DNA of 64,000 nucleotides, from NCBI GenBank assembly GCA_003584625.1, contig AP017647.1, positions 916,603 to 980,602 of the forward strand, written 5' to 3'. Position 1 is the stretch's first letter. The number at the start of each line of letters is the position of its first letter. Positions 1-64,000 of this stretch are shown here, piece after piece. The notes under the pieces were generated by a model. It was given only the letters and a program-made list of their open reading frames with translations, did no database searches and was not told the origin of the DNA. The position numbers and the translations under genes were made by a program. The DNA is from Methanothermobacter sp. MT-2 (GTDB lineage Archaea > Methanobacteriota > Methanobacteria > Methanobacteriales > DSM-23052).

Positions 1-848
1 ATAAACCAGTATTTGTTCTCTCCATCAAACTGGTCATATTGTACCATCTTTGCTGACCTGTCACTGATATTTAATGTAAAAGGTCCATGAGCTTCTATCA
101 TATACCCTTCAAGTGCATCTTCTACAACAAACTCGTCAAGTGGTATAGGACCTTCAAGTTCTAATCTTTCAAAAAATATAAAGGAACTATCAGCTCCTTC
201 TCCTTTTTCTAACTCAAAAAAGATATCATAGGAAGTACAATTAAGCTTTGGATACGTGCAAGAATACTGAGTATTTGTGGAAGATTTATTAACAGTAAGA
301 CGATAGTCCGGAGGGTATTGAAAACTTATTATTTCGTCTTTATAGAATCCTAATACTGTTACTGTGCGAGTTACTGAATTCGATTCTTTTTTTGGTGCCT
401 TCGCTTCAATTGTTATGGTGTTTTCTCCTATTTTGATTGGCACGTTTTGTGTGAAGTTACCATCGGGTTTAGTAGTTACGTTTTTTCCGTTTATCGTTAC
501 CGTTGCATTTGGTTCTGTGCGACCTTTTATTGTTATGTTCTCAACGCCCGCTAATGTCGCACCATCGTCTGGTGAAGTGACTACTAATTCCGTGGTGGGC
601 ACATCAGGTGTTAGCATGCCTATCACTACAATTAATAGGAACCCAAGACAACAAACACTGGTGAATGTTAAAAGTGTGATATTTTCGTCGGTTTGTTTGC
701 CCCACCATTCTCTGAATTCACCTATTATGCCTTTTTTTGCTGTTGAAGGTTCTGATCCTATTTTTGATAGTTTGAAACCACATTTTCGGCAAAAAATAGC
801 ACCTTCCAAATTTTTGAACCCACAATTAGGACATATTTTTCCGGACAT
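1..848 (-). CDS. Zinc-ribbon, single-TM protein with extracellular Ig-like domain (C-terminus outside window)
   Basis: The reverse strand is open from position 848 to the window edge, giving at least 282 residues. A zinc ribbon lies at the N-terminus (C6, C9, C20, C23). One hydrophobic segment follows at about residues 58-79. An Ig-like beta domain starts near residue 88 with an SPDDGATL motif and an E-P-N-A-T-V-TI-NG pattern typical of cell-surface Big/glucodextranase-like repeats. The rest, rich in aromatic residues and T/N, runs off the window. The ATG is preceded by a GAGAGTGACC stretch that can serve as ribosome binding site. By analogy with other archaeal zinc-ribbon membrane proteins, the ribbon is probably cytoplasmic and the Ig part outside. 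Function is unknown. A 597-nt open frame on the other strand is antisense to it. Confidence 0.75.
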   Translation of the reverse strand, partial: MSGKICPNCGFKNLEGAIFCRKCGFKLSKIGSEPSTAKKGIIGEFREWWGKQTDENITLLTFTSVCCLGFLLIVVIGMLTPDVPTTELVVTSPDDGATLAGVENITIKGRTEPNATVTINGKNVTTKPDGNFTQNVPIKIGENTITIEAKAPKKESNSVTRTVTVLGFYKDEIISFQYPPDYRLTVNKSSTNTQYSCTYPKLNCTSYDIFFELEKGEGADSSFIFFERLELEGPIPLDEFVVEDALEGYMIEAHGPFTLNISDRSAKMVQYDQFDGENKYWF

Positions 849-956
849 AAAAGGTCACTCTCTTTATGTAATCTTCCTTTTTCATATTTATTATTCGTCA
901 ATCCCTAGATATAGAGATTTGCTTTTATTTATCTCTAAAATGCTCTCGAATGCTTT

Positions 957-1208
957 TTAAAATATTGAAACCTTTTTATTTTTTGGATCCCTGCTTTCTT
1001 CTATTATTATAATATTTGCATTGCCTTCATAGATTTCAAGTATAGGTTTGGTTTTACCAACCTTTTTATAATGGACCAATTGGCTGTTTTTTAAAGTCTT
1101 TTTCAATATCATTGAATCATAAACTTCTTTCAGCATCTTATAGATTCTTGTGAGAATGTCGAAATCATCGATGTAAGGTTTTAGGAATTTATCAAGTGAT
1201 ATGCCCAT
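957..1208 (-). CDS. Short hypothetical protein, possible fragment of a restriction-enzyme HsdR C-terminus
   Basis: Open frame of 83 residues between two genes on opposite strands, with no recognisable Shine-Dalgarno sequence before its ATG. The N-terminal stretch (FLKPYIDDFDIL, then a K-x-x-K-E-V-Y segment) followed by ILEIYE, a run of isoleucines and EES looks to me like the helical C-terminal region of type I restriction R subunits. That is pattern memory, not a search. If correct, this is a remnant of a lost restriction gene, since no helicase domain or partner S/M subunit is nearby. It could equally be a small orphan gene or not be translated. Confidence 0.35.
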   Translation of the reverse strand: MGISLDKFLKPYIDDFDILTRIYKMLKEVYDSMILKKTLKNSQLVHYKKVGKTKPILEIYEGNANIIIIEESRDPKNKKVSIF

Positions 1209-1330
1209 ATATCATAAAGATAATATAAAACCCATTGATACTCACAATTATAATTATTGGCTTTTTAGTTCTCACCACCCTTATATGTTCAGAAACTTTA
1301 TATTTTATCTGTGTGGATATCACCTTAATA

Positions 1331-2656
1331 ATGATAACAAGAAAATTTGCTGATTTTATAGTATCATTAAAGTATGATGATATACCCAGTGATGTTATAG
1401 AGAAAGCTAAATTATGTTTTATGGATTTCCTCGGGGTTTCGTTAAGAGGATCAAAGGAAAAGAGCGGAATTTCGGCATTAAAATCCATTCAACCATTCAT
1501 ATCCCATGGTAAAGCGACCATTATAGGTTATGGCTGTGGAGATCCTTTAAATGCAAGCCTGGTTAATGGTATATTTGCTCATAGCCTTGACTTGGATGAT
1601 GGCCATAGAATAGCCCACTTGCACCCTGGAGCATCTGTCATACCAGCAGCGCTTGCATTAGCAGAAAAAGAAAAGGTCAAAGGAAAAGAATTTCTCACAT
1701 CTATTATAATTGGCTATGAAATATGTCTAAGCCTAGGGATTATGATAAACCCACATCATCGTAACATGGGTTTTCATTCTACCGGCACATGTGGAACCAT
1801 TGGAGCTGCAGCAGCCAGTGCAAAGATTCTTGATTTGAACGGGGAAGAAACATTAAATTGTCTGGGATTGGCCGGCACTCAAGCTGCGGGTCTTCTTGAA
1901 TCAGATCATAAAGGTAGCATGGGAAAACATTTGCATGCTGGAAGAGCAGCCCAATCCGGAATATTATCAGCCCTCCTTGCCAGGGAAGGTTTCACTGGAG
2001 CCGATACCATACTAGAAGGTGATGAAGGATTCCTAAATGTTATGAGTTCAGGTTATGATATAAAGGATGGGCTGGGCCATTTTCATATCAGACAAGTTTA
2101 TATGAAAAAATATCCTGTCTGTAGACATATTCACTCTACTCTTGATTCAGCATCGAAGATACTTAATCTTCTAAAGTTGAAATCTGTTGATGAAGCTATG
2201 GTGGATGAAGTGATAGTCAGAACATATAAAGTGGCAGCAGAACATGACAATTACAAACCAGAAAATATGGAATTTCTGAGACAGAGCCTGCCAGTTTCCC
2301 TTGCATTATTTCTATTGAATGGTGATTTAAGATTAGAGCACCTGAAAGATTTCAAGTTTGCACGTGAACTCGCCAAAAAAATCAGGATCGAAACTGACAG
2401 AAAACTGGACTCTCTCTATCCTGAAAAAAGACCATCAAAAGTCATCCTAAAATTAAAAGATGAAAATTTGGAAGCCTTAACAGTATTACCAAGTGGAGAG
2501 CCAGAGAACCCCCTCACAAGAGGTAATATCCTTAAAAAATTTAAAATGCTAAACAGTGAATATGATGTCAAAAAATTGAAGATTTTAAATGAGATGGAAT
2601 CAACCCCTATGGATGAGCTAATGGACGAATTAGACCTGGGAGGGAACAAGCCATGA
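1331..2656 (+). CDS. MmgE/PrpD family dehydratase (2-methylcitrate dehydratase-like)
   Basis: A 441-residue protein of the MmgE/PrpD family, whose members dehydrate or isomerise tricarboxylic acids such as 2-methylcitrate or cis-aconitate without an iron-sulfur cluster. The N-terminus (FADFIVSL, AKLCFMDFLGVSLRG), the ALDLDDGH-like motif (HSLDLDDGH, about residues 86-94), HLHPGASV and the KYPVCRHIHS segment near residue 260 are family hallmarks. The reading frame is open 32 codons further upstream, but that extension is hydrophobic and unlike the family, so the ATG at 1331 is preferred. It overlaps the next gene by 4 bp and heads a four-gene operon with a TIM-barrel protein, a fumarase-like protein and a citrate-synthase homologue. 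The substrate here is unknown. Confidence 0.85.
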   Translation: MITRKFADFIVSLKYDDIPSDVIEKAKLCFMDFLGVSLRGSKEKSGISALKSIQPFISHGKATIIGYGCGDPLNASLVNGIFAHSLDLDDGHRIAHLHPGASVIPAALALAEKEKVKGKEFLTSIIIGYEICLSLGIMINPHHRNMGFHSTGTCGTIGAAAASAKILDLNGEETLNCLGLAGTQAAGLLESDHKGSMGKHLHAGRAAQSGILSALLAREGFTGADTILEGDEGFLNVMSSGYDIKDGLGHFHIRQVYMKKYPVCRHIHSTLDSASKILNLLKLKSVDEAMVDEVIVRTYKVAAEHDNYKPENMEFLRQSLPVSLALFLLNGDLRLEHLKDFKFARELAKKIRIETDRKLDSLYPEKRPSKVILKLKDENLEALTVLPSGEPENPLTRGNILKKFKMLNSEYDVKKLKILNEMESTPMDELMDELDLGGNKP

Positions 2657-3561
2657 ACAAAAATAGAAAATTCCTTGAAGATATTGGTATAAAAAGCGGA
2701 TATCCTCTCATTGAATCAGAGAAAAGGTTTATGGATGGTTCACAGTACCGTTTCGAAGTTCCAGGTATACAAAGACCTCCAACCCTCAGAGCCCTCATAG
2801 ATGCACTTGATGAATATGATGTGACAATCCATCGAGTAACCCAAACAAAAGGCATAATGTTACTTACAGACCGAGAAATCGAAGAAATGGGCGAACTTGC
2901 AAGAGATGCGAAAATAGAACTATTCCTCAGCATAGGCCCCAGGGCAACCTATGATACGAGTGCAACAGCAAAAACAAAAGAGGGTGCGAGGATAGGATAC
3001 CGTATCAGGGGCTATGAAAACCTATTATATGCCCTTGAAGATGTTAAAAGGGCCGCGGAGCTTGGAATCAGGGGTATAGTTGTATATGATGAGGGAATAT
3101 TATGGGTGTTGGGTAAAATGAGAAAAGAAGGTTATTTACCCGCAGATATTCACTTTAAGGTTTCTGCACATTGTGGCCATGGCAACCCCGCATCAGCCCT
3201 TTTAATAGAGGAGATTGGGGCGGATTCGTTCAATCCTGTGAGGGATCTTCAAATACCAATGTTAGCCTCAATCCGGAACAGTATAAATATACCAATAGAT
3301 TTACATACAGAGAATCCACAATCATCTGGAGGTTTTATAAGACATTATGAAGTGCCAGATATGATACGCTATGCAGCCCCAGTCTATCTCAAAACTGGGG
3401 GTTCAGTCGCGAAAAAACATGCTTGGGAAACCACAAAGACAGAAGCAAAGGAAAGGATAAGACAAGTATACCTTGTACAATCAATGATAGAAAGATACTA
3501 TCCAGAAGCCAAGGCATCTCCAAAGGGTTCTGGGGATCTCGCAATCCCGGTGATCAAATGA
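2653..3561 (+). CDS. Conserved TIM-barrel protein, U32-peptidase-like (function unknown)
   Basis: A 302-residue protein starting at an ATG that overlaps the upstream stop (ATGA), with GGGAGGGAACAAGCC as ribosome binding site. Alternating beta/alpha motifs (GIRGIVVYDEG, HFKVSAHCGHGNPAS, LLIEEIGADSFNPVRD, PIDLHTENP, APVYLKTGG) indicate a TIM barrel. The order 'sequential beta strand, GAD-x-F/L-NP-x-RDL' recalls the U32 'peptidase' family, many of which are not peptidases. A conserved-looking Cys in SAHCGHGN and the HTENP motif may form the active site. It is translationally coupled to the PrpD-like gene and to the fumarase-like gene that follows. I do not recognise its substrate. Confidence 0.7.
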   Translation: MNKNRKFLEDIGIKSGYPLIESEKRFMDGSQYRFEVPGIQRPPTLRALIDALDEYDVTIHRVTQTKGIMLLTDREIEEMGELARDAKIELFLSIGPRATYDTSATAKTKEGARIGYRIRGYENLLYALEDVKRAAELGIRGIVVYDEGILWVLGKMRKEGYLPADIHFKVSAHCGHGNPASALLIEEIGADSFNPVRDLQIPMLASIRNSINIPIDLHTENPQSSGGFIRHYEVPDMIRYAAPVYLKTGGSVAKKHAWETTKTEAKERIRQVYLVQSMIERYYPEAKASPKGSGDLAIPVIK

Positions 3562-4400
3562 ACCTTGTTAAAAAAGTGAAAAACGCCCTGATAAAAGCTA
3601 GCACAAGTTATACAAGTGATGTTAGAAGGGCCTATGAAAGGGCTCTTAAAATAGAAGAAGATGAAAATGCAGCTTGGGTGCTTAAATTAATCCTAGAAAA
3701 TGAGAAAATAGCAAAAAAAGAGAAAAAACCCCTCTGTGATGATACCGGGATTCCTCATGTCATAATAGAAGTTGGAGAAAAGGCTTTTATACCCCACAAC
3801 CTCCTTGGCCAAATTAAAAAAGGGATAAAAGAAGGATTAAAGGAACTGCCAGGAAGGCCCATGGCCGTGAGAGGAGATGAAATCCAGCGTATAGAGCAGA
3901 GCAAGGGCCTATATGATGATCCATCAATGGTTGTACCACCATCATTCCTAGTTGATACAATAGATGGAGATTCTATAAAGATCCATATTCTAATGTTGGG
4001 TGGTGGGCCTGAAATACGCGCCCACACATATAGGATTTTCCATCATCATGATAATAGAAAATTATTTGAGGAAGTTCTCACATGGATGAAAACAGAAATC
4101 CCACTTTTGGGGTGCACCCCTTGCATCCCAGCTATTGGCATTGGAAGGACTCATTTTGAGGCCACTTCACTCATGCTTAAAGCCATAGCCTATGGAAATC
4201 TTGAAATGCAATCTAAGATTGAGGAATATTTAACAGAGTCAATTAATAGTGAAGGTGTGGGGAGTCTCGGACTTGGAGGATCCGTAACAGCCTTGGGATC
4301 CTTTGTCAAGATCGGGCCCCAGAGGGCCAGTGGAGTGCGGATAGTTTCTATGAGGCTCTCTTGTTGTGCAGAGCCCAGAAGGGCGAGTATAATATTATGA
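3558..4400 (+). CDS. Class I fumarase alpha-subunit-like hydro-lyase
   Basis: A 280-residue protein related to the N-terminal (alpha) domain of class I fumarase/L-tartrate dehydratase, which carries a [4Fe-4S] cluster. The ATG at 3558 overlaps the previous stop. The family motif C-D-D-T-G (KKPLCDDTGIP, about residues 56-60) is present, as are a GCTPC pair in the middle and a second Cys pair near the C-terminus (LSCCAEPRRA), giving candidate cluster ligands. The spacing and the GLGGS glycine-rich loop differ from standard fumarase. No beta-subunit gene is adjacent, so it may work alone, with a distant partner, or on another hydroxy acid. Its place between the PrpD-like protein and the citrate-synthase homologue implies a shared pathway. 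Confidence 0.75.
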   Translation: MNLVKKVKNALIKASTSYTSDVRRAYERALKIEEDENAAWVLKLILENEKIAKKEKKPLCDDTGIPHVIIEVGEKAFIPHNLLGQIKKGIKEGLKELPGRPMAVRGDEIQRIEQSKGLYDDPSMVVPPSFLVDTIDGDSIKIHILMLGGGPEIRAHTYRIFHHHDNRKLFEEVLTWMKTEIPLLGCTPCIPAIGIGRTHFEATSLMLKAIAYGNLEMQSKIEEYLTESINSEGVGSLGLGGSVTALGSFVKIGPQRASGVRIVSMRLSCCAEPRRASIIL

Positions 4401-4410
4401 GGTGTGATCG

Positions 4411-5211
4411 ATGGCAATAGGGAAAGAATCGCTTGAGAGAATATTCGATGTTAATGTTTCTCGTTGGAGGACCAGTATTAGTTGGGTTGGGAAGGATTTT
4501 ATTGTTACGCGTGGTTATTTCCAGGAGGATTTGATTGGGAACATTTCCTTTGCTGATGTTGTCTTCTTATTATTGAAGGGTGATTTGCCGTCTAGGGATG
4601 AATCTAGGATGCTTAATGCCATACTTGTATCATTTTGCGATCATGGTGTCACCCCACCCAGCACGCAAATAGCTCGCCTGGCAGCGTCTACAGGTTCTCC
4701 CATGCATGCTTCTCTTGCAGCTGGACTTTTAGCCTTTGGAAAGGAGCATGCTGGGGCTATACAAGAGTGTATGAAACTTTTACAGGGTGCTATGGAGAGT
4801 GGTGGGGAGATTTCTCAACTTGCCAGGGAACTTGTTGATGAATACCTTGAAAGGGGTGAGAAGATACCTGGTTTTGGTCATAGGTATCATAGTAGGGATC
4901 CGAGAGCTGTTAAGATATTGGAATTGGCAGGGAAATATAATTGTATAGGTGGACATGCTCAGTTAGTGTTGGAGATGGAAAAGAGGTTGAATCGGCTGAA
5001 AAATATTAATATGAATATTGATGGGGCGAATGCGGCGATATTGTCAGATCTTGGGTTCCATTGGAGTGTTGGAACTGGTATATTCATGATTGGAAGGTTG
5101 CCAGGGCTTATAGCCCATATAGATGAGGAAAGGAGGCAGGAAAAACCATTCAGAAAAACTTTGAAACTTGAGGAAATAGAATATCAAGGTAAAAAACCAG
5201 AATATAAATAG
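4411..5211 (+). CDS. Short citrate synthase homologue (citryl-CoA lyase-like)
   Basis: At 266 residues this is far shorter than citrate synthase (about 370-430) and matches the size of stand-alone citryl-CoA lyase and the C-terminal part of ATP-citrate lyase. The catalytic triad of the superfamily is recognisable: His in the GKEHAGA motif (near residue 111), His in IPGFGHRYHSRDPRA (near 150), and an Asp in NIDGANAA (about 203). The ATG is preceded by GAGGTGTGATC at good spacing. It could cleave or make citryl-CoA or a related branched acyl-CoA. As last gene of the four-gene operon it is the likely carbon-carbon bond-making or -breaking step. Annotation as full citrate synthase would be less well supported by the length. 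Confidence 0.8.
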   Translation: MAIGKESLERIFDVNVSRWRTSISWVGKDFIVTRGYFQEDLIGNISFADVVFLLLKGDLPSRDESRMLNAILVSFCDHGVTPPSTQIARLAASTGSPMHASLAAGLLAFGKEHAGAIQECMKLLQGAMESGGEISQLARELVDEYLERGEKIPGFGHRYHSRDPRAVKILELAGKYNCIGGHAQLVLEMEKRLNRLKNINMNIDGANAAILSDLGFHWSVGTGIFMIGRLPGLIAHIDEERRQEKPFRKTLKLEEIEYQGKKPEYK

Positions 5212-5290
5212 ACCAATGGGGAAAGAGTTTGATTAGACACAATTTAGAATCATAAGATTTATGATATTTTTATGGAGTGGAAATAAATAG

Positions 5291-5309
5291 TAAAAGATAA
5301 ATATACTCA
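5291..5309 (+). promoter_or_regulatory. Likely promoter (BRE/TATA) of the ATP synthase operon
   Basis: The 134-base gap before ahaH is very AT-rich. A purine-rich AAAAGAT stretch followed by AAATATAC (about 5296-5307) matches an archaeal BRE plus TATA box. Transcription would start some 25 bases later, near 5325-5330, leaving a short leader with the GGGTGG ribosome binding site at 5335-5340. Inferred from pattern only. Confidence 0.4.
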
Positions 5310-5345
5310 TAAAATAGACCCTTCAATATAAAAAGGGTGGTTCAA

Positions 5346-5660
5346 ATGGCAACAATAGCAGAAGCCATCATGGTGATAAAAAAGGCTGAAAATGATGCTA
5401 ACAAGCTAATAAGTGATTCAAAGGATAAATCATCCCAGATGATCGAGGATGCTAGGGTTAAAGCGCTGGAAATCATAGAAAACGCCAAGAAAGGGGCTGA
5501 AGAAGAGGCTGAGGCCATTATTTCTGAATCTAAGGCGAAGGCCAGGGACGAAGCTATAAACATTTCAAGTGAAGCTAAAAGAAGAACAGAAACCTTGAAA
5601 TCCAAGGCCATGGACAAGATAGATGAAGCAGCAAAGGTTATCATACAAACAATAATATAG
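5346..5660 (+). CDS. ahaH: A-type ATP synthase subunit H (peripheral stalk coiled coil)
   Basis: A 104-residue, strongly charged helical protein made almost entirely of K/E/A heptads (AEAIMVIKKAENDANKL and similar), as expected for subunit H, which pairs with subunit E to form the peripheral stalk that links the A1 head to membrane subunit I. Its position as first gene before ahaI is the canonical order. The ATG at 5346 follows GGGTGG by five bases. An in-frame GTG at 5337 lies within the ribosome binding site and is therefore unlikely. Promoter-proximal position sets expression of the whole operon. Confidence 0.9.
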   Translation: MATIAEAIMVIKKAENDANKLISDSKDKSSQMIEDARVKALEIIENAKKGAEEEAEAIISESKAKARDEAINISSEAKRRTETLKSKAMDKIDEAAKVIIQTII

Positions 5661-5671
5661 AGTTGAGTAAC

Positions 5672-7666
5672 ATGTTTCTACCAGCGAGGATGCGCAAACT
5701 TAAAATTATAACATTCGAAAAATACACAGATCCCGTGATCAGATCCTTGCATGAAGAAGGAATAACACAAATAGATGACATATCAGAGCGTATCCAAGAA
5801 GACCCACAATGGGGCCAGCTACTAAAACCTTCGAAACCCACACCTCAAACCGGTAAAATAGCATCCCTCTTAATGAGAACAACTGGTATAATAGATTTCA
5901 TGGATTCGCTGATAACCCATAAAAAAAAGATTACCGAGACCATAAAAGAATTCCTCAACCCCCCAATCCCAAAAAAGAGGAAGGTTGAAGAACTCGATTC
6001 AGAATCACTGATCATGAAAGCCGAAGAGGAACTATCAAAGGTCGAATCAACGATAAAAACCTTGGAAAGCCGATTAAACCAATTAGAAGCGGAAAGGGGG
6101 GAGTTAGAGTCAAAGATCAGTCTCTGGGAGAAATTAGTCGATTTTGATATTAATTTTACTGATATAACAGAATCCAAGTACATAACCGCTATTATAGGGA
6201 AAATGCCCATAGAAAAATTCAAGAAAGCGCCAGAGAAGATAAAAGAGATCACAGACGAATTCGCACTCTTTGACATGGAAACAGAACCCCCAACCGAAAG
6301 AAAAATATTCCTAATAACACTAAAAAAACATGAAGACACCATAGCAACCCTACTAAGGCGAATGGACCTCGAAAGGTTTGAAATAGCAGGTCTCAAAGGC
6401 ATACCATCCAAGATAATCCAAAAATCCAAGGAAAGACTCGAAGAAATCCATGAAGAAAGAAAAAACACAATAAAAGAAGTGGAAAAGATAAAAAATGAAT
6501 GGGAAGAAGAACTTCTCATACTCAGAGAACAACTTGAAATAGAAAAAGAAAGAAATGAAATATACGCAGCCTTCGGAGAAACAGAAAACACAGTGATGCT
6601 CGAAGCATGGACCCCACTCAAAGATTGTGAAAAAGCCGAAAAAATAATTAGAACTGCCAGCAAAGGCCACTGCGTCATTGAACGTGAAAAACCAGACGGC
6701 AGCCACGATAGCGTGCCAACACTTCTTGAAAACCCAAGATTCGCAAAACCATTTGAAACATTAATAAAAATGTACTCACCCCCAAAATATAACGAATACG
6801 ACCCCACAGTCTTCATGGCAATAGTACTCCCATTCTTCTTCGGTTTCTGCCTTACAGACGCATTCTATGGAATACTAGATGCCCTTGTAGGATTCATATT
6901 ATACCGTGGCCCAGGGAAAGTTAACAGTTTCATGAGAAGCTTCGGCATAATATTCATGGCATGCGGTACTTGGGCATTCATCCTTGGAATGATCACAAAC
7001 GGATTCCTAGGCGACTTCTTCCCACGATTCCTCAATATAAACCTCCCAACAGTCATACCGTTAATAGACGCGTTTAAAGAACCGCAGAACGTCCTCCTAA
7101 TGGCCTTGATAACAGGGGTGCTCCATATAAACTTTGGACTTATCGTCGGCGCCCGTAACAATATAAAAATGGGCAACTTCCGTGAAGCCATGGGATCCCA
7201 GATAGTATGGATTATACTAGAACTGGGCATACTACTCCTTGCAATGGGCTGGCTATTCAAACTATTCCCATTAATGGTAGCTGGGGGTGGAGTAGCAGTA
7301 CTAGGAGTCATATTATTAGTCTATTACAATGGACTCTTCGGACTCATCGACGCTTCAGGTTTCCTAGGCACAATACTATCATATTCAAGATTACTAGCCC
7401 TCTGCCTATCCACAGGAGGAATGGCCATGACAGTTAACATCGTCACAGGAATATGCGCCGACTTCATACCAATAATTGGAGTGGCCCTAGCACCTATAGT
7501 GTTTGTGTTTGGCCATATTGCTAATGACACATTCCAGAGTCTAGGTGCATTCATACATTCATTACGTCTACATTATGTTGAGTTCTTCTCCCAATTCTTC
7601 ATGGGAGGTAAAAGAGGATTCAACCCATTTAGTGCTGAAAGAAAACTTACTAAAATAGAGAGGTGA
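5672..7666 (+). CDS. ahaI: A-type ATP synthase subunit I (membrane stator, AhaI/NtpI)
   Basis: A 664-residue protein with the two-part layout of subunit I. The N-terminal cytoplasmic half (to about residue 360) is rich in coiled-coil segments and anchors the peripheral stalks. The C-terminal half has about seven or eight hydrophobic segments, including the stretch around FGFCLTDAFYG, and provides the half-channels for ion translocation against the proteolipid ring. The start MFLPARMRKLKI resembles the family N-terminus. A TTG three codons upstream (5663) is possible, but neither has a strong ribosome binding site, so translation is probably coupled to ahaH 11 bases upstream. Long open frames antisense to the coiled-coil half are artefacts of its composition. 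Confidence 0.92.
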   Translation: MFLPARMRKLKIITFEKYTDPVIRSLHEEGITQIDDISERIQEDPQWGQLLKPSKPTPQTGKIASLLMRTTGIIDFMDSLITHKKKITETIKEFLNPPIPKKRKVEELDSESLIMKAEEELSKVESTIKTLESRLNQLEAERGELESKISLWEKLVDFDINFTDITESKYITAIIGKMPIEKFKKAPEKIKEITDEFALFDMETEPPTERKIFLITLKKHEDTIATLLRRMDLERFEIAGLKGIPSKIIQKSKERLEEIHEERKNTIKEVEKIKNEWEEELLILREQLEIEKERNEIYAAFGETENTVMLEAWTPLKDCEKAEKIIRTASKGHCVIEREKPDGSHDSVPTLLENPRFAKPFETLIKMYSPPKYNEYDPTVFMAIVLPFFFGFCLTDAFYGILDALVGFILYRGPGKVNSFMRSFGIIFMACGTWAFILGMITNGFLGDFFPRFLNINLPTVIPLIDAFKEPQNVLLMALITGVLHINFGLIVGARNNIKMGNFREAMGSQIVWIILELGILLLAMGWLFKLFPLMVAGGGVAVLGVILLVYYNGLFGLIDASGFLGTILSYSRLLALCLSTGGMAMTVNIVTGICADFIPIIGVALAPIVFVFGHIANDTFQSLGAFIHSLRLHYVEFFSQFFMGGKRGFNPFSAERKLTKIER

Positions 7667-7671
7667 AAAGA

Positions 7672-8160
7672 ATGGTTGAGATTACACTAGGAACAGCTTT
7701 GGCAGCTGTAGGAGCTGGGATAGCTATAGCATTCGCAGGTTTCGGATCAGCTATAGCCCAGGGAAACGTAGCAGCTGCAAGTGTAGGTGCAGTTGCAGAA
7801 AAACCTGAAATGTTCGCAAGGGGCATTATATTCACGGCCCTGCCAGAAACCCAGGCTATCTACGGATTCCTTATAGGAATATTAGTCATAGTATTCTCAG
7901 GAATCCTAGGCGGCGGTAAAGGACTTGGCACAACAGGCGGTATCATAGCCCTAAGCGCAGGTTTAGCCATAGGCGTTGCAGGTTTCGGATCAGCTATAGC
8001 CCAGGGAAACGTAGCAGCAGGAAGTGTAGGTGCAGTTACAGAACAACCAGAAATGTTCGCAAGAGGTATTATATTCACGGCCCTGCCAGAAACCCAAGCT
8101 ATCTACGGATTCCTTATAGCAATACTCTTGCTAGTTGGTGGCGTTATGGGAGGAGGCTAA
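7672..8160 (+). CDS. ahaK: A-type ATP synthase proteolipid (subunit K/c), duplicated hairpin
   Basis: A 162-residue membrane protein consisting of two near-identical helical hairpins (four transmembrane segments), the ion-carrying rotor subunit. Each half ends with ALPETQAIYGFL, so both hairpins keep the ion-binding Glu. This agrees with the duplicated proteolipid described for Methanothermobacter. GAGAGGTGAAAAGA precedes the ATG at 7672; an in-frame GTG at 7663 is inside that ribosome binding site. The two halves (about 7735-7881 and 7978-8124) are also near-identical in DNA, with roughly nine differences in 147 bases by eye, including at silent positions. That suggests recent duplication or gene conversion. 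Confidence 0.95.
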   Translation: MVEITLGTALAAVGAGIAIAFAGFGSAIAQGNVAAASVGAVAEKPEMFARGIIFTALPETQAIYGFLIGILVIVFSGILGGGKGLGTTGGIIALSAGLAIGVAGFGSAIAQGNVAAGSVGAVTEQPEMFARGIIFTALPETQAIYGFLIAILLLVGGVMGGG

Positions 8161-8164
8161 ATAG

Positions 8165-8785
8165 ATGGACCCTGGAGTGGACAAGATTGTCTCCAGCATA
8201 ATCTCCGAGGCCCAGGAAAATGCTAATAAAATAATCAGTGAAGCTGAAAAAAAAGCAGAAGCCATAATAGAAGATGGTGAAAAAAGAGCAGCGATTGAAA
8301 GGGAAAAAATAATAGAAAATGCAAAGAAACAGGCGCAGATGCAATACCACCAGCTAATATCAGAGGCCAAGATGAAGGCTAGAAGAGCTGAACTGGAGGC
8401 AAGGGAAGAAATCATCACGGAAGCATTCAAAAAAGCAGAGGAAGAATTACAGAGAATGTCCTCTAGTAAAGATGAACAATACATCCAGTCACTAAAGAAT
8501 ATAATAAAAGAAGCAGCCACTGAAATCGGAGGGGGAGAATTATTAGTCCACGTCAAGGAGGATGATAAAGAAAAAATAAAAGACTTGGATTCCATCGCAG
8601 AGGATGTTAAATCAGCCACTGGAAAAGATACCAGCCTCGAATTTGGCGAATCCATACAGACCATCGGAGGGGCCATAGTCAAAACCAAGGATGGGAGGAT
8701 AGAAGTCAACAACACAATAGAGGCAAGACTTTCAAGATTCGAAAAGCTTCTGCGTTCAGAGGTGGCCAAAATCCTCTTTGATTAA
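8165..8785 (+). CDS. atpE: A-type ATP synthase subunit E (AhaE/AtpE)
   Basis: A 206-residue protein with a long N-terminal helix of K/E/A repeats (residues 1-110) and a compact C-terminal alpha/beta domain (GGAIVKTKDGRIEVNNT near residues 165-180), the classic layout of peripheral stalk subunit E. It dimerises with subunit H and binds the top of subunit B. GGGAGGAGGCTAAATAG precedes the ATG. It starts five bases after ahaK stops, in standard operon order. Confidence 0.93.
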   Translation: MDPGVDKIVSSIISEAQENANKIISEAEKKAEAIIEDGEKRAAIEREKIIENAKKQAQMQYHQLISEAKMKARRAELEAREEIITEAFKKAEEELQRMSSSKDEQYIQSLKNIIKEAATEIGGGELLVHVKEDDKEKIKDLDSIAEDVKSATGKDTSLEFGESIQTIGGAIVKTKDGRIEVNNTIEARLSRFEKLLRSEVAKILFD

Positions 8786-8803
8786 AAAAGGGAGAGACCA
8801 AAC

Positions 8804-9931
8804 ATGATTGAAAGCCCCACTATACTAAAGGCACTGATAAGTATAATAGCAGCTGCAGGAGCCATCATTATAGTAGTACCCACCATAAAGTTTCTCAGGG
8901 ACGTTGTACCATTCGCATATCCTACCGCCAGGGTGAGAGCAAGAATGGGGCGCTTATTCACAGACAGACAACTCACAGAAGTCATGGAAACCGAAAACCT
9001 TAAAGAGTTCAAAAATTATCTTAGGGGCTTCCCAGACTATGCAAAATACATAGACGAATACCCCATCGAAAAAGCCCTCGAAAGCCAACTCGCAGAAATC
9101 TACCAACTAATCACAGAAATAGCACCAAAAAGAATAAAAGGAGTGTTCGAGGCACAATCTAAAAAATGGGATATTAAAAATATAAAGAGCCTCCTAACAG
9201 CCAAAGACACTGGACTAAGCCCAGAAGAGACAATGAACCTCATAATACCATTCGGAGAATTAAAAGACAAAATAAAAAATTTAACAGACCTTGAAACAGT
9301 CGAAGATATAGTAACAGCCCTTGAAGACACAGAATACGGTCCAATACTTGAATCAGCCCTCCCAGACTATGAAAAAACAAGAATGTTACTACCATTCGAG
9401 GCTGCACTCGACAAATACTACATGGAAACCCTCCTAGGAATCCTAGAAGAAATATCAATCCCCAAGGAAGATATTGAAATACTGCGCACATACTTCGGCA
9501 CACAAGTAGACGCTGCAAACATCAAAATAATACTACGAGCAAAGGCCGACAACCTCAAATACGAGGACATAAAACCCTACATAATACCAGAAGGCTATCA
9601 GTTACCCGAATGGAAACTCCAAGACCTCATAGAAGCAGAAGACATAAAAGGGATTATAAGCGAACTAGAAGGCACAGATTATGGTCCAGTACTCGCAGAC
9701 GCACTCCCAGAATATGAAAAAACAAGATCCCTAGCCACATTCGAAAAAGCACTGGAAAAACACATTAATGAAACCGCAAGAACCTTCGCACTGAAAAGAC
9801 CACTCGGCGTAGGCCCAATGATAACATTCCTAAGCCGGAAAGAGGCCGAAATCAAAAATCTCAAGGTAATAGCGCGCAGCAAAAGAGAAGTGGGACTCCC
9901 CGAAACCCTAATTAAGGAGATGTTAATATGA
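8804..9931 (+). CDS. atpC: A-type ATP synthase subunit C (AhaC/AtpC)
   Basis: A 375-residue, mainly helical protein equivalent to V-type subunit d, which forms the funnel-shaped socket between the central stalk (D/F) and the proteolipid ring. Three repeated modules are visible (motifs Y-G-P-x-L/V at EYGPILESALPDYEKTR and DYGPVLADALPEYEKTR), in line with the three-fold structure of the family. AAAAGGGAGAGACC provides a ribosome binding site. The N-terminus is hydrophobic for some 25 residues, which is somewhat longer than in many homologues and may be a membrane-contacting helix. It overlaps ahaF by 4 bp. Confidence 0.92.
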   Translation: MIESPTILKALISIIAAAGAIIIVVPTIKFLRDVVPFAYPTARVRARMGRLFTDRQLTEVMETENLKEFKNYLRGFPDYAKYIDEYPIEKALESQLAEIYQLITEIAPKRIKGVFEAQSKKWDIKNIKSLLTAKDTGLSPEETMNLIIPFGELKDKIKNLTDLETVEDIVTALEDTEYGPILESALPDYEKTRMLLPFEAALDKYYMETLLGILEEISIPKEDIEILRTYFGTQVDAANIKIILRAKADNLKYEDIKPYIIPEGYQLPEWKLQDLIEAEDIKGIISELEGTDYGPVLADALPEYEKTRSLATFEKALEKHINETARTFALKRPLGVGPMITFLSRKEAEIKNLKVIARSKREVGLPETLIKEMLI

Positions 9932-10248
9932 GTGCAAAAATAGCAGTAGTCGCAGACGCAGACACCGTAACAGGCTTCAGACTAGCAGGCATAAAAGAAG
10001 GACATGCCGTAGAAACCCCAGAAGAAGCAGAAACAGTCATCAGAGACCTTATAAAAAAGGAAACCTCCATCATAATCGTCACCGAGAATATTGGCGACGA
10101 ATTAAGACAATTTATTGATGAAACAACCGGATCACGCGCACTACCCATCATAATAGAAATACCCGACAAATACGGTCCCTCTGAACGAAGAGTAGAACCC
10201 CTAAGAGAGCTTATCAAAAGAGTAATCGGAATAGAGTTGGTAAAATGA
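9928..10248 (+). CDS. atpF: A-type ATP synthase subunit F (AhaF/AtpF)
   Basis: A 106-residue alpha/beta protein. The start [19 protein letters not shown] and the central [13 protein letters not shown] are diagnostic of subunit F, the regulatory central-stalk subunit that binds subunit D. The ATG overlaps the stop of ahaC (ATGA) with AAGGAGATGTTAAT upstream. The last bases overlap the ATG of ahaA by 4 bp, giving direct translational coupling C-F-A-B. Confidence 0.93.
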
Positions 10249-12005
10249 TAAAAAAAGGAAAAATTATTAAAGTCGCAGGTCCCGTCATCATCGCGGAAGG
10301 AATGAGAGGAACACAAATGTATGAAATGGTAAGAGTAGGCGAAGAAAAACTAATAGGAGAAATCATCGAACTTGAAGGCGACACAGCCACCGTCCAAGTT
10401 TACGAAGAAACAACAGGAATCAAACCAGGAGAAACAGTAGAAAGCACAGGCGGATCCCTCTCAGTAGAACTAGGACCCGGGATCATAGGCGCAATCTTTG
10501 ACGGAATACAAAGACCACTAGAAAACATCAAAATACTCACCGGGGACTACATACAAAGAGGCGTTGACGTACCACCCATCCCCAAAGACAAAAAATGGGA
10601 ATTCAAACCACTAGCAGAACCCGGACAAAAAGTACAAGGCGGAGACATCATCGGAGAAGTCCAAGAAACATCAGCAGTATCACACAAAATCATGGTACCA
10701 CCAAACATTTCAGGAACACTGAAAAGCATAGAACCACAAGGAGAATACACAGTACTAGAAGACATAGCAGAAATAGAAACAGAAACAGGCACCCAGAAAA
10801 TCCAGATGATGCAAAAATGGCCAGTCAGAAAAGCAAGACCATACAAGAAAAAACTAGACCCAGACATACCCCTCATAACAGGCCAAAGAGCACAGGACAC
10901 ATTCTTCCCAGTAGCGAAAGGTGGAACAGCAACAATACCAGGACCATTCGGATCAGGCAAAACCGTAACCCAACAACAACTAGCCAAATGGGCCGACGCA
11001 GACATAATAGTCTATGTAGGATGTGGAGAGAGAGGCAATGAAATGACAGAAGTACTAAAAGACTTCCCAGAACTCGAAGACCCAAAAACAGGAAAACCGC
11101 TCATGGACAGGACAGTGCTCATAGCAAACACCTCAAACATGCCAGTAGCCGCAAGGGAAGCTTGCGTATACACAGGCATAACCATAGCCGAATACTTCAG
11201 AGACATGGGATACGACGTCGCCCTCATGGCAGACTCAACATCAAGATGGGCAGAAGCCATGAGAGAAATCTCAGGCCGACTCGAAGAAATGCCCGGAGAG
11301 GAAGGCTACCCAGCATACCTCGCCTCAAGGCTAGCACAATTCTATGAAAGAGCTGGCAGAGTCATAACAGTCGGAACAGAAGACAAAGTAGCATCAGTAT
11401 CAATAGTAGGAGCAGTATCCCCACCAGGAGGAGACTTCTCAGAACCCGTTACACAAAACACTCTAAGAATATGTAAAGTATTCTGGGCACTTGACGCTTC
11501 ACTCGCAGACAAAAGACACTTCCCAGCCATAGACTGGCTCCAAAGCTACTCACTCTACATAGACAGCATAGAAACATGGTGGGCTAAAAAAGTCGACCCA
11601 GAATGGAGGACAATAAGAGACAATGCAATGGCCCTACTACAAAAAGAAGCCGAACTCCAAGAAGTAGTCCAACTTGTAGGACCCGACGCACTACCAGATA
11701 GGGAAAGAATAACCCTCGAGACCACAAGGATGATACGCGAAGACTTCCTCCAACAAAACGCCTACCACGAAGTCGACACCTACTGTTCACCAGAAAAACA
11801 ATTAAAAATGCTTAAAACCATAATGAAATTCCATGAAAATGCAACAGAAGCACTAGAAAGAGGAGCCCCAGCAGCAGACCTTGTGAACTTGCCAGTGAAA
11901 GAAGAAATTGGACGTATGAAATACATACCTGAAGATGAGTTTGATGAAAGAATCAAAGAAATCGAAGAAAGGATCGTCCAACAATGTAATGAGGTGTTAA
12001 GATGA
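10245..12005 (+). CDS. atpA: A-type ATP synthase catalytic subunit A (AhaA/AtpA)
   Basis: A 586-residue catalytic subunit. The Walker A loop GPFGSGKT sits at about residues 233-240. The long non-homologous insert typical of A/V-type subunit A comes before it (residues 110-190), and [22 protein letters not shown] follows. There is no intein, although intein insertion into this gene is known in other archaea and V-ATPases. The first codons are ATG ATA AAA AAA GGA. The gene overlaps both ahaF and ahaB by 4 bp. Codon use is markedly C-ending (ATC, AAC, CTC), as expected for a highly expressed gene. Confidence 0.97.
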
Positions 12006-13393
12006 AAGTAGATATTAAAACCCGAGAATACACCACAGTAAGTGAAGTATCAGGGCCCCTCATGATCGTGGAAGGCGTTGAAGGAGCAGCATACGGAGAA
12101 ATCGTTGAAATAGAAACACCAACCGGCGAAAGAAGAAGGGGCCAGGTACTTGAAGTGCGGGAAGATATCGCCGTCGTGCAAGTATTTGAGGGCACAAGCG
12201 ACCTTAACACTGAAACAACAAAAATACGCTTCACAGGAGAAACAGCAAAAATAGGCGTCTCCATGGACATGCTAGGCCGTATATTCGACGGTACAGGAAA
12301 ACCAATAGATGGTGGCCCAGAGATCATCCCAGAAAAAGAACTTGACATTAACGGTTTCCCAATAAACCCATCAGCACGAGCATTCCCAGCAGAGTTCATC
12401 CAGACAGGTATATCAACAATTGACGGTATGAACACCCTGGTTAGGGGACAGAAACTACCGATCTTCTCGGGTTCAGGATTGCCACACAATGAACTAGCAG
12501 CCCAAATCGCAAGACAAGCAAAAGTACTCACAGAAGAAAGCGAATTCGCAGTTATATTCACAGCCATGGGTATAACACACGAAGAAGCCAATTACTTCAT
12601 GCGAGACTTTGAACAGACCGGTGCCCTGGAACGTGTGACAGTATTCATGAACCTTGCAGACGACCCTGCCATCGAACGTATAATCACGCCGAGAATGGCT
12701 CTTACAACAGCCGAATATTTCGCATTTGAACATGACATGCACGTGCTCGTTATATTAACAGACATGACAAATTATTGTGAAGCTTTAAGGGAGATATCAG
12801 CTGCCAGGGAAGAAGTTCCTGGTAGGAGAGGATATCCCGGTTACATGTATACCGACCTTGCAAGCATCTATGAAAGAGCAGGGCGTATAATCGGCAAAAA
12901 AGGGTCAATAACCCAGATGCCAATCCTAGTCATGCCACAAGATGATATAACGCACCCAATACCAGACCTCACAGGTTACATCACAGAAGGCCAGGTTGTG
13001 CTAAGCCGCGAACTCCACCGAAAGGGTATATACCCCCCAGTGGATGTTCTACCATCCCTATCAAGGCTCATGAGCGGTGGAATAGGTGAAGGAAGAACCA
13101 GAGAAGATCACAGTGGCGTTTCAGACCAACTATATTCTGCATATGCAGAAGGTCGAGACCTCCGCGACCTCGTGGCCGTGGTCGGTGAAGAAGCATTAAC
13201 TGACAGGGACCGTAAATACTTGCAATTTGCTGATGAATTCGAAAAAAGATTTATAAACCAGGAACGCGACGAAGACAGATCAATCGAAGAGACTTTAACC
13301 CTTGGCTGGGAGCTTCTAAGCATATTACCACGCGCAGAACTCAAGAGAGTGGCCGAGGAACACATAGACAAATACCTGCCAAAAGGGGAATAA
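12002..13393 (+). CDS. atpB: A-type ATP synthase regulatory subunit B (AhaB/AtpB)
   Basis: A 463-residue subunit homologous to subunit A but with a degenerate P-loop ([15 protein letters not shown] in place of GxxGxGKT), so it binds but does not hydrolyse nucleotide. The motifs [21 protein letters not shown] and [21 protein letters not shown] are clear. Three A-B pairs form the A1 head. It is coupled to ahaA by a 4-bp overlap. A 35-base gap, unusual for this operon, separates it from ahaD. Confidence 0.97.
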
Positions 13394-13396
13394 ACA

Positions 13397-13423
13397 CCCC
13401 CATATAACATTATTTTAGGGGGG
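13397..13423 (+). promoter_or_regulatory. G/C hairpin that covers the ahaD ribosome binding site
   Basis: Five C residues (13397-13401) can pair with the G-run at 13418-13423 across a 16-base AT-rich loop. The G-run (GGGGGGAT) is also the only ribosome binding site for the ahaD ATG at 13429, so pairing would hide it. A role in setting the lower stoichiometry of the stalk subunit (one D per three A/B) is inference. Confidence 0.45.
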
Positions 13424-13428
13424 ATAAG

Positions 13429-14070
13429 ATGGCGCAAGAGATAATTGAAGGGATCAACCCAACAAGAATGGAGCTTCTAAAACTTAAACAGAGGGAGAAG
13501 CTCGCTGTCAAGGGCTACAACCTATTAAAGGAGAAAAGAAACGCTCTTATCATGGAATTCTTCAACATCCTAGAGAGGGTTAGAGGGGCTCGTGAAAGAG
13601 TCGAGGAGAAATTAAAGGAGGCATTCGAGGACCTGACAGAAGCGCAGATAATGATGGGTGACATGGCCGTTAACAAGGCTGCTATGGCCGTTAAAGAGTT
13701 TATCAAGGTCGATATAGACTCTAGGAATATAATGGGTGTTGTTGTCCCGGTGATAGAAATAGAATCAACAGAAAGATCCATGGTCGAAAGAGGCTATGGT
13801 CTAGTAGATACTTCAGTTAAACTTGACGAGGCTGCTAAGAAGTTCGAGGAATCAGTGTCCCTCATAGTAGAATTGGGGGAGATTGAAAAGAGTGTAAGGT
13901 TGCTTGCAGGGGAGATAGAATCCACAAAAAGGAGAGTTAACGCACTTGAACATATAATAATACCAAGACTTCAGAATACAGTAAGTTACATTGAGATGCG
14001 GTTAGAGGAGATGGAAAGAGAGAACTTCGTGAGATTGAAGATGATTAAAGAATCCATGGAGATGGAGTAA
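13429..14070 (+). CDS. atpD: A-type ATP synthase subunit D (central stalk, AhaD/AtpD)
   Basis: A 213-residue protein forming the rotating central shaft with subunit F. The N-terminal [20 protein letters not shown] and the C-terminal [14 protein letters not shown] are characteristic of the family, and both ends are helical, as expected for a long antiparallel coiled coil. The ribosome binding site is the G-run just upstream, which can be sequestered in a stem. The stop codon overlaps the ATG of the DUF22 gene by one base. Confidence 0.95.
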
Positions 14071-14459
14071 TGGTCAGAATATTAACAAGGCTTGGCGAGG
14101 TTAAAAGGGCGGCTGAAAGATATGCGAAGGAATTAGTAGATTTCAGATTGGTCGATGCTGACATTTATGGTCATCTGAGGGCTATACTTGCAGCTGAGAA
14201 TGTGAAAGTGAGAGCAGGTGAAATAAAACCTATAAAGATAAAAAGGATTAGGATACCCCCAAATCATCTAGTTTACTTGTGTGCATATGCAACTCATGGT
14301 TTAGGGCATGTGATTGCAGCAGGGGAGGAAGTGCCTTTACCTATTACCATGGAGCGGAGTGCTGATCATGCAACTTTTGTAGCCGCCCTACCTGGTGAAA
14401 TTAAAAAGAATGATCTTTTAGGCGTGCTGATAGTTTTACCAGTAGAATTAACCCATTAA
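14070..14459 (+). CDS. DUF22 family protein
   Basis: A 129-residue protein matching my memory of the archaeal DUF22 family, found mainly in methanogens. Its start overlaps the last base of ahaD, making it the tenth gene of the ATP synthase transcript. Visible features are a basic N-terminal helix (EVKRAAERYAKE), a central KIKRIRIPPNHLVYL strand pair and a glycine-rich HGLGHVIAAGEEVPLP segment. No catalytic motif is evident. Position suggests co-expression with the ATP synthase, but no function is known to me. Confidence 0.8.
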   Translation: MVRILTRLGEVKRAAERYAKELVDFRLVDADIYGHLRAILAAENVKVRAGEIKPIKIKRIRIPPNHLVYLCAYATHGLGHVIAAGEEVPLPITMERSADHATFVAALPGEIKKNDLLGVLIVLPVELTH

Positions 14460-14460
14460 A

Positions 14461-14488
14461 CATCTTCTCTTTTTCTATTTTCTCGGCG
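14461..14488 (+). terminator. T-rich transcription terminator after the ATP synthase operon
   Basis: Immediately after the DUF22 stop the + strand reads as a pyrimidine stretch with several T-runs (CTTCTCTTTTTCTATTTTCTC), the usual archaeal oligo-T termination signal. The next gene on this strand starts about 500 bases later, and a minus-strand gene ends just beyond. Confidence 0.5.
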
Positions 14489-14579
14489 TGGAGAATTCTA
14501 GGGGTTTGAATTTTTTTTCTCCTGTTAATGGAAGTTTTGATTGTGTGGAATTTCTATGTCTTCGATCTCTTTTTCTGTT

Positions 14580-14912
14580 TTATGAGAATTTTAATTGGAT
14601 TTCAAGGATATCATCATGTAGTATACATTTTGTTTTTATGTCCTCATGTTTCTTTTCTACTTCTCTTATCCTGTAAAGTACGTTTGTAAGCGCGCTTGTA
14701 GTGAACATCCCAAAGCTTTTCTCGCCCTTGGATGATACCAGGAGAAGTGAGACCCCTCCGTCTTCTATTTTGACGTTGTAGTTTATCGCGTTAAGGTATA
14801 TTGCATCCGCTAAACGCAGAAGGATCTTAATATATTTTATTGGGAGTCCACTTACACTTATAAGCTCTTTTATTTTATCATTTTCTCGACATTGTTCAAT
14901 ATCAATATCCAT
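14580..14912 (-). CDS. Conserved hypothetical protein (110 aa)
   Basis: A 110-residue, mostly helical soluble protein transcribed toward the ATP synthase operon. It contains KYIKILLRLADAIYLNAINYN and an S-S-K-G-E-K-SFGMFTTSALTNVLYRIREVE segment, with no Cys cluster or signal peptide. The ATG is preceded by AGGGGTGTTAAGTTT, which contains a GGTG ribosome binding site. I do not recognise the family. Divergent transcription from the UPF0216 gene 62 bases away implies back-to-back promoters in the AT-rich gap 14913-14974. Confidence 0.65.
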   Translation of the reverse strand: MDIDIEQCRENDKIKELISVSGLPIKYIKILLRLADAIYLNAINYNVKIEDGGVSLLLVSSKGEKSFGMFTTSALTNVLYRIREVEKKHEDIKTKCILHDDILEIQLKFS

Positions 14913-14974
14913 AAACTTAACACCCCTTATTCTATTATGGTATTTTATAAAATAAAACTTATAATAATAATGTA

Positions 14975-15400
14975 ATGAGGAACGAAATGGATAGAACTGA
15001 AAGACTTATAAGGAAACAGATTGTTATCCTTAACAGGCACGTGCCAAGAAAGAGGAAAACCCTCAAAGAACTTCTAAGAGAGGAAAAACCCCACGTGATC
15101 GGAGCCGATGGGAGCAGGCACAGGTTCAAGTCAAAAGAACTTGAATTCCTAGCATCCCTAATCTCTGGGGATGAACAAGAGCGCCTAAGATTACCTATAT
15201 ACATTGAAATAGATGCATCAACCTCAGGCGCCCGGATAAAAGGGAAACTTGAAGTCAAAATAATCTCAAAGATCATAGACAAGGAAATAGACGAATATAA
15301 TACGCCAGACGAAATATACATCTACAATCCCCAGATGAAGGTTTTAAGGAAAAAACTCCCAACCACAACCCAATACATCTTCCTAGTCAACGAACATTAA
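14975..15400 (+). CDS. UPF0216 (DUF61) family protein
   Basis: A 141-residue archaeal conserved protein. The stretches RHVPRKRKTLKELL and KPHVIGADGSRHRFK are hallmarks of the UPF0216 family. No function is established to my knowledge. Two starts are possible. The ATG at 14975 lies about 25 bases after a TATA-like TTTATAAAATA (14943-14953) and would give a leaderless mRNA. The ATG at 14987 has a GAGG six bases before it. The small membrane protein downstream probably shares the transcript. Confidence 0.8.
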   Translation: MRNEMDRTERLIRKQIVILNRHVPRKRKTLKELLREEKPHVIGADGSRHRFKSKELEFLASLISGDEQERLRLPIYIEIDASTSGARIKGKLEVKIISKIIDKEIDEYNTPDEIYIYNPQMKVLRKKLPTTTQYIFLVNEH

Positions 15401-15414
15401 AGGTGAAATATCCA

Positions 15415-15576
15415 ATGAGCAGAGACCCCATAGAAGAATACCTCAAAGACCCAGACAGGAGAGCGAAAATATTCCTAATACTAACATGGGGAATGATAAT
15501 TACAAGAATCCTAATTGCAATAGGACTCATCATATTCATACTAATACTCCTAGGCATAATACAAGTACCGGTATAA
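15415..15576 (+). CDS. Small single-pass membrane protein (53 aa)
   Basis: A short gene starting at ATG 15415 with AAAGGTGAAATATCCA just upstream, a textbook ribosome binding site. The peptide begins MSRDPIEEYLKDPDRRAK, a charged cytoplasmic-like head. A continuous hydrophobic helix follows (about residues 20-49, ending near LGIIQVPV). It lies 14 bases after the UPF0216 gene and one base before the stop of the convergent ATP-grasp gene. The strong ribosome binding site and clean membrane topology support a real gene. Function unknown. Confidence 0.75.
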   Translation: MSRDPIEEYLKDPDRRAKIFLILTWGMIITRILIAIGLIIFILILLGIIQVPV

Positions 15577-15577
15577 T

Positions 15578-16696
15578 TTACTTGATGGGGGTTAAGGCCC
15601 CTATAACCTTACCAAAACTCCTTTTAATAATCCCCCGGAGAATATTGAGATTTTTATGAGAATCAAGTAAAGTCGCCACCGGTTCTCCCCCTTCTATTAT
15701 CGAACCTTTACAAGGTATATCATATACCCTCTGGAAGTTAAGATCACCAACCTGACACCTGAAAGGAGCATAAACTATCCTCTTCATAGCATACCTTCTC
15801 ATTAAAGGTTCATCTACAAGTTCGCCCTCACAAGCCCTGATATGAGCAGACAACATATTAATTCCAAGGGAAAGCTGAGCACATTCAAAAGTGCCCTGGA
15901 TACGGGGATTAACCTCAATCACATACACTCCGCGCGAAGACAAAACCATATCAACACCATTCGACCCTAAAAGAGACAAACTCTCAATGATATCCTCCCC
16001 AATCCCCTTAATCTCTGGATAAGGTGCAGGCACAACATTCCCCACATAGATAAAATTACTCCTCCAACCCCTAATACTAGTATCTATCAATTGCCTGCTT
16101 GTTAAAACCGTTATAGCATCCCTGCCAGTGGAAAGCACCGAAGCACTTAAATGCAACCCCTCAACAAATTCTTGGAGGAGGAAAGGCCCCTTAGGCGGTT
16201 CTCTAACATCTGATAAAAGAGAAACCCCAAAACCCCCAGAACCCCGCAAAGGCTTTACTAAAAACCTTTTTCCAGGCTCCTGTCTTTGTATCTCCCAAGC
16301 CTCCTCTATATCATCCAATTTATAAGTTGCTGGAAGTTTAAATCTTCCACGAAGCTTCTTATATAAACTGTGCTTATTTTCTATCCTTCGCGTCTTCTTA
16401 TTACCAAGAATTTTCCTGGAAGGAAAATCCTCAGGGAGACCTCCACTTAAAACTATGATCCAGTCAACCTCATCTACAAAATCCCTAGCTAAATCCCTAA
16501 GCTGAGATGGTCTAAAACTTTCATGGAACCTCCCAGAAGACTTTAAAGGCCCCTGTTTTAATATACATCTTCTCTCATGATAAAAATTGAAATCCACCGG
16601 ACAATAATAACTCACAGAATAAACCTCAAATCCAAGATCATACGCTGCCTCGGCAACTGGCCTCGTATTCGCACCTACTATTAGGAGCCTCTCCAT
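15578..16696 (-). CDS. ATP-grasp family ligase (COG2232-like)
   Basis: A 372-residue protein with a Rossmann-like N-terminal pre-ATP-grasp domain (LLIVGANTRPVAEAAYDLGF), an ATP-grasp core (FLVKPLRGSGGFGV near residues 145-158, then LLQEFVEG) and the metal-binding EVNPRIQGTFE motif (about residues 263-273). This architecture catalyses ATP-dependent carboxylate-amine or carboxylate-thiol ligation via an acyl phosphate. The C-terminal domain (about 300-372) has a Cys in YDIPCKGSIIEGGEP. It resembles the carboligase group COG2232 found in methanogens, with no substrate known to me. It is monocistronic and lies upstream of, and convergent with, the small membrane protein gene. Confidence 0.75.
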   Translation of the reverse strand: MERLLIVGANTRPVAEAAYDLGFEVYSVSYYCPVDFNFYHERRCILKQGPLKSSGRFHESFRPSQLRDLARDFVDEVDWIIVLSGGLPEDFPSRKILGNKKTRRIENKHSLYKKLRGRFKLPATYKLDDIEEAWEIQRQEPGKRFLVKPLRGSGGFGVSLLSDVREPPKGPFLLQEFVEGLHLSASVLSTGRDAITVLTSRQLIDTSIRGWRSNFIYVGNVVPAPYPEIKGIGEDIIESLSLLGSNGVDMVLSSRGVYVIEVNPRIQGTFECAQLSLGINMLSAHIRACEGELVDEPLMRRYAMKRIVYAPFRCQVGDLNFQRVYDIPCKGSIIEGGEPVATLLDSHKNLNILRGIIKRSFGKVIGALTPIK

Positions 16697-16731
16697 TTTT
16701 AAAACCCTATAAAAGAATTAAATTAGAAGTA

Positions 16732-16803
16732 TAGTCCCGAGCGGAGTCGAACCGCTGTCACCGGGTCCAAAGCCCGGTAGGATTACCACTACCCCACGGG
16801 ACT
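16732..16803 (-). tRNA. tRNA-Gln (anticodon TTG)
   Basis: The reverse complement folds as a cloverleaf. The acceptor stem AGTCCCG pairs with CGGGACT, the D-arm lies in GGGGTAGTGGTAATCC, and the T-arm is GCGGTTCGACTCCGC. The anticodon stem CCGGG/CCCGG encloses the loop CTTTGGA, giving anticodon TTG (reads CAA). Discriminator base A. CCA is not encoded. Confidence 0.95.
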
Positions 16804-16851
16804 AAACATTAACAGGAACATTCTCTTTTTTTGAAAAGGAGGGAAGTTTTA

Positions 16852-16923
16852 TAGTCCCGAGCGGAGTCGAACCGCTGTCGATGGGTCCAGAGCCCATCAG
16901 GATTGCCACTACCCCACGGGACT
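16852..16923 (-). tRNA. tRNA-Gln (anticodon CTG)
   Basis: Second glutamine tRNA 48 bases upstream in transcription direction. It has the same acceptor, D and T arms as its neighbour, but anticodon stem ATGGG/CCCAT around the loop CTCTGGA, giving anticodon CTG (reads CAG). CCA not encoded. The tandem pair covers both Gln codons and probably arose by duplication. Confidence 0.95.
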
Positions 16924-17030
16924 AACCTATATCAATCCACTTTCAAATATAAAAGTTCGTAGAATATGATATAAATATTTTTTGGTGAACATGAAAAGAG
17001 CGGGGACATTTAACCAGCCACCGCTGCTAA

Positions 17031-17290
17031 ACCCCCCCTAAAGGGGGGGGATACAACAAGGGGAGGCTGAAAGGATAACCTTTATACTTCAAGGATATAC
17101 ATGTAACTTACAAGGCTGAGAGAGCCCGGTAGGGTATGAGGAGAGGATGTGGAGGGGGCTGGGTCCCAAAAGGCCCGTAGAAAAAAAACCACTCCTCATG
17201 ATCCCTTACTAGAATGTGATTGAAGGGCAAGTTCTCTCGATGAGATGGGAAGCCCCAGTCCGTCAAGACGGGGATAGTTCACCATCCCCC
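17031..17290 (+). pseudogene. Relic of an IS200/IS605-type TnpB 3' end (omega-RNA region), copy 1
   Basis: No complete gene lies between the tRNAs and ppcA. From about 17129 one frame reads VGYEERMW...KRPVEKKPLL, hits a TAG, then continues VIEGQVLSMRWEAPV. The PVEKKP...EGQVLSMRWEAP pattern is, from memory, typical of archaeal TnpB C-termini. It ends in a stem-loop (AGCCCC...GGGG) followed by ATAGTTCACC, like the right end of IS605 elements. The zinc finger and RuvC domains are gone. A seven-pair C/G hairpin (17032-17038 with 17043-17050) stands upstream. The retained piece corresponds to where TnpB omega RNAs are encoded. Whether it is transcribed is unknown. Family assignment by pattern, moderate certainty. 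Confidence 0.55.
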
Positions 17291-17381
17291 TAAAGGAAAA
17301 AAAACTAAATATGCCATAAGACTTGTTAGAGATGCTGTGAACACCCCCCCCGAGTGGGGTGGATGGGCTTATCCTATACTT

Positions 17382-18830
17382 TTATCCGAGGAATTTTCTT
17401 AAACTCGCAGTTTCCACTATCCTATCCTGGATCATGCTCGGCTTATTAAGTGACAAACTCTGGTTTATATCATCAACTAAACGTTTATGTTTTTCATTAA
17501 TTTCTATATCAAAATGTTCCTTGATTCTCCAGTATAAATCCTCGTCCAAGTAAGGTGAATCAGGGTTAATATACTTTAAGGCATCTAACATGTCCCCTTC
17601 AAAATTTATGTAAATTTCATGGAGGTATTCCAAATCCTTTTCAGAGAATGCGCTGAAACCGAGGATCTCAGGGGGCACCCCAATGGAATAAAGGGCTGCG
17701 GTAAAGGTTATGGCCCTTGGAAGTGAAACTTTCCCTATGCTCCTTGAATACCCGAACAATCCTATGTGGAGCTTCCTTTTCCTCCTTCTTGGCACATATT
17801 TGGACACTCGATTTATGATATCTGCAAGTTTTAGGACTTGGCGACGATATTCTCTACAATATTTTTCCATGATTTTCACTGCAACTTCGACATCTATTTC
17901 CTGTGCTTTACCGGGCTTTTTTGATTTTAACTTGTCAACGGCTTTTATGACCTCTCGTGGTGGATGATCATATTTGAAAGATGACTGTAATGTGAATGTA
18001 TAAGTGCTGGGATATTCTTTTATGACGTTATCTACATTGGATGGTGTTAGGCTTCCTCTGAAAGGCGCTGAGCCCATTCCTATAATAGGATATATTTTTA
18101 TCCCTGTTTCCTCCTCGATTTTTTTGAAATCGTAAAGGGCGATCTTATTAAGTATAATGGCGGATATTATCCCATAATTCATGGAGGGGTCTGAACGTGC
18201 CAGGAACACTCTTTGGTGGTTGATATCTTTCCCATCCAAATATTCTCGGGTTATGGTGGCCGCGGTTAACATTCCCTCGCGGTCTTCGAATAGTGGTATT
18301 ACATTTATTGTTTCTGGTTTGAATTCTCCTATCCATTCTTTTATTGTCACGTCCCCAAGTGAGAAGTCTTGTTTTCCTACAACAAACCTTCTATAATAAT
18401 TGTAGATGCGATTAAGCGAATTGCTAGAGGATGTCATGGGTAGTATAACTTCGAATACTGGGGCTATTTCCATTCCATAGAATAATGTTGCTGTATCATA
18501 TGAACGGGGTATGCTTTCGAGGGTTTCAAGGAGTATCTTCGCCTCTTCTCGCTCCACTGTAGGGTTAGGAACTCTTAGAGTTAATCTACAATCCTTTCCG
18601 AGCACGTTTTCTTGGAAGAATGATTTATAATTCGCGAGGAGTTTTTTCACAACATAATTGTCAACTTCTTTGCCTTCACAATCCCACATTTGCTCGTCAC
18701 ATCCAAAATGGGAGAATACATAATATGCTTCTTTTATCTCATCTTCTCCTGTAAGAAGTGGACTTGAGGCGAAGAATGGAGGGTTCACATTATCTGGATG
18801 TTGTGTGCTCATACACCTTGGGATCTTCAT
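17382..18830 (-). CDS. ppcA: Archaeal-type phosphoenolpyruvate carboxylase
   Basis: A 482-residue PEP carboxylase of the compact archaeal type (PpcA), first described in Methanothermobacter. It carboxylates PEP to oxaloacetate, feeding the incomplete reductive citric acid branch and aspartate synthesis. Diagnostic motifs are CMSTQHPDNV at the N-terminus, HFGCDEQMWDCEGKEVD, GMGSAPFRGSL and KLHIGLFGYSRSIG near residue 375. The ATG at 18830 follows GAGGGAGTG. A TTG nine codons upstream keeps the frame open but would add a non-conserved leader. The protein lacks the regulatory phosphorylation domain of bacterial/plant PEPC, as is usual for this type. Confidence 0.95.
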   Translation of the reverse strand: MKIPRCMSTQHPDNVNPPFFASSPLLTGEDEIKEAYYVFSHFGCDEQMWDCEGKEVDNYVVKKLLANYKSFFQENVLGKDCRLTLRVPNPTVEREEAKILLETLESIPRSYDTATLFYGMEIAPVFEVILPMTSSSNSLNRIYNYYRRFVVGKQDFSLGDVTIKEWIGEFKPETINVIPLFEDREGMLTAATITREYLDGKDINHQRVFLARSDPSMNYGIISAIILNKIALYDFKKIEEETGIKIYPIIGMGSAPFRGSLTPSNVDNVIKEYPSTYTFTLQSSFKYDHPPREVIKAVDKLKSKKPGKAQEIDVEVAVKIMEKYCREYRRQVLKLADIINRVSKYVPRRRKRKLHIGLFGYSRSIGKVSLPRAITFTAALYSIGVPPEILGFSAFSEKDLEYLHEIYINFEGDMLDALKYINPDSPYLDEDLYWRIKEHFDIEINEKHKRLVDDINQSLSLNKPSMIQDRIVETASLRKFLG

Positions 18831-18918
18831 AGGCACTCCCTCATATAATGGGATCAAAAATAGGATATAAAGGTTCTGATGGGGAAAATTACCCTTGAAA
18901 ATTTTAATAGGGGGTTAT

Positions 18919-20181
18919 CTACAGTTTCCCTTTTATTCCCATTCTTATAAGTTGTTTGGAGAGATGGCGCCTTGCACAAGTTGGAACTTCATAATAGCCC
19001 TCCTTTAACTGTCTTGGGATTTTCCTCGGGATTTTTTCACCATTTCTCAATCTTTTACCACAATTTGGACATTTGAACCCTTTACCTTGTCCTGCTGATT
19101 TCATCCTTTTACCACAAGAGCAAATAGGATTTTCATATATTATTAGAGGTTTAACCTTCTCTATTCTTATTTTTTCAATGTTCAAGGTCCCATGGACTCC
19201 TACACCACCAAATACTTCCACTTTGTCACCTGGCCTTAACTTCTTTATTATTTTTCTAAAGTTTTTTGTGGGTTCATAGGCAGCACATTCTATTTCACCA
19301 GAGTCATCCTTAAGTGTGAAGAATACGTGGCCCCCTTCGATGACGCGAGGCTTGTCCTTCACTTCACCCGAGACGACGTAACAGCCAAATTGTTTCATCT
19401 GGGATATATTGTCAATTTTTTGAATGTGTTGATCGGTATGTTGGTTGGTTTCGAAGATGCAGTATCTTTCGATTTTTTCTCCAACTTTTATCATTTGATG
19501 GGCTTTCAGTAGGATTTCGGGTGATTCTCCTCTTATACCATAGAGTATTGGGCAGGGCGTGTGAGGTTCTATGGCTATATAATCATCGTCAATGTTATCA
19601 AATGTCCAAGGGTATGTTTCTTCGTCCATTTTTTTAACAGAATCCTTGTCTATTTTCCTCTTTTTACCATAATTTTCTGGTGAGCGGTAAGCGATAAGCT
19701 CATAGGTTTTATCGGGTAGAGGGCATCCAATAGCTGCAAGGGCGCCTATAACACCCCTACCATTCTTGTACTCGTAAATTTCGGCTCCCAGTTTATCCGC
19801 TAATCTTCTTGCATCTTCTATGGTTAGTATTCGTCTTATGGCATCGAGGGCGAATTTTCTTAAATCATCATTGACTTGGCCTTCATAGAATACTACACCA
19901 GGGTTCGTATCCTCATTTTGGAGTTCTGAAAATCTTGAAACAAAAGATAAAACTATCTCCTTTATCTTATTGGCTTCTTCAATCTCCCGGACTTCTATTT
20001 TAAATGATACTGCCCCGTTACCCCTTGTTTTGTTAGGGGCGAATGGGTTGAGTCTTATTAACCTAGGATAACCACTAATAGTATAACCGCAAACCTTAAG
20101 TTTCTCAATTATCAAACATAAGATGTAGGTGGTGCACATTCCATTTGGAGAATCTGTATCATCAATACCTACATGTAACAT
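18919..20181 (-). CDS. tiaS: tRNA(Ile2) 2-agmatinylcytidine synthetase TiaS
   Basis: A 420-residue enzyme that uses ATP and agmatine to modify C34 of the CAU-anticodon tRNA-Ile, letting it read AUA instead of AUG. It is essential in archaea. The N-terminus MLHVGIDDTDSPNGMCT is the TiaS kinase-like signature. An OB-fold (GEVKDKPRVIEGGHVFF, residues 285-345) and a C-terminal zinc ribbon (CSCGKRMKS...CPNCGKR, about 351-375) follow in the standard order. AGGGTGAAAAAAC precedes the ATG. Only 24 bases separate it from the divergent HTH regulator, so its promoter probably lies inside that gene. Confidence 0.95.
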   Translation of the reverse strand: MLHVGIDDTDSPNGMCTTYILCLIIEKLKVCGYTISGYPRLIRLNPFAPNKTRGNGAVSFKIEVREIEEANKIKEIVLSFVSRFSELQNEDTNPGVVFYEGQVNDDLRKFALDAIRRILTIEDARRLADKLGAEIYEYKNGRGVIGALAAIGCPLPDKTYELIAYRSPENYGKKRKIDKDSVKKMDEETYPWTFDNIDDDYIAIEPHTPCPILYGIRGESPEILLKAHQMIKVGEKIERYCIFETNQHTDQHIQKIDNISQMKQFGCYVVSGEVKDKPRVIEGGHVFFTLKDDSGEIECAAYEPTKNFRKIIKKLRPGDKVEVFGGVGVHGTLNIEKIRIEKVKPLIIYENPICSCGKRMKSAGQGKGFKCPNCGKRLRNGEKIPRKIPRQLKEGYYEVPTCARRHLSKQLIRMGIKGKL

Positions 20182-20205
20182 GTTTTTTCACCCTGGTGAT
20201 CCAAA

Positions 20206-21153
20206 TTGAACGTTATGAAAAGGGAGGAAATACTCCAAGAATTATATGATCTGCTCGCAAACCATGGTTTTAGAATATCCCATATTTATGAGAGGAGCTG
20301 TTTTGACCTTCTAGCAAGGAAGAAACTCCTACTACTCCTACTAAAAGTACTCGTTAATATCGATGCTATTAATAGTTTACAAGCTCATGAAATAAAAAAG
20401 GTTGCCTACACCTTCCTCGCAGCACCCCTTATCATAGGCCTGAAATCCAAAACAGACTACCTTGAAGAAGACGTGGTATATGAAAGACATGGCATACCAG
20501 TCATAGCCCTTAAAACATTGAAGAATATGATTATAGAAGGCCACCACCCAGAAGTGTTCGCTGACAGGGGAGGCTATTATGTTCAGATTGATGGTGACAC
20601 CCTAAGAGAGGTTAGAGAAGAATATAATATGTCACTTAAGGATCTTGCAGATCTGGCCCATGTATCAAGGGAGACCATTTACAAGTATGAGAATGGTATT
20701 GTAAGAGCTTCACCTGAAACTGCAATGATACTCGAAGAAATACTAAACATAAAAATAATACTTTCAATTGATCTTTTCAAGACCCCCGGGATTGATAAGG
20801 ATATCGTGGAAAATAGCTCGGATAAACGGGCTGAGAAACTTGCTGAATTAGGCTTTGGGGTGATCCAAACCCAAAAAGCGCCATTCGACGCCCTTGCCAA
20901 GGAGAGGAAATTCGAGAATACGGTTATAACAGATCTTGAAAAGAATAGGGATCCTCGAACCCTTAAGAGGATGGCGGTTCCCTTAAAGGACATATCATTG
21001 ATCACGGGATCGGATGCTGTTTTCATATTAAAGAATCCCAAGATCAAGGAATCCTTTGAGGGCATACCAGTGATCAAAGATTGGGAGATAGATGAAATAG
21101 AAAGCTCAAAGGAATTCCTAAAGATAATAGGCGAAAGAAAAGGATACAATTAA
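20206..21153 (+). CDS. Archaeal HTH-type transcriptional regulator (XRE-like HTH)
   Basis: A 315-residue conserved archaeal regulator. The N-terminal domain (1-110) resembles an endonuclease-like or sensing module (SCFDLLARKKLLLLLLKVL). An XRE-type helix-turn-helix follows at about residues 125-180 (VREEYNMSLKDLADLAHVSR, TIYKYENG). A C-terminal domain repeats the N-terminal pattern (QKAPFDALAKERKFENTVIT). Start choice: TTG at 20206 is five bases after GGTGAT, while ATG at 20215 is 14 bases away, so TTG is preferred. It is divergent from tiaS and overlaps the convergent gene at its 3' end by 4 bp. Confidence 0.85.
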   Translation: MNVMKREEILQELYDLLANHGFRISHIYERSCFDLLARKKLLLLLLKVLVNIDAINSLQAHEIKKVAYTFLAAPLIIGLKSKTDYLEEDVVYERHGIPVIALKTLKNMIIEGHHPEVFADRGGYYVQIDGDTLREVREEYNMSLKDLADLAHVSRETIYKYENGIVRASPETAMILEEILNIKIILSIDLFKTPGIDKDIVENSSDKRAEKLAELGFGVIQTQKAPFDALAKERKFENTVITDLEKNRDPRTLKRMAVPLKDISLITGSDAVFILKNPKIKESFEGIPVIKDWEIDEIESSKEFLKIIGERKGYN

Positions 21154-21899
21154 TACCTAAACAGCAAAGTGAAGGTTTCCTCGGCCTCATCTGTAGATGC
21201 GACGCCTATACTAACCATGTCAAGATAATCTATCCCCTCCAGGAATTTGAAGGCTTCATCAGGTTTTAATATGCCAGCGGCTAATACCTTATGCGCCATG
21301 ATAACCTTACCAGTATCTAGTATAAGCTCCCTGAGTTCTCTTCTCTCATCTTCTAGGAAACCAGGAAAGTCCATCATATATCCAAGCTTGTTCAATGGTA
21401 TCATGTAAATATCAAAAAGATCTAATATATCAGAGGCGAGAAGTTTCATTGTAGTATTCCTTGGAAAAGCAGTTATAAGACCACTCACCACACCCATATC
21501 ATTTATAAGATCAAGCATATCCCCTAATTCCCCCACATCTAGTCTATCAGAATATTCCTCATCTAATAGCATAACATCCGCCGCCAAATCAGAAAAGATT
21601 TCAACATCCTCCTGGAACCTACCAGCCCTCACAGTCCCGATAATAGTAAAATCTAGGCCAGATTCAATGACCCCAGTTAATGCTTCAATAACTGGATGTT
21701 CTGGTATAACTTGTATGGCCTGGACTCCCAACTCATAAGATTTTTCCATGATCTTCTGGATATTCCTCGGCTTATTATAAAGGTCTATCTGATATAAGCG
21801 AGACCTATGGCCAAAATATGTTAAACCTGCAAATGGTGCTGTTCCCAGTGAAGTGCATGGTATCTTCTTATCTTTGATTTTAATGGATCCTTCAAACAT
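21150..21899 (-). CDS. Conserved archaeal TIM-barrel-like protein of unknown function
   Basis: A 249-residue protein with barrel-type alternation: LGTAPFAGLTYFGHRS near the N-terminus, GVQAIQVIPEHP, DFTIIGTVRAGRF, ADVMLLDEEYSDRLD, GVVSGLITAFPRNT, KVIMAHKVLAAGIL and DMVSIGVAST at the last strand. The GTAPFAG start and MAHKVLAAG...GVASTDEAEET end recall aldo/keto reductase-like or deoxyribose-phosphate aldolase-like families, but the usual catalytic Tyr/Lys/His set cannot be placed. I do not recognise the substrate. It sits alone between the HTH regulator (convergent) and serA (divergent). Confidence 0.7.
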   Translation of the reverse strand: MFEGSIKIKDKKIPCTSLGTAPFAGLTYFGHRSRLYQIDLYNKPRNIQKIMEKSYELGVQAIQVIPEHPVIEALTGVIESGLDFTIIGTVRAGRFQEDVEIFSDLAADVMLLDEEYSDRLDVGELGDMLDLINDMGVVSGLITAFPRNTTMKLLASDILDLFDIYMIPLNKLGYMMDFPGFLEDERRELRELILDTGKVIMAHKVLAAGILKPDEAFKFLEGIDYLDMVSIGVASTDEAEETFTLLFRY

Positions 21900-22020
21900 G
21901 GTAACAATCCACTCTATGGTAGTGTGTAAAGATATATTAAGTTTCTATGATAAACATATTCTATCCTCAAGATTGATCTTTGCGATTACATTATATTAAA
22001 TTTTCAGCAGGTGAGATATC

Positions 22021-23592
22021 ATGAAAGTACTTGTTGCGGATTCAATCAACGAAAAAGGGATAGCGGAACTTGAAAAGGCGGCTGAAGTCGTGGTTGATAC
22101 AAGTATAAGACCAGATGAGCTTTTAGAAACCATAAAGGATTTTGATGCTATTATTGTAAGGAGTCGGACGAAGGTTACAAGGGAAGTTATAGAAGCCGCT
22201 CCTAGATTGAAGATCATTGCAAGGGCTGGTGTGGGTGTGGATAATATCGATGTCGATGCCGCCACAGAAAAGGGTATCATGGTCATAAATGCCCCTGAGT
22301 CCACTTCCATTACAGTGGCGGAACATACCATGGGTTTAATGTTAGCACTTGCAAGAAAGATACACCTTGCTGATAAGTCTGTTAAGGAAGGTAAATGGGA
22401 GAAAAACGAGTTCATGGGGATAGAACTTAACAATAAGATCCTTGGAGTTATTGGTATGGGTAGGATAGGCTCCCAGGTTGTTACACGCGCAAAATCCTTT
22501 GGGATGAACGTGCTTGTCCATGACCCCTATATCAGTGAAGAAGCAGCTGATGAAATGGGCGTGGAAATAGCCGAACTTGAAACACTCCTCAGAAAATCCG
22601 ATATTATAACAATACACGTCCCATTAACCAAAGAGACAGAACACTTGATATCAGATCGTGAATTGAATATGATGAAGGACACTGCATTTATAATAAATTG
22701 TGCCCGTGGAGGTATAGTGGATGAGGACGCCCTTTACAGAGCCTTGAAGGAGGGTGATATAGCGGGTGCCGCGCTTGATGTTTTCGAAGAGGAACCACCA
22801 AAGGACAGTCCACTACTAGAACTAGATAACGTGGTTTTAACACCACACATAGGGGCTTCCACGGTTGAAGCCCAGAGAGACGCTGCTATAATCGTTGCAA
22901 ATGAGATCAGAGAAGTTTTTGAGGGTGGAACGCCACAGAATGTGCTTAACATGCCAGTATTAGACCCTGAAACCTTCAAAACCTTGAAACCATATATCAG
23001 ATTGGCTGAGAAAATAGGCAGTCTGGTTGTGCAGGCAACACCAGGAAAGATAGAAAACCTTGAAGTCACATATTGTGGTGAATTGGCTGAAATACCTCAA
23101 CAGGATATCTTGACCCGGACCATACTTCAAAGCATATTGAATCCTATTTTAACAGAGCCAGTGAATCTTGTTAACGCGCCCATGATCGCGAAGAAGAGGG
23201 GTGTGATAGTTACAGAGGGTAAAAGAGCAGAATCTGGGGATTATAAGTCGCTTATAGTATTGGTTGTTAAATCTGATGAGGGAGAGTTTAGTGTTGAGGG
23301 AACCTATATTAGGGAGCCTAAAATAGTGAAGATAAACGATTATAACGTTGATGTTAAACCAGAGGGTATAATGTTAATAGCAAAGTATAGGGATCTGCCA
23401 GGGACCATCGGGGCTATCGGAACAAAACTTGGAGAACATAACATTAACATAGCTATTATGCAGGTTGGTAGAAAAGAGATTGGTGGAGAGGCTGTAATGG
23501 TACTTAAAGTGGATCAGGAGGTACCATCACATGTCCTCGAGGAGATAAAGGAACTAGAAAATGTGGATGATATTGTTGCAATCGAATTATAA
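22021..23592 (+). CDS. serA: D-3-phosphoglycerate dehydrogenase SerA
   Basis: A 523-residue long-form PGDH, first enzyme of serine synthesis (3-phosphoglycerate to 3-phosphohydroxypyruvate, NAD-linked). Seen in order: the substrate domain with [14 protein letters not shown] and [14 protein letters not shown]; the NAD-binding GMGRIGSQV (about residues 143-151); catalytic [13 protein letters not shown] and HIGAST; an intervening ASB domain (about 315-440); and a C-terminal ACT domain ([21 protein letters not shown], about 450-523) that usually binds serine for feedback inhibition. AGGTGAGATATC precedes the ATG. Its 3' end overlaps the convergent JAMM gene by 6 bp. Confidence 0.97.
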
Positions 23593-24021
23593 TCCTTTCA
23601 AAATTTCAAATGTGATCTTGTTACCATACCTGTCATAGGATGCTATAGTATCCTCCCGGTAAGGATAGGCTATTATCATATGGAATAATCCATTTTTTGA
23701 GAAGAAGTGTAAATCTTCCCTTGAAGGATTATTGTTAGGTGTTGGATGGGAGTGAACAGATCCAATAGTGGATGCGAATGGTGGTAACATAAGAGTCTGC
23801 ATTACAGCCCCTTCATTTGAAGTTTCACCTGGTAGAAAAATTAAACCCTTAACATTGAGACTCTCATCCACTACTTTACCTTCAAGTAAAGCCGCGAATT
23901 CCCTAGGATGAACATTCCTTGCAGTTTCTATAATTTCATCAATGACCTGTGAATCAACTTGTATCCTCTTGATTTGTTTCAAACCAAATATTTTCTCTAT
24001 AATGTAATCTATAAAACCCAT
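23587..24021 (-). CDS. JAMM/MPN+ metalloprotease-like protein
   Basis: A 144-residue archaeal MPN+ domain protein. The zinc-binding JAMM signature is complete: Glu in FAALLEG (about residue 47), H90 and H92 in SVHSHP, S100 and D103 in NPSREDL. Members cleave isopeptide bonds of ubiquitin-like modifiers, including archaeal SAMPs. No SAMP or E1-like gene is adjacent. It is last in a coupled minus-strand operon with thg1 (1-bp overlap) and nadX. Function in vivo is inference from the family. Confidence 0.85.
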
Positions 24022-24758
24022 TAATCTATCCCTTCTATCATTTTAAAGAAGTCTTTGTTAAAAAGTGGAAGGTTCCTGTCAACTATGATCTTTTTCCTCC
24101 TTGACTCCACCTTCCTTTTATATCTGGGATCATAGCCTCTAATTGTAACAGTCCGCTTGTATATCCCAATACCTCTCCTATGCCATGCTGGTACCCTAGC
24201 AAGGTTCACACCCTTTTCAAAAAGGAGCTCATGGATGTCACTTGACTTCAAACCCCTAAGCTTTTCTGTTGCAGCCTTCTTGTCCATGGTCTCTCTAAGC
24301 TTCCAATAAGCGTAACTGTTAAGACAGTTCCGCCATGCTTCATCTTGTCTTGATTTAAAATATTCTCCCAGTAACTCTTCAGCAATGGGGATGATGCGAC
24401 TATCAAATGAAATGGGTTTTCTAATATCATTCCTTTCAAATTTTTTAAGCAGACATAGGATGAAGGAGGTTGCTGTGAAACTTGATAGTACAGAATCTAG
24501 TTTCTCTATGCGGCCATTGAAGGGTAATTCGTCGAATAGTATGTTGATTTCATCAGAGAAGGTATATATGAAAATTGGGCTGAATTCCCTCATGAGCTTA
24601 ATTGAAGTTTCAACCATACAATCTGCGAAGAATGGATCGTAGGGTCTTTCAAAATCTAATTCTCTGGTTAGTCTGTGGAATCTTCTACCATCAAGTCTTG
24701 TGATGGTCTTGCAACCACATGGAACCCTAATCCTGGAATAGATTTCACATTCTTTCAT
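24021..24758 (-). CDS. thg1: tRNA(His) guanylyltransferase Thg1-like protein
   Basis: A 245-residue Thg1-family enzyme that adds nucleotides in the 3'-to-5' direction to tRNA 5' ends. The metal-binding Asp residues are in [11 protein letters not shown] (D23) and FSDEINILF (D69), and [13 protein letters not shown] is also conserved. In archaea these enzymes repair 5'-truncated tRNAs or add G-1 to tRNA-His in a template-dependent way. It overlaps nadX by 4 bp upstream and the JAMM gene by 1 bp downstream, so all three are co-translated. Confidence 0.93.
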
Positions 24759-25519
24759 GTGCCGACCTTGAAATTCTCGCTTAAACTCTTGAGGAGTTTA
24801 ATAGCGGAATAAGCTGCTAGTACGCTTGTCTTAGGGTTGAGTGAACATCTAACATTCTCTGCTATTGTTTTGAATTCTCCGAAGTCTCCTTTAACTGTGA
24901 TCTCATGGACGTTCCTATTTACCTGGGGATCAACTATAATTTCGACTTCAGCGTCCATGTTACATGCTATGCTAAGGGTGGCTGCTACATTTATGTTAAG
25001 GGGGAACTTTTTAACAGCCTCTGATGCATTGCCCTTGTATAGTACTTGTTTTTCCTCGGTGGATATGCCTAGTGAACGTGGAGGCTTCCTTGTGACGAGT
25101 TTAACAGAGGTGATTTTACCTATGGAAGCTGCTTTTATACCATCCAAACCCACTATAGCACCTGAGGGGATGTAAACCCTGGCGTTATTCTTTGAGGCTA
25201 AATCCTCAATTCTTGAACGGAGCACTCCATCCATAAGAGCCCCCACACTCATTATGAGAACGTCTATCCCCTTTTTTAAGATTTTGGGGATGATCTCAGC
25301 CACCGCTTGGGGGGATGCGGCTTCTATTATAATATCTACCTTGTCTAGCATGTCTTCTACTTTTAAAACTGCAATCCCATCTGCTATAGATGCCAGATTC
25401 TCGGCCTTTTCAAGATCTCTATCATAAAAGAATCTAAGTTGGATGTTAGAATCTTCTTCAAGCACGTAACTTGTTATGATATTTGCTATGGCTCCGCAAC
25501 CCACTATCCCCACTATCAT
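24755..25519 (-). CDS. nadX: L-aspartate dehydrogenase NadX
   Basis: A 254-residue NAD(P)-dependent aspartate dehydrogenase that makes iminoaspartate for NAD synthesis, replacing NadB. The Rossmann motif [12 protein letters not shown] is at the N-terminus (residues 3-14). [18 protein letters not shown], a [11 protein letters not shown]-like [16 protein letters not shown] segment (about 117-131) and an [10 protein letters not shown] motif follow, with the catalytic His in the NVHEITVKG region near residue 205. It is the first gene of the nadX-thg1-JAMM run, nine bases after the PRC-barrel stop codon region on the same strand. Confidence 0.92.
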
Positions 25520-25528
25520 AAGGGGTTC

Positions 25529-25867
25529 CTACCTTGTTGGGGTTTCATAAGATTTTGTTATCTCAGTTGTCTTAATATCTGGTGATATTATGAGTATGTC
25601 ACCAACGGCTTTAACACGATCATATGAAATGTCTATCATACCTTCTTCTTTTAGTGGTCTGATTTCATCTGATTCTGGGACTATGCGTATACTCGTCTTT
25701 AAAACGTCCTTTAATCCAAGATCTCTTTTCTCGGGGCTCATTGCCTTGGCTTTAAGTTTTGACACTCGACCCTTTTTTATGTTCAGGACAACATCTTGGA
25801 CTCTGCCGACATATTTACCCCCAGAAGTGTATATGTCAAGACCATAAAGCTTGGATAATTCCACCAT
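25529..25867 (-). CDS. PRC-barrel domain protein
   Basis: A 112-residue protein with an N-terminal PRC-barrel (LSKLYGLDIYTSGGKYVGRVQDVVLNIKKG is the characteristic two-strand start, residues 4-33). The C-terminal part repeats a similar beta pattern (YDRVKAVGDILIIS). PRC-barrels occur in RNA-processing and photosynthetic proteins, and small archaeal ones are of unknown role. GGAGTGTAAAAAAT precedes the ATG. It may share a transcript with nadX downstream. Confidence 0.85.
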   Translation of the reverse strand: MVELSKLYGLDIYTSGGKYVGRVQDVVLNIKKGRVSKLKAKAMSPEKRDLGLKDVLKTSIRIVPESDEIRPLKEEGMIDISYDRVKAVGDILIISPDIKTTEITKSYETPTR

Positions 25868-26260
25868 ATTTTTTACACTCCTTTCCTTTTTTTTAGTATT
25901 TCCCTTTATGGAAGTTTATTTCGTTTTATAATTTAAATAGTTTAGGAATAATTATGTGGATACAAAGCCATAGGCTAAATTTGCCGGTAAATATTATCAG
26001 CTTCATAAAAACCTTGAACCAAACTTGTTACCAGATTAACTGGGGGGTTTAAAACACTTATATCCCCCTTAAAAGGACGTTTAACATTGGGGGTTATTAT
26101 TTTGCTACTATGAAGGGATGAAAGATCTTAATAATCTCATGATCGTCCTTTTAAAAGCTTTTTCCTCCACTTAAATAAACTGTAATCTTCATTGTAAAAA
26201 AGATAGTGTCGCGTTCACTTATAATAAAAGAGATTTTGGAGGCATTTCACCCATAATTTG
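25868..26260. other. Intergenic region with two alternative G/C stems and a perfect 11-bp inverted repeat
   Basis: No gene is seen in this 393-base gap. G-run 26042-26047, C-run 26064-26068 and G-run 26089-26093 allow two mutually exclusive stems, because the C-run can pair with either G-run. An exact inverted repeat, TTAAAAGGACG (26069-26079) and CGTCCTTTTAA (26144-26154), encloses 64 bases. The region is the 5' side of the PRC-barrel gene on the minus strand and lies downstream of the photolyase stop. It could be a leader with attenuator-like switching, or a degenerate mobile remnant. No TnpB-like frame was found here. Confidence 0.4.
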
Positions 26261-27625
26261 CTAATGGGTGGAAAGTTCATGTTCCATCTTATTAATTCTT
26301 TCCACATATTCATGGATTCTGAACTTTCTTTCAAGTCCACGGTCGTTCATGTACCTGACTTTTCCAAATATCTCCCTTTCACCCCAAGCCCGGTCATGTT
26401 TCCCAAAACACCAAGCAACACCCGCAAACCCATTTGGGTCCCGGCCATCAATTTCATATTTATCATTGAGGTGGATTGCAACATCATAGGCTTTTTCAGG
26501 GTGTTCGGTCCATTCAAGGATTTTTTTACCCCAGTACATTCTCATGTACCCGTGCATTTTGCCTGTGATTACCATTTCTTTCTGGGCAGCATTCCAGTAT
26601 TTGTCGTGGGTTTCAGCGTTTTCAAGTTCCTTTAGGGTGTATTCGTATTCTCTTGGATCGGATGCATGTTCCATCAGTGTATTGTATGCCCATTCTGGCA
26701 GGGACTTGATTGTGGAGTAGTTATTATTGTAGTGGACAAAGTTCATGCTGAGCTCTCTTCTTACAATGAGCTCTTCTAAAAATTCTGGACAGTTTCCCAC
26801 TCTTGAAGCCTTGTATGCTAGGTATAATGGTGATATATGTCCAAAGTGTAGGTAGGGGCTCATATTTGATAGACAGTTTTTAGCAGGGTCGTTTCTGAAT
26901 TTTTCGAAGCATTGGAGTTTTTCTGATAAGAACTTGTTAAAAAGTTTAATGGCTTCTTTTGTGCCGCCGTGGAATATGGATGGTGTCAGTTCATCTTTTA
27001 AGCCCAGTTTTTTCATGAGTTTTTCATGATTAGGCTCTGCTGATTCAATGTCAATGTCAAGTGAGTTCACTTTAAGGGTTCTTGGCTGCAGCGGTTTCAT
27101 GAAATATTTGAGTTTACGGGTTATTTTAGGTCTGAAGGTTCCAGCGGAATATTCCTCCTTGTTGGAGGCTGTTTCAACAGGTACAATAACATTGCTCTCT
27201 ATTTGAATTAGTGGACAGTTAACAGATGCTTTGAGTTCATCATACCACTTTTTTTGGATTTCGAGATAGCCCCTATCTGTTATAATAAGTGAAGCGTCAT
27301 CTGAGTATTTTAAGACTGCGGATGGGGGTTCATCAACTTGTATCGAGAATCTCACTCCCCTATTTTCTAGTTCATTTTTAACAGAAAGGAGTCCTTCAAT
27401 TAGAAATTGGTAATGACGTGAATTTGCTCCTGGGAAATCTGATGTAAGTCCAAAAACTACTATGAGGGGTTTTTGCATCTTGTTAGCGGTTTCAATAGCA
27501 TATTCCAGGGCATGATTCCAGTGTGTTCTCACAGATGCTTGCATCCAGTATAAGATGTGATCTCCACAGTGACTATCCGCGGATTTAAATTCATTCAAGT
27601 TTTTAATTCTTTCTTCATGTATCAT
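26261..27625 (-). CDS. phr: Class II deoxyribodipyrimidine (CPD) photolyase
   Basis: A 454-residue flavoenzyme that repairs cyclobutane pyrimidine dimers using blue light. Class II assignment rests on the C-terminal FAD/DNA-binding stretch ([21 protein letters not shown], then IFGKVRYMN) and on [12 protein letters not shown]. The N-terminal photolyase domain ([20 protein letters not shown]) follows a short leader. Class II enzymes are the usual type in Methanobacteriales and Methanosarcina. It is monocistronic, and the upstream gap contains a TnpB-like relic. Confidence 0.93.
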
Positions 27626-27669
27626 AGGGATCCTGTTACTAGTTTATTAGGTTTAGCAATAAGATCCCA

Positions 27670-27868
27670 CACAATCCGATAGGGTTGGAGATGAATTACA
27701 CTAAAACTTGTCGCTTTCCACCTTCTTGTAGTCCATGCCCTAACGAGGGAAATGGGATCCAAGACGAGCCGAGAAGGGTCCTATGGACGTTAAAGTATAT
27801 GTGAACTCCTCAACTTTGTAAGCTTCCATGTTGGGAAACCCCAAGGGTAAGCGTGGGGGGAAGTCACA
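27670..27868 (+). pseudogene. Relic of an IS200/IS605-type TnpB 3' end (omega-RNA region), copy 2
   Basis: Within the 442-base gap between photolyase and the tRNA-binding gene, one frame from about 27673 reads NPIGLEMNYTKTCR...GNGIQDEPRRV, meets a TGA, and continues PQLCKLPCWETPRVSVGG. NPIGLE is reminiscent of the post-zinc-finger NAARNI-x-x-IGLE region, and PCWETP aligns with the MRWEAP of the relic at 17 kb. The terminal stem has the same form (GGGAAACCCC...GGGG followed by AAGTCAC). No upstream TnpB sequence remains. The rest of the gap (27869-28067) holds a GTAAC...GTTAC inverted repeat and a TATA-like ATAAATATTTTATAAG near 28026 for the next gene. Confidence 0.5.
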
Positions 27869-28067
27869 GGTTTCCCTGTCTCTAATATTTATTTTATTAG
27901 TATCATATAAATTCAGCTTTTATCTTCTTTGCTTTGTGGATGAGTAGCAGCAACGGTAACCTAGGGGTGTTACTTGGGGGCGCACAATTATGAAACGTTA
28001 ACTTGTAAAAGTGAACCATCAAAGGATAAATATTTTATAAGGGTAGGGTATCGTAAGGTGATATAAA

Positions 28068-28787
28068 ATGTGGGATACTAGTCAGGATTATAGGCTTAAG
28101 GTTGCTGATAGGTCCATCAGCCTCTTCATGAAAGCTATTGAATCAGGAAGTCTCAGGGGTCAATGGAATAAAAAGTCTGCCATCCAAATGGCTGATGAGA
28201 TTAAAAAAGTCCTCCAAGGTCTTATCTATTCGTATCTGGAACCTGAGGAACTTGCATCATCACCAGAAATGTTATCAATTAAAGAGAAGGTGGAAAGTAT
28301 AATAGAAGCTCTTGGAGGTGAAAGATGGGCTGAAATGTTCCTTAGAGAAGCCGAGGAAAAAGAGAAAACCGAGGAAAATATTGCAAGGATAAAGTTTTTC
28401 CTCAACACCATGCTTAGGCTTAAAGAGCGTTTAATGCTTGGCAAAATTTCTGATCCGATTATAGGCATTGATATTCTAGTGGGAGAGGTTATGAGTTCCG
28501 CTAGCCATCCTAGAGCCGATAAACTCCAAATATGTAATGTTGACATTGGAGGTAGATCAGTTAAGGTTATAACAAATGATCCTAGGGTTAAAAAGGGGGA
28601 TCGTGTAGCAGTCGCGCTATTACCACCACAAAACTTTATGGGGATAACAAGTGAAGGCATGTTCCTGGGCATAGAAGGAGTTTTAAGAGATGTTAGAGGA
28701 GAACTAGGAGGGCTTCCAAAGGGCATACCACTAGAATCTCTTAAAGATGCGAGAAACATCATTGAGGAGTTTATGAAAGGAAAGTGA
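28068..28787 (+). CDS. tRNA-binding-domain (Trbp111/EMAPII-like OB-fold) protein
   Basis: A 239-residue protein with a helical N-terminal domain (1-135, e.g. YRLKVADRSISLFMKAIE) and a C-terminal OB fold like Trbp111 and the C-terminus of methionyl-tRNA synthetase (VGEVMSSASHPRADKLQICNV at about residues 147-167, then VALLPP, GITSEGMFLG). Such domains bind the tRNA elbow. Archaeal members with this helical N-terminus are conserved but unassigned. AAGGTGATATAAA precedes the ATG. It is convergent with the radical SAM gene. Confidence 0.85.
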   Translation: MWDTSQDYRLKVADRSISLFMKAIESGSLRGQWNKKSAIQMADEIKKVLQGLIYSYLEPEELASSPEMLSIKEKVESIIEALGGERWAEMFLREAEEKEKTEENIARIKFFLNTMLRLKERLMLGKISDPIIGIDILVGEVMSSASHPRADKLQICNVDIGGRSVKVITNDPRVKKGDRVAVALLPPQNFMGITSEGMFLGIEGVLRDVRGELGGLPKGIPLESLKDARNIIEEFMKGK

Positions 28788-28805
28788 AAATATGGCAACC
28801 ATAAT

Positions 28806-29744
28806 TTATCTGAAGAGCCATGGTTCCATTAATGTGATTCTGCATTCATCCTTGAATTTGCATTCTCCACAGTTACGGGGTGTTGGACATCCAAGTTTTC
28901 TGAGATAAAATATTGGATCTTTTGTTTTTAGCGGATAATATCCTGAATAGTCAACATTTTTAAGGCCTTTCTTTTTACATTTTTTTACAAGGTTTTCCAT
29001 TAGAGTTTTAGATGGTCCTCTATGATAATATAAGACGAAGTTGGGTCTGAAGCCGACGAGTCTATAGGGTATTTCTTCGTTTATTTCTGATAAAAATTCC
29101 GCTATAATGGGAACTTCTCTGTCGGTTATGCCTGGTATTACAACTGTTCGGAAAACCCTGATCTTTTCTGGGGTTTTTTCAGCAAGGTATGTGGCATTCC
29201 TTAGCACTGGTTCAGATGGTGCTCCCGTAAGATTTCTATGAGTTTCGTCGTTAAATGCTTTTATTTCAAAGTTTATGAAATCTGCGATCCGTAGAAGTCT
29301 TTTAAGAGTTTTCATTGTTGAAAAACCGTTTGTAGCGATGCCTATTTCCATGGAAGGCTCTGATTTTCTTATTGTCTCTACTATTTCTTCAATGTATGGT
29401 GTGTGTATTGTGGGCTCCCCACCAGTGAAACTGAGCCTATAAGCGCCTATATTTCTTGCTAGGGGACTTTTAAGATGGTCTAATGCCTCCTTGGCCATTT
29501 TTTCAGGTTCTATGTGGCCTCTGTAGATCCATCCTGTGTCTGGGTATTGTGAAATCCGATAGGCATTACAATATAAGCATTTGAATGAGCATCCTAGGAA
29601 TGTTATTGAATAACTTTTCAGGATGTAAGCTAGACTTGTATATGCTATTTCTGGCAATCCTACATGGCAAATGCCGGTTTCTCCTTCAAGTCGGTTTACT
29701 CCACATCGCCACTCGCAAAGTTTGCATTTCCTAAAATCTTTCAT
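28806..29744 (-). CDS. Radical SAM protein, PflA/AmmeMemoRadiSam-like
   Basis: A 312-residue radical SAM enzyme. The [4Fe-4S]-SAM motif CxxxCxxC is at C52, C56, C59 (GCSFKCLYC). An N-terminal Cys cluster (C7, C10, C14, C26) and a C-terminal one (CPTPRNCGECKFKDEC) could hold extra iron-sulfur clusters or zinc. The core contains SFTGGEPTIHTPY, typical of activating enzymes of the pyruvate-formate-lyase type. Methanogens carry such proteins with no glycyl-radical partner nearby, so the substrate is unknown. It is separated by 10 bases from the upstream CofA-like gene on the same strand. Confidence 0.85.
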   Translation of the reverse strand: MKDFRKCKLCEWRCGVNRLEGETGICHVGLPEIAYTSLAYILKSYSITFLGCSFKCLYCNAYRISQYPDTGWIYRGHIEPEKMAKEALDHLKSPLARNIGAYRLSFTGGEPTIHTPYIEEIVETIRKSEPSMEIGIATNGFSTMKTLKRLLRIADFINFEIKAFNDETHRNLTGAPSEPVLRNATYLAEKTPEKIRVFRTVVIPGITDREVPIIAEFLSEINEEIPYRLVGFRPNFVLYYHRGPSKTLMENLVKKCKKKGLKNVDYSGYYPLKTKDPIFYLRKLGCPTPRNCGECKFKDECRITLMEPWLFR

Positions 29745-29754
29745 AGAGTATATA

Positions 29755-31164
29755 TCAATTTTTATTAAATATAATGAGTTTTGTCCTTGTCATATCCTCA
29801 ATAGCATATCTAACGCCCTCTTTACCCATTCCACTACATCCGAATCCTCCGAATGGCATGTGATCGACTCTGTAAGTTGGTTGTTTGTTTATAAGCACTG
29901 TTCCCGCCCTCAATTTCGAGACGAATCTCAATGCTTCATGTATATTCTCTGTGAATACTCCGGCTTGAAGGGCGTAACAGGTGTCATTGGCCACCTTCAG
30001 GGCTTCTTCAGCATCCTTAACTCTTATTATTGGAGATACTGGGCCGAATGTTTCCTCTTGGACCAGTCTCATTGAAGGTTTAACATTATCTAATACTGTG
30101 GGTTCAAAGAAGTTACCGTTTCTTCTACCACCATATAATAGTTCAGCACCATCATTAATGGCCTCGAGGACAACCTCCTCAATTTCTAGAGCGGCTTTTT
30201 CGCTTATAAGCGGGCCTATATCCGTTTTTGGGTTGAGAGGATCTCCTATTTTCAATTTTGAAGTTTCTTTAACCAATCTTTGCACGAATTCGTCGGCTAT
30301 TTTTTCATCGACGATTATCCTTTTCACTGCTATACATACTTGGCCTGAGTAAAGATATGAGCCTTTCAGGGCGCCTTCAACAGCCTTTTCTATGTTGGCG
30401 TCTTTTAGTACTATTATGGGATCGTTCCCGCCTAATTCTAGGGTGAGTTTTTTCATCCCACTTTTTTCTGCTATCATTTTACCTGTTTTGAAGCCTCCGG
30501 TAAATGTTATCTTGTCAATATCTTCACTTTTTAAAATTTCTTCACCTATAATTGATGCTTTACCTGTTAGGACATTTATTGCGCCTGGTGGAAAGTATTC
30601 ATTTAATAGTTCTCCTAGTTTTAGGGGTGATAATGGTGCTTTGAGTGATGGTTTTAATATTACGGTGTTTTTTGATGCGAGTGCGGGGCCTATTTTGTGG
30701 ATTGCAAGGTTAATTGGGAAATTGAATGGTGTGATTGCGGCTATGACTCCTAGTGGAATTTTTATTGTGAATCCTATGAAGTTTTTACCTCCTATACCAG
30801 CGTCCATTGGGATGGATTCTCCGTAGATTCTCTTGGATTCCTCCGCGGATAATTTGAGTGTTTCTATGGATCTTTTGACTTCGTCTAGAGCCGCTTTTAT
30901 GGGTTTCCCAGAATCCAAGGTTATAAGACGTGAAAATTCATCCAACCTTTTTTTAAGCTCTTGACTCGCGTCATAGAGTGCATCTGAGATTTTAAGCGCG
31001 GTTAATAGGGTCATTTCATCCTTAGCAGTTTTTGCGGCTGAAATAGCTTCTCTTGTATCCTCTTTTGAAGCTGCAGGTACTTTGTCTATAACCTCGTTAT
31101 TGTAGGGATTATGGATTTCGATTTTTTCATCACCTACTAATCTACCATTAATCAGCATCTTCAT
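29755..31164 (-). CDS. cofA: Aldehyde dehydrogenase, CofA-like (lactaldehyde dehydrogenase)
   Basis: A 469-residue NAD(P)-linked aldehyde dehydrogenase. The catalytic Glu is in TLELGGNDPI, and the nucleophilic Cys in YSGQVCIAVKR (about residue 276). Cofactor loop ITPFNFPINLAIHKIGPAL and FTGGFKTGK are clear. The closest characterised relatives I recall in methanogens are the L-lactaldehyde dehydrogenase CofA, supplying lactate for coenzyme F420, and a non-phosphorylating glyceraldehyde dehydrogenase. The former is favoured here by length and genome type. The first ATG is used; a second is two codons later. It precedes the radical SAM gene on the same strand. Confidence 0.8.
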   Translation of the reverse strand: MKMLINGRLVGDEKIEIHNPYNNEVIDKVPAASKEDTREAISAAKTAKDEMTLLTALKISDALYDASQELKKRLDEFSRLITLDSGKPIKAALDEVKRSIETLKLSAEESKRIYGESIPMDAGIGGKNFIGFTIKIPLGVIAAITPFNFPINLAIHKIGPALASKNTVILKPSLKAPLSPLKLGELLNEYFPPGAINVLTGKASIIGEEILKSEDIDKITFTGGFKTGKMIAEKSGMKKLTLELGGNDPIIVLKDANIEKAVEGALKGSYLYSGQVCIAVKRIIVDEKIADEFVQRLVKETSKLKIGDPLNPKTDIGPLISEKAALEIEEVVLEAINDGAELLYGGRRNGNFFEPTVLDNVKPSMRLVQEETFGPVSPIIRVKDAEEALKVANDTCYALQAGVFTENIHEALRFVSKLRAGTVLINKQPTYRVDHMPFGGFGCSGMGKEGVRYAIEDMTRTKLIIFNKN

Positions 31165-31174
31165 GGAGAACCCC

Positions 31175-31366
31175 TTATAGTTTATTTTTAAGATTTTGTA
31201 TGGAATTTGTAACAGTTTTAACGTCAGTTTTGTTTATCTCGTTACCTGCGGATATTAGATAGTTTTTATACCATAGTGCTGCGACAATTACTATGACCAT
31301 AATCCCACCAAATAATAGTATCATCTCGGCAGAGCCCTGGGCTATTTCATCATCTATCAGATTCAT
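31175..31366 (-). CDS. Class III signal peptide (pilin-like) protein
   Basis: A 63-residue protein with a complete class III signal peptide motif Q-x-S-x-E-x-x-x-L (Q10, S12, E14, L18: QGSAEMILL) followed by a hydrophobic helix (residues 15-32) and a short hydrophilic tail. Archaeal proteins of this kind are processed by the prepilin peptidase EppA and form pilus-like structures. It is next to a TadC-like platform gene on the same strand, which fits a small pilus or secretion system. Its tail of about 30 residues is very short for a structural pilin. Confidence 0.85.
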   Translation of the reverse strand: MNLIDDEIAQGSAEMILLFGGIMVIVIVAALWYKNYLISAGNEINKTDVKTVTNSIQNLKNKL

Positions 31367-31386
31367 GGTCTTAGACCTCCATCATA

Positions 31387-32325
31387 CTAGGGTGCCATTG
31401 AACCCACGATTACGAAACCAAACTTGTCGATTACATAAAATATACCGAATGCTAAAACAGCAAGGGGAATAGCATATTTAATGCCTTTTCTCGCGCTCCC
31501 ATACATGACTATTCCTATGAGCAACCCCGCGATTATAGAATGGATTATTATATAGCCTCCAGCCGCGATTTTTGCAGTTTCAAGGATTGGGTTGGCTTTT
31601 CCAAGGGATTCTATGAATTTTGAATAGACCATGATCATTCCAAGTGCGAAGGGTGCTGCGATTATGGCCGCCACAACAAGGAACATGACAGACATCATAA
31701 CATTAGCCTTCCTCTCCCTTTTAAGGGCTAAAACTGCACGCGTATCCTCTGCAACAGCCTCTATAACATCAGCTAAACTCCCACCAGCCCTTTTACCCTC
31801 TATTATCATCCTGAATGTTCTGTCAAGTGTTTCGGATTTGAGTCTTCGCCCCATTGACAATAGAGCATCATCAAATGTTCTACCTATTTTGATTTCGATA
31901 ACAGCCCTTCTCAACTCATCATACAATGGCCCCTTCCCTTGCCTTGAAACGTCTTCTAGGGCTGTTTCAAGTCCAACACCTGCACGTAAAAGCGATGCTA
32001 TCTGCCTTAGAAAATCTGGAGTTCCCTGTTCTATCGCGTCAATCCTTCTATCCATCATTATAAAAAGATAAACAAAAAAGGTTATTAGAGGAAATGAAAA
32101 AGCTACGAGAAATGAGATCAGAATGTCTATCCCAAAAACTAGGGCTATTAGAATCCCAAATAATCCAAAGGAGATGCACAGGAGTAAAAGCAATGTTATA
32201 ATCTCCACGGCCCTTACATATATCCCTGTTCTGACAAGGTTCTCTTGTAGCTTTATGCGGAGACTCTTAGGGACTACCTTCCCAACTAGATCAACAAGAG
32301 GGGATAAATATTCTGGGATAAGCAT
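31387..32325 (-). CDS. TadC/GspF-like type II secretion (pilus assembly platform) protein
   Basis: A 312-residue integral membrane protein of the T2SSF family with hydrophobic segments near residues 40-60, 65-90, 205-235, 255-275 and 280-300. The central cytoplasmic domain has the GspF motif ([26 protein letters not shown], cited here in part) repeated as [21 protein letters not shown]. It would anchor a pilus-assembly ATPase, but no ATPase (TadA/GspE) or second TadB/TadC gene is in the window, so it must pair with one elsewhere. Partner: the class III signal peptide gene 21 bases downstream. Confidence 0.87.
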
Positions 32326-32367
32326 AATAAACCACCAACCCCTTTTTTTCCAAAAGTTCCCTATAGA

Positions 32368-33369
32368 TTATATTTTGGATGGGAGTGTATTTAATATTTT
32401 AGGATTTTTTCTGATGAGGATCATGTTCTCTGTTCTAATACCATATTCTCCTTTAATGTAAATTCCAGGTTCTATTGTTATGATCATGTTCTTTTCAAGT
32501 TTAATGTTTTCACTCGCGGAAATTGATGGCGGTTCATGAACTTCTAAGCCTATACCATGGCCTGTTGAATGTATAAAATTGTCTCCATATCCATACTCTG
32601 TTATGATATTCCTCACAGTCTTGTCTATATATGAGGCTTTAACACCAGGTTTTGCTGTTTTCACACCCTCTCTTTGAGCATCTAATAAAATATCAAGTAT
32701 CTCTTCTTCATGTTCCTGGGTGATTATTGTTCTTGTGGTGTCTGAGGAATAACCTTCACATGTAGCCCCCCAGTCAATGATTGTAGGAGTTTGCACTTTA
32801 TTGAATGAAATCTCTGCATGTGGATTGCTTGATCTTGGACCAGAGGCTACTATAGTATCGAATGCAGACTTTTTTGAACCATTAATCTTCATATGATATT
32901 CAAGTTCGGCTGCTATTTTGGCCTCAGTACCTTCAATACTTATTTCCATGAAGGATTTCTCAGCTATCTTCAAGGCCTTTTTTATATTGTTTATTTCAAC
33001 CTTTTCTTTGATAATCCTAAGATCGCTTATAATATCCTTGATGATAAAATTGAATGAACCTTTTAACTTTTCAAATATGCCGATGGGGGTTGAAGGTTCA
33101 AAGATAACCTCCCTTGGGGATAGACTTCCAATTTTCTCTTTCACATCCTCTAATTTTTTAAATCTAAAAACTTCAAGTGATGATCTGTTCTCTGCTTCAG
33201 CTAAATCCATACTATTCACTATTAGGATGGGTTCATCAGCTAAAATCAAAAATGCGCGGGAAGAAGGTTTGAAACCAGTTAAATAAAAAATGTTTTCATC
33301 CTTAGATATTACCGCCATGTCACAGCCATCTTCCCCTAATTTTTCCATTGCAAGTTCCATTCTATCCAT
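32368..33369 (-). CDS. pepQ: Xaa-Pro aminopeptidase/dipeptidase (M24 family)
   Basis: A 333-residue M24 metallopeptidase. The metal ligands can be placed: Asp pair in IIDWGATCEGYSSDTTRT, His in STGHGIGLEVHEPP, Glu in ITIEPGIYI and Glu in GIRTENMILI. The N-terminal creatinase-like domain begins MDRMELAMEKLGEDG and contains NIFYLTGFKPSSR. The ATG at 33369 is preceded by GGTG. An upstream frame extension of five codons (TTG start) would bury that site. It removes residues before proline and takes part in peptide turnover. Confidence 0.9.
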   Translation of the reverse strand: MDRMELAMEKLGEDGCDMAVISKDENIFYLTGFKPSSRAFLILADEPILIVNSMDLAEAENRSSLEVFRFKKLEDVKEKIGSLSPREVIFEPSTPIGIFEKLKGSFNFIIKDIISDLRIIKEKVEINNIKKALKIAEKSFMEISIEGTEAKIAAELEYHMKINGSKKSAFDTIVASGPRSSNPHAEISFNKVQTPTIIDWGATCEGYSSDTTRTIITQEHEEEILDILLDAQREGVKTAKPGVKASYIDKTVRNIITEYGYGDNFIHSTGHGIGLEVHEPPSISASENIKLEKNMIITIEPGIYIKGEYGIRTENMILIRKNPKILNTLPSKI

Positions 33370-33417
33370 CAAAAAAAACACCAAAGGTTTTTGTTAAATA
33401 TCCTTTATTCGTTGATC

Positions 33418-33540
33418 TTACTCCCATTAAGATTTGAGGATTCCTTCATGCAAAATTTGACTTAACAGTCTTCTGTGTCAGGTTGACCAGGCTCCCTCAT
33501 CCCTACTTTGCTAATAGCAGAGCTTGAGACTACGCATTTT
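33418..33540 (-). pseudogene. Degenerate TnpB-like 3' end relic, copy 3
   Basis: In the 390-base gap between pepQ and the alcohol dehydrogenase, the minus strand has a frame reading SSSAISKVGMREPGQPDTEDC, then a TAA, then VKFCMKESSNLNG. VGMREP followed by a Cys-rich, MKE-type ending resembles archaeal TnpB C-termini. The following DNA (GGAATCCTC...GGGAG then TAAGATCAAC) is a worn version of the terminal hairpin plus GTTCAC seen in the other two relics. The rest of the gap, 33541-33763, is AT-rich with a candidate TATA box near 33725-33735 for the alcohol dehydrogenase and nothing else recognisable. Confidence 0.35.
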
Positions 33541-33763
33541 ATAATTTTACAGAAAATAATATTTATATTTTACCACATATAGAAAAATATGAATATCCTG
33601 TCTGCATCCCTATTAAAATGCAAGATTTTAGATACTATGCCCTTATAAAATTTTTTTAGATTCCCAAAAATATATTATCCTCGCCAATGTGAAATTTTTC
33701 ACATGTAAAAATATTAGCCTGTTAAAAATATAATACAAAGGTATATTTTTGTCTGGTGAGTTT

Positions 33764-34921
33764 ATGGACGGAACTAACCTCAGAAAATTTGTTACAAGCG
33801 AATTAGTATTTGGAGATGGTGCAAGATTACTAGCACCTCAATATGCAAAAAACTTGGGAGCTGAGAAAATTCTCCTTGTAACAGACCATGGTATAAAAAA
33901 GGTTGGTCTTTTAGATGAAATAGAATCATTACTAATTGAAAATGGACTAGAATATGTAACATATACTGAGGTTACGCCGAATCCGCGAGACTATGAGGTT
34001 ATGGAGGGTGCTGAGGTTTTTGAATCAGAAGGTTGTAATTTTATAATAGCCCTTGGAGGTGGGAGTCCAATAGACTGTGCAAAGGGCATAGGTATTGTAA
34101 GTTCCAATAAAATGAATATCCTTGAATTTGAAGGTGTTGACAAAATCCCAGCACCCGGACCCCCAATCATCTGCATACCCACCACCGCTGGAACATCAGC
34201 AGACATTTCACAATTTGCAATAATCAGAGACACTAAAAGAAAAATTAAAATCGCAATAATAAGCAGAACCCTCATACCAGACGTTTCCCTCATAGACCCT
34301 CATACAACCATAACCATGGATAGAATACTCACAGCATCAACTGGTATGGACGCCCTTACACATGCCATAGAAGCCTATGTATCCAACGCAAGCTCCCATT
34401 TAACCGATATAAACGCCCTAGACGCCATGAAACTAGTAAGTGAAAACCTGCCCAAAACCCTTGAGGAGCCTGAAAATCTTAATCTACGTTTCAATATGAT
34501 GCTAGCAAGTCTAGAAGCAGGTTTAGCATTTTCCAATGCAAGTCTTGGTCTTATTCATGCGATTGCACACAGTCTTGGGGGTAGACTAGATATCCCACAT
34601 GGTATGGCGAACGCCATCCTAATAGAAGATGTTATAAAATTCAATTTCCCCGCAGCCCCCAAAAGATATAAGGATATAGCAGAGGCCATGGGACTGAAAC
34701 CAAGAAGAGATGAAGTGAAGGAGGAGCTCATTTCTAGATTAAAAACTTTTAAAAGAAGAGTTGGTATTGACATGAACCTTAAAGACTATGGTATCAAAGA
34801 AGAGGATATAGATGAACTTGCAAGATTGGCTTTCAATGATCCTTGTATCGTTACAAACCCCCGCCAACCAACAATAGACAACATAAAGGAGATACTCAAA
34901 AATGCCATCAGAAAATCCTAA
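33764..34921 (+). CDS. Iron-type (family III) alcohol dehydrogenase
   Basis: A 385-residue NAD(P)-dependent, iron-containing alcohol dehydrogenase. NAD-binding GGGSPIDCAKG is at about residues 95-105. Metal ligands are Asp in PTTAGTSAD...TGMDALTHAIEAYVS, then His in LGLIHAIAHSLGG and DIPHGMANAIL. The ATG at 33764 follows GGTGAG by four bases; a TTG five codons upstream lies before the ribosome binding site. It overlaps the histidine kinase gene by 20 bp. Substrate is unknown; relatives act on ethanol, butanol or 1,3-propanediol. In a hydrogenotrophic methanogen it may detoxify aldehydes. Confidence 0.9.
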   Translation: MDGTNLRKFVTSELVFGDGARLLAPQYAKNLGAEKILLVTDHGIKKVGLLDEIESLLIENGLEYVTYTEVTPNPRDYEVMEGAEVFESEGCNFIIALGGGSPIDCAKGIGIVSSNKMNILEFEGVDKIPAPGPPIICIPTTAGTSADISQFAIIRDTKRKIKIAIISRTLIPDVSLIDPHTTITMDRILTASTGMDALTHAIEAYVSNASSHLTDINALDAMKLVSENLPKTLEEPENLNLRFNMMLASLEAGLAFSNASLGLIHAIAHSLGGRLDIPHGMANAILIEDVIKFNFPAAPKRYKDIAEAMGLKPRRDEVKEELISRLKTFKRRVGIDMNLKDYGIKEEDIDELARLAFNDPCIVTNPRQPTIDNIKEILKNAIRKS

Positions 34922-35960
34922 GGGTAGGGAGGATCTCCGCGAAGCCATAATGGGCTTCGGTGAAAAATCTGTGAGAAAAAGCTACTATCCCCAACTAAGG
35001 GAGACATTCCATAAACTCCAAAGATTTAAAGCTTTACTTGATCATACAAGGGACTTCATATTTCTAGTTGATGTTAATGGAAAAATAGTAGACGTTAACA
35101 AGTCAAGCCTGCAAAAGCTAGGATATTCAAAGGAGGATATAAGCTCTATTTTCGAAATAATCCCCACAGAATACAATGATAATTTCAGGGAACTTCTCTC
35201 AAAAAAAGAAGCTTCTATGGAAATGCCCTTACTTAAAGGGGATGGGGGCCTAATTTTAACCGAAATGAACCTAAATATAGTTAAATTCAATGGAGATAAT
35301 TATGCTGTTATCGTGGCTAGGGATATAATTGGACGTAAAAAACTAGAGGAAGAACTTAGAAAATCCCTCGAAGAGAAAGAAATTTTACTGAAGGAAATGC
35401 ATCACAGGAGCAAGAATAATCTGCAGATAATCTCAAGCTTGCTGAACCTCCAGGCTATGACCACAGACGCGAAAAAGGAAACATTCAAGGAAACACAAGA
35501 TAGGATAAAGTCAATGGCACTTATACACGAACAATTATATCAATCAGAAGACCTTGCAAGGATAAACTTCAAGGAATACGCCGAAAAACTTATAAAAAAT
35601 CTCCTTAATTCATATCCAATGGGAAAGTCTGTGACCACAAAATTAGATATTGAAAATATAACCCTAGAAGTTGACACTGCCATACCCCTAGGCTTGATCA
35701 TGAACGAACTTTTAACAAACACATTGAAATATGCATTTTTCGGCAAAGACAAGGGCACAATAGAAGTTACTTTCAAAAGACTTAAAGATAACCTTGAACT
35801 GAAAATAGCAGATGATGGTATAGGATTCCCAGAAGATAAACTCCATGAAAGCAAATCACTAGGCCTTAAACTTGTTAACGTCCTAGTAAGACAACTAGAA
35901 GGGAGGCTATCCGTTAAAAGCCAGAATGGTAGCTGCTTCAAGATAATATTCAAGGGATAG
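34902..35960 (+). CDS. PAS-domain sensor histidine kinase (HisKA_2 type, soluble)
   Basis: A 352-residue cytoplasmic kinase with no membrane segment. A PAS sensor occupies about residues 42-145 (HTRDFIFLVDVNGKIVDVN). The phospho-accepting box KEMHHRSKNNLQIISSLL (His 167/168) is the HisKA_2/HWE-like type, and the HATPase_c domain follows (NELLTNTLKYAF, DDGIGFP, GLKLVNVLVRQLEG; 235-352). GGAGATACTCAAAA precedes the ATG. It overlaps the alcohol dehydrogenase gene by 20 bp. No response regulator is nearby, so it is an orphan kinase or signals to a distant partner. Confidence 0.92.
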   Translation: MPSENPKGREDLREAIMGFGEKSVRKSYYPQLRETFHKLQRFKALLDHTRDFIFLVDVNGKIVDVNKSSLQKLGYSKEDISSIFEIIPTEYNDNFRELLSKKEASMEMPLLKGDGGLILTEMNLNIVKFNGDNYAVIVARDIIGRKKLEEELRKSLEEKEILLKEMHHRSKNNLQIISSLLNLQAMTTDAKKETFKETQDRIKSMALIHEQLYQSEDLARINFKEYAEKLIKNLLNSYPMGKSVTTKLDIENITLEVDTAIPLGLIMNELLTNTLKYAFFGKDKGTIEVTFKRLKDNLELKIADDGIGFPEDKLHESKSLGLKLVNVLVRQLEGRLSVKSQNGSCFKIIFKG

Positions 35961-35995
35961 AAACCATTATATGAACAAAGACAAAACTATAAAAT

Positions 35996-36568
35996 ATGGC
36001 GAAATTTACAACTAGGGAAATAAGGGACATCATAATTTCAATGCTCGTAATAGCAGGTGTTTTCTCATATGTTTTTTCAAACAAGCAAATCAACATTGCA
36101 ATTTCATTATTACCCGTGAGTATCATAGCTGTTGGCATAGGCTTCGTATTCCATGAAATAGCCCATAAGTTCATGGCTATAAGATATGGTTTCTGGGCAG
36201 AATACAAACTATGGATGGCCGGAATATTACTGGCACTTATAACAGCATATTTTGGTTTTGTGTTCGCAGCACCAGGAGCAGTATATATACACGGGGCATA
36301 TATCAGCCGGGAAGAAAACGGTAAAATAGCATTAGCAGGACCCTCCACAAACATCATCCTAGCAATACTCTTCCTACTTTTAGCATCATACACACCAAGC
36401 ATACTAGTAACCTTAGGATCTGCTGTTAATAGTTTCATCGCATTCTTTAACCTTATACCATTCAGTGTATTAGATGGGGCGAAGATTATACGCTGGAATC
36501 CAATAGTATGGATCCTAGCCATGTTAACAGCACTCGCACTCACATTTGAAAGCTTCTTCATATTATAG
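35996..36568 (+). CDS. Site-2-protease-like membrane metalloprotease (M50 family)
   Basis: A 190-residue polytopic membrane protein. The zinc motif HExxH is at FHEIAHKF (about residues 53-57), and the third ligand lies in [13 protein letters not shown] (Asp about 162). Four to six hydrophobic segments surround them. Family members cut transmembrane segments of regulatory substrates. A TATA-like CATTATATG (about 35965-35973) lies some 25 bases before the ATG with no ribosome binding site, so the mRNA may be leaderless. The YcaO gene begins 11 bases after its stop. Confidence 0.88.
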
Positions 36569-36578
36569 AGTGATAAAA

Positions 36579-37805
36579 ATGTTCTCTGATGTACCTGTAA
36601 AATATATTGGCTGCACACACCGGGCAAGGAACCCCTCAGAGACCATCAGATGGATCCAAGAGAAACTGCAAATGATAGGTGTCACAAGGATAACAGAAAT
36701 AACACACCTTGACAGGATAGGGATACCAGTATATTCTGCTATAAGACCAACTGCAGAAGATGGTGCTGTGAGCATATACGCTGGTAAAGGAGCTACAAGA
36801 TCCCAGGCCAAGGCTTCTGCGATGATGGAGGCATTCGAAAGGTACTCAGCAGAGAAAAAAAGTGCGGATTCCAAGAAGTCTGTTAGAGCCCGAGTAGATG
36901 AGATAGGTGAACATATAGACCTTGAAAGTCTTATATTGCCCCAGGGTAGTGATGTTGATGGAGAAATTGAATGGGTGAAAGCAAAAAACCTCAAAGATGA
37001 AAAGGAGGTTCAAGTCCCGGCAAACGCTGTTTACCATCCATACAATCCACCTGGAGAATGTATAAGCCTTTTCAGGTCAAATACTAATGGTCTTGCTTCT
37101 GGGAATGCTATTGAAGAAGCTATATTCCATGGGCTTATGGAATTGATAGAAAGAGATGCTTGGAGCATGTTCGAGGCTAAAAGGGGTCCTAAAAGGGAGA
37201 TAAACTGTCAGGATGTTGATAATAAGATTATAGTGGAATTATTGAAAAAGTTTGAGGATGCTAAGATTGATATAACCCTTATAGACCTTACGAGTGATAT
37301 TAGGATACCGACTATTGCCGCAGTAGCCGATGATGTTCTCTTGAAGGATCCTGCTCTACTAAGTATAGGTGTTGGGACTCACCTAGACCCTGAAGTGGCG
37401 GTTATAAGGGCGCTTACAGAAGTGGCTCAGAGTAGGGCGACACAGATACATGGGACGCGAGAAGATACAGTTAGGGCAATTTTCATGAGGAAGGCTGGAT
37501 ACAAGCGGATGAAGAGAATTAATAGGCACTGGTTTGGCGAACCTGAAGAGATAATAGAATTGGATGAGATGAAAAATAGGTCAAAGACAACTTTCAAGGA
37601 TGACATTGATGTCACCCTTAAGGAATTGAAGAGGTGTGGATTTTCCGATGTATTCATGGTTGATCTTACACGCGAAGTGGAAATACCTGTGGTTAGGGTT
37701 ATAGTACCTGGATTGGAAGTATTTGCTGTTGATAGCAGTCGTATAGGGGATAGGATCAAATATGAAACGGGTAATCGTCTTCACGGGTCCGTCCCTACAT
37801 CCTAG
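36579..37805 (+). CDS. ycaO: YcaO-family protein (McrA glycine thioamidation)
   Basis: A 408-residue YcaO enzyme. YcaO uses ATP to activate a backbone amide, and in methanogens with TfuA converts a Gly of McrA into thioglycine. ATP-binding motifs are visible: [24 protein letters not shown] (about residues 69-92), [18 protein letters not shown] and [17 protein letters not shown]. The ATG at 36579 follows GAGTGATAAAA; an in-frame start 11 codons upstream lies inside the protease gene. Its last 44 bases overlap tfuA in another frame, so the two are co-translated. The C-terminal [10 protein letters not shown] lacks a proline-rich tail, as expected for the methanogen type. Confidence 0.93.
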
Positions 37806-38400
37806 AGAAGCTTCAAGGATTTTAAAAGCTGAATATCATCCTCCTGTAGGGCGGGGGGATGTTTCAAGGTTTATTAGGGAGACTGTTGATGTTATTGCAA
37901 TAATAGATGGAGTATTCCATCAAGAGCCTGCAGTCGCCCATAAGGAGATAATAGAAGCGCTTAAAAGGGATGTGAAAGTGGTTGGTGGGGCTAGTATGGG
38001 GGCTCTACGCGCCTCAGAACTTGATAATCTTGGAATGATAGGTATAGGATATGTTTATAGGAAATATAAGGATGGGAGTATAGAATCAGATGACGATGTT
38101 GCAGTGGCCTTTGATCCCAAAACCCTAGAGCCACTATCAGATTCACTTGTAAGTATCAGATACAATTTCAAAAGGGCATATAAACGTGGTATAATATCAA
38201 AGGGAGAACTAGAAAATCTTATAAAAACTGCGAAATCGATATTTTATCCCAAAAGGACGTATGAGAGGATCTATAATAAATCTAATCTAGATCCAGGAAG
38301 CCTTAAAGGTTTGAGGGAATTTATAGAAAGTGAAGGTGTTGACATAAAAAAGGAGGATGCCATCAAGGTTCTAGAATATGTAAAGGAGAATCTCTTGTGA
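37762..38400 (+). CDS. tfuA: TfuA-like protein (YcaO partner)
   Basis: A 212-residue TfuA-family protein, the ThiF-independent partner of YcaO in McrA thioamidation. The family motifs are present: [15 protein letters not shown] at the N-terminus and the core [20 protein letters not shown] (residues 73-92), plus [11 protein letters not shown]. TfuA is thought to deliver sulfide to YcaO. It overlaps ycaO by 44 bp and the LarE-like gene by 4 bp, forming a three-gene translational unit. Confidence 0.92.
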
Positions 38401-39446
38401 GTTTAACATCTCAAATGGAACTTCAAACAAAAATTAGACGAATCAATGACATCTTAAAGGATAAAAGGGTGATAATAGCATTCTCAGGGGGTTCGGACAG
38501 CACACTATTGGCTAAAATAGCTTCAAAGGTCTCAAAAGAAGCCATGGCCGTAACCATAGACACTGGGACATTACCAGAGGATTTTATAGAAAATGTGAAG
38601 GGTATAGCCTCTAAACTAAGAATCTCACATAGGATCATTAAAGAAAACCTCCTTGAAGATGAAAATTTCAGAAAAAACCCATATCATAAGTGTTTCATTT
38701 GCAAAGATCGGATGTACAGTCTCCTAGAATCTATAGCTGAAAAGGAAGGGTTTGATATTATAGTGGATGGGACGAATATAACAGACATCCTCGAAGATAG
38801 GCCAGGGATGATAGCAAATTATAAAAGAAAGATAAGAAGTCCACTATTGGAAGCTAAAGTAACAGAAGACGATGTTAGAGAATACCTAAAAAGAGAGAAT
38901 ATAATATACTATCCAAACACTACATGCCTTGCAACTAGGATAAAAGGGCCAATAACCATAGAAAAGATTAATAGGATATCCTATGCTGAGAATCTTATAA
39001 AGGATCTTACAGGTCTCCAAATTGTTAGGGTTAGAGACTTTGACGGGACTGCGGTAATCCAAACAGATGATATAAGTAAAATACTGGACATGAAACTTTT
39101 AGAATATATTAAAGACAAATTTAAATTAGCAGGTTTTAAGAGAGTCCATATAGATATAGGAGGCTATCATAAAAAAAGAGGGGAGCTTATAAAATCTAAA
39201 AAAGGTGATGAGACAATATATAAGTTGAAACTTCCTTATCCCATTGATATTGAAAAAACATGTGCTAACCTCAATATTAGATGTTCTTTAGATACTATAA
39301 AGGTTAGAATAGGTGATGGTATAGTTAAGATTTCAGAGGATGGTAATGTAACCATTGAGAAAATCCATGACAGAAAAGAGGTTGAAAGGATTCTACTAGC
39401 GATTCTAGTCTCTATAAGGAGGCTGGGAAACTATAGCACAGTTTGA
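38397..39446 (+). CDS. larE: LarE-like PP-loop sulfurtransferase
   Basis: A 349-residue ATP pyrophosphatase of the LarE type. The PP-loop SGGSDS lies at residues 30-35. Three cysteines, C99 and C102 (HKCFICKD) and C177 (NTTCLATR), match the arrangement described for LarE proteins that carry a [4Fe-4S] cluster and act catalytically as sulfur donors rather than sacrificing one Cys. The GTG start overlaps the tfuA stop and follows AAAGGAGAATCTCTT. A C-terminal extension (about residues 265-349) has no motif I recognise. Its position after ycaO-tfuA suggests it supplies sulfur for thioglycine formation, an inference. The 3' end overlaps the convergent gene by 16 bp. Confidence 0.85.
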   Translation: MSLTSQMELQTKIRRINDILKDKRVIIAFSGGSDSTLLAKIASKVSKEAMAVTIDTGTLPEDFIENVKGIASKLRISHRIIKENLLEDENFRKNPYHKCFICKDRMYSLLESIAEKEGFDIIVDGTNITDILEDRPGMIANYKRKIRSPLLEAKVTEDDVREYLKRENIIYYPNTTCLATRIKGPITIEKINRISYAENLIKDLTGLQIVRVRDFDGTAVIQTDDISKILDMKLLEYIKDKFKLAGFKRVHIDIGGYHKKRGELIKSKKGDETIYKLKLPYPIDIEKTCANLNIRCSLDTIKVRIGDGIVKISEDGNVTIEKIHDRKEVERILLAILVSIRRLGNYSTV

Positions 39447-39847
39447 ATGTCTTCATCCACTTTCCTTCTGAAACTGGATATTTTACGCGCGAAACTCCTC
39501 TTATCTTCTCCTTGGAGTATGAGGTCTCCAAGGACATGGAATTCAAGATCATCTGCTTGTATGTTGTTGAATATTATCTCTATGTAATTTGCCTCCTCGA
39601 GTGAATCATTAGCTATTATACGATATTCTATTGTAAGATCCTCATGTTCTATAACATCATTTATTATCCTCTTGAGTAAGAGTTCCATCACTTCGAGGAA
39701 TGTTTCAATGTATGGTAGTCTGTTCCACCAACAATATCCCCATAAAACCTTTAACTGAATTTCACTAATTGACACTTCACCCCCATTTTTCGCGGCGAAT
39801 GTTATAACATCTTTCAAAGCTTTTATTCGTAGGGTGCGTTTATTCAT
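39431..39847 (-). CDS. Conserved hypothetical protein (138 aa)
   Basis: A 138-residue soluble protein with mixed alpha/beta composition. It starts [23 protein letters not shown] and has an aromatic central segment [21 protein letters not shown]. The acidic middle ([20 protein letters not shown]) is followed by a basic C-terminus [14 protein letters not shown]. No catalytic motif or family I recognise. Its ATG overlaps the stop region of the CBS gene upstream by 8 bp, so it is co-translated with it and may share regulation. The end overlaps larE by 16 bp tail-to-tail. Confidence 0.7.
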
Positions 39848-40685
39848 TTAAATCAACTAGAGCTTTTATGAGATCTTGGGCTCTTAACAATCCTACTAGT
39901 TCGCCTTCAAAGTCTATGACGGGGATTTGTTCGATTTTAAATTTTCTCATTTTTTTGGCGCAATCGCTTACACTTGTGGTGTTTGTGACTGTGATTGGTT
40001 CTGTTGTGGCAACATCCCTCACTTCTTTATCTGAAAATTTGAGTTGATTTTTTATAACATAGAGAACATTTTTACTATCCCAGGTCCATCTATCTCCTTC
40101 GGTGCCTACTGAAGTGTTATGGACTGTTCTCTCAGAGACTACCTCGCTTTCATTTATAAAGTCCGTTTCTGTGAGTATCCCTGAGAGTTTTGCTTCATTG
40201 TTGATGGTGAGTAGAACCTTTAATTTGAAATATCTCATGATTTCAAATGCTATGTTAAGGGGTGTTCTATCCCATGTGGTGGGTATGTTCATTATCATAT
40301 AATCGTTGACTGGAGCGTCTATACTCATTTCTGCCAGTGCACGGGATACTATATCATAGGCTGTGATTATACCCACTAGTTTGTCATCTTCAACTATGGG
40401 TATCCTTCTTATATTATTTTTTATCATCTTGGATGCTACTAATTCTACTCCGTCTTCCGGGGAAGCCACAACCGGATCCCTTGTCATTATAAGGGCTATC
40501 TGCTCTTCATCCGGGTTTTCAATAATATCTGAACGTGTTATGATACCTATAAGTTTATTGGTACCCTCTTTCACAACTGGCAACCCTGAAACGTTCTTTT
40601 TCCTCATTATATCCAGTGCTTGGGTTCGGTTTCCCGGAACTTTCACATAGTATATTTCCTTTGACATTATGTCCTTTGCTAACAT
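39840..40685 (-). CDS. Four-CBS-domain protein
   Basis: A 281-residue protein composed of four CBS repeats in two Bateman modules (starts near residues 3, 66, 133 and 220: [54 protein letters not shown]). CBS pairs bind adenosyl ligands such as ATP, AMP or SAM and sense energy status. The ATG at 40685 follows GCGGGTGTTAATA; a start three codons upstream is less likely. It is transcribed together with the 138-residue protein. Target unknown. Confidence 0.88.
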
Positions 40686-40722
40686 TATTAACACCCGCTT
40701 GGAAAACTAGCTGGGAAAAAAT

Positions 40723-41154
40723 CTAATGGACTACCAATACTGAGCATTTCGCAGATCTTACAACCTTTTCTGTCACACTCCCAAGAAGAAATCTGTCAAG
40801 GCCGTGTTTGCCTGACGTTCCCATCACAACAAGATCTATACCTTCCTTTTCTATCATCTTTAGGATGGAATCTGCGGGGGAGCCTTCATCTGTTTTTAGT
40901 GTGAGTTTAATATCATGGCCTGATTCTTCAACAAGCTTTTTTATTTTGTCGAGGGAATGCGAAGCCTCTTCTTCTAGGACTTCCTTGATACGTATTATAA
41001 GGTCGTCAGCTGGCAAGCCTATGAGTGTGGATGTTTCCATGACAGTTAATGCTATTATCTCCGCGCCACTTTCTTTAGCTATCCATATTGCATGTTCAGC
41101 TGCCTTGTTGGCATATTCAGAGCCGTCAGTGGGTAGGAGAATTTTTTTGTACAT
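40723..41154 (-). CDS. Universal stress protein (UspA family)
   Basis: A 143-residue UspA-fold protein. The N-terminus [18 protein letters not shown] and the C-terminal ATP-binding loop ([23 protein letters not shown]-x2-G-x9-GS pattern near residues 114-130) place it in the ATP-binding USP group. GAGAGGTGAACTT precedes the ATG at 41154, so the five-codon upstream extension is rejected. It begins within the 3' end of the amidohydrolase operon and is probably co-transcribed. Confidence 0.9.
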
Positions 41155-41158
41155 AAGT

Positions 41159-42310
41159 TCACCTCTCAACTATTCTACCTTTTATTATCACATATCTTAT
41201 ATTTTTCGATTGACTTCTATTAATAAGTGAGAGATATGGGTTTTTGGATAGGGATTCGGCTATTATAATATCTGCCTGGAAACCTTCACTTATGCATCCT
41301 ATCTTGTGGCCAGTGAATCTGTGCATGTTAATTGTTGCCATCTTCAGAACATCCCTAGGATGGAAGTATCCCCTGTTATAGGCTCTTGTAACCTTTAATG
41401 TGTATTCCATCTCCCTTAACATGTCAGGTGCATTAAACATTACATTATCGGTTCCTAGAAGTATATTGGCATTTTTGTGGATTTCTGCTATGGGTGGTAT
41501 TCCTGTTGATAGCATTCCATTTGATCTTGGACAGGCCACTATGTTAGTAGCATTTTCTGAGAGTAGCTGAAGATCTCCTGAGACGGGGTTGGTTAAATGT
41601 ACAAGTAGATGGAAGCCTGCTTTTATAGCCCTTTCCACTTCACTTTTACCAGTTTTCTCTATTGAAAGTTTCTGGGCCTTGGTGGTTTCAGCCACGTGGA
41701 TCGAAGCTATTTTATCCCTCTTTTCGCACTCATCGACTATTATCTTAGCGGTTTCATCGCTTATTTCCCCGAATCCACTCGGCCCTATCCCATCAGCGAA
41801 TTTGAGAAGTTTTTTTATCCTATTTTTCAATTTTATCGTGTCTGGGTTTTCTTCGAGGAAAATGGGATCTCTTCCCAATATTATAGGGTTTATGGGAGAA
41901 TCTTTTAAGGCGTTTTTAAGTAGTTTTATGCCTTTTATTCCTCCTTCTCTATAGTCTATGAAGGTTGTGGTGCCTGTGGATATCATCTCTATAATGGAAT
42001 CTTTAATAGATTCTATGATCTCATCATCCTCTGCAACTTGAAGCATTTTGTGTTTCAGGCCATTTGGGGGTTTCACTATCTCATCTATATTTTTACCGTC
42101 ACCTACATCCTTTAAGATGCTGTCTGCAATGTGTACATGTGCGTTTATAAATCCGGGGGCTATGATACATCCCTTTGCATCTATTTTATGATCTGATGGG
42201 ATTTTTTCCCGGCTTATCTCTATTATTTTATCATCTTCTATTGCGATGTTCACTCTTTCAGGTTTTAAGTTCAAACCCTTTAGTACAATACCATTTTCAA
42301 TAACAAGCAT
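41159..42310 (-). CDS. Amidohydrolase superfamily protein (SAH/MTA deaminase-like)
   Basis: A 383-residue metal-dependent hydrolase with the amidohydrolase ligands: HxH in [10 protein letters not shown] (about residues 57-59), His in ASIHVAET, His in LVHLTNP and Asp in LLGTDNV (about 287). It resembles the deaminases that act on S-adenosylhomocysteine, methylthioadenosine or 5'-deoxyadenosine in methanogens, but sequence alone does not fix the substrate. The N-terminal beta-sandwich ([13 protein letters not shown]) is closed by the C-terminal IKGRIVER. The start ATG lacks a strong ribosome binding site. Confidence 0.8.
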
Positions 42311-42396
42311 TTTAAATCCAACCTAAAGGATCCCCCCCCACATATTCTGTTTGTATCATCAGCAACCCGAATAATAGATCGTTAAATCTTTTGCTC

Positions 42397-45300
42397 TTAT
42401 AAGTGGTATTCGTTGAGGGATTTGACTGTTATTTTACCCATTTTAACGGCTTCAATCGCGTTTAGAGCCGCTCTTGCACCTGCTAATGTTGTGACATATG
42501 GTATTCCTAATTCTATGGCCATTCTCCTTATGATGTATCCATCATCTGCTGATTGTTTACCAGCTGGCGTGTTTATTATGAGTTTCACTTCACCGGCGAG
42601 TATAGCATCTTTTATGTTAGGGGAACCTTCACTCACCTTATTTATAACTTCAACGTTTGAGATGTTTTTCACGGCCTCTGCAGTGCCTCGAGTCCCTATA
42701 ACCTTAAATCCTAGTTCCTCCGCTTTTTTCACTATATCTGCTATTTTGCTTTTGTCAGGGTCTTTGACGCTTATGAAGATCTTTCCTTCTTTTGGTAGTT
42801 CCATGTTAGCTGAAAGTTGTGACTTATAATATGCAAGGCCAAAGTTTTCATCGATGCCCATGCTTTCACCTGTAGATTTCATTTCTGGTCCGAGCACTGA
42901 ATCTGCTCCAGGGAGTTTGATGAATGGGAATATTGATTCTTTAACTGCTACATGGTCTATTTCTTTTTCTGATGTTAGGCCTAGTGATGATAGTTTTTTT
43001 CCTAGCATTAGTTTTGCGGCGATTTTTGCTAGTGGCACTCCTGTTGCTTTGCTTACAAATGGTACTGTTCTGCTTGCTCGGGGGTTGGCTTCGAGTATGT
43101 AAACTGGGGGGTCTTCGGTGGGTTTGACGGCATATTGTATGTTTATTAATCCTACGACTTTGAGTTCTAGTGCGAGTTTTCGTGTGTAGTCTTTTATGAT
43201 TTCTATTATGTTTTCTGGGATTGTTTGTGGTGGTATGACGCATGCTGAGTCTCCTGAGTGTACTCCTGCTTCTTCGATGTGTTCCATGATACCTCCAATG
43301 TAGACTTCTTCGCCGTCGCATACTGCGTCAACGTCAACTTCTATGGCATCTTCTAGAAATTTGTCGACAAGGATTGGATGTTTCGGGGAGACTCTTACAG
43401 CTTCTTCCATATATTCTTCGAGTTCTTTTTCGTCGTAGACTATTTCCATGGCTCTTCCACCAAGTACATATGATGGTCTTACGAGTACTGGGTATCCTAT
43501 TTTTTCTGCGACGCGTCTTGCATCCTCGAATGATTTTGCTATGCCATATTGTGCTTGTGGTATTTTAAGCTTTTCAAGGACTTTAGTGAATCTTTCACGG
43601 TCTTCGACTTTGTCTATGCTCTCATGTGGAGTTCCAAGTATCCTGATTCCTTCTTCTGCGAGTGGAACTGCTAGGTTGATTGATGTTTGGCCGCCGAATT
43701 GGACCACGACTCCGTCTGGTTTTTCTTTGTCTATTATGGATAGCACGTCTTCGAGTGTTAGTGGTTCAAAGTATAGTTTGTCTGATATGTCATAGTCTGT
43801 ACTTACTGTTTCTGGGTTGTTGTTTACCATTATTGTTTCGAATCCTTCGTCTCTGAATGCCATTGTTGCATGCACACAACAATAGTCGAATTCTATGCCC
43901 TGGCCTATCCTTATGGGTCCTGATCCGATTATTAGGACTTTTGGTTTTTTTGAGACTTCCACTTCATCTTCCATGTCATAGGATCCGTAATAGTATGGTG
44001 TTTTTGCTTCGAATTCGGCCGCGCATGTGTCAACCATCTTATATACTGTTTTTATCTTGTTTTTTATTCTTAGTCTGCGTATGTCCTTCTCTTTTAAACC
44101 TGTAAGTTGGGCTATTTTTTTGTCTGAAAAGCCCATGCTTTTGGCTTTCTTTAACTTTTTAGGGTTTATTTTATCTTTTTTTAGGGATTTTTCAAACTTT
44201 ATTATTTCAAGTATCTTGTAAAGGAAGAATTTGTCGATTTTTGTAAGTTCATAGACTTTGTCTATGCTCATACCATTTTTTAGGGCGGTGTAGACTTGGA
44301 ATAGTCTTTCATCTGTTGGATTGGCAAGATCACTAGGCGTGAATGGAGTCTCTTCAAAGCCATGTTTTCCAATGTCTAGGGATCTTATAGCTTTATGGAG
44401 TGATTCTTCCATTGTCCTGCCGATGGCCATGACTTCGCCTGTGGATTTCATCTGGACTCCGATTCTTCTGTCTATTTCTCTAAATTTGTCGAATGGCCAG
44501 CGGGGTATTTTAGTCACTACATAGTCTATGCTTGGTTCGAATGATGCTGGTGTTTCTTTTGTGATGTCATTTTGTATTTCGTCGAGTGTTAAACCTATAG
44601 CTATTTTTGCGGCTATTTTGGCTATGGGGTATCCTGTTGCCTTGGATGCGAGTGCGCTGCTCCTACTCACTCGTGGGTTCACTTCTATAACTTTATATTC
44701 CCCTGTTTCAGGGTGTACTGCGAATTGTATGTTGCATCCTCCCTCGATTTTAAGGGCTCTTATTATCTTTAAGGATGCGTCTCTGAGTTTCTGGTTTTCC
44801 TCGTCGCTTAGTGTCTGTGCGGGTGCAACAACTATGCTTTCACCTGTATGTATACCCATAGGGTCTACGTTTTCCATGTTACAGACTATTATACAAGTGT
44901 CCTTTTTGTCTCGCATAACCTCATATTCGAATTCTTTCCAGCCTAGGACTGATTGGTCTATGAGCACCTGGTTTATGAAGCTCATTTCAAGGCCTCTTGT
45001 AACCACTTCCTTGAGTTCTTCTGGGTTGTGTGCAACACCTCCACCTGTGCCTCCTAGTGTGAATGCTGGTCTTACGATAACAGGGTATCCTATTTCTTTC
45101 ACTGCTTTTAGGGCGTCTTTCACTGATTCAACAGCTTTTGCCTTGGGTACTGGTTCGTTAAGTTTTTTCATGAGGTTGTCGAAAAGGTCTCTGTCTTCAA
45201 CGTTTCTTATTGTTTCAATGGATGAGCCTATAACTTTGACATTTTTTAGGGCTCCTATCTGTGCTAGTCCAGTTGCGACATTTAGGCCGGTTTGACCCCC

Positions 45301-45570
45301 CATGGTTGGGAGTAAGGCGTCTGGTTTTTCTCTTTTTATGATTTTGGCCACTATTTCTGGTGTTAATGGTTCGATGTAGATTTTATCTGCCATGTCCATG
45401 TCTGTTTGGATGGTTGCAGGGTTTGAGTTGACTAGTATGGTTTTAACACCTTCTTCTCTCAGTGCTTTGCATGCTTGGGAGCCTGAGTAGTCGAATTCTG
45501 CTGCTTGTCCTATTTGGATCGGCCCCGAACCTATTATGAGTACTTTTTTTATGTTTTTATCCCGCGGCAT
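42397..45570 (-). CDS. carB: Carbamoyl-phosphate synthase large subunit CarB
   Basis: A 1057-residue, undivided CarB (some methanogens carry it split in two). Both ATP-grasp halves begin with the [14 protein letters not shown] motif (residue 8 and about 556). [11 protein letters not shown] and [11 protein letters not shown] mark the two ATP sites, and the C-terminal MGS-like allosteric domain is at about 920-1050 ([21 protein letters not shown]). It converts ammonia, bicarbonate and 2 ATP into carbamoyl phosphate for arginine and pyrimidines. AAAGGGATCATCA precedes the ATG. It lies 15 bases downstream of carA. Confidence 0.97.
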
Positions 45571-45585
45571 TGATGATCCCTTTTT

Positions 45586-46668
45586 TTAGTATTCTTTCAT
45601 TATTTTAACGAATTTATCGAAGATGTTGTATGTGTCGTGTGGTCCTGGTCCAGCTTCTGGATGGTATTGGACGCTTATGATGGGGAGTTCTCTGTGTTTT
45701 ATGCCTTCTACTGTCCCGTCGTTGAGGTTTAGGTGGGTTATCTTGATTTTGTCTTTGTCTATTGATTTGGGGTCTATTGCAAAGCCGTGGTTTTGTGATG
45801 TTATGGCGACGTTGCCTGTTTCAAGGTCTTTGACTGGTTGGTTGGCTCCTCTGTGTCCGAATTTCATCTTGTATATTTTCGCACCGAATGCTAGTCCTAT
45901 TATCTGCTGGCCAAAACAGATCCCGAATATTGGCAGCCTCTCTGAAAGTTTTTTAACTGTTTCTCTAGTCTCTTTAACCCTTGTGGGGTCTCCAGGACCG
46001 TTTGATACTAGTATGGCGTCGGGGTCGTATTCTAGTATTTCCTTTGGGCTTGTGTTATATGGTAGGAGCGCCACGCCAACGTTTCTTTCCAGGAAACCTT
46101 TTATGATGTTGTTTTTTGCCCCGCAGTCTATTATAGCGATTCTTTCATTGTATTCTTCATGGAGGATCCTCGGTTCTTTGACTGAGACTTTATCTACAAG
46201 GTCTAATTCGCGTATGTCGGGTTGTTCCCTTGCCAATTTTAAAATTTCATCATCATCAATTTCCTCGGTTGCCAGAGCCCCTTTCATGGTCCCCTTTTCC
46301 CTTATTTTTATTGTTAGGGCTCTTGTGTCAACACCACTTATACCTGGAATCTCATATTCTTCCAGGAAATCTGAGAGGGTTTTTTCCATCATGTGATGTG
46401 ATGGTCTTTGACATTGTTCTCTTACAATAAGACCTTCTGCTTTTATACCATCTGACTGGTACCATCTAGTTGAGATGCCATAATTTCCTTGTAAGGGGTA
46501 TGTTAGCATTAGAATCTGGCCTTTATAGGAGGGGTCTGTGAGTGCTTCAACATAGCCTGTCATACCAGTTGCGAAGACGACTTCACCACTTTTCACTGTT
46601 TCAAATCCGAAGCCCTCCCCCCTGAGTAAAGTTCCATCCTCTAGGGCAAGTTTAGCTTCTTTAACCAT
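45586..46668 (-). CDS. carA: Carbamoyl-phosphate synthase small subunit CarA
   Basis: A 360-residue glutaminase subunit. The class I amidotransferase triad is visible: Cys in [14 protein letters not shown] (about residue 250), His and Glu in [11 protein letters not shown] (about 338-340). The N-terminal CPSase-specific domain includes [20 protein letters not shown]. It releases ammonia from glutamine and channels it to CarB. GGTGGTTTA precedes the ATG. First gene of the carAB pair, 12 bases after the GNAT gene on the same strand. Confidence 0.97.
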
Positions 46669-46680
46669 TAAACCACCAAT

Positions 46681-47112
46681 TTATAGTTCTTTTTTCATCA
46701 CCACTGCATCGTCACCATTCTCATAGTATTGGGGTATCCTATTTTCTTCTTTAAACCCTAGGCTCTTATAAAATTTTATAGCCCCTTTATTTTTCGCTCT
46801 AACCTCTAATTTCACCTTTTCGATACCAAACTTTTTGAAGATGTCTAGGGCTGTCTGGACAAGTTGTGTTCCGAATTTTCTGCGACGATATTTTTTATCA
46901 ACTGCCAAGGAGATGATATGTCCCTCATCCTCAAATCTTATCCAAAATATAATATATCCTACAACCATATTATTTTCTTGGGCAACGAGAAAACCAGCCC
47001 CTATATCATAAAGGTAGCGTAGAAGTTGTGGGGGATATGGATCATCAAAGGACATCATCTCGATTTCCACCACCCTCTTAAGATCTCTTAGTCTGAATTC
47101 CCTCACAATCAT
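46681..47112 (-). CDS. rimI: Archaeal RimI/Ard1-type N-terminal acetyltransferase
   Basis: A 143-residue GNAT protein. The acetyl-CoA loop is in RKFGTQLVQTALDIF with preceding HIISLAVDKKYRRR (residues 75-100), and substrate-binding FDDPYPPQLLRYL is near the N-terminus, as in archaeal Ard1-like N-alpha-acetyltransferases. Divergent from the UPF0146 gene with 22 bases between the starts, so both promoters overlap. Likely co-transcribed with carAB downstream. Confidence 0.88.
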   Translation of the reverse strand: MIVREFRLRDLKRVVEIEMMSFDDPYPPQLLRYLYDIGAGFLVAQENNMVVGYIIFWIRFEDEGHIISLAVDKKYRRRKFGTQLVQTALDIFKKFGIEKVKLEVRAKNKGAIKFYKSLGFKEENRIPQYYENGDDAVVMKKEL

Positions 47113-47134
47113 TTTACTTGTCCCCGTGATAACA

Positions 47135-47530
47135 ATGTGGAAAGATCTTGCATCCTATATAATACAAGAATGCAAACCCTATGATAAGGTTGTGGAGGTA
47201 GCTGTTGGCAGATTCTTTAAAGTTGCAGAGTATCTTCAGAAACATTCAATGATTGATCTGATCCTAACAGATATTAAACCTTCCCATCCCAATATAATAG
47301 CGGATGATATCACAAAACCCAACTTAGAAATATATAAAGGTGCTAGTTTAATATATTCGATAAGACCCCCACTAGAGTTACATGAACACCTTATAAAAGT
47401 GGCTGTAAAAGTACAAGCTAAGCTTTTAATAAGACCCCTCAGCACAGAACATCCAAATATAGACATGAAACTCGTAAATTATAAGAAAAGCTTCTTCTAT
47501 GAATATAAACCAGAAAAGGTGAGAATATAG
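47135..47530 (+). CDS. UPF0146 family protein
   Basis: A 131-residue archaeal UPF0146 member with a Rossmann-like fold reminiscent of small methyltransferases: VVEVAVGRFFKVAEYL (glycine loop, residues about 19-34), LILTDIKPSHPNIIADDITKP and SLIYSIRPPLELHEHLIK. The ATG at 47135 is used because CCGTGATAACA precedes it; an in-frame GTG three codons upstream forms part of that site. Its stop overlaps the GTG start of the P-type ATPase. Confidence 0.85.
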   Translation: MWKDLASYIIQECKPYDKVVEVAVGRFFKVAEYLQKHSMIDLILTDIKPSHPNIIADDITKPNLEIYKGASLIYSIRPPLELHEHLIKVAVKVQAKLLIRPLSTEHPNIDMKLVNYKKSFFYEYKPEKVRI

Positions 47531-50043
47531 TGTCAGAGATTAGATGGGAGCTTATGGAAACCAACAAGGTCTTAGAGGAGCTTGGAACATCCAAGGATGG
47601 TTTAAGTTCAGATGAGGCTCTAAAACGCCTCTCAAAATATGGTGAAAATGAACTTGTTGAAGAGAAAAAGGAAGGACCCCTCAGATTATTCTTGAACCAG
47701 TTCATGGATGTTCTTATAATACTTCTAATCGTGGCAGCCCTAGCATCCTATGTGATAGGCGACTTCCTAGACTCCATGGTAATCTTATTTGTAGTGGTTG
47801 TAAATGCTATTATAGGTTTTATGCAGGAATATCGTGCCGAAAAGGCCATGGAAAAACTTAGGAATCTGATAGCTACTGAGGCTGTTGTGATACGTGATGG
47901 GGAAACGAAGAAGATACCTGCAAGTGAATTAACCATAGGCGACCTGGTAGTGATAGAAGAAGGAGACAATGTACCGGCAGATCTAAGGCTTATAGAAACC
48001 TCTGACCTTAGGATAGACGAGTCAATAATCACGGGAGAATCCATACCCGTCCATAAGATCCATGATGTGAGCGATAAAGGGGATAATATCGCTTATATGG
48101 ACTCAAATGTAGTCTCTGGTAGGGGTAAAGGTGTTGTGATAGCTGTTGGAATGGAAACATCTATAGGTAAAATCGCGGGGATGATACAAGAAGAGGAGGG
48201 TAAAACACCACTCCAAGAGAAAATAGCACGTCTAGGGAAAAGCCTTGGACTCATAGCAGTCATAGTATGTCTTATTGTTTTCATTCTCCAGTTTTTAAAA
48301 GGGATTAATATCGTTGAAACCTTCATGACCGCAGTTTCACTTGCAGTAGCCTCTGTACCAGAGGGACTCCCAGCAATCCTCACATTAACGCTTGCCCTAG
48401 GCATGCAAAGAATGGCAAGAAACAACGCAGTGATAAGAAAACTGCTCGCGGTAGAAACCCTTGGCTCTTGTACATTCATATGCACTGACAAGACAGGCAC
48501 ACTAACCCTCAACAAGATGAGAGTAAGAAAATCACTACTAACATCAGAAGAAGCTTTGAAGATCTGTGCACTTTGTAATAATGCAAGTTTTTCCAATGAA
48601 AAGATTATAGGGGATCCTACAGACGCCGCATTACTACTCTTTGCAAAGGATAAAGGCTACATAAGAGAAGAACTAGAACAGGAATATCCACGGCTAAAGG
48701 AGATACCCCTCGACAGTGAACGTAAAAGGATGAGCACTATACACTCCTCCAGTTCAGGCTATTATCTGTTCATTAAAGGAGCGCCAGAAATAATCCTAGA
48801 AAGAACAAGTTACATCAAAGAAAATGGTGAAATAAGAAGATTCACAGCCACCGATCTTAAATATTGGACAGAAAAATTGAATGAGATGACATCCAATGCA
48901 CTTAGAGTGCTAGCACTAGCATATAAGCCGCTGGATGAAGTTTCTGATGATGGGGAGGATCCTGAGCAAGATCTTATCTTTGTCGGTTTTGTTGGCATGA
49001 TGGACCCACCACGAAAGGAAGCTGCAGAGGCCATAGAAACTTGTAAAAAGGCCGGAATAAAAGTTGTGATGATAACAGGAGATCATAAGGATACCGCGAT
49101 TGCAATCGCCAAAGAATTGAATCTAATAGATGATGGTAAGGCCATTACCGGTGAAGAACTAGACAAGCTTAGTGATGAAAAATTCGAATCCATGGTAGAG
49201 GATATAAGGGTCTATGCTCGGGTCTTCCCGCAACAGAAAGTTAGAATTGTTGAGACGCTCCAAAGTCGTGGTCATGTAGTTGCCATGACAGGTGACGGGG
49301 TTAACGACGCGCCAGCGCTTAAAAAGGCGGCTATAGGTGTTGCTATGGGTAGTGGTACTGATGTTGCCAAGGAATCATCTGACATGGTGCTCCAAGATGA
49401 CAACTTCGCCACCATAGTAAGGGCCGTGAAGGAAGGACGCACAATATTCGATAATATAAGACGTTTTGTTAAATTCCAAGTTTCAACAAATGTCGGGGCC
49501 ATACTCACCATAGTCTCGTCTTCTGTAATGAACATGCCATTACCATTTAATCCTATCCAGATTCTCTGGATAAACATTATAATGGACGGACCCCCAGCAC
49601 AATCACTTGGAGTTGAACCTCCAGAAGAGGATGTGATGTCAAGGAAACCTGAAAGAGAGGATATACTCCCCCAAAGGAACCTTTTCAGGATAGTATTAGC
49701 TGGTATAGTCATGGCGATAGGCACTTTAGCCATTTACATGTACAAGTTGTCCACTGGGGATGATGGGGCGACTACAGTAGCATTCACAACATTTGTCATG
49801 TTCCAGATTTTCAACGTGTTTAATTGCAAATCACAGAGCGGATTTTCAAATAAACTACTCTTTTTAGCCATTGTAACATCCTTCATACTCCAATTATTTG
49901 TCGTTTACCTACCACCATTACAAGGCATATTCAGAACAGAACCCATCTCGATAATGGATTGGATATTGATAGTGTTGGTAGCATCACTCATATTGGTAAA
50001 TGAGGCGATAATAAGATGGGTTGATGAGAGGAGAAAACAATGA
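47530..50043 (+). CDS. P-type cation-transporting ATPase (Ca2+/SERCA-like, type II)
   Basis: An 837-residue P2-type ATPase. In order: cation ATPase N-terminal domain (LGTSKDGLSSDEALKRLSKYG), actuator TGES (about 178), M4 motif VASVPEGLPAILT, phosphorylation site DKTGTLT (D320), nucleotide-binding FIKGAPEIILER, hinge MTGDGVNDAPALKKA, and C-terminal helices with PFNPIQILWINIIMDGPPA. The PEGL motif and M6 NxxxD are as in Ca2+ pumps, though Na+ or other cations are possible. GTG start preceded by AAGGTGAGAATATA and overlapping the upstream stop. Overlaps cobK by 4 bp. Confidence 0.93.
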   Translation: MSEIRWELMETNKVLEELGTSKDGLSSDEALKRLSKYGENELVEEKKEGPLRLFLNQFMDVLIILLIVAALASYVIGDFLDSMVILFVVVVNAIIGFMQEYRAEKAMEKLRNLIATEAVVIRDGETKKIPASELTIGDLVVIEEGDNVPADLRLIETSDLRIDESIITGESIPVHKIHDVSDKGDNIAYMDSNVVSGRGKGVVIAVGMETSIGKIAGMIQEEEGKTPLQEKIARLGKSLGLIAVIVCLIVFILQFLKGINIVETFMTAVSLAVASVPEGLPAILTLTLALGMQRMARNNAVIRKLLAVETLGSCTFICTDKTGTLTLNKMRVRKSLLTSEEALKICALCNNASFSNEKIIGDPTDAALLLFAKDKGYIREELEQEYPRLKEIPLDSERKRMSTIHSSSSGYYLFIKGAPEIILERTSYIKENGEIRRFTATDLKYWTEKLNEMTSNALRVLALAYKPLDEVSDDGEDPEQDLIFVGFVGMMDPPRKEAAEAIETCKKAGIKVVMITGDHKDTAIAIAKELNLIDDGKAITGEELDKLSDEKFESMVEDIRVYARVFPQQKVRIVETLQSRGHVVAMTGDGVNDAPALKKAAIGVAMGSGTDVAKESSDMVLQDDNFATIVRAVKEGRTIFDNIRRFVKFQVSTNVGAILTIVSSSVMNMPLPFNPIQILWINIIMDGPPAQSLGVEPPEEDVMSRKPEREDILPQRNLFRIVLAGIVMAIGTLAIYMYKLSTGDDGATTVAFTTFVMFQIFNVFNCKSQSGFSNKLLFLAIVTSFILQLFVVYLPPLQGIFRTEPISIMDWILIVLVASLILVNEAIIRWVDERRKQ

Positions 50044-50825
50044 ACATCCTTGTGATGGCAGGAACCCATGATGCTGTTGAAATCATAAAAAAACTCAAAA
50101 TGGGTGCTGATCATAGGATAATAGCAACTACAACAACTGATTATGGTGGTAGATTAGCTGAGGATGCTGGGGCGGATGAGGTGATAAAAGAAGCCCTTGA
50201 TAAAGAAGGGCTAATCCAGGTTCTTAAAGTTGAAGATATTGACTTGATAATAGATGCAACCCATCCATTCGCCATAAAAGCCACTGAAAATGCGATTGAA
50301 GCCTCCAAGGAAACTTCAACATATTATATCCGGTTTGAGAGGCCGTCTATTGAGTTGAATGGGGATATCTTTAGGGTTGAATCTTTCAGGGAAGCTGGGT
50401 GTGTGGCAGCCAAGATCTTGAAGGAGAAGAATGGTAACATTTTACACCTTGCAGGTGTTTCGACAGTTAAGAATGTTATTGATGAGGTTGGAACAGAAAG
50501 GTTAGTGATCCGAGTTTTACCCCATCCTTCTTCCATAGAGGCTTGTCATAGGATGGGTATACCTGGTGAGAGGATAATAGCGATGCAAGGAACCTTTTCA
50601 AGGGCTCTTAATCGGGAGATCATGAAGGAATACAATGCAGGGGTTGTGATCACAAAAGAAAGCGGGGAAACAGGGGGTCTTCTAGAGAAGATAGGGGCTG
50701 CTAAGGATCTTAGAATCCCTGTGATAGTTGTGAACCGACCATACACAAGGAAATTAGATGATAAGATGGTATTCGATGATATAAGTGAACTTTTAGCATT
50801 TATTAGAAAAATGGTAGGATTTTAA
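50040..50825 (+). CDS. cbiJ: Cobalt-precorrin-6A reductase (CobK/CbiJ)
   Basis: A 261-residue enzyme of the CobK/CbiJ family in anaerobic cobalamin synthesis, which reduces cobalt-precorrin-6A at C18/C19 with NAD(P)H. Signatures: MNILVMAGTHDAVEIIKKL, DLIIDATHPFAIKAT (about residues 72-86), YYIRFERPS and GVVITKESGETGG. GAGGAGAAAACA precedes the ATG that overlaps the ATPase stop. The cobamide product serves methyltransferases such as Mtr. Overlaps the convergent moeA by 23 bp at its 3' end. Confidence 0.92.
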   Translation: MNILVMAGTHDAVEIIKKLKMGADHRIIATTTTDYGGRLAEDAGADEVIKEALDKEGLIQVLKVEDIDLIIDATHPFAIKATENAIEASKETSTYYIRFERPSIELNGDIFRVESFREAGCVAAKILKEKNGNILHLAGVSTVKNVIDEVGTERLVIRVLPHPSSIEACHRMGIPGERIIAMQGTFSRALNREIMKEYNAGVVITKESGETGGLLEKIGAAKDLRIPVIVVNRPYTRKLDDKMVFDDISELLAFIRKMVGF

Positions 50826-52026
50826 CAATGGAGCCTTCTTCGAGTATTTCAACATTTTTTGGGATTTTGATGTAACCATCTGCATCTGCAAGTGATGTTA
50901 TAGCCCCTGAATCCTTTAATATGGGGTGTGCTTTCCCATCTTTAATTTTTACAAGGGCGTAATGCACTCTGCCTTTTGATGAGTGCAATCTCTGTGCAAG
51001 GGGAAGCTCCCTCACATATTTATACCTTAGGGATTTGCCTGAAAGTTCCATTAGATAAGGGCGTAAAAAGACGTTAAAGATTATGAGGGCGGATACAGGG
51101 AAACCTGGAAGGCCGAATACAAGCTTTTCATCAATTTTACCTATAAGGGTGGGTTTTCCGGGTTTTATGGAAATTCCGTGTATTATAACTTCGCCAATGT
51201 TATCTATGATGTCTCTGAGTATGTCACCGGCTCCGGCTGATGTTCCACCAGAAGTTATAAGTATATCACATTCTCTAATGCTTGATTGGATGGCTTTTTG
51301 GAGTTCTCTGTGATCATCTTTTACTATGCCGAGGATTTTTGGTTTGCATCCGCAGTTTTTAACTGCAGCTGCGATACTGTGAGAATTTGAATCGAAGATT
51401 TTACCGGGATTCCAATCATCTGAGGGTTCGATTAGTTCATTTCCAGTTGAGAGTATACCTATTTTTAATTTGGTTATTACAGGCACTTTTGTTATGCCGG
51501 CGGCGCTTAGCGCTCCAATTTTTTCTGGTGAGAGTAGGGCTCCTTTTTTGGATATGGTATCATTTTTTGATATGTCTGATCCCTTTAATGCGATATGTTG
51601 GTTTGGGTATGCGCTTTTATAAATTAGGATTTTATCTCCTTCTTCTTCGGTATATTCAACCATGATTATTGCATCCGCACCTTCGGGTACTGGGGCTCCT
51701 GTGCTTATCCGTGAACAGTATCCTCTCCTGATCTTTTTTCGCGGAATGGAACCGGCCTCTATGGTTTCGATACATTCTAGGATCTTTGGATTGTCTTCAG
51801 AAGCTTTAAAGGTGTCTTCTGCCCTCACAGCATACCCGTCTCTTGATGCTCTGTTAAATGGTGGTAAATCAATTGGACTTTTCACATCCTGGGCCAGGAT
51901 CCTCCCATATGCATCTTCTAGTTCCACTTCTTCTATTTTTGGTGGTTGATAAATTTCCTTGAAGAGATTGTTAATTATTTTATGGGCGGTTGATATGTCT
52001 ATAAGATTCAGGAATTCGCGACCCAT
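50803..52026 (-). CDS. moeA: Molybdopterin molybdenumtransferase MoeA
   Basis: A 407-residue MoeA that inserts Mo or W into molybdopterin, needed for formylmethanofuran dehydrogenase. Domains in order: MoeA N-terminal (LAQDVKSPIDLPPFNRASRDGYA near residue 51-71), domain with ISTGAPVPEGADAIIMVEYTE, MoCF binding fold (ILSTGNELIEP, DILITSGGTSAGAGD, GLPGFPVSA) and C-terminal MoeA domain. AGGGATCTAAGGG precedes the ATG. It is convergent with cobK and stands alone on its strand. Confidence 0.95.
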   Translation of the reverse strand: MGREFLNLIDISTAHKIINNLFKEIYQPPKIEEVELEDAYGRILAQDVKSPIDLPPFNRASRDGYAVRAEDTFKASEDNPKILECIETIEAGSIPRKKIRRGYCSRISTGAPVPEGADAIIMVEYTEEEGDKILIYKSAYPNQHIALKGSDISKNDTISKKGALLSPEKIGALSAAGITKVPVITKLKIGILSTGNELIEPSDDWNPGKIFDSNSHSIAAAVKNCGCKPKILGIVKDDHRELQKAIQSSIRECDILITSGGTSAGAGDILRDIIDNIGEVIIHGISIKPGKPTLIGKIDEKLVFGLPGFPVSALIIFNVFLRPYLMELSGKSLRYKYVRELPLAQRLHSSKGRVHYALVKIKDGKAHPILKDSGAITSLADADGYIKIPKNVEILEEGSIVKILPFF

Positions 52027-52194
52027 CCCTTAGATCCCTCCTATTTTCCTTAAGATTTTATATGATTTTTGAATCTCTTATCTTTTAGGATGTCTGGGTG
52101 ATTTTGTAACCTTCAATTATTTATATTATGTTATAGAAAAATATTATATCGCCTTTTTCTAATTGAGATTTATAATATGAGAGGAGGAGATTAT

Positions 52195-52485
52195 TTGGGT
52201 AACACAGAAGAAGTTAGAAGAGTGAGGATACCTAGGAAAGGTGAAATACCTGGGATTGTTGAACAGATACTAGGTCATGGAAAGTTGAAAGTTATATGTA
52301 GTGATGGTAAGACTCGCCTGGGGCGCATACCTGGTAAGATGAAAAAGAGGATATGGATCAGGGAGGGTGATGTTGTACTGGTAAAACCATGGGCGTTTCA
52401 AAGTGATGAAAAGGCTGACATAGTATGGAGGTATACGCGCACTGAGGCTAATTGGCTTGAGAGAAGAGGTTACCTGAACCTATAG
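52195..52485 (+). CDS. eif1A: Translation initiation factor aIF-1A (TTG start)
   Basis: A 96-residue OB-fold factor that promotes Met-tRNA binding to the small ribosomal subunit. The motifs [23 protein letters not shown] and [16 protein letters not shown] are diagnostic. The TTG at 52195 is preferred because GAGGAGGAGAT sits just before it. The ATG six codons upstream has no ribosome binding site and would place that purine run within its coding sequence. It is followed 5 bases later by rio1, the start of a translation/ribosome-assembly operon. Confidence 0.92.
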
Positions 52486-52490
52486 AGAAG

Positions 52491-53282
52491 ATGATCACAT
52501 TGTCCGCGGACAAGAAGGATAAAACCTTCCATGAGATTGATTCTGCCTTGGAGAGGGTGAAATCCGAGAAGAGACTCAAGGGTGTGGAGGATAGGCGTGT
52601 TGCAAGTGAAGTTTTCGATAAAAGAACCCTTGAAGTCCTTTATAAATTGTCAAATACTGGTTATCTATCTATTCTTGATGGTGTTATAAGCACTGGTAAG
52701 GAAGCTAACGTATTCAAGGGCTTGGATGATCATGATGATTTTGTTGCTGTTAAAATTTATCGCATCGCCACCTCTGATTTCAAGAAAATGCAATATTACA
52801 TCCAGGGAGATCCCCGTTTTAAGGTTAAAATGAGCAACAAGAGACAGGTAGTCCATGCATGGGTGAACAAGGAATTCAGGAACCTTAAAAGGGCATATGA
52901 GAGTGGTGTTAGGGTTCCTCGGCCATTTGTTTCAAGGGAGAATGTTCTTATAATGGAGTTTATAGGTGATAGTGAAGGTAATCCTGCGCCAACACTAAAG
53001 GAGGCTCCACCTCTCCATCCTAGGAAAATGTTCGATAAGATAGTATATTATATGAGACTTTTATATAAGATGGCTAGGTTGGTCCATGGGGATCTATCAG
53101 CATTTAATATCCTTAACTTTGAGGAAGAACCAGTTATTATTGATATTTCACAGGCTGTTGTACTGGATCATCCCATTGCTGAGGAATTGCTTGAAAGGGA
53201 TGCTAGGAATATTAGTAGAGATTTTAAACGTTTTGGTGTTTCATCAACTCCCCAGGAGATCCTGGAGAAAATAATGGATTAA
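52491..53282 (+). CDS. rio1: Serine/threonine protein kinase Rio1
   Basis: A 263-residue RIO1 kinase that acts late in small-subunit maturation. The flexible-loop STGKEANVFKG, the Lys of AVKIYRI (about residue 86), the catalytic HGDLSAFNIL (about 200-209, with the RIO-typical H-x-D-x-S-x-x-N) and the metal-binding IDISQAV (about 219-225) are all present. It sits between aIF-1A and a KH protein, the conserved archaeal trio for ribosome biogenesis. Confidence 0.95.
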   Translation: MITLSADKKDKTFHEIDSALERVKSEKRLKGVEDRRVASEVFDKRTLEVLYKLSNTGYLSILDGVISTGKEANVFKGLDDHDDFVAVKIYRIATSDFKKMQYYIQGDPRFKVKMSNKRQVVHAWVNKEFRNLKRAYESGVRVPRPFVSRENVLIMEFIGDSEGNPAPTLKEAPPLHPRKMFDKIVYYMRLLYKMARLVHGDLSAFNILNFEEEPVIIDISQAVVLDHPIAEELLERDARNISRDFKRFGVSSTPQEILEKIMD

Positions 53283-53312
53283 ACCACCCATTTTGAGGGG
53301 GTGTGTGTTCTG

Positions 53313-53879
53313 ATGCCAGCAGAAGAGTACCTGAAAATCCCAAGAGAAAGGATAGGAGTTCTTATTGGGAAAAGAGGAGAAACTAAAGAGCGTATAGAAA
53401 GTTTAACCCAGACTAGGCTTAAAATTGACAGCGAAACCGGGGCGGTGGTTATAATACCCGAAGAGAAGGTTGATGACCCCCTTTCTCCCTTGAAGGCGCG
53501 TAACATTGTCAAAGCCATAGGAAGAGGTTTCAATCCAGAGATTGCAATGCGCCTAATCCATGATAACATAACACTTGATATCATAAACATACCAGACTAT
53601 GTTGGCAAGTCTAAGAAGGCCATAGCAAGACAAAAAGGGAGGATAATAGGACGTGGTGGTATAACACGTCAAATAATCCATGACATGACCGGTGTTGAAA
53701 TTTCAATTTATGGTAAGACTGTTGCCATGATCGGAGAGTTCGAAAATCTTATGATTGCAAGAGAAGCCGTTGAAATGCTCCTGAAAGGGGCTAGACACAA
53801 GTCTGTATACTCATTCCTCGAAAAAAAGAAACAAGAACTAGAAATGAAAGAATTTGAAAAGAGGATTAATATAAAATAA
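53313..53879 (+). CDS. KH-domain rRNA-processing protein (archaeal Pno1/Dim2-like)
   Basis: A 188-residue protein with two KH domains: [15 protein letters not shown] (GKRG loop, near residue 15) and [19 protein letters not shown] (GRGG loop, about residue 110). This is the archaeal homologue of eukaryotic Pno1/Dim2, an rRNA-binding factor in 16S 3'-end processing that works with Rio1. The ATG at 53313 follows GAGGGGGTGTGTGTTCTG. A GTG at 53301 falls inside that site. Its C-terminal tail is highly charged ([15 protein letters not shown]). Confidence 0.92.
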
Positions 53880-54037
53880 AATTAACATAGAACCCCATAT
53901 TCTCTTGAAAGGATTCTTTAAGATACTCTAAAAATATCCCCAAAAAATATCATCCTATAACCATTTGGTATATATGGAACAAATGATAAACATAAAAGTA
54001 AGTAAATAATCTTAAAAATTTGAAGGGAGGCTACTTT

Positions 54038-55609
54038 TTGGAGAGACAAGCAGGAGAATTATTTGAAGAATTCCAAGAACTCACAGCATCAGAATTCTTC
54101 CGTAAAAACAGGCAAATGTTAGGTTTCTCTGGTAAGATAAGATCCCTTACCATGGTATTCCATGAACTGATAACAAACAGCCTCGACGCCGCCGAAGAGG
54201 CAGGCATACTCCCAGATATAAAAATAAAACTAAAGAGGATTGGTAAAGACCACTACATCCTAGATCACCAGGACAACGGCCCTGGCATACCAGAAGACTA
54301 CATACCAAAGGTCTTCTGCACAATGTTCGCAGGCTCCAAATTCAGAAACATCCAATCAAGGGGACAGCAAGGCCTCGGATGCAGTGGCTGCGTACTACTC
54401 TCCCAGATGACAACAGGAAAACCAGCCACCATAACATCAGCATACAAAGAAGACGGCGAACTCAAAGGCGTGAAAATGTCCCTAAAAATGGACGTGAAAA
54501 AGAACAAGGGATTAGTCCTCGAAAAAGAGGAAATCGACGTTGAAAACACTGGAGTATGCGTCCAACTCCATTTCAAAGACGTCTCATATTCACTCTCAGA
54601 ACAGGGAGCCTACGAATACATCAGAAGAACAATAATAGGAAACCCACACGCCCAGATAACATTCTCAGATCCAACAGGAAGAAAATACATATTTAAAAGG
54701 GCATCCAATGTCATACCCCCACTACCAAAAGAAATACTCCCCCACCCAAAGGGTATAACAGCAGACGACCTAATATTCATGGCAAAACACACCGACAAAA
54801 GACGCTTCAGAAGCCTCCTTACAAGTTCACTATCTAGAATGTCCACAAAAAAAGTCAGAGAACTCGAAGAACTGACAAAAATAGACTTTAACAAAAGACC
54901 AAGGGACATGACATGGGAAGAAGCCGAAGAAATAGTTGAAGCCTTCAAAAAAATGGACTTCATGGCCCCACCAACCAATGGACTCATACCAATAGGAAAA
55001 GACCAAATAGAAAAAGGTATGAGAGAAATATTAAACCCAGAATTCGTGGCAGCAATCACAAGAAGACCCCTAACCTACCGAGGAGGCATACCATTCATCA
55101 TAGAGGCAGCCGTCGCATATGGAGGTAAAGCAGGCAGACTAGTCGGAGAACAGAGAAAAACCGAGATAATGAGATTTGCCAACAGAGTACCCCTCACATT
55201 CGACCAGGGAAGCTGCGCACTAACCGAGGGCGTGAAAAGTCTGGACTGGAAAAGATATGGTATAAGAGACTTTGAAAACGCCCCACTCACAATATTCGTT
55301 AATATAGTGTCGACAAACGTCCCATACCTTTCCACAGGCAAACAAAGCATAGCCCCAGAACCCGAAATCCTCCAGGAGATAAGACAAGCCACAATGCAAG
55401 TAGCCCGCAAACTACAAAAACATATAAGGGCCAAGAAAGCTGCTAAAGAAGAAGCCAAAAGAGCCAAAGTCTTTGAAAGTTACGTTCCTGTTATAATGAG
55501 GGAAGCAGCGCTCCTAGCAGAACAAGAACTGCCAGATTATAAACCCCTACTCGAAAAGGTGACGAGAAAAGCAAAGGCCGAACTCCTAGGTGAACCAGAT
55601 GATGAATAG
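54038..55609 (+). CDS. top6B: DNA topoisomerase VI subunit B (TTG start)
   Basis: A 523-residue GHKL ATPase subunit. The Bergerat fold motifs are [15 protein letters not shown] (N-box), [11 protein letters not shown] and [12 protein letters not shown]. The helix-two-turn-helix and transducer domains follow. The TTG at 54038 is chosen since GGGAGG (54025-54030) lies eight bases before it; a TTG six codons upstream precedes that site. It drives ATP-dependent double-strand passage with subunit A, coded just downstream with an 11-base overlap. Confidence 0.95.
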
Positions 55610-56660
55610 AAGAGAAATAGCACTAGAAAAACTCAAAAGTCTAGGTGAGATGATAATAGAGGATGTTGCACAGGGCAAAGTGCCAATGATAAAAGTACCC
55701 TCAAGGAGCACATCCAATATCATATATGATGATAAAAAGCGCCACTATATCCTCGGCGATAAATATGGTATAAGATCCATGGGGAATGTTAAACAGATAA
55801 AAAAGATAGCCCAAATGTTATACATAGCCAACTTCTGCAAAGATCTTGTCAAGAGAAACAAAACAGCAACCCTAAGGGAACTATATTATGTGTCAGAAGG
55901 TTGGGATGTTGACTTCACAGACCAGCAAGAATCCAATATCATAGGAGAAGACCTTGAAGTCACCCTGGGAATGACCAGAGAAGACCTCGGATTACTACCA
56001 GAAGAAGATGGAGCAGCAGTATACGGCGAATTAACAGTCAGAGAAGGTGACATCGAAATAAATGCTTTAAAGGCTGGTAAATCAGGTTACACCATACCAC
56101 CAACCATTGATGAGGTGGAATTCGTCGACCATGACGTTGAAAGGGTTATAGCAGTCGAAACCATGGGTATGTACCATCGTCTAGTCCAAGAGAAAGCCTA
56201 TAAAAAATTTGATTCCCTCATCGTGGGATTGAAGGGCCAAGCAGCAAGGGCGACAAGAAGATTCCTTAAAAGGGTTAATGAGGAACTAAACCTTCCAATC
56301 TACATTTGCAACGACGGAGACCCCTGGGGATTCCACATAGCAATGGTTATAATATCAGGGAGCGCTAAACTAGCCCATGTAAACCATGAATTAGCCACTC
56401 CGGACGCCAGATTCCTCGGAGTGACCGCAACAGACATAATAAATTATGATCTTCCCACAGACCCCCTAAAGGATATTGACGTTCTAAGACTCAAAGAACT
56501 CCTACGCGACCCCCGCTACAAAGAAGATTTCTGGAAAATAGAAATCAAAAAAATGTTAAAGATAGGTAAAAAGGCCGAACAACAATCATTCTCCAAATAT
56601 GGTCTCGAATATGTTGTCGACACTTACCTGCCGGAAAAATTGGATGAAATAGAAGCCTAA
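55599..56660 (+). CDS. top6A: DNA topoisomerase VI subunit A (Spo11 homologue)
   Basis: A 353-residue DNA-cleaving subunit. The catalytic Tyr is in [12 protein letters not shown] (tandem Tyr at about 96-97), and the Toprim metal-binding acidic residues are in [12 protein letters not shown] and [10 protein letters not shown] (the DxD motif, about 240). AGGTGAACCAG precedes the ATG at 55599. A second ATG directly follows. It overlaps top6B by 11 bases, so the two are co-translated. It is the ancestor-type of meiotic Spo11. Confidence 0.95.
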
Positions 56661-56975
56661 ATTGAACCACACCCCCCCAAACATACAATGGGGGGGTTTC
56701 CTATCATTTCCCCCAAGGATTGAAATTTCTAGGAGCTTCGCGGCTCTCCCCAATTGCTTTTTCTGCATAAAGGAGTAAAATATGTGTATTGAAGCATTGG
56801 CAGCTTGAAATTATTAATTTAAATCGTACCCCCCAAGTTTCAAGAAGAGCGTCTTAGAAGCAAGATAAATAATTTACCCTTCAGAATCAAAAATAAAATC
56901 TTATATTAAATCAAGAACAGACATACCATCACACCACCCTAGGATGATATTGGGGGGGTTATGGGAGGCTATATA
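56661..56975 (+). other. Intergenic region with hairpin terminator (topVI) and leader of gap
   Basis: A 315-base gap. A seven-pair C/G hairpin (56672-56678 with 56690-56696, loop of 11) followed by TTTCC is a likely terminator or 3'-end stabiliser of top6BA. A short GGAGC...GCTC hairpin lies near 56730. TTATATTAAAT (about 56901-56911) is a candidate TATA box for gap, leaving a leader with a G-run (GGGGGGG at 56952-56958) and the GGGAGG ribosome binding site. No ORF or RNA gene recognised. Confidence 0.5.
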
Positions 56976-57989
56976 ATGGTATCTGTAGCTATAAACGGAT
57001 ATGGGACTATAGGTAAAAGAGTGGCGGATGCAGTGTCCGCCCAGAAGGATATGAAGGTAGTGGGTGTGAGCAAGACAAAGCCAGACTTCGAGGCCAGAAT
57101 GGCCCTTGAGAAGGGATACGACCTCTACATAAGCATACCTGAAAGAGAAAAACTCTTCAAAGAAGCAGGTTTTGAAATCAGCGGCACAGTCGAGGACATG
57201 ATAGAAGAAGCAGACATAATAGTAGATGCAACCCCTGAGGGTATAGGAGCCAAAAACCTTAAAACATACAAGGAAAAGGGTATAAAAGCAATATTCCAGG
57301 GAGGGGAAAAACACGAAGATATTGGCCTATCATTTAATTCATTCGCGAACTATGATGATTCACTCGGCGCAGACTATACAAGGGTAGTATCATGCAACAC
57401 CACAGGCCTCTGCCGTACACTTAAAATTGTAGATGATCTCTGCGGCATAAAAAAGGTCAGGGCAGTTATGGTGAGAAGAGCAGCAGACCCAGTCCAAGTA
57501 AAAAAGGGTCCTATTAATGCAATTGTACCAAATCCACCAACAGTACCATCACACCACGGCCCAGACCTCAAAACAGTTATGTACAATATAAACATTAATA
57601 CCGTGGCTTTACTAGTCCCAACAACCTTAATGCATCAACACAATATCATGGTGGAACTCGAAGACCCTGTAGATGTGGATGAAATAAAAGAAGAAATCGA
57701 CAAAACATCTAGGATCATGCTTGTAAAAGCGAGTGAGGGCCTCGGATCCACAGCAGAGATAATGGAATATGCAAGGGAGTTAGGCCGTCCACGTAACGAC
57801 TTATATGAGATAGCTGTATGGGATGAATCATTGAACATAGTGGATGGTGAATTATATTATATGCAAGCCGTGCATCAGGAGGCTGATGCAGTCCCAGAGA
57901 GTGTGGATGCGATAAGAGCCCTCCTAGAACTGGAAGAAGATAATGAAAAGTCTATAGAGAAGACTAATAAGGCTATGGGGATACTCTAA
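56976..57989 (+). CDS. gap: Glyceraldehyde-3-phosphate dehydrogenase (archaeal type II)
   Basis: A 337-residue archaeal GAPDH working chiefly in gluconeogenesis in methanogens. Nucleotide-binding motif [15 protein letters not shown] (residues 6-20), catalytic Cys in SCNTTGLCR (C140), and the conserved His in [10 protein letters not shown] (about 190-195). The ATG at 56976 follows GGGAGGCTATATA; an ATG five codons upstream precedes the ribosome binding site. It ends 16 bases before the TIM-barrel gene. Confidence 0.96.
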
Positions 57990-58005
57990 GGATCATGATG
58001 ATAAT

Positions 58006-58845
58006 ATGCGGATAAGGTTGGGTCCAGCAGGCAAACCAGTTAATTATAGGGGAGATTCGGGTAAAGTTTGCAGTTATATACGGGCAATGGGCCTTGATGC
58101 CTATGAGTATCAGGCCACTTATGGTGTTAGGGTAAGTGAAAGTATCGCCGGGAGAATCAGAGAAGATTCTGATAGAAATGATGTTATAGTGTCGCTTCAT
58201 GCACCTTATTATGTTAATCTTTCTTCTCCCAAGGATGATGTGCGTGAAAGATCCATTGAACGATTGGTTCAGGCAGTCCGGGCCGGGAACTGGATGGGAG
58301 CTTATAGGATAGTGTTCCATCCAGGATTCTATTCTGGTCAAAGCAGGGAAAAAGCCCTTAAAGTTTGTGAAGAGTCTATAGAGCAGCTTTTAGGAGAAAT
58401 TGAAACCTTGAGGATTGATAATTTTTGTTTAGCGCCTGAGACTACTGGTAGAAGGTCCCAGGTTGGGAGTTTGTCTGAGATCATTGAGATTTGCCAGTCA
58501 TTTGACAATTTCGAGCCAACAGTTGACTTCGCCCATATATATGCTCGGAGTGGTGGAAGTTTCAGAGAAGTTGAAGATTATATGAGAATACTTGACGCCC
58601 TAGAAGAGAACCTGGATATTGAGTATTTGCACTGTCACTACACTAGGATAGAATATACAGATAAGGGGGAGAAAAAGCATCATAGCCTAGATGAGAAGGG
58701 TTACGGGCCGCCGTTAAAACCCATACTTTATAGTCTCATTGAGAGGGGCTGGGATTATACTATAATATGTGAAACGCCCCACAGAGATCTTGATGCCCTC
58801 AAGATTAGGGAGATTTTAACCAGCTTATTGGATGGGAAAATATAA
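58006..58845 (+). CDS. AP-endonuclease/xylose-isomerase-like TIM-barrel protein
   Basis: A 279-residue protein of the sugar phosphate isomerase/endonuclease IV superfamily. Zinc-type ligands are plausible: SLHAPYYVNL (His about 66), VFHPGFY (His about 105), APETTGRR (Glu), TVDFAHIYAR (Asp/His) and YLHCHY/ICETPHRD near the end, the set that holds the trinuclear metal site in endonuclease IV. It may be a DNA repair AP endonuclease. Gene context with gap gives no more information. The start ATG has GGATCATGATGATAAT upstream, a weak site, suggesting coupling to gap. Confidence 0.8.
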   Translation: MRIRLGPAGKPVNYRGDSGKVCSYIRAMGLDAYEYQATYGVRVSESIAGRIREDSDRNDVIVSLHAPYYVNLSSPKDDVRERSIERLVQAVRAGNWMGAYRIVFHPGFYSGQSREKALKVCEESIEQLLGEIETLRIDNFCLAPETTGRRSQVGSLSEIIEICQSFDNFEPTVDFAHIYARSGGSFREVEDYMRILDALEENLDIEYLHCHYTRIEYTDKGEKKHHSLDEKGYGPPLKPILYSLIERGWDYTIICETPHRDLDALKIREILTSLLDGKI

Positions 58846-58896
58846 TATATTAGTAGATCCTTTATCTATTATTAAAGAAAATTTATTCTTGGTGAT

Positions 58897-60021
58897 GTGG
58901 TGAAATTTAGTAATATCGTCCATGATTCACAGACAACAGACAAAAAAACCTCTACTAAGAGCGTGAAACCGGATAAAGAAGCGAAACTAGTGGTCTTACA
59001 ACCAATGGGATACCCTTTTGTTTGCAGTCTTATTGAAACGCCCAAGATAGAAGTGATAAACAAGGAACTTTTCGAATTATATGCAAGGGAGCAATGGGAG
59101 GGATTCATGGCAGCAGAAGGCTCATACTTGTTCGATCAGAGGATACTCCCAGATTATGCATTTAAGATTATAAGGGCCTATCCAGATAAGTCCAAGATTA
59201 CAAGGAACACATCCATACTATTAATCGAAACAAGAAACATTGAAGATTTCCATGAAGTTCAAAGCAACATTAGAATGGATGATGTTATAGGACAAGAACA
59301 TGCTAAGATGAAATGTAAAATTATAATGAAGTATCTTGAAGATCCTGAAAATTTCAATGAGTGGGCTCCAAGGAACGTATTATTCTATGGAACCCCCGGC
59401 ACTGGTAAAACAATGCTGGCAAAATCCCTAGCCAATGAATTAGACGTTCCATTATATCTTATAAAAGCAACAAGCCTTATAGGAGACCACGTAGGGGATG
59501 GTGCCCGTCAAATCCATGAATTGTATGATCTGGCGTCAAAGACGGCCCCATCAGTCATATTCATAGATGAAATAGATGCAATAGGATTGGACAGAAAGTA
59601 TCAGTCAATAAGGGGTGATGTGGCAGAGATAGTGAACTCCCTACTCACAGAAATGGATGGTATAAACGAAAACTATGGTGTGGTCACGATAGGAGCCACA
59701 AATAATCCATCATTACTCGACCATGCCCTCAGAAGCCGTTTTGAAGAAGAAATAGAGTTCACACTCCCCACAAAGGATGAAAGAAGAGAAATGATCCGAA
59801 AATACATAGATACAATGCCCCTAGAAGTGGATTACCCCATAGAAAAATTGGTGGAATTATCAAAGGGCATGTCAGGAAGAGATATAAAAGAGAAGATATT
59901 GAAAAATGCCCTTCATCAGGCCATAGCAGAGGACTCAGAGATCATAACAGCTAAACATATAGAAGATGTGATTAAGGGTAGCAAGAAACGGTCCAGAGAA
60001 CCAAAGCACATGTTCGCATAG
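58897..60021 (+). CDS. AAA family ATPase (archaeal, unfoldase-like)
   Basis: A 374-residue protein with an N-terminal variable domain (1-120) and one AAA module. Walker A GTPGTGKT (about residues 168-175), Walker [12 protein letters not shown], sensor 1 TIGATNNPS and arginine finger [11 protein letters not shown] are complete. It is related to AAA proteins of the Cdc48/proteasome-activating type, but with no coiled coil or OB domain seen, so its substrate is unknown. Two GTG codons are possible starts (58897 or 58900) directly after GGTGAT; spacing favours the second slightly. It is monocistronic and convergent with hemA. Confidence 0.85.
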
Positions 60022-60036
60022 AATATAAACAGTTTT

Positions 60037-61215
60037 TTAATTAAATAGTTTTTCACAGGCCTTTATAAGTTCTTCATCGTCTTCTTCGGCGGCTTTGCGC
60101 AGCTTTGATATTATATCATGGAATATTTTATTTACTATGGATCTTGTGAGATCATCTATTATCTTTTCTTTATCTTCTAACTCGCCTAACATTTGCATTG
60201 CCTTTTCTGTTTCTCTTATCCGGATTTCTTCCATGCTTTTACGTATTTGTGATATGAGCGGTTCTACCTTTTTATATTTAAGTGAGTTGACTAAAAGCTC
60301 CAGTTCTTTTTCTATGATCTGTTCTGCTTTTCTAGCTTCATTTTCGCGTTTCCTGCGATTTTTTTCCGCTATACCTCTTAGGTCGTCAATGTTGAACAAT
60401 CTTATCCCCAGTTCTCTGACTTTTTCTTCAATATCCCTTGGATTTGCTATATCTATCATTGTAACGGAATCCCGTCTTTCTATTGGTATGGCTTTTTCCA
60501 CTCTTTCTCTGGTAAGAATATAATGTGGGGCTGCTGTTGCACTTATCACAACATCCGCATCTGATAGTGCTTCGTCTAATCTGTCGAATTGGATTGCGTA
60601 TCCTCCAAGTTCCCTTGCAAGTCTAACCGCCCTATCATATGTTCTATTAGCGACTACAATGGCCTTTAATTGTTTTTCTGCGAGGGCTCTTGCAACTAGG
60701 GCGCCCATTTCTCCGGCTCCGATTACAAGGACTTTTTTACATTTCAGGTCTCCTTGCACTGATTCTGCGAGTTCAACTGCCGCAGAGCCTATTGAGACCG
60801 ATCCCTTGTTTATTTTGGTTTTGTTGCGGATTATTTGCCCTACATGCACTGCTTTGTTGAATATCATGTCGAGTGTTGGGCCACATAACCCTCTCTTTAA
60901 TGCTTCTAGTCTAGCATCTTTTATTTGGCCTAGTATTTGGTCTTCGCCTATTATCATTGATTCTAATCCTGATGCTAGTCTTAGGAGGTGTTTGAGTGCT
61001 TTTTTGTCTTCTTCGATGATGATGTTCGGATGGTTCATATCCTGAATCGGGTTTTTGAGTATGAGATAATGTTCTATTCTGTTGCATGTTTTGATGGGGA
61101 TGTGTTCTTGTATGTTGTCTTTTAGTTGTTTTAGGATTTCTTCGAGTGTTTTATCTGCTTTTTCTATCTTTTCGATGTCTGCTATTTTATGGTCGACTCT
61201 GATATTAAGTATCAG
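60037..61215 (-). CDS. hemA: Glutamyl-tRNA reductase HemA (non-AUG start, CTG proposed)
   Basis: GluTR reduces Glu-tRNA to glutamate semialdehyde, the first step to tetrapyrroles including F430. The first ATG in frame (61038) would yield 333 residues lacking the catalytic domain. Upstream the frame stays open to a TAA at 61216-61218 and encodes the family N-terminus: ILNIRVDHK, then the nucleophilic Cys in IKTCNRIE (C44) and FxLILKNP-like HYLILKNP. No ATG, GTG or TTG occurs in those 59 codons. The CTG right after the TAA gives M-ILNIRVDH, the expected start. GGGGGTATC lies upstream. Further motifs: SGLESMIIGEDQILGQI, NADP-binding VIGAGEMGALVARAL. The start is a proposal; the extension is certain. 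Confidence 0.85.
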   Translation of the reverse strand: MILNIRVDHKIADIEKIEKADKTLEEILKQLKDNIQEHIPIKTCNRIEHYLILKNPIQDMNHPNIIIEEDKKALKHLLRLASGLESMIIGEDQILGQIKDARLEALKRGLCGPTLDMIFNKAVHVGQIIRNKTKINKGSVSIGSAAVELAESVQGDLKCKKVLVIGAGEMGALVARALAEKQLKAIVVANRTYDRAVRLARELGGYAIQFDRLDEALSDADVVISATAAPHYILTRERVEKAIPIERRDSVTMIDIANPRDIEEKVRELGIRLFNIDDLRGIAEKNRRKRENEARKAEQIIEKELELLVNSLKYKKVEPLISQIRKSMEEIRIRETEKAMQMLGELEDKEKIIDDLTRSIVNKIFHDIISKLRKAAEEDDEELIKACEKLFN

Positions 61216-61840
61216 TTAGGATACCCCCACAGTCTAGTAGGGAGTCCACATATTTTTTAGCCCCCTCTAGGTTTCCATGTTTTAGATGGTCTTGGATTTT
61301 ATTATCTTTGCTTATTTTGTAGAGTATTTTGCGTCTTATCTTTTGATCAGGGATTGTTTTTTTAAGTTTGCGACGTGCATAATCTTGTAGTCTTATCTGG
61401 AGGATGTCCTGTTCTGTTATCACATCTTTTATTTTATCGCGTATGATGCGGGCCATTATAGGACTTTTACCCTTAGTTGATATGGATATATCCAGATCAT
61501 CTGTAGAAAAGGTGATTGGGACGATGAGATTTCCCTCTTGGGGTTTATCTGCCCTGTTTAAGAGTTTTCCGTATGCTAGTGATGCTGCTTTTTCATTTAG
61601 GTTAGGGTCTCCGCTTGCAGTTATTATGATGTCAGCCCATTTGATCCACTTTTCCATTTCATTTAATGGCCGGTATTTGATGCCTATGTCTTTGAGGCGT
61701 TTTTGTATGTTATCTCCGCAGATTGTTACTTTGGCTCCGCTTTCATGGAATCTTATAGCTCTTCTGGTTGCCACTTCCCCTGAACCTAATATGAAAACTT
61801 TTTTATCATCTAATTTAAGGAGTATTGGGGTCCATGGCAT
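61205..61840 (-). CDS. Precorrin-2 dehydrogenase/sirohydrochlorin-type enzyme (CysG N-term/Met8-like)
   Basis: A 211-residue bifunctional-type enzyme that oxidises precorrin-2 to sirohydrochlorin, the branch point to F430, cobamides and siroheme. The NAD-binding motif VFILGSGEVATRRAI is at residues 15-29, and IIITASGDPNLNEKAAS and the KSPIMARIIRDKI segment match Met8/CysG-B proteins. It overlaps hemA by 11 bases (hemA starts inside its final codons) and follows the marker 9 gene at 3 bases. Together with hemA it forms a tetrapyrrole operon. Confidence 0.9.
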   Translation of the reverse strand: MPWTPILLKLDDKKVFILGSGEVATRRAIRFHESGAKVTICGDNIQKRLKDIGIKYRPLNEMEKWIKWADIIITASGDPNLNEKAASLAYGKLLNRADKPQEGNLIVPITFSTDDLDISISTKGKSPIMARIIRDKIKDVITEQDILQIRLQDYARRKLKKTIPDQKIRRKILYKISKDNKIQDHLKHGNLEGAKKYVDSLLDCGGILTDT

Positions 61841-61843
61841 TTT

Positions 61844-62323
61844 TTATCCCTGTTCGAGGGTCTTCATCCTGAGTATTTTCATTGCTGTTCTAAGGTCGTT
61901 TTTGGCTTGTAAGAGGGCTTCTCGCGCCTCATCCATGGGGACGTTGAATGCTTCTGCAAGTACTTTGATGTCTTTTTTGTCGATTATTTCTGCTCTTCCA
62001 ACTAGTTTTTCGGCTAATTGTTTTTTGAGTTCCATGTATTCGTCGACTGTCATGTTGATTCTTTTCAAGACCATGTCTCTGAATGGGCAGGGTTTGGATG
62101 GTTTGCAGCACCATACTAGGGATCCGAAACAAGTGCCTTCACCTTCACCTAATCTTGTTTTTTTGGCGAATTCTTCTTTTATGTTCATGTATTCTTCTGG
62201 GGTTAAACCTGCATCTTCTAAGGCGTATAGTATTGGGCATGGTTTGATTGGTGGGCAGCAAAAAGCTAGTGCTCTTTTGTCTCCGCCTCTGCAAACGTGT
62301 GAAGGTGCATCGTCCCATCCCAC
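61844..62323 (-). CDS. Methanogenesis marker 9-type Cys-rich protein (GTG start)
   Basis: A 159-residue protein with two Cys-rich motifs. The first is at residues 10-30 ([24 protein letters not shown]) with Cys at about 11, 22, 23 and 29. The second is [19 protein letters not shown] (about 64-80). The duplicated CC-PP/KP-x-KPCP pattern is, from memory, the methanogenesis marker 9 domain, found only in methanogens, and could hold an iron-sulfur cluster. The C-terminal half is a helical regulator-like segment. The start is GTG (62323), preceded by AGGAGGACTACCA. It is downstream of atwA and directly upstream of the precorrin-2 dehydrogenase gene. Confidence 0.85.
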
Positions 62324-62353
62324 TGGTAGTCCTCCTAGAAAAGTAAAAGTTTA

Positions 62354-63949
62354 TTATTCTTCTGTTAGCATTTTTTCTTTTTCGGGTGGTGTGAGTTCTG
62401 TGACTATTTCTCTTGGATCTCCTGTTTTGATTATTTTACCGGCTCTCATTAGGGATGCTCTGTCACATACGTCGAGTACAAAATCCATGTCGTGTGATAT
62501 TACGAGGAATGTCTGGTTTAATTCTTCTCTCGCCTTTATTATGGAATCTGCAACATGGACCCTTGTTATAGGATCCATGGTACCTGTAGGCTCGTCTAAG
62601 ATAACTATCTTAGGTTCTTTGATGAGTACTTGTGCTATGGCGACCCTGTGACGTTCCCCACCACTTAATTCATCTGGGAATTTTTCTAATAGGCTATTTG
62701 CATATGTTTCGTCGAATCCCACAGCCTTTAGGACGTATAGTGCTTTCATTTTAGCGAATTCAGCTGGTAGTTCCAAGCTTATGGCTTCTGTGAGGTTGCC
62801 TAGGACTGTTCTGTGGGGGTATAGGCTGTATTCTTGGTGTAGTATGCCAAGGTATGGTGTTACTCTTCCACGTCCCAAGGGCCCTTTTTCTGTCATGTCA
62901 ATCCAGTCATCTCCGAGTCTGACGCATACTTCTCCGCCGCTGGGTTCTGTTAAACCGAATAGTATTCTTGATAGGGTTGTTTTACCAGCTCCACTTAAGC
63001 CTACAACTCCGAATATTTCACCTTCATAGACTGTTAGGTCCACGCCATCAACTGCTTTTACAACCCCACGATCTATGGAATAATAGTGTTTTTTAACATT
63101 TCGCATGATTATTAGCGGTTCCGCAACCTCATACTCTTTTACTCTTTCCGGGACTGGTACTTGTTCCATGAATTTGGCCACTATATCCTCTGGGTCTCCT
63201 TCTTCTACTATTTCGCCTTTGTCGAGCCATATTAGGTGGTCTGAGAGATCTTTTATGACTTCTGGCCAGTGTGATGTTATGACCATTGTTATGCCTTTTT
63301 CTTTCACTCCTTCTATGAGTGCATCGTGTACGAGTTCTGCTGTTTTTGGGTCGAGTGTTCCTGTGGGTTCATCAGCTAGGAATATCATGGGGTCCTTTGC
63401 GAGTTGTCTTGCAAGCACAACCCTCTGTTTTTCGCCTCCGCTCAAGTCTCTGGCAACGTGGGTTACCCTGTGGGTCATCTGGGCCATTTCTAATAGTTCA
63501 AGGGCTTTGTACATTTTTTCTTCATAGTCGCCTTCTTGCATTGCCCTCATTACATTGTCGATTACGGTGTCGTCTTCGTATAATGCGAATGTTCTCTGGA
63601 GCATTATCGCGCTTCTTCTTCTGATTGCGTTGAATATTTCCTTGTCAGCGTTCCAGAAGTCGACATCCTTTAATTCTAGTGTGGCGCCACATTTGCATTT
63701 TTGGCCTTGATAGGATGGTGGTTCGACATGTAGACATTCTGGGCAGATTGCGATTGTGTATATGACTTTTCCTTTTTCTGGTTCGTAGTCTTTCATGCCA
63801 CGTAGCATGTTGATTAGTACTGATTTCCCAGCACCACTTCTACCTAGAATACCAAGCACTGTACCCTCTTCTATCTTTATATTAAGGTTCTTGATGGCGC
63901 TTATTCCCTTGAAGGTTTTCGTAACGTTTTCTAGTGTTATAAAAGCCAT
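62354..63949 (-). CDS. atwA: Methyl-coenzyme M reductase activation component A2 (AtwA)
   Basis: A 531-residue twin ABC ATPase that drives reductive activation of methyl-coenzyme M reductase by reducing the nickel of F430. Walker A loops are GRSGAGKS (36-43) and GLSGAGKT (about 315-322), with LSGGEKQ and LSGGERH signatures. A CxxC...CxC insert (C69, C72, C85, C87) between the first Walker A and signature, typical of AtwA, may bind zinc or a cluster. It heads the atwA-marker 9-precorrin-2 dehydrogenase-hemA gene run, linking tetrapyrrole synthesis to MCR activation. The 50 bases upstream to the window end contain no complete gene. Confidence 0.95.
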
Positions 63950-64000
63950 GGAATCACCCTCTTCTTATACGATTGGATGGGTAAGTATGATGGTTTAATT

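Follow-up and report, generated by a model that had tools for sequence, protein, structure and literature searches.

Transposase-free remnants of an IS200/IS605 element in the chromosome of Methanothermobacter sp. MT-2, very probably the fossils of a formerly trans-mobilised PATE family

Palindrome-associated transposable elements (PATEs), which lack a transposase, are already known in both archaea and bacteria. In Haloquadratum walsbyi, core deletions in IS605-type elements have led to elements of this kind (PMC3119063), and Halanaerobium hydrogeniformans carries a PATE-like element of 271 nt composed of a left-end hairpin, the last 58 nt of tnpB and the right end (PMC7290912). The element described here lies in a stretch of 64,000 nucleotides of the Methanothermobacter sp. 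MT-2 chromosome (the window), and it resembles the H. walsbyi PATEs in being short, in lacking a transposase and in its near-terminal palindromes, IS605-type kinship and diverged copies (PMC3119063), but it belongs to another lineage, has other sequences, and combines a promoter-like site with a tnpB 3' remnant at about 275 bp. Its resemblance to the H. hydrogeniformans element is close: it too joins a left-end hairpin to the last part of tnpB and the whole right end, although a single copy was reported in that case, in a genome with IS605 partners (PMC7290912), whereas many copies and no intact partner are found here. The members of the present family are new.

The chromosome is a single contig of 1,522,738 bp (C1), of which the window covers positions 916603-980602. 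Within it, the element occupies part of a 457-bp spacer whose two flanking genes, one for tRNA-Gln(CTG) and one PEP-carboxylase-like, lie on the minus strand. Its right boundary (TTCAC) is firm and its left one approximate (Table 1), with window positions 17009-17282 corresponding to model positions 2-273 in the profile match. The initial annotation of this region had described a TnpB-like C-terminus with a terminal hairpin, beginning at 16986 and retained as a solo relic of an IS200/IS605 element. The feature is real, but it begins at about 17008, and the C-terminus and right end, both of which are present, make up an incomplete account of its extent, since a left end is there as well. The described reading frame with one stop is found at 17174-17287 (PVEKKPLLMIPY, the stop, then NVIEGQVLSMRWEAPVRQDGDSSP), the stem at 17252-17274 and the ensuing ATAGTTCACC are both seen, and the catalytic part is indeed gone.

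Table 1. Features of the element (window coordinates) and its close copies elsewhere in the chromosome (C1 coordinates).
Feature	Position	Strand	Basis
Whole non-autonomous IS605-derived element (PATE/MITE)	17008..17282	+	Comparison of copies, profile match
Left end with subterminal hairpin CCCCCCC (17032-17038)/GGGGGGGG (17043-17050), then ATACAACA	17008..17075	+	
Putative promoter-like site AACCTTTATAC, pointing to the right end	17077..17087	+	Presence of a TATA-like box
tnpB coding remnant YKAERA, codons just 5' of the zinc finger	17107..17126	+	Copy-consensus DNA match
3' remnant of tnpB with a broken frame, comprising its final ~35 codons after deletion of the zinc finger	17149..17287	+	DNA identity to L027, frame check
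Right end: GAA, hairpin GCCCCAGTCC/GACGGGG, then TAGTTCAC	17249..17282	+	Layout as in most copies and parent
Close copy	C1:309158-309430		E 7e-46
Close copy	C1:158171-158384		E 3e-39
Close copies (three)	C1:768606, 1088466, 1481130		

The element encodes no transposase of its own, its 275 bp containing only broken frames, and the tnpB codons that remain run in shifted frames (...EGQVLSMRWEAPV). Subterminal hairpins are present at both ends, those at the right being GCCCC..GGGG stems, and each arm pairs better with its own partner than with those of the other copies (p 0.006 and 0.03), in a comparison of hand-picked arms that favours this very result. Taken alone, the right-end stem of the window copy folds slightly better than shuffled sequences (z -1.3); of seven other right ends, five surpass their shuffles by a clear margin (z -1.9 to -4.8), and the remaining two, from copy L002 and the parent element introduced below, do not.

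The origin of both ends can be traced to a degraded IS605 element (L027) in the sister genome of Methanobacteriaceae archaeon 41_258 (G003; LGEU01000014.1), which preserves remains of tnpA and tnpB. This parent has a left end of the form TCAGCTGCTAAG..CCCC..GGGGATACAGCAGGGG and a tnpA start that reads as degraded in the sequence (MKYKLDKGAHSVYSLYYH...). Its tnpB is broken, and its right end, GGGAAGCCCCATCCGTAAAGGCAGGGTAGTTCAC, includes the stop of the TnpB C-terminus (MKIIEGQVLSMKREAPSVKAG). Both ends of the window element align to it, the left over a shorter stretch with GCTGCTAA-CCCC..GGGGATACARCA in common (L027 1594-1650), and the right strongly, with 75% DNA identity to L027 2702-2823 over the last 120 bp (blastn E 1e-17). 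The IS200/IS605 affiliation initially proposed for the right end is hence borne out, frame and right end alike matching the parent. The proposed tnpB C-terminus holds too, for the C-terminal peptide of the parent TnpB scores 55 at 17162-17287 and 34 at the next-best place in the six frames of the 64-kb window; the TnpB C-terminus peptide has no match among plasmids. The two elements thus share both ends, TTCAC and the TnpB C-terminus, but the parent still holds much of tnpA and tnpB, in broken form, and is devoid of the YKAERAG codons discussed below, apparently by a deletion of its own. TnpB relatives from the Methanobacteriaceae were discarded as a source, their readable right ends being of the TTCAA type, another subtype.

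At the DNA level, similarity well above chance is seen at five further loci of the genome, the best two being 77-78% identical to the region. The six copies in this 1.52-Mb chromosome have identical internal junctions and one and the same order of parts: a left part, which in most of them comprises a C-run/G-run hairpin and GATACAACA, then the TATA-like AACCTTTATA, then CATGTAACTTACAAGGCTGAGAGAGCTGGTAGGG, and after a middle the right end, which has TTCAC. Because all six share these junctions, a single deletion derivative has multiplied, and because the IS605 left end is also present, the family probably moved as a unit. A simple scar left by one degraded full-length insertion, with no family behind it, would agree with the broken frame of the window copy, yet the same internal junctions at six loci refute such an origin, to which we give next to no credence, and with it the "solo" status first ascribed to the relic.

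A profile built from the six copies reveals about nine further near-full-length, more diverged relatives in the same genome (among them C1:716166, 13418, 414806, 473703, 1223026, 1073296, 289348 and 865875), together with fragments, and additional relatives, some of them full-length, in the sister genomes G003 and G002; for the weakest of these matches (about 20 bits), support comes from the layout visible at their left and right ends and not from the score by itself. In all, about fifteen remnants of some 270 bases each are scattered through the chromosome. Most copies retain TTCAC at the right end. No precise point of cleavage emerged on the left, nor is a TTCAC target seen beside the left end of most copies; both tell against the origin proposed below. 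Across 152 genomes of the phylum, the right-end pattern matches in this genome only, at one further place (371344), and the core pattern has no match in GTDB genome contigs or IMG/VR.

Several diverged copies fall into groups of their own. A second subfamily (L150, L151, L152, L153 and L121, at C1:414806, 473703, 1223026, 1073296 and 371344) has a different middle (TTTCAGCTAACTGTGGTGGGAAAGCTAGCCCACA...) with a right end of the same kind, and in L150-L153 a left end of the same kind as well. Two others, L157 (C1:1201600-1202120) and L156 (1171650-1172050), have nearly identical left halves and carry TATAAGGCTGAAAGAGTCGGTAG, which is YKAER-like, followed by another stretch, forming an intermediate subfamily. 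A copy with 95% identity in G002 (L155/L162) was dismissed as a sign of strong selection, for it sits in an exchanged tract of about 2 kb and its identity does not reflect constraint on the element. With an identity of mostly 93-99% between G002 and the present genome, against a background of about 80%, this tract (L170, reverse-strand positions 400-2400, compared with L171) probably stems from recent recombination between the species.

Comparison with sister species shows extra DNA at the loci of other copies. In three sister species, the gene pair that flanks copy L003 is divided by a short AT-rich spacer; here this spacer is several hundred bases longer, comprising the element and, less in keeping with the proposed origin, further DNA on both its sides; the L002 and L006 loci also exceed their sister-species counterparts in length.

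Between the two ends, the conserved middle of the six copies also consists of tnpB codons. In TnpB, the YKAERAG motif directly precedes the zinc finger, and the copy consensus CTTACAAGGCTGAGAGAGCTGGTA agrees in 24 of 24 bases with the corresponding codons of a Woesearchaeota tnpB (L116) whose product is 49% identical to the parent TnpB. The assignment is based on this 24-base DNA match, represented in alignment by copy L002, which departs from the consensus at two bases; tblastn scores of TnpB against the six copies are near the shuffled range. Derivation of the core from the start of tnpA was set aside in favour of the tnpB codons, as its alignment to the tnpA start of the parent is not significant (p 0.09).

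This middle forms part of the most conserved stretch among the six copies (17076-17136), which shows 78% identity, gaps excluded, as opposed to 60-63% elsewhere, and exceeds the expectation from shuffled columns (0/5000), bearing in mind that the comparison involves only six copies and that the shuffled columns are not independent. Simple decay would not predict such an excess, a point against the explanation favoured below. Part of it stems from ascertainment, that very stretch having served to find some of the copies; the elements could also have retained a promoter and the start of an RNA during their active period. Conservation beyond the column shuffles would likewise be explained if the stretch had been exapted as a small RNA that has nothing to do with TnpB and serves a regulatory or structural role, but much of it is accounted for by the YKAERAG codons and the promoter-like site, in many of the more divergent copies it is missing or the middle is a different one, and the statistic itself carries the reservations just given. 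We hold this explanation to be very improbable.

The promoter-like site merits closer attention. TATA-like boxes lie some 20-36 nt past the left hairpin in most copies, and perfect (8/8) matches occur in 9 of 18 scored segments, against 3.7 expected from shuffles (maximum 8 in 500); the scoring leaves out five other close copies, in which the box (AACCTTCATA/AACCTTTATA) is visible. The window copy scores 7/8. From this we infer that transcription would have started near 17105-17112, at a predicted distance of about 175 nt from the right end. TnpB guide RNAs are made from the right end of their element, and the tnpB 3' remnant would correspond to the scaffold of such an omega RNA (reRNA), lying in the same place, across the tnpB 3' end and the right end, with flanking DNA as the would-be guide. 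The difference is that an intact TnpB is absent here. Although the element in itself is a case of ordinary transposon decay, the apparent retention of a promoter-like site ahead of its RNA-coding tail is its one curious feature.

It is conceivable, if unlikely, that the element is a solo omega-RNA gene, in which its own promoter-like site would drive a transcript running through the scaffold into flanking DNA; this RNA would guide a TnpB supplied in trans to cut the empty donor site, so that the PATE stays in place. The full-length copies do join the left end to the right-end scaffold, usually with a TATA-like box between them, the distance from RNA start to right end is predicted at about 175 nt, and the conserved stretch contains a short stem (CUUAC..GUAGG) that most of the six preserve, with changes of the U-G/C-G type. 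RNAalifold, however, yields two small stems with almost no covariation in the six copies, a single predicted pair showing changes on both sides, and in Rfam only tRNAs reach the gathering score, with nothing credible at E<=1, although a match is not a required feature of omega RNAs, not all of which have a model. Above all, the 99.96%-complete, single-contig chromosome contains no intact TnpB (PF07282, TIGR01766). Its sole trace is a relic at C1:760584-760893 that carries a frameshift and has a related right end, and the full-length TnpB with the same right end envisaged by the initial annotation is not there. Of its two suggestions, a decaying scar and an RNA used in trans by a TnpB elsewhere, the former is supported and the latter, given the lack of an intact TnpB in so complete an assembly, is unsupported in this strain. 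The cognate machinery may have resided on a lost or unassembled plasmid.

The chromosome has no Y1 transposase (Y1_Tnp, PF01797) above the cut-off either, with two weak, stop-ridden matches; this absence concerns the present mobility of the family, not its origin. Within the window, a Y1 transposase-like match at 46783-46962 is weak (E 0.09), is interrupted by two stops and may be due to chance.

We thus consider it highly probable that the window element is a fossil of a PATE family derived by internal deletion from an IS200/IS605 element and formerly mobilised in trans. An autonomous element with tnpA and tnpB, resident in the methanogen lineage, would have lost its interior, so that its left end, promoter-like site included, came to abut the YKAERA part of tnpB; this part in turn would have been brought next to the tnpB 3' end and the right end once the zinc-finger codons were lost. 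The product, of about 275 bp and with both terminal hairpins, would have been spread in trans by TnpA, and the subsequent disappearance of tnpA and tnpB from the genome would have left its copies to decay in intergenic spacers. Mobilisation in trans and past transcription from the promoter-like site are the inferred parts of this scheme. While TnpB was present, full-length copies may have made guide RNAs in trans. That the family represents promoter-plus-omega-RNA cassettes, selected for their own guide RNA through the recutting of empty donor sites by TnpB and outliving its loss, is a bolder proposition that we deem unlikely. What looked like a single scar belongs to a family of such fossils in a methanogen genus, whose IS605 parent is partly preserved. 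This family is a concrete system for asking if TnpB can be supplied with omega RNA in trans by short derivatives of IS605.

The spacer between the tRNA-Gln and PEP-carboxylase-like (ppcA-like) genes is an apparent insertion hot spot across sister species. Since the G001 and G002 spacers are unrelated to that of the window, the locus offers no readable empty site. Adjoining the element, GCCCATCCACCCCACTCGGGGGGGGTGTTCAC on the minus strand (17337-17372) resembles a second IS605-type right-end hairpin with TTCAC, in the opposite orientation. The equivalent spacers in G002 (L071) and G001 (L072) contain a minus-strand GGAAGCCCC..GGGG stem, and perhaps another TnpB C-terminal relic as well.
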